14,765 nucleotides of DNA, from assembly GCA_024640925.1 (NCBI GenBank), contig JAHEEB010000017.1, positions 1 to 14,765 of the forward strand, given 5' to 3'. This DNA is from Bacteroidota bacterium (GTDB lineage Bacteria > Bacteroidota > Bacteroidia > Bacteroidales > UBA10428). The position numbers and the translations under genes are program-made. The notes beneath the pieces were generated by a model. That model ran no database searches. It saw only the letters and a list, made by a program, of their open reading frames with translations, and was not told where the DNA came from. Positions 1 through 14,765 of this stretch are shown in pieces (within the stretch, counting starts at the first letter, position 1; the number at the start of each line of letters is the position of its first letter).

Positions 1-812
1 AATATGTTTGAGTCATCATAGCCGGGTTCTCCCGAGGTGTTTGTGGCAATTAAGCCAGGAAGACGGCCAATTAAAGTGTTATTTATTGATGAGGCTGGTG
101 TTGTTCCCAGATCCTTTCCGGAGGCTGAAACGACAGAACCAGTAATAGTTGCCTTTTTCTGGGTTCCATACCCGATAACAATAACTTCCTCGAGATTTTG
201 AATATCAGTAATCATACTTACATTTATTTCCGTCTGATTGCCAACAGGTATTCTTTGAGACACAAAACCCAGGTAAGCAAAAATTAGAATGGACTCATTC
301 CCCTCGGGAAGATTAATAGTGAAATTTCCGTTCATATCGGTTACTACTCCTGTGGTTGTGCCTTCTACAGAAATATTAACACCAATTAGCGGTTCTTTAG
401 TAACTTCATCAATTACTTTTCCGGTAATAACCTGTTGCTGTAACTCTGTTTTTGAGGCAATTACAATCAAACCATTTTCCAGAAGCTTAAATGTGTTATT
501 GGTGTTTTCGAAAGTTGCATTTAAAACTGAGCTTACTGGTGTTTTGGTTACATTCATACTAACCCGAATAGTGTTCACATCGCTGTCGCGATAAAGAAAT
601 TTGTAATTGGTCTGACGTTCAATTGAAGCAAAAACTTCTTTTGCTGTCGACTGATTAAGGTTTAATGTTACCCTTTCGTTTTGTGAATACGTCGAAGCGC
701 TTACATAGAGCAAGTTTACTGTCAATAAAAACGTGGTGATTTTCATAATGAGCAAGGTTTTTTTTATCCAATAGGAATCCTTCTCTGAAAATGAATCTTT
801 TCTGTTTTTCAT
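1..812 (-). CDS. SusC/RagA-type TonB-dependent receptor with STN domain, N-terminal part
   Basis: Outer-membrane receptor that, with a SusD lipoprotein, imports oligosaccharides using TonB energy. The 3' end lies beyond base 1; 270 residues are visible. In order: a 22-residue leader before a second Met (base 746), a hydrophobic signal peptide (about 23-43, ending TYSQ), an STN domain (about 46-120), a CarboxypepD_reg-like beta domain (about 128-203, with GVNISVEGTTTGVVTDMNG), a TonB-box-like LEEVIVIGYGTQKK (208-220) and the start of the plug (IGRLPGL). The ATG at 812 is preferred over 746 because SusC proteins paired with FecR often carry such a basic pre-signal extension. The STN domain marks it as a signalling receptor that contacts the FecR protein encoded just upstream (953-2041). 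Complete receptors are about 1000-1150 residues. The substrate is not readable from this part. Confidence 0.95.
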   Translation of the reverse strand, partial: MKNRKDSFSEKDSYWIKKTLLIMKITTFLLTVNLLYVSASTYSQNERVTLNLNQSTAKEVFASIERQTNYKFLYRDSDVNTIRVSMNVTKTPVSSVLNATFENTNNTFKLLENGLIVIASKTELQQQVITGKVIDEVTKEPLIGVNISVEGTTTGVVTDMNGNFTINLPEGNESILIFAYLGFVSQRIPVGNQTEINVSMITDIQNLEEVIVIGYGTQKKATITGSVVSASGKDLGTTPASSINNTLIGRLPGLIATNTSGEPGYDDSNI

Positions 813-820
813 TTTTCAAA

Positions 821-895
821 AGTTAAATGGTTCATTAATCTGTAAGAAATTCTCAATCAGGCTAAATCTGCAACATTTGCCTGTTTGTGTATTTT
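821..895 (+). ncRNA. candidate antisense sRNA over the susC leader
   Basis: Plus-strand element in the 140-base gap between fecR and susC, antisense to the susC 5' untranslated region. It opens with AGTTAAATGGTT, has a second block TGTAAGAAA (841-849), and ends in a hairpin: CAGGC (858-862), AAAT (864-867), loop CTGCAAC (868-874), ATTT (875-878), GCCTG (879-883), then a T-rich tail (884-895). A related copy lies at 2872-2951 with the same loop but different stem bases, which argues for a structured RNA. The matching -7 position (CATTTTTC, 810-817) is a poor promoter and overlaps the complement of the susC start codon. Bacteroides PULs with sigma/anti-sigma pairs are known to carry antisense sRNAs at this place (DonS in B. 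fragilis). Ends are inferred. It could instead be a leader structure of the susC mRNA. Confidence 0.5.
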
Positions 896-952
896 ACCTG
901 ATGGTTCTAATAGAATGGACGTGTTGTCTTCATAGAATTTATTTTTAAATAA

Positions 953-2041
953 TTAGGGGGTTTTATAAATATCAACTTTATCTTTTTCAATGGTATAGCG
1001 GATTGGTGCAATCATTGATAGTGCATTGAGCGATTGCTGCAATGTTTCCTTTTCAAATTTTCCGGAATACCTGCTTTCATTAAGTTCTGGAGCATGAATA
1101 ATAACTTTTACATTGTACCATCTCTCGAGTTTAATCATAAGATCCTGGAAAGTCTCATTATCAAAAACAAGAAGGTTATCTTTCCATGCTGTATAGTTGG
1201 TAGTATTAATATTTGTCTCAACAACAGGCGTTGTATTTGCAACAATATCGCTAACAGGTAAAGGTTTTTCAACTTGCTCTTTGAGTTCAGTCTTTTCGTT
1301 TTCGATGGTGTTTTTAGGAATTGAAATTTTTTCGTTAGGCTTTAAATAAATATGTTCTGATTTTTGCTCTTCGGTTTTCCCTTTGAATATTTCTATAGAA
1401 CCAGTTACCAGGGTTGTTACAACATTTTTATCTTCCGGGTATGCCTTTACATTGAAAGTAGTACCCAGAACCTTAATGTTTACATCAGAAGTTTTCACAT
1501 AAAAGGGTGCCTTTTTATTTTTTGTAATATCGAAAAATGCTTCTCCTTCGAATTCCACCTGGCGGTTTTCTTTTCCGAATGAAACAGGATACTTAATATA
1601 ACTTCCCGAATTGAGAGTGACTTTGCTCCCATCGGGCAGTGTAATGGTTGATTTTGAACCATAAGGTACCTCTACAACCACATATTCATTGCTTTTAATT
1701 ACTGGTTTATTCTGTAAATAATTGTAAAACAAGAAAATACTTACTACAGCAAAAAAGAAGGCCGCATAAGACATAACCCGCATTGCAAGTTTCTTACTCC
1801 TGCGGTTAATCAGAGGAGCATTTGCTCCGGTTGATAGGTTGGTAACTATTTTTGAATAATTTTTTTCTGAGTCAAAGCGATCAGCGGAAGGAGAATTATC
1901 ATTCCAGATTGTATCGAAGAAAGTGTTTACCTCTTCATTTGGATCTTCATTAAAATATGATTTAAGCAACGATATCTCATCCTCACTGATAGTTTTATCT
2001 TTGAGCTTTTCAATTAAGCAATATAGATTTTTGTTTTCCAT
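953..2041 (-). CDS. FecR-type anti-sigma factor
   Basis: Inner-membrane anti-sigma factor linking the SusC STN domain in the periplasm to the ECF sigma factor in the cytoplasm. Residues 1-84 form the cytoplasmic sigma-binding part (DEISLLKSYF). One membrane span lies at about 86-106. The periplasmic FecR domain follows (about 120-220), with VPYGSKSTITLPDGSKVTLN, EGEAFFDI and VLGTTFNVKAY. A low-complexity linker (about 220-285) leads to a C-terminal DUF4974/STN-like domain (about 288-360) with LLVFDNETFQDLMIKLERWY. Its 362 residues are normal for the family. It lies between the sigma gene (145-base gap upstream) and susC (140-base gap downstream). The gaps leave room for separate promoters; TAATTTCG about 45 bases before the ATG is a weak -7 candidate. 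The function is family-level; the signal sensed is unknown. Confidence 0.95.
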   Translation of the reverse strand: MENKNLYCLIEKLKDKTISEDEISLLKSYFNEDPNEEVNTFFDTIWNDNSPSADRFDSEKNYSKIVTNLSTGANAPLINRRSKKLAMRVMSYAAFFFAVVSIFLFYNYLQNKPVIKSNEYVVVEVPYGSKSTITLPDGSKVTLNSGSYIKYPVSFGKENRQVEFEGEAFFDITKNKKAPFYVKTSDVNIKVLGTTFNVKAYPEDKNVVTTLVTGSIEIFKGKTEEQKSEHIYLKPNEKISIPKNTIENEKTELKEQVEKPLPVSDIVANTTPVVETNINTTNYTAWKDNLLVFDNETFQDLMIKLERWYNVKVIIHAPELNESRYSGKFEKETLQQSLNALSMIAPIRYTIEKDKVDIYKTP

Positions 2042-2186
2042 CTGTTATATATTGAATTAAAATCAATTCTTCCGTGACCCGAAATTATTTTTTTTTATGT
2101 TTATACTTAACATAACCCATTCAGTTGCCATCTTTAAAGGAGTTAAAAGATAATTTTTCTTTTCCGTGATACACTTGGCAATCAGA

Positions 2187-2765
2187 TTATTCGCTAAAAT
2201 ATTTTAAATATTCATCTTTTATAAACTTCAGACTGCTGCGCATTTGTGTATCGACGGTATTTTCGGAAATATTTAAACGAGTTGCTATTTCCCTATAAGT
2301 CAATCCTTCGAACCGGTTAAGCTTGAAAATTTCTTTGCGTTTAGGGGGCAATTGTTCAATTATTTTAGTAAGTATGTGCTGGGTTTCGGAAAAATCAATT
2401 TCTTCGTTGGTAGTATTCTGAGGAAAAATAATTTTGTCGACATCTGAATTTGCCTTATCATGAGATAGTAAGTAGTTGCGAAAAGCCTGGTAAGTATTAT
2501 ATCGGGCGATAGAATAAATGTATTTTACAAGATCCTTCGAAGAATCAAGCTGGGTACGTTGTTCCCATAACGCTAAAAAAGTTTTCTGAACAACATCTTC
2601 GGCTTCATTTTTTGATGGTAATAGTTTATTACAAAAATGAAATATTTTAACACCTAACAGGTTATAGATGGTTCGAAAGGCTGCTTGATCCCCGTTTTTT
2701 AAGTTTTCAATTGTTCTTTTATCGATAGATTGTTCCATCAGGCACTTCTGATCTAATTCGCTCAT
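2187..2765 (-). CDS. ECF-type RNA polymerase sigma factor
   Basis: Extracytoplasmic-function sigma factor expected to be held by the FecR protein at 953-2041 and to transcribe the susC operon once released. Region 2 covers about residues 27-100 (AAFRTIY, EAEDVVQKTFLALWEQ). Region 4 covers about 135-185 (IEQLPPKRKEIFKLNRFEGL, YREIATRLNISENTVDTQM), a helix-turn-helix that reads the -35 element. At 192 residues it is a usual size. An in-frame ATG at 2738 would give 183 residues and a leader spacing more typical of the family. A near-consensus -7 (AATATTTG, bases 2780-2773 on the minus strand) sits so close to the ATG at 2765 that this start would make the message almost leaderless, so the later start deserves attention. 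Confidence 0.95.
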   Translation of the reverse strand: MSELDQKCLMEQSIDKRTIENLKNGDQAAFRTIYNLLGVKIFHFCNKLLPSKNEAEDVVQKTFLALWEQRTQLDSSKDLVKYIYSIARYNTYQAFRNYLLSHDKANSDVDKIIFPQNTTNEEIDFSETQHILTKIIEQLPPKRKEIFKLNRFEGLTYREIATRLNISENTVDTQMRSSLKFIKDEYLKYFSE

Positions 2766-2841
2766 AAAAGTGCAAATATTTCTTACACAATAAGCATTAA
2801 TATTTAAAAATCAAGATAATTCCCTATTCCTGATTAGTTAG

Positions 2842-2868
2842 TTGGTTAATAAATCTTTCGTATTTTTG
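2842..2868 (+). promoter_or_regulatory. Bacteroidota promoter for plus-strand sRNA
   Basis: TATTTTTG at 2861-2868 matches the Bacteroidota -7 consensus TAnnTTTG exactly, and TTGG at 2842-2845 can serve as the -33 element with somewhat short spacing (16 bases from TTG). It points away from the sigma gene, towards the sRNA candidate that starts at about 2872. No plus-strand protein gene follows within the locus. Confidence 0.5.
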
Positions 2869-2871
2869 TAC

Positions 2872-2951
2872 AGTTAAATGGTTTGATTGATTTGTAAGAA
2901 AAATCATTTTGCGAAACGGGAGATACTGCAACCATTTCCCGTTTCTTTTTT
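2872..2951 (+). ncRNA. candidate orphan sRNA, paralogue of the susC-antisense element
   Basis: About 80-nt plus-strand transcript predicted in the 313-base gap between the sigma and GH5 genes, both of which are on the minus strand. It begins a few bases after an exact TAnnTTTG element and ends in an intrinsic terminator (2913-2951). Its 5' part matches 821-849: AGTTAAATGGTT is identical, a middle part differs mainly by changes that keep G-U pairing, and TGTAAGAAA (2893-2901) is identical. Its hairpin loop contains the same CTGCAAC (2926-2932), on an unrelated 12-bp stem. It could bind the susC leader in trans or regulate another receptor gene. Alternatively, it is a relic of a lost susC start region: the place equivalent to the susC ATG reads ATA on the minus strand. 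No transcript evidence is available here. Confidence 0.55.
2913..2951 (+). terminator. intrinsic terminator of the orphan sRNA
   Basis: A 12-bp stem (2913-2924 with 2934-2945, one G-T wobble) encloses the loop ACTGCAACC and is followed by six Ts (2946-2951). It works only in the plus direction, because the minus strand has no T run after the hairpin. No plus-strand coding region ends here, so it implies a short non-coding transcript. Confidence 0.8.
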
Positions 2952-3078
2952 GCAAAAGCTCGTCGGATGAATGCATTTCCCTTTTAATAAACCCGTTGAT
3001 AACATGTGCGAAGGAAATCGTTCAATTAAAAACAACCTATTTCACTTAAATTGTTTTGACAGGATGGTAATAATAGCT

Positions 3079-4047
3079 TCACCACCCACTCTTAGCAGCT
3101 TTCTCACGAAGAAGGATTCGGATTAATCTTCCTGTTTCTGTAAGTTCTGATTCGGACCAGCCTCCTTTTGAAGATGCATGGGGAACAAGAGCTGCCGTTG
3201 TTTCCTTTTTATCTGCAATCATCCATTTAACACCAGAAATTTTGTTTGTGTCCATCCAATTATACCATTTCTCAAGCTCTTCAAAATTTATGGTACCATC
3301 ACCCGATGCGTTGCTTTCTCCATATTCAGAAATAAAAATCGGAATTCCTTTTTTAAGGGCATAATTACATCTTTCTCTCAACCATTCTTTATGAGTATCG
3401 GCATAAAAATGAGCCGTATACATTATATTATCGAAACCGGTAATCGGATCATCTGCGGCAATTTGAACATCCTGGCTCCAATGTGGCGAACCAACCAGGA
3501 TAATATTGTCCGGATCATACTGTCGGATTGTTTTTATAACTTCAATAGAATAGTTTTTTACTTCTTCCCAGGTATCGTTAACTGGTTCGTTATAGATTTC
3601 GTAAATAACATTTGGGTAAGCACCGTATTTCTGGGCCATCAATGAAAAAAAACTTTTTGCCTCTTCCTGTTTAAGGGAATGGCTATGCCAATCAATAATT
3701 ACATAAATATTATTTCGAATTGCAGCATCGATAACCTGACTTGCTAATCTGAGAGCCCTTTTGGGACATTTTATGTAAGCCCTTTTGGGATCAACTCCAA
3801 TGGCAGCCCTGACAACTTCTGCTTTCCAATCGTTAGCCAACCAGTTAATAACGTCAGCATTGTAATACTGAGGCCACCAATTATGCCACCCCAGACTAAC
3901 TCCTCTAAGCATAACATCCTCATCATTTGACCCTTTAATAAAAACCCCATCAACATGAAGTTGACCAAATTTCTTAACGGGTTGTGAATAGGTATTATAG
4001 GAGAAGCAGATAGAAACAAAAATAATATAGATAACTTTTGTATTCAT
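3079..4047 (-). CDS. secreted GH5 endo-beta-1,4-glucanase, subfamily 2-like
   Basis: Retaining glycoside hydrolase that most likely cleaves internal beta-1,4 bonds in cellulose or related beta-glucans outside the cytoplasm. A signal peptide covers about residues 1-21 (ends NTYSQ). The (beta/alpha)8 domain fills the rest: LRGVSLGWHNWWPQYYN (47-63), conserved Arg80 in VVRAAIGV, VIIDWHSH (116-123), acid/base Glu154 in YEIYNEP, TAHFYADTH (211-219), nucleophile Glu241 in FISEYGES, and Trp275 in KWMIADKKETTAAL. These motifs fit the cellulase subfamily GH5_2 rather than mannanases. There is no carbohydrate-binding module or T9SS tail, and the length equals a bare catalytic domain. It has its own promoter and a 313-base gap before the sigma gene, so a shared role with the SusC system is likely but unproven. 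Confidence 0.93.
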   Translation of the reverse strand: MNTKVIYIIFVSICFSYNTYSQPVKKFGQLHVDGVFIKGSNDEDVMLRGVSLGWHNWWPQYYNADVINWLANDWKAEVVRAAIGVDPKRAYIKCPKRALRLASQVIDAAIRNNIYVIIDWHSHSLKQEEAKSFFSLMAQKYGAYPNVIYEIYNEPVNDTWEEVKNYSIEVIKTIRQYDPDNIILVGSPHWSQDVQIAADDPITGFDNIMYTAHFYADTHKEWLRERCNYALKKGIPIFISEYGESNASGDGTINFEELEKWYNWMDTNKISGVKWMIADKKETTAALVPHASSKGGWSESELTETGRLIRILLREKAAKSGW

Positions 4048-4084
4048 TTGTTTTGGTAACTAATAGATACTCATAAAAAGAACG

Positions 4085-4117
4085 CAATATTAGTAAAAAA
4101 ATTAAGTAACTTCCAAA
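4085..4117 (-). promoter_or_regulatory. promoter of the GH5 gene
   Basis: On the minus strand, TTTG (4117-4114) lies 21 bases before TAATATTG (4092-4085), a 7-of-8 match to TAnnTTTG. Transcription would start at about 4079, leaving a leader of about 30 bases before the ATG at 4047. Order, spacing and distance all fit the Bacteroidota housekeeping sigma consensus. Confidence 0.5.
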
Positions 4118-4249
4118 TTATTAACTATCAAGCACTACAACTTTATCTGAATATTTTTTAAACCGTGATTTGCCAATCGAGGTACAAAAGTCAAATAAAA
4201 CACCAGATATCTATTGCCTTAGCCAGGATAATCCAGAATTAAAAACACT

Positions 4250-4278
4250 AAAAAAACCCCGCTGAAATTGCGGGGTTT
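4250..4278 (-). terminator. intrinsic terminator after the 168-residue membrane protein gene
   Basis: A 9-bp perfect stem (AAACCCCGC 4254-4262 with GCGGGGTTT 4270-4278), 7-base loop and a run of seven Ts on the minus strand (4256-4250). It lies 25 bases past the stop of the gene at 4303-4809 and separates that gene from the GH5 gene. Confidence 0.85.
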
Positions 4279-4302
4279 AATATATCTATGAATTCAAAGA
4301 TT

Positions 4303-4809
4303 TTAGGAACCAGATTCTTCTGATTTTTCCTCGTCAGTGCCTTCTTTTTTCTCTTTAAAATAAAAATACACACCAAAAACCACCAAAACAATTACTATGG
4401 CTTTCCCTCCAAATCTATCCCATAGAGAGGCTTTAACCTTACCCGTGAGATCTATTTTTAGTTCAGAGGATATGAGTTTAACATCTTCATCAGTCAATTC
4501 AACATAGTTATCTCCATCAATATATCCGCAAACTTTGGGTTCAGTCTTAACCCACATAGGAATCCAGAACACATGAATTGTGTTGTATATAACTCCGAAA
4601 TCAAAATTTGTTCCGTCTTCGGATACATAATATCCTGTGTCTCCCTCTTCTGTTATATAATATGCATTGTCGGGAATTTCTGCGATTTTCCTTATTTTTT
4701 CAGCTTCGCCCCAAATCACCATACCACGGGCATATGATTTGTTTAAGCCGAAAGTACATAAGCCTGCCACTGTAAGCATAAGCATCAGTAGGATTTGTTT
4801 ATTCTTCAT
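4303..4809 (-). CDS. secreted, C-terminally anchored protein of unknown function
   Basis: I do not assign a known function. The 168-residue product has an N-terminal signal peptide (about 1-28, ending YARG), an extracytoplasmic stretch (about 29-132) rich in acidic and aromatic residues, one membrane span (about 134-152, AIVIVLVVFGVYFYF) and a short charged tail (EKKEGTDEEKSEESGS). The expected topology is a periplasmic domain with a cytoplasmic tail. Within the outer part, PDNAYYITEEGDTGYYVSED and DGTNFDFGVIY (about 46-75), then FWIPMW and CGYIDGDNYVEL, recall a group of small Bacteroidota hypothetical proteins. That resemblance is from memory and not checked. It follows the M28 peptidase gene after a 114-base gap and ends at its own terminator. 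Confidence 0.85.
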   Translation of the reverse strand: MKNKQILLMLMLTVAGLCTFGLNKSYARGMVIWGEAEKIRKIAEIPDNAYYITEEGDTGYYVSEDGTNFDFGVIYNTIHVFWIPMWVKTEPKVCGYIDGDNYVELTDEDVKLISSELKIDLTGKVKASLWDRFGGKAIVIVLVVFGVYFYFKEKKEGTDEEKSEESGS

Positions 4810-4923
4810 TTGAATTTGTATTAAAGATATTTATTTAGTTAAGAAAGATATTTTATAGCCTTATATAAGTCGAATGTAATCATAAATATCAATCTGACAA
4901 AATTTTTTAACCCAGCTAAGTTG

Positions 4924-6204
4924 TTATAGCAAATTAAAAAAACGAATCATTAATTTGCAATAATCCGTGAATTCTGTAAGAGGAAGGGTTTCATATCTAT
5001 CGTGGATATCATGATACGCTTTTATTCCTCCAAGGGTATAAATATAAAAACCGGGAATACCTTTTTCATCAAATGCGCATTGGTCGCTATTACAAGCCTT
5101 CCCTCTTGATTCAATTTTTGGTAAAAGACTATCTTTATTATTTACCTGGTTTAAGAAAATAAACTCTTTCTTATAAACAGTGCCGTTCACTACTTTAATT
5201 CCTTCCTCGCCTGTGCCAGCCAAATCGAAATTAACCATAAACTTAATTTTACCCAAATTGATTGGGGAGTTTTCTGTAAAAGCCAGGGCTCCAAGTATGC
5301 CAAGTTCTTCAGCCGAAAATGCTACAAAAACCATGGTATACTTTGGTTTATTTTCAGAAAAATGTTTAGCAAGGTTCAGGATCATAGCTAATCCACTGGC
5401 ATTATCGTTTGCTCCTGGAAAATATGTATCTTTCCCCATCATCCCCAGGTGATCGTAATGAGCAGTTACAACAATAAATGAATCGGGTGAAACAGCACCT
5501 GGAATTAGTGCTGCAACATTTTGGGTATTATATCTTCTTATATACTTACTCTCAACAAAAAATTCAATTTTTATCAATGAATCAATAACACTTTCTTTTT
5601 TTAATATTATTATCGGTCTGACATTCTGAAAGCATGATGCATCCCATGTAAGTTTGTCCGATGTGTACATTATTATGCCGGGAATTTGAATTTGATTGTC
5701 GTTTTTCAGAAAAGAAATTATATCATCGATTTTCTTTGTTTGTTCTGCACTTTCATTTTTCCTTTCAATATTATCAATTAATAAAAACGATGTGGATGAA
5801 ATTCTAATTATCTCTTCCAGTTTAGATGGATTTGAAAGATCTGCCCTTTTAGCCTGAACAATAGAGAACGTTCCTCGGACAGAAGGGCATGAGGATTCGA
5901 CAAGAAAATCTATTGCCGGAATTAATACTATGTTATTTAACTTTACTGATACAATCCCTGGAATTGTATTTACAGATACCGAAAATTTCTGAGTGTAGGA
6001 ATCTTTAAATGCTGGGTTGGCATTCATTTTTATGAATTCATTGGTAATAAATTTTGCAGTTATTTTATCACCATCTCCCACATATCCGCGCCCTTTATAC
6101 TCTGGAGAAGATAATTGTGAAATTACCTGTTTGGCATAATCGATATCCTGAGCAAATGCTCCTGTACATAAAATAAAGCCCACTGTAATAAATAATCTGC
6201 TCAT
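4924..6204 (-). CDS. secreted M28-family zinc metallopeptidase (aminopeptidase type)
   Basis: Likely a co-catalytic two-zinc exopeptidase exported to the periplasm or beyond. The signal peptide is residues 1-18 (GAFA then Q). Residues 20-225 resemble the N-terminal half with an inserted PA-like region. The M28 core follows: His249 and Asp251 in TAHYDHLG, bridging Asp267 in GANDNASG, the Glu299-Glu300 pair in SAEELG (base plus zinc ligand), Asp327 in NFDLAG and His398 in YHDIHDRYETL. All expected metal ligands are present, so the enzyme should be active. The 426-residue length is normal. Cys106, Cys191, Cys371 and Cys376 may form disulfides. The gene is divergent from the lipoprotein gene at 6426. 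Substrate specificity cannot be read from the sequence. Confidence 0.93.
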   Translation of the reverse strand: MSRLFITVGFILCTGAFAQDIDYAKQVISQLSSPEYKGRGYVGDGDKITAKFITNEFIKMNANPAFKDSYTQKFSVSVNTIPGIVSVKLNNIVLIPAIDFLVESSCPSVRGTFSIVQAKRADLSNPSKLEEIIRISSTSFLLIDNIERKNESAEQTKKIDDIISFLKNDNQIQIPGIIMYTSDKLTWDASCFQNVRPIIILKKESVIDSLIKIEFFVESKYIRRYNTQNVAALIPGAVSPDSFIVVTAHYDHLGMMGKDTYFPGANDNASGLAMILNLAKHFSENKPKYTMVFVAFSAEELGILGALAFTENSPINLGKIKFMVNFDLAGTGEEGIKVVNGTVYKKEFIFLNQVNNKDSLLPKIESRGKACNSDQCAFDEKGIPGFYIYTLGGIKAYHDIHDRYETLPLTEFTDYCKLMIRFFNLL

Positions 6205-6344
6205 TCCGGTAAAATTATTTGGTATACATCAGTAAAAATAATCCAATTTATTAATTCTAAAGATTAAGCCAGAACACTTTTAATTGTTGAGAATATTGGT
6301 GAAAAAATTAATGTTTCAAAATAAAATATCTGCTTATTAATTTT

Positions 6345-6377
6345 AAGACCTGCCATATTCGGCAGGTCTTTGTTTTT
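6345..6377 (+). terminator. orphan plus-strand terminator-like hairpin
   Basis: A perfect 10-bp stem (AAGACCTGCC 6345-6354 with GGCAGGTCTT 6361-6370), 6-base loop, then TGTTTTT. It points in the plus direction but lies between two divergent genes, 49 bases before the lipoprotein ATG, with no plus-strand gene ending upstream. It may end an antisense transcript or act as a leader attenuator. A weak promoter (TTTG 6369-6372, TTAATTTG 6391-6398) follows it. Confidence 0.7.
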
Positions 6378-6425
6378 CTAATTTAAATTATTAATTTGGC
6401 AACCAAAATGCTTATCAGAAATACT

Positions 6426-7109
6426 ATGAAACACCACATTAAAGTCTTATTTTTTACACTCCTTCTTGTTATTTGTTTTGGAGCTTGCGATGACCGCGAA
6501 GATGTATGGAATGCAAAAGATGTTTTTTCAACCTATACTCTTAAAAAGGAAGATAATACCCCGCTTTATCAAATTGAATCAACATGTTACGATACATTGA
6601 AAGTAGGAACTGAAACCAGATTCCTTTATAATATTGAGAGGAATGAGGATTGTACTTTTATGTTAACTTATGATACAACGAAAGAAGAATTTTCATTGGA
6701 TCAATCCTCCAGGATAATAACTTATAAAGGACTTTCCGAAGGTCAGAATAATGTTTCTTTTGAAATTACCGATCCATGGAATCAGAAAAAAACATATACT
6801 TTACAGATTTATAACAGGGTTAACAAAGCACCAATTGCTTCTGCACAGATTACTCATGAAGTGGTTACCGGTGGTTACCAGATTACTATCGATGCAAGAA
6901 ACTCATATGATGTAGATTCGAATCTGGGCGGTAAAATTGTTACCTATAAATATGAAATAACCAATGTTACAATACAAATATTAGACAAACCTTTCTATAA
7001 CCATCTTTTTAGTCTTGAACAGAAAGGAACATTCAATATTTATGTGACAGTTCAGGACAATGATGGTGAATGGAGCCTCCCAACAGGTTATCAGTATACA
7101 ATAAATTAA
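6426..7109 (+). CDS. lipoprotein with C-terminal PKD/Ig-like domain
   Basis: Predicted envelope lipoprotein of 227 residues with no assigned function. The start ATG at 6426 is chosen because it gives a standard lipoprotein signal (KVLFFTLLLVICFGAC) with Cys21 as the lipidated residue. Upstream in-frame TTG 6396 and ATG 6408 would only add a hydrophilic head. The acidic residues right after the cysteine (DDRED) resemble the surface-export signals of Bacteroidota lipoproteins, so it may face outwards. Residues 30-130 are beta-rich and unrecognised. Residues about 134-225 look like a PKD-type fold (NKAPIASAQITHEV, ITIDARNSYDVDS, IYVTVQDNDGEWS), often used for protein or glycan contacts. It stands alone: it is divergent from the M28 peptidase gene and precedes a permease after 117 bases. 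Confidence 0.85.
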   Translation: MKHHIKVLFFTLLLVICFGACDDREDVWNAKDVFSTYTLKKEDNTPLYQIESTCYDTLKVGTETRFLYNIERNEDCTFMLTYDTTKEEFSLDQSSRIITYKGLSEGQNNVSFEITDPWNQKKTYTLQIYNRVNKAPIASAQITHEVVTGGYQITIDARNSYDVDSNLGGKIVTYKYEITNVTIQILDKPFYNHLFSLEQKGTFNIYVTVQDNDGEWSLPTGYQYTIN

Positions 7110-7199
7110 TAACATAAAACAGGGTTTTGCAAGCCATTTTACAAATATTCGATAAATCATTCGTCGAACTATAGTGCATTTTTAAAAAATCGTTAGGTT

Positions 7200-7226
7200 T
7201 GTGATATAATTTTATATTTTATCACA
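7200..7226 (+). promoter_or_regulatory. 27-bp inverted repeat abutting the permease start codon
   Basis: TGTGATATAA (7200-7209) and TTTTATCACA (7217-7226) form 10-base arms with one mismatch around a 7-base spacer, ending one base before the GTG start. A near-consensus -7 (TATATTTT, 7213-7220) lies inside. It could be a dimeric repressor operator over the promoter or, as RNA, a hairpin at the start codon. The TGTGA/TCACA ends recall CRP-like half-sites, but the spacing is not that of CRP. Confidence 0.5.
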
Positions 7227-8747
7227 GTGAGCGAATTATTTAGAAAAAAACCTTTGGATCAGCTTATCAATGAAGTAGAAAGCAGTGACCATGGTTTTAA
7301 AAAAGCACTATCTGCCGGAAATCTCATAACATTGGGTATTGGGGCAATTATAGGCACAGGTATATTTGTACTTACAGGTACAGCCGCGGCGAATCATGCT
7401 GGACCTGCTCTTACTTTATCTTTTCTGATTTCTGGAATTGGTTGTGTTTTTGCAGGTTTATGTTATGCGGAATTTGCATCTATGCTGCCTATTTCAGGCA
7501 GTGCTTATAGTTATTCTTATGCTTCACTGGGTGAGTTTATTGCCTGGATTATAGGGTGGGATCTCATACTTGAATACTTGTTTGCTTCTTCAACAGTTGC
7601 AGTTGGATGGTCAGGATATGTTGTAAGTTTTTTGAAAGATCTAAATATTAATCTTCCAATAGAATATGCTGCCTCCGCAGGTGCAAAATTAATAAATATC
7701 CCAAATGAAGGTTGGAAAGAAATAACCGCACAGTTAACAGAATCTTTGTCCAAATCAAATATTGATATAAACTCTCTTCCCCATACAACTGGAATTATAA
7801 ATGTTCCTGCGATGTTTATAATAGCCTTTGTAACCATTTTGCTCGTAATAGGAATTAAAGAATCTGCTCGCTTCAATACAGTGATAGTTATCATTAAACT
7901 TTTAGTAGTTGTCTTATTTATCGCATGTGGTATATCCTATATAAATGTCGATAACTGGACTCCATATATTCCTGCCAATACAGGTGAATTCGGAAAGTTT
8001 GGGTTAAGTGGGATATTAACCGGCGCCGGAGTTATCTTTTTTGCCTATATTGGATTTGATGCTGTATCAACTGCCGCTCAAGAAGCAAAAAATCCAAAAA
8101 AGGACATGCCAATAGGCATTTTAGGCTCCCTGTTGGTTTGTACAATACTCTATATAGCAGTTGCAGCGGTATTAACAGGTATAGTTAACTATAAAGAATT
8201 AAATGTGCCAGCTCCCATTGCTTTAGCAATCGATAAAATTGGTGCTGCCCTTTACTGGCTTCGTCCTCTGATTAAGATTGGTGCTATTGCCGGATTAAGC
8301 TCAGTAGTGTTAGTTATGCTCATGGGCCAGCCCCGAATTTTCTTTACAATGTCCAAAGATGGACTCCTTCCAGAAATTTTTTCCAGATTACATAAGAAAT
8401 TTAGGACTCCTCATATTACAACAATACTAACAGGTATTGTTGCTGCTATTATTGCAGGTTTACTTCCTATTAAAATTCTTGGTGAACTTGTTTCAATAGG
8501 TACACTTCTAGCCTTTGTAATAGTGTGTTGCAGCATTATGGTTTTACGAAAAAAAAATCCCGATACACATAGGCCTTTTAGAACACCCTGGGTACCTTTT
8601 GTGCCTATTGCAGGTATAGTTATTTGTATGGCTCAGATGTTAGCTCTGCCCTTTGACACATGGCTAAGATTGATAATCTGGATGGGGATTGGATTAGTAA
8701 TTTATTTTGCTTATAGCAGAACTCATAGTAAGTTAAATCAGGATTAA
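7227..8747 (+). CDS. APC-superfamily amino acid permease, cationic amino acid transporter (YfnA-like)
   Basis: Inner-membrane secondary transporter of the CAT branch of the amino acid-polyamine-organocation superfamily, which generally imports amino acids with protons. About 12 membrane spans are visible over 506 residues. Key motifs are GIGAIIGTGIFVLTG (37-51, the unwound TM1 substrate site), FFAYIGFDAVSTAAQEAKNP (271-290, TM6 region) and GQPRIFFTMSKDGLLP (367-382). An extra-long loop (about 138-190) lies between early spans. The start is GTG: the N-terminus SELFRKKPLDQLI matches the family pattern and no in-frame ATG occurs before residue 86. An inverted repeat ends one base before it. The gene is monocistronic by spacing. 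The substrate is not predictable beyond an amino acid. Confidence 0.93.
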   Translation: MSELFRKKPLDQLINEVESSDHGFKKALSAGNLITLGIGAIIGTGIFVLTGTAAANHAGPALTLSFLISGIGCVFAGLCYAEFASMLPISGSAYSYSYASLGEFIAWIIGWDLILEYLFASSTVAVGWSGYVVSFLKDLNINLPIEYAASAGAKLINIPNEGWKEITAQLTESLSKSNIDINSLPHTTGIINVPAMFIIAFVTILLVIGIKESARFNTVIVIIKLLVVVLFIACGISYINVDNWTPYIPANTGEFGKFGLSGILTGAGVIFFAYIGFDAVSTAAQEAKNPKKDMPIGILGSLLVCTILYIAVAAVLTGIVNYKELNVPAPIALAIDKIGAALYWLRPLIKIGAIAGLSSVVLVMLMGQPRIFFTMSKDGLLPEIFSRLHKKFRTPHITTILTGIVAAIIAGLLPIKILGELVSIGTLLAFVIVCCSIMVLRKKNPDTHRPFRTPWVPFVPIAGIVICMAQMLALPFDTWLRLIIWMGIGLVIYFAYSRTHSKLNQD

Positions 8748-9014
8748 GCAACAGAATTTTTTTATTCCCTATTATTTACAGCCTGTAAGACGCACCGGGT
8801 AAACCCCGACTTAGAAATTGTTAACCATATTTTTGCAAATCTGGGTTAACAAGAAATAATTAAACTGTCCGATTTCGTATAATTTATGTCTCATTTTAGG
8901 TCACATGGTTGTTTAATATCCTAGAGTAATTTTATTTATATCATATTGTTTTTGTGTTTGTTATAATTATTGGCACAGATAGTGTAACTTCTTATCTGAA
9001 ACAAAAAAAAACAT
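8748..9014 (+). other. 267-base non-coding gap with an inverted repeat around a -7 element
   Basis: No coding potential seen. GTTAACC (8820-8826) and GGTTAAC (8844-8850) face each other around TATTTTTG (8828-8835), an exact TAnnTTTG. This could drive the TonB-C gene with a leader of about 170 bases, with the repeat acting as an operator. No convincing -33 element is present. A small GC hairpin (GGG TAAA CCC, about 8802-8811) lies just upstream. Confidence 0.4.
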
Positions 9015-9605
9015 ATGAGACCATTTTTTAGCAACACAACAAAAATTACTGCTATAGTTTTTGCAGTAATAATTTCTGCTTCGAACCTTAATGCCCAAAA
9101 CGGGAAATTACCTAATCGAAAATTTAACCGCGCAGAACAAAAAATCGAACAACTTACTCACTTTATTGAAGAAAGTCTTATTTTTAAAGCTCCTTCAAAT
9201 GATTATGCCATTCCCACTCTTACAGGATATACTAATAAACCTTCATCTTCGCTCTCCAAATCGGAAGATAAAAAACCTAAAAGCGTTAAAGGACTTAAAA
9301 CCAGTAAGACCAGCGAAATCGTCTCAATAAAAGATGTTGAAACTTTCTGTAACTGGTTTGATAATAAATTAACATCCCAGCTATCCGAATTGAATAGAAA
9401 TGGCAGTGGTAAAGTTGTTGTTGGTTTTGCTGTTGATCAAAACGGAAACCTGACCAACATAAAAATTATAAGTTCTGATGATTTGGAAGTAAACAAAATT
9501 GTATTGGATATTTTGTGTGATTGTCCAAAATGGATAATTCAACAGGTGCAAAGTCAGCCTTATAAATTGTATTATTCTATCCCTATAGAATACTCTGTAA
9601 AATAA
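9015..9605 (+). CDS. secreted protein with TonB C-terminal-like domain
   Basis: A 196-residue envelope protein. A signal peptide covers about 1-27 (SNLNAQ), so unlike true TonB it should be released rather than stay anchored in the inner membrane. Residues 28-105 are basic and Ser/Lys-rich. The C-terminal part (about 130-196) fits the TonB_C fold: GKVVVGFAVDQNGNLTNIKI, then SDDLEVNKIVLDIL and the closing YKLYYSIPIEYSVK. Two cysteines (168 and 170, CDCPKW) and Cys112 are unusual and might bind metal or form disulfides. TonB-C domains contact TonB boxes or peptidoglycan, but stand-alone secreted versions are common in Bacteroidota and mostly uncharacterised. There is no ExbB/ExbD or receptor gene next to it. 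Confidence 0.85.
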   Translation: MRPFFSNTTKITAIVFAVIISASNLNAQNGKLPNRKFNRAEQKIEQLTHFIEESLIFKAPSNDYAIPTLTGYTNKPSSSLSKSEDKKPKSVKGLKTSKTSEIVSIKDVETFCNWFDNKLTSQLSELNRNGSGKVVVGFAVDQNGNLTNIKIISSDDLEVNKIVLDILCDCPKWIIQQVQSQPYKLYYSIPIEYSVK

Positions 9606-10165
9606 TTTTAAACTAAGTAATTTTTCAAGTGGCTGTGCAAAAAGCTGAAAAATAGCCACTAAGACTCTAAGATTCAAAGATATTACAAAGGTTAATGTCA
9701 ATAAAATAAAAACACTTTGTGATATCTTTGAGACTTTGTTTTTGTGGCCAAATCACTTATTATACCTTTTTGGACGGCCTCTTTATTTATTATTTAATTA
9801 GCACATTATTTCTAAAAAATGGATTTGAACATGAACAACTCCACTTTTAATTACTTTTTCCTCGACAAACATACCTAAAAAGTAAAAAATAGATGGCTGG
9901 GTTACCAAAAAACCAAAAAAAAACAGTTATTTTAGTAATTAATAGATAGATACGAAACATAAGTCAATAATTCTGTCGAAGTCAGGAGATCTATATTTAT
10001 AAAAAGAAATAAAACAGTTATTAAAAAAGTCATTAACTCTTTTAAATATCCAATCATTTTATAATTTTTGTAAATCCAATGACAAACATTTAATAAAAAA
10101 ATGTAACCTTTAATGAAGACTTGTCCGTATTAGATTTATTTATTCTTTATAACCGAAGACCCCTG
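9606..10165 (+). other. non-coding stretch of about 560 bases
   Basis: AT-rich region between the TonB-C gene and the receiver gene. It holds the imperfect inverted repeat at 9655-9748, a smaller hairpin (AGTGGCT 9628-9634 with AGCCACT 9654-9660), an AT-rich 9-bp inverted repeat (9851-9859 with 9877-9885) and a weak -7 candidate for the receiver gene (AATTTTTG, 10063-10070). I see no gene or tRNA. Confidence 0.6.
9655..9748. repeat. long imperfect inverted repeat (36/34-base arms)
   Basis: The left arm 9655-9690 and the reverse complement of the right arm 9715-9748 share GCCAC at the outer end, CAAAGATAT in the middle and ACAAAG at the inner end, with a 2-base gap and several mismatches. The loop is 24 bases. 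Each arm is built of short AAG/AAAG-ended units (ACTAAG, CTAAG, TTCAAAG, ACAAAG). This looks like a dispersed intergenic palindromic repeat or the remains of a miniature mobile element. It may also fold as a bidirectional 3'-end structure for the TonB-C gene. Confidence 0.7.
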
Positions 10166-10558
10166 ATGAATAAACTTATTTTCTTTGTTGATGATGATAA
10201 AATGATGCTAAATTTAATGGAATATACCTTTAAATGCAGGGAAGGTTATGAAGTTAAATCTTTTTTTTCCGGAGAAGAATGCATTAAAAACCTGTTTCTT
10301 GATCCAAAGCTAATTGTACTTGACTATTACATGGGAGGCTCAGATGGTTCATCACTTTCAGGATTAGATACGTTAAAAAAAATAAGGGAATCAGGATTAA
10401 ATATCACTGTAATCATATTATCAAGAGAAAAAAGTCAGGATACAATAGAAGAATTTTTAAAATTCGGTGCAAAAAAATATGTGATAAAAGATGACTATTT
10501 TATTGATACTTTAATTGATACCATTGAGAAACACTTTGCTGACGACTTACCTAATTGA
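10166..10558 (+). CDS. stand-alone response-regulator receiver protein
   Basis: A 130-residue single-domain CheY-like receiver with no output domain. The acidic triad Asp9-Asp10-Asp11 (FFVDDDK), phospho-acceptor Asp53 (LIVLDYYMGG), switch Ser86 (VIILSRE) and conserved Lys108 (YVIKDD) are all present, so it should accept phosphate and bind Mg2+. The start is ATG 10166. An in-frame TTG at 10121 would add 15 residues that do not belong to the fold. The TFKCREGYEV segment and a glycine/serine insert after Asp53 (GGSDGSSLSGLD) lengthen the beta3-alpha3 loop. No histidine kinase is adjacent, so the partner is unknown; it may relay phosphate or control an enzyme by contact. Confidence 0.9.
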   Translation: MNKLIFFVDDDKMMLNLMEYTFKCREGYEVKSFFSGEECIKNLFLDPKLIVLDYYMGGSDGSSLSGLDTLKKIRESGLNITVIILSREKSQDTIEEFLKFGAKKYVIKDDYFIDTLIDTIEKHFADDLPN

Positions 10559-10695
10559 TTTTCGAGGATTAAAAATCGAACTATTTAAACCTTCGAGCCT
10601 GAGCCTTATCATATTAAGTAAATAGAGCTTATTTTTCAATATTTTTATGATCAGATCAAAAATAAATATTTCTTTTTTATTCTCATAAATATTTC

Positions 10696-10703
10696 TACTT
10701 TTG
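10696..10703 (+). promoter_or_regulatory. -7 promoter element of the rpmF-plsX-fabH operon
   Basis: TACTTTTG is an exact match to TAnnTTTG and is followed by CACC, a very common Bacteroidota start context. Transcription would begin at about 10709-10712, leaving a leader of about 15 bases before the TTG start of the DUF177 gene. No clear -33 TTTG is seen. Confidence 0.65.
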
Positions 10704-10725
10704 CACCACTTAAAATAAAAGGAAG

Positions 10726-11268
10726 TTGAAAGTTGGTAATCAGTATATTATCCCTTTTAAAGGCTTGAAAGAAGGGAAACATGACTTTAGCTTTCAAATA
10801 AATAAGTTGTTCTTTGAAGAGTATGCAGAGTTGAATATTACTGGTGGATCACTGGTTGTAAATATTACTTTAACAAAAAAGTCAACTTTTCTGGTTCTTA
10901 ATACAATTATTGAAGGGCAGATTGAACTGATTTGCGACAGGTGCCTGGAAACTTTTTCAAACAAGCTGGATTTTGAAGGACAGCTATTTGTTAAATTCAA
11001 AGAGGAACCAGAAGAACCCGATGATCAAGTCATTTTTCTTCATCCAAATGAAGATGTTCTTGATCTTAATCAATATTTATATGATTGTATTGGGTTAAAC
11101 ATTCCAATTCAAAAAGTTCATCCCGAAATAAATGGTAAGTCGGGATGTAACCAGGAGATGATTTCGTTAATCAACAAGCATACTACAAAGAAAATAGAAA
11201 AAGAAGAAAAAGACCCCAGATGGTCGAAACTAAGGGATTTATTGAACAACGGAAATAAAACTGAATAA
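10726..11268 (+). CDS. yceD: YceD/DUF177 family protein
   Basis: Member of the DUF177 family, which lies upstream of rpmF in most bacteria and has been linked to 23S rRNA processing and large-subunit assembly. Visible features are IPFKGLKEGKHDFSFQI (9-25), the family Cys pair in ICDRCLETF (Cys70, Cys73), a third Cys at 141 and the C-terminal DPRWSKLRDLL (163-173). Length 180 is usual. The start must be TTG at 10726: an in-frame stop lies at 10711-10713 and no ATG exists between. The 5' stretch AAAAGGAAG lies directly before it, too close for a normal ribosome site. It is two bases from rpmF, so the two are co-translated or at least co-transcribed. Confidence 0.92.
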   Translation: MKVGNQYIIPFKGLKEGKHDFSFQINKLFFEEYAELNITGGSLVVNITLTKKSTFLVLNTIIEGQIELICDRCLETFSNKLDFEGQLFVKFKEEPEEPDDQVIFLHPNEDVLDLNQYLYDCIGLNIPIQKVHPEINGKSGCNQEMISLINKHTTKKIEKEEKDPRWSKLRDLLNNGNKTE

Positions 11269-11270
11269 AA

Positions 11271-11456
11271 ATGGCACATCCGAAGAGAAGACACTCAAAA
11301 CAGAGGAGAGACAAAAGACGTACTCACGACAAAGCAGCAATTCCAACAATGGCTACATGCCAGAATTGTGGAACTACTATTCAATATCACAGAGTATGCC
11401 CCGAATGCGGACATTATAAAGGAAAACTAGCTATAGAAAAAGAAGCAGCACTTTAA
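11271..11456 (+). CDS. rpmF: 50S ribosomal protein L32
   Basis: Small basic ribosomal protein of the large subunit, 61 residues. The N-terminus MAHPKRRHSKQRRDKRRTHD is the L32 signature. Two cysteine pairs, Cys30-Cys33 (CQNC) and Cys43-Cys46 (CPEC), make the zinc-binding version. It starts two bases after the DUF177 stop and is followed 17 bases later by plsX, the standard linkage between ribosome and lipid synthesis genes. Confidence 0.98.
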   Translation: MAHPKRRHSKQRRDKRRTHDKAAIPTMATCQNCGTTIQYHRVCPECGHYKGKLAIEKEAAL

Positions 11457-11473
11457 TCTAAACCTTTTATGGT

Positions 11474-12412
11474 ATGAGAATAGGTGTTGATATTTTTGGT
11501 GGTGATTTTGCTCCGGAGGCAACCGTAAAAGGTACCATATTAGCCTATAATGAAGTAAAAGATAAAGAGGAATTGGTGCTTTTCGGAGACAAAACCCAGA
11601 TTGAGTCGATTTGTAAACAGTCGGGGTTTGATCCATCAGTATTTGAAATAGTCCATACTACCGAAAGCATAGGTATGGATGAATACCCTTCCAAAGCATT
11701 TAAGGAAAAGCCAAATGCCAGTATTGTTCTGGGATTTAAATATCTGCATGCAGGTAAAATAGATGGCTTTGCCAGTGCTGGTAATACTGGGGCCATGCTG
11801 GTTGGAGCTATGCATATTGTAAAGTCGGTACCAGGAGTAATCAGACCTTCAATTTGTGCTCCAATACCAAAGGATTCCGATAAACCCACCCTTGTGCTCG
11901 ATGCAGGTATTAACCCCGATTGCCGACCTGATGTTTTGTATCAATACGCTATCCTGGGATCTCTATATGCCGAACATGTTTATGGAATATCCAATCCAAA
12001 GGTAGGTCTGTTTAATATTGGCTCCGAGGAAGAAAAGGGAAATTTGCAGACAAAAGCTACCTTTCAGGCAATGAAAGGTACCAAAGAATTCAATTTTATA
12101 GGTAATGTAGAAGGCACAGATTTATTCAGCAATGATGTCGATGTTATTGTTTGCGACGGATTTGTTGGAAATGCCATACTTAAAGAAGCCGAAGCATTTT
12201 ATAAACTCATTAGAAAAAGGAATGTTCAAGATCCGTTTTTTGAAAGATTTGACTTTACAAAATATGGCGGCACCCCTATATTAGGTATCAATTCAACAGC
12301 CATTATCGCACATGGCGTATCGAACGATATAGCAATTAAGAATATGATCCTTCTCACAGCCAATGTTGTAGAAGCAAAACTTATTGAAAAAATAAAACTC
12401 GCCTTTGAATAA
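11474..12412 (+). CDS. plsX: phosphate acyltransferase PlsX
   Basis: Peripheral membrane enzyme that turns acyl-ACP and phosphate into acyl-phosphate, the donor for PlsY in phosphatidic acid synthesis. Family motifs are present over 312 residues: VDIFGGDFAPE (5-15; the usual DAMGGD is DIFGGD here), SAGNTGA (101-107), LVLDAGIN (140-147), VGLFNIGSEEEKGN (177-190), CDGFVGNAILK (227-237) and GTPILGINS (266-274). Its stop shares one base with the fabH start (TAATG), which implies translational coupling. No sign of truncation. Confidence 0.97.
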   Translation: MRIGVDIFGGDFAPEATVKGTILAYNEVKDKEELVLFGDKTQIESICKQSGFDPSVFEIVHTTESIGMDEYPSKAFKEKPNASIVLGFKYLHAGKIDGFASAGNTGAMLVGAMHIVKSVPGVIRPSICAPIPKDSDKPTLVLDAGINPDCRPDVLYQYAILGSLYAEHVYGISNPKVGLFNIGSEEEKGNLQTKATFQAMKGTKEFNFIGNVEGTDLFSNDVDVIVCDGFVGNAILKEAEAFYKLIRKRNVQDPFFERFDFTKYGGTPILGINSTAIIAHGVSNDIAIKNMILLTANVVEAKLIEKIKLAFE

Positions 12413-13410
12413 TGAGTAATGTGAGAGCTGCCATTACAGGCGTCGGAGGCTATGTTCCCGATTACATTTTAGATAATCAGGAATTAAGTCAGCTGGTAGA
12501 CACCTCAGACGAATGGATAATGCAGCGAATTGGAATTAAGGAACGCCGTATCTTAAAAGAAGAAGGAAAAGCAACCTCCGATTTAGCTGTTAGAGCAATA
12601 AAAGAACTTCTTGAAAAAACAAATACCGACCCAGAGGAAATTGATTTACTGATTTGTCCTACTATTACTTCTGACTTGGTCTTTCCATCTACTGCAAACA
12701 TAATTGGTTATAAGCTCGGATTAAAAAATGCTTTCCCTTTTGATATAAGCGCTGCGTGCTCAGGTTTTATATATGGATTGGAATTGGCTTCAAGAATGAT
12801 TGAAGGAGGTTCTTATAAAAAAGCCATACTGGTTGGTGCCGAAATGATGTCATCCATTACCAACTATTCCGATCGTGCTACCTGTCCCCTTTTTGGTGAT
12901 GGAGCCGCAGCTGTGCTTATTGAACCTACCGCTGAAGAAGTTGGAGTTATGGATCGTATTTTAGGATACGATGGTGCAGGAATTGTTAGCTTGAATATGA
13001 AAGCCGGGGGTTCCCTTCGGCCACCTACTCATGAAACAATAGATAACCAGGAACATTATGTTTACCAGGATGGACAGGTAGTTTTCAAAGCTGCTGTTTC
13101 GAAAATGTCTGATATTTCTATTGAAATAATGAACCGCAATAATATTAAACCTGAAAACCTTTCATATTTAATTCCCCACCAGGCAAATTTAAGAATTATC
13201 GATGCTGTTGGTCGGCGAATGGGAATCAATAAAAGCCAGGTTTTAATTAATATTGAAAGGTATGGAAATACCACTGCTGCGACCATTCCATTATGCCTTT
13301 GGGATTTTGAGAAAAAATTAAAAAAAGGTGATAATTTAATCCTAACCGCCTTTGGTGCAGGATTTACTTATGGCAGCATTTTTTTAAAGTGGGCATACGA
13401 TCCTGAATAA
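12412..13410 (+). CDS. fabH: 3-oxoacyl-ACP synthase III (FabH)
   Basis: Condensing enzyme that starts type II fatty-acid synthesis by joining acetyl-CoA (or a branched acyl-CoA) with malonyl-ACP. The catalytic triad is visible: Cys116 in DISAACSGF, His256 in IPHQANLR and Asn286 in ERYGNTTAA. The TSDEWI...RIGIKERR segment (31-46) and the closing FGAGFTYGSIFLKW are typical. Its 332 residues are normal. Whether it prefers straight or branched primers cannot be told. It is the last gene of the operon, before a strong terminator. Confidence 0.97.
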   Translation: MSNVRAAITGVGGYVPDYILDNQELSQLVDTSDEWIMQRIGIKERRILKEEGKATSDLAVRAIKELLEKTNTDPEEIDLLICPTITSDLVFPSTANIIGYKLGLKNAFPFDISAACSGFIYGLELASRMIEGGSYKKAILVGAEMMSSITNYSDRATCPLFGDGAAAVLIEPTAEEVGVMDRILGYDGAGIVSLNMKAGGSLRPPTHETIDNQEHYVYQDGQVVFKAAVSKMSDISIEIMNRNNIKPENLSYLIPHQANLRIIDAVGRRMGINKSQVLINIERYGNTTAATIPLCLWDFEKKLKKGDNLILTAFGAGFTYGSIFLKWAYDPE

Positions 13411-13433
13411 ATAAAATCAAAAAATAAAAACTG

Positions 13434-13463
13434 AACCCGGATAAAATAATCCGGGTTTTTTTT
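13434..13463 (+). terminator. intrinsic terminator of the rpmF-plsX-fabH operon
   Basis: A perfect 9-bp stem (AACCCGGAT 13434-13442 with ATCCGGGTT 13449-13457), 6-base loop, and eight Ts at 13456-13463. It lies 24 bases after the fabH stop. Confidence 0.93.
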
Positions 13464-13478
13464 CGTTGTTGTTCAAAA

Positions 13479-13541
13479 CAATTAACCCTAATTGCTTGAA
13501 AATGGTATGTTTCATTACTTAAACTACCAAAATTCAGCAAT
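13479..13541. repeat. nested inverted repeats upstream of the bactofilin promoter
   Basis: CAATTA (13479-13484) and TAATTG (13489-13494) form a compact palindrome. It overlaps a larger imperfect one: ATTGCT (13491-13496) with AGCAAT (13536-13541), and inside it GGTA-T-GTTT (13504-13512) with AAAC-TACC (13521-13528). These could be protein sites or a second 3' structure after the fabH terminator. Confidence 0.4.
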
Positions 13542-13574
13542 TTGGACATATATTTAAAACTCATTGTCTCCATG

Positions 13575-13606
13575 TTGGGTTAAAAAACATATTTTCCTAT
13601 CTTTAC
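13575..13606 (+). promoter_or_regulatory. promoter of the bactofilin-ATP synthase operon
   Basis: TTG (13575-13577) lies 21 bases before TATCTTTA (13599-13606), a 7-of-8 match to TAnnTTTG. The start would be near 13612, with an AT-rich leader of about 30 bases before the bactofilin ATG. Confidence 0.5.
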
Positions 13607-13642
13607 GAATTGAACTATTAAAACTATTTAAAACTATAACTA

Positions 13643-14038
13643 ATGGCAAAATTTAACGAACCTGAAAATAACGCTATTAATCTGATTGGGGTAGGAACCA
13701 GCATCAGGGGAGATCTTGAATCTACCGGAGATCTGCGTATCGATGGTACACTAGTAGGTAACCTTAAAACTAAAGGCAAAGTAGTAGTTGGTGCTACCGG
13801 CGAGATAAAAGGTGAGATTTTCTGTAAAAACTCTGATGTTGAAGGGAAAGTTGAAGGGAAAATTCATGTACAGGAATTATTATCCTTAAAAGGAACTTCC
13901 ATTATTCTTGGAGACATTTTAGCCAGACGTCTTGCTATTGAACCAGGAGCTAAATTTACCGGTAATTGTAACATGACAAATAGTGGAAACCAACAATCAG
14001 AAGCTAAATCTGCCGAAGAAGAAGTTAAAAAGCCCTAG
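13643..14038 (+). CDS. bactofilin family cytoskeletal protein
   Basis: Polymer-forming cytoskeletal protein, 131 residues. The bactofilin beta-helix spans about 13-110, opening with NLIGVGTSIRGDLESTGDLR and built of short hydrophobic repeats (GKVVVGATGEIKGEI, GDILARRLAIEPGAKFTGNC). The flanking ends are short and disordered; the charged C-terminal tail (EAKSAEEEVKKP) is encoded where the next gene overlaps. Bactofilins form filaments that guide local wall growth or protein placement at the membrane. Here the gene heads the ATP synthase operon, a linkage I recall from other Bacteroidota. Confidence 0.93.
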   Translation: MAKFNEPENNAINLIGVGTSIRGDLESTGDLRIDGTLVGNLKTKGKVVVGATGEIKGEIFCKNSDVEGKVEGKIHVQELLSLKGTSIILGDILARRLAIEPGAKFTGNCNMTNSGNQQSEAKSAEEEVKKP

Positions 14039-14219
14039 GAATATTATCAGGTATTCCAACCTGGCTTTTGAAATGATTGTTCCTATTATGGCAGGTGTAT
14101 TTGGTGGTTATAAGCTTGACGAAAAACTAAACAGCCTGCCTGTTTTTACAATTATATTTTCCTTGGCCGGTATAGTACTGGCCCTGTATTTTTCACTTAA
14201 GGATTTCTTTCATAGTTAA
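13983..14219 (+). CDS. AtpZ/AtpI-like F1Fo ATP synthase accessory protein
   Basis: Small inner-membrane protein of 78 residues with two spans (about 29-44 and 53-71) joined by GGYKLDEKLNS, the AtpZ-type pattern with a glycine pair and an acidic-basic loop. AtpZ/AtpI proteins help assemble the c-ring and have been tied to Mg2+/Ca2+ supply. The GTG start at 13983 lies inside the bactofilin gene, a 56-base overlap in another frame, and gives a basic 20-residue head before RYSNLAFEM. No in-frame ATG exists before residue 31, where the first span has already begun, so a GTG, TTG or CTG start within the overlap is required. Confidence 0.85.
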   Translation: METNNQKLNLPKKKLKSPRNIIRYSNLAFEMIVPIMAGVFGGYKLDEKLNSLPVFTIIFSLAGIVLALYFSLKDFFHS

Positions 14220-14223
14220 TAAT

Positions 14224-14634
14224 ATGAGCAAATTTACACTATCACCATTTTTTATTAAAACTACGGTAGTGTGCATGTTGATGATTGTTGTTGCATGTGT
14301 TTTTATTCTTTTTGATAAACAAATTACCGACCCGATATTTTTCCTCTTCACTCCTCTGCTCGCTTATCTTATTAACATTGGAGCATTATTTGCTGCTAAA
14401 AGCAAACCATCACAAAAAAGTTTTAGCATGTTAATAACATCCTTGTTCGGAATTAAGTTTTTTTCTTATATTCTCCTTTCGATAATTTTTTTTCTATTCC
14501 ATAAGTCTACCCATATACGTGTTATCTACATTTTATTTATATTTGTTGTTTACATTTTCAATACCGTTGTACTTCTTACCGAACTGTTGAAATTTTTTAA
14601 AACTATTGAAAAGAAGGATGAAATTTCTAAATAG
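14224..14634 (+). CDS. four-span AtpI-like membrane protein of the ATP synthase operon
   Basis: A 136-residue integral membrane protein with four predicted spans (about 12-30, 38-57, 67-92 and 98-119) and a short charged tail (EKKDEISK). It starts four bases after the AtpZ gene and lies 46 bases before atpB, the place of subunit I (AtpI) in many operons. Four spans also fit AtpI. Sequence motifs are too weak for a firm family call, so the role in assembly of the Fo part is inferred from position. Confidence 0.8.
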   Translation: MSKFTLSPFFIKTTVVCMLMIVVACVFILFDKQITDPIFFLFTPLLAYLINIGALFAAKSKPSQKSFSMLITSLFGIKFFSYILLSIIFFLFHKSTHIRVIYILFIFVVYIFNTVVLLTELLKFFKTIEKKDEISK

Positions 14635-14680
14635 TTTTATAACTTTAATAAAAAGAGTGTAATTTGAATTGCTTGTGGTG

Positions 14681-14765
14681 ATGAATGTGAGGAAAAAGGT
14701 TTGTTTCATTCTTCTTATCGTAGGATTGATAGGATTTAGCCGGCAGGTTAAAGCCAACGATACTG
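14681..14765 (+). CDS. atpB: F1Fo ATP synthase subunit a, N-terminal fragment
   Basis: Only the first 28 codons are inside the window. The ATG at 14681 opens a signal-peptide-like stretch (MNVRKKVCFILLIVGLIGF, then VKAND). Bacteroidota subunit a proteins typically begin with such a cleavable-looking leader before the conserved core, and the gene follows AtpZ and an AtpI-like gene. The call rests on this order and the leader; no core motif of subunit a is visible. Confidence 0.7.
   Translation, partial: MNVRKKVCFILLIVGLIGFSRQVKANDT

Follow-up and report, generated by a model that had tools for sequence, protein, structure and literature searches.

A candidate small RNA of a susC-antisense family encoded upstream of the sigma gene of its own PUL

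Introduction

Between a GH5 cellulase gene and an ECF sigma gene, both on the minus strand, a PUL of a draft Bacteroidota genome carries a predicted small RNA gene on the plus strand. The RNA is complementary to the leader of a susC gene that lies about 2 kb away and is separated from it by the fecR and sigma genes, which raises the question of where such an RNA came from and on which gene it would act. The reading favoured here, with a probability of roughly 55%, is that it is an antisense repressor of the PUL that has been displaced from its site in cis and now acts on susC in trans. The window, i.e., the whole 14,765-nt stretch of DNA that was analysed, is one entire contig (G000:C1058) of an assembly with 1131 contigs, 81.9% completeness and 3.6% contamination. 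Elsewhere in the window, a 168-aa ORF at 4303-4809 on the minus strand, between the GH5 and peptidase M28 genes, has no Pfam match at E 0.001.

Results

Anatomy of the small RNA gene upstream of sigma

The features of the locus are collected in Table 1. The initial annotation had described a complete small transcription unit where no plus-strand gene exists, and its signals are borne out in the sequence: a TTG, an exact TAnnTTTG box, which we take to be the Bacteroidetes −7 consensus, and a terminator-like hairpin formed by GAAACGGGAGAT, a 9-nt loop and ATTTCCCGTTTC and followed by T6, in a stretch without a plus-strand ORF of at least 60 aa. In PMC7366714, the TAnnTTTG −7 element is named as sigma-ABfr. 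The pairing of TTG and box is found in 112 of 2000 dinucleotide shuffles of 2766-3078 (given strand), and the box alone in 586 of 2000, so that the promoter pair by itself is near chance level. The hairpin stands above chance, with −14 kcal/mol reached by none of 100 shuffles. Homology, as judged from sequence comparison, is the stronger evidence for the unit.

The leader strand of the sigma gene at 2776-2796 (minus) resembles the small RNA at 2884-2904 (plus), the two sharing TGTAAGAAA in an inverted repeat of 76% identity. This likeness is perhaps due to chance or perhaps a mimic.

Table 1. Features of the window that bear on the small RNA and its predicted target
Feature	Position	Strand	Basis or remark
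susC, 5′ part, runs off the contig	3..812	-	TIGR04056 E 1.1e-47; Pfam
Apparent place of the lost −7 box, susC-side copy, CATTTTTC	811..818	+	no TAnnTTTG with at most 1 mismatch
5′ block, susC-side copy; complement is susC leader −9 to −37	821..849	+	alignment, pairing
Degenerate hairpin, susC-side copy: bulged, T-run broken	846..893	+	R1 and R2 scores
FecR anti-sigma gene	953..2041	-	PF04773, PF16344
ECF sigma gene, transcribed away from the small RNA gene	2187..2765	-	PF08281, PF04542
TTG, −33-like element	2842..2844	+	starts 19 nt upstream of the −7 box
TATTTTTG, exact TAnnTTTG −7 box	2861..2868	+	exact consensus match
Predicted small RNA, about 80 nt	2872..2951	+	start placed by the box, end by the T-run
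5′ pairing block, complementary to the susC leader	2872..2901	+	29 pairs, one bulged G
12-bp terminator hairpin	2913..2945	+	−14.7 kcal/mol; covaries across the family
T6 run of the terminator	2946..2951	+	sequence
GH5 cellulase gene, end 128 nt from the small RNA terminator	3079..4047	-	PF00150 E 8.4e-54

Membership in a conserved susC-antisense family

A GGG-CTGCAA-TCCC hairpin pattern has matches in 86 of 295 genomes, and among 50 loci examined besides the window, those in G028, G276 and G184 are susC-antisense units; an exact longer pattern, searched over the genome contigs, gave no match. A first covariance model, R1, was built from the window and three loci from the pattern search and run over 393 genomes of the order. 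The 30 R1 loci examined comprise 11 antisense units at the fecR/susC junction, the window itself and 18 other terminators. The second model, R2, was built from those 11 antisense loci alone with the window left out, and it recovers the sigma-side unit with 55 bits over 2905-2951 (E 3e-8 per genome). The −7 box lies 44 nt ahead of the R2 model start, i.e., upstream of the hairpin as in the family.

Among the 35 R2 matches listed for the window's own taxonomic family, the 27 examined are the window, 19 susC-antisense units, one sense hairpin, which sits at the fecR/susC junction, and six others; three of the remaining rows are the opposite strand of the same place and five more are outside the count. 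Across the order, 51 of the 60 listed matches were examined, with 34 new loci divided into 25 susC-antisense units and nine others. At least 56 family loci are thus placed at susC or at the fecR/susC junction (11 + 19 + 25 + L206, which is G281:C294), 45 of which are not part of the R2 model; examples are L116, L115, L120, L128, L131, L206 and L243. Five of the 56 (L138, L158, L162, L166 and L169) have a fecR match and no susC match, four of these loci being close to masked bases or to the end of a contig, while L226 and L237 were placed at susC by eye and L206 by its ORF. Outside this count are R2 matches at a fecR length downstream of sigma in L007, L010, L017, L029, L031, L033 and L207.

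The shared features of the family extend to the promoter region. An exact TAnnTTTG occurs at the matching place in 18 of 28 members away from a contig edge, and the box is weaker or absent there in the other 10. In all 18, the exact box begins with the T of a CAT that is complementary to the ATG opening the susC frame (the susC frame of L206 was traced in L219). The sigma-side −7 box has no overlapping ATG, and the gene alongside it is sigma. In an alignment of 30 rows, consisting of 29 susC units and the window, 95.5% of the cells of the hairpin are paired and 10 of the 12 pairs vary on both sides, a level of covariation reached by none of 500 shuffles. Neither the window nor any of 20 member loci scanned has an Rfam match at the gathering score. 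The best sub-threshold match of the window (E up to 10), to the enterobacterial SraC/RyeA family RF00101, lies on the opposite strand, scores 23 bits where 37 are required (E 0.012) and is put down to chance.

The likeness to PUL antisense RNAs that had been noted from the sequence is supported. The description of the RNA as an orphan was wrong on two counts, as it belongs to a conserved susC-antisense family with 56 other loci and its own locus still holds a decayed cis copy at susC.

A decayed copy at susC

This second copy of the unit lies at the window's own susC at 811-893 on the plus strand, antisense to the susC leader. Its hairpin scores 16.1 bits with R1 (E 0.036) and 8.6 bits with R2, compared with 65 and 55 bits for the sigma-side copy, and the two hairpins have a CTGCAAC loop in common. 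An RNA from the susC side could still arise from a promoter of another type. The match to 821-849 pointed out in the initial annotation holds, with 26 of 30 aligned columns identical, and its boundary does not, as the likeness extends past 849 into the degenerate hairpin at about 846-893.

The 12-nt core of the 5′ block occurs at three places in the window's own assembly, namely the two copies and the fecR coding region of contig C742, compared with four for a reversed-pattern control. A gapped version of the block has 27 places in the GTDB genome collection, of which only L204 (the G313 locus) is a susC-antisense unit; L195 lies inside a susC gene, and the others have no susC, fecR or sigma match nearby. 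The 5′ blocks of the two window copies are alike and both shorter than that of L204, which suggests that the unit was duplicated within this lineage. Outside the copies, the flanking sequences no longer match clearly, indicating that the copying was not very recent.

These observations bear on the possibility that the sigma-side unit is a relic, that is, a stray copy of the susC leader region in which promoter and terminator survived by chance and from which any RNA made would be inactive. The arrangement is known from a single genome with no susC alongside the unit, and the place of the susC start codon is taken by a non-start codon (by eye), as would be expected of a relic. The decay, however, is found in the susC-side copy, while the sigma-side box, 5′ block and hairpin are intact, and the loss of clear similarity between the flanks argues against a very recent copy. 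A relic is therefore considered unlikely, although it is the best placed of the alternatives to a displaced, trans-acting repressor.

Position upstream of the sigma gene

Of the family members placed, the window's copy is the only one located upstream of a sigma gene, and the unusual place remarked on in the initial annotation is borne out by comparison with the 56 members at susC. The best relatives of the sigma protein in the searched genomes are at most 47% identical, and the three best by E-value (47, 44 and 40%) have an R2 match about 1.2-1.3 kb downstream of sigma, about the length of fecR, and none upstream of sigma. Across 41 sigma loci, no R2 match (E up to 5) was found upstream of sigma within the flank covered, and the genomes searched yielded no close ortholog with the same arrangement. 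The apparent displacement rests on one draft genome.

A screen for a second case covered 500 nt upstream of each of these 41 sigma genes (355 nt in one) with a loose box-plus-hairpin filter, which three loci passed (L007, L208 and L216). L007 was rejected for its weak hairpin and L208 because its hairpin falls within a partial ORF resembling a group II intron maturase (by eye). In L216 (G349:C242), the stretch ahead of a related sigma gene contains TATTTTTG in antisense orientation and, after it, two hairpins, of which the second has a long T-run. Although the best-looking of the three, it was set aside as well: the pairing of its RNA with the susC start region of that locus is not specific, with only −17.3 kcal/mol compared with −16.9 for the sigma start there, and the hairpin may serve to terminate the gene upstream. 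Another susC in the window's own assembly, at L085 (G000:C345), has a DonS-like antisense unit with TAGATTTG at the start codon and a strong hairpin with a T-run, the sequence of which differs from that of the window unit's hairpin.

The location itself would fit an action in cis, in which the RNA is antisense to a long sigma-fecR leader or to transcripts reading through from GH5, and would tune the regulator genes, not susC. The RNA lies opposite the stretch upstream of sigma as DonS lies opposite the susC leader, and its complementarity to such a transcript would be perfect. For a cis role on sigma, however, the sigma transcript must begin upstream of the RNA gene, and the minus strand there shows no TAnnTTTG with at most one mismatch from 2870 to 3110. 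The sole near match, AATATTTG at 2780, is downstream of the RNA gene with poor TTG spacing, and a sigma transcript from there would miss the RNA, as far as TAnnTTTG-type promoters are concerned. As action in cis also leaves the kept complementarity to susC unexplained, it is judged improbable, and slightly more so than a relic.

Predicted pairing with the susC leader

The RNA-RNA interaction prediction proposed at the outset singles out the susC leader as far better than 54 or 59 other gene starts. The sigma-side RNA forms 29 base pairs with it, with one bulged G, from −9 to −37 relative to the start codon (−31.8 kcal/mol). Pairing of the 5′ part (2871-2913) with the leader reaches −36.8 kcal/mol, a value reached by none of 500 mononucleotide shuffles of the RNA, compared with a mean of −14.6 (sd 2.3, best −20.0) for 59 other start regions of the same assembly. 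With self-folding subtracted, the whole RNA has −22.6 on the susC leader and a mean of −2.9 (sd 2.4, best −10.9) on 54 other starts. When the RNA of one family member is set against the leader of a different member, the median is −7.3 (182 ordered pairs, 14 sequences). The pairing is also one-sided, with −31.5 for the sigma-side RNA on the susC leader versus −21.3 for the reverse case, in which the susC-side sequence is set against the sigma-side strand and pairing at the three substituted positions is lost. As had been anticipated, the changes in the middle of the block keep G-U pairing, with all three substitutions between the copies still pairing as G-U.

This pairing is support and not proof. 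Common descent already accounts for the complementarity, and three transitions would all preserve pairs with a probability of about 1 in 8, so that selection on the pairing between the RNA and the susC leader is not proven. A loop-loop contact between CTGCAAC of the RNA and GTTGCAG of the susC leader is perfect over 7 nt but is given little weight, as CTGCAA loops are common in the family.

The same predictions weigh against the possibility that the RNA acts in trans mainly on other mRNAs. The multi-target FopS RNAs provide a precedent, acting on many susC mRNAs according to PMC11697453, and the 59 and 54 starts compared are a small share of the genes in an incomplete assembly. The best of these starts nevertheless remain far from the window's susC for both the 5′ part and the whole RNA, and other main targets are regarded as a long shot. 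Least credible of all is the reading of the shared block as an ECF-sigma promoter that the sigma gene and susC have in common, with a DNA element taken wrongly for an RNA gene. The block does stand ahead of both genes of one sigma/anti-sigma locus, but its two halves are 14 nt apart at susC, 15 nt at sigma and 18 nt in L204 (by hand count), and such an element explains neither the homology and covariation of the terminator nor the antisense −7 box.

Discussion

A proposed displaced antisense repressor

The unit, its homology, its displaced place, the decayed cis copy and the complementarity were computed directly. In the displaced-repressor reading, the norm of the family would be a short DonS-type RNA antisense to the susC leader, with a promoter at the susC start codon, a 5′ pairing part and a terminator hairpin. 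The copy upstream of sigma appears intact, while the copy at susC has lost the promoter box and most of the terminator. The first 30 nt of the displaced RNA are predicted to bind the susC leader from −9 to −37, just upstream of the start codon, and RNA bound to the leader would, by analogy, hinder initiation of SusC translation. A former cis antisense repressor would in this way now be trans-encoded inside its own PUL. Transcription of the RNA, its pairing with the leader in cells, the repression and the decay at susC after duplication are what we infer from these features.

A fuller history can be proposed more tentatively, and we would not put it at even odds. In such a cis-to-trans hand-over, the repressor was copied to the sigma end, the copy at susC died, the distant copy took over the silencing of susC, and substitutions were limited to those that keep the pairing. 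If true, the hand-over would have set the promoter of the repressor beside the regulator genes and freed it from the susC start codon, in which the other members with an exact box have it nested.

The origin of trans-acting small RNAs is largely open, and among Bacteroidales relatives susC is repressed both by cis-antisense RNAs (DonS) and by RNAs acting in trans (FopS). With PUL cis-antisense and trans-acting FopS RNAs already known, it is the displaced variant that appears to be new, as seen in the sequence of one genome. A literature search, outside of which lay most subscription papers including Cao et al. 2016, turned up no description of such an RNA relocated from susC to a sigma gene. 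Also described here is the susC-antisense family itself, without an Rfam match in the 20 loci scanned and with its −7 box nested in the susC start codon (18/28).

Comparison with known systems

DonS and other PUL-associated cis-antisense RNAs of Bacteroides were reportedly described by Cao et al. in 2016. The DonS family comprises RNAs of 78-128 nt against susC homologs, of which ten and later 32 were annotated in B. thetaiotaomicron (PMC7366714 and PMC10994844). DonS represses its PUL by a mechanism given as unknown in PMC11697453. The predicted RNA of the window resembles this type as a short, terminator-ended PUL RNA, with about 80 nt judged from sequence signals, and all 56 of its placed relatives are antisense to a susC leader, a comparison made by description. 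It differs in that DonS-type RNAs are encoded divergently against susC, whereas the window RNA is encoded upstream of sigma and would act in trans, and in that its counterpart at susC is degenerate. Given its distance from susC, beyond fecR and sigma, it is not classed as a cis-antisense RNA.

The FopS RNAs and GibS of B. thetaiotaomicron provide the second comparison. According to PMC11697453, nine of the 14 FopS RNAs come from intergenic regions, four are antisense and one derives from a 3′ UTR, and FopS-10 binds beside a susC start codon, with a translation block proposed from in-vitro data. By the same account, the likeness of FopS/GibS to the window RNA consists of a 5′ pairing region and a terminator hairpin in about 65-70 nt, a canonical promoter in the case of FopS, and binding beside a susC start codon with action in trans, which for the window RNA is predicted only (−9 to −37). 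The FopS family has 14 copies that share a seed and act on several susC targets, whereas the window RNA has one intact copy and one strong predicted target. The Rfam scan gave no FopS match, and as Rfam may not include this family, FopS is told apart by description. Taken together, the locus looks like a step between the DonS and FopS types, with family and target sequence unchanged, a new address, and a dying cis copy still visible.
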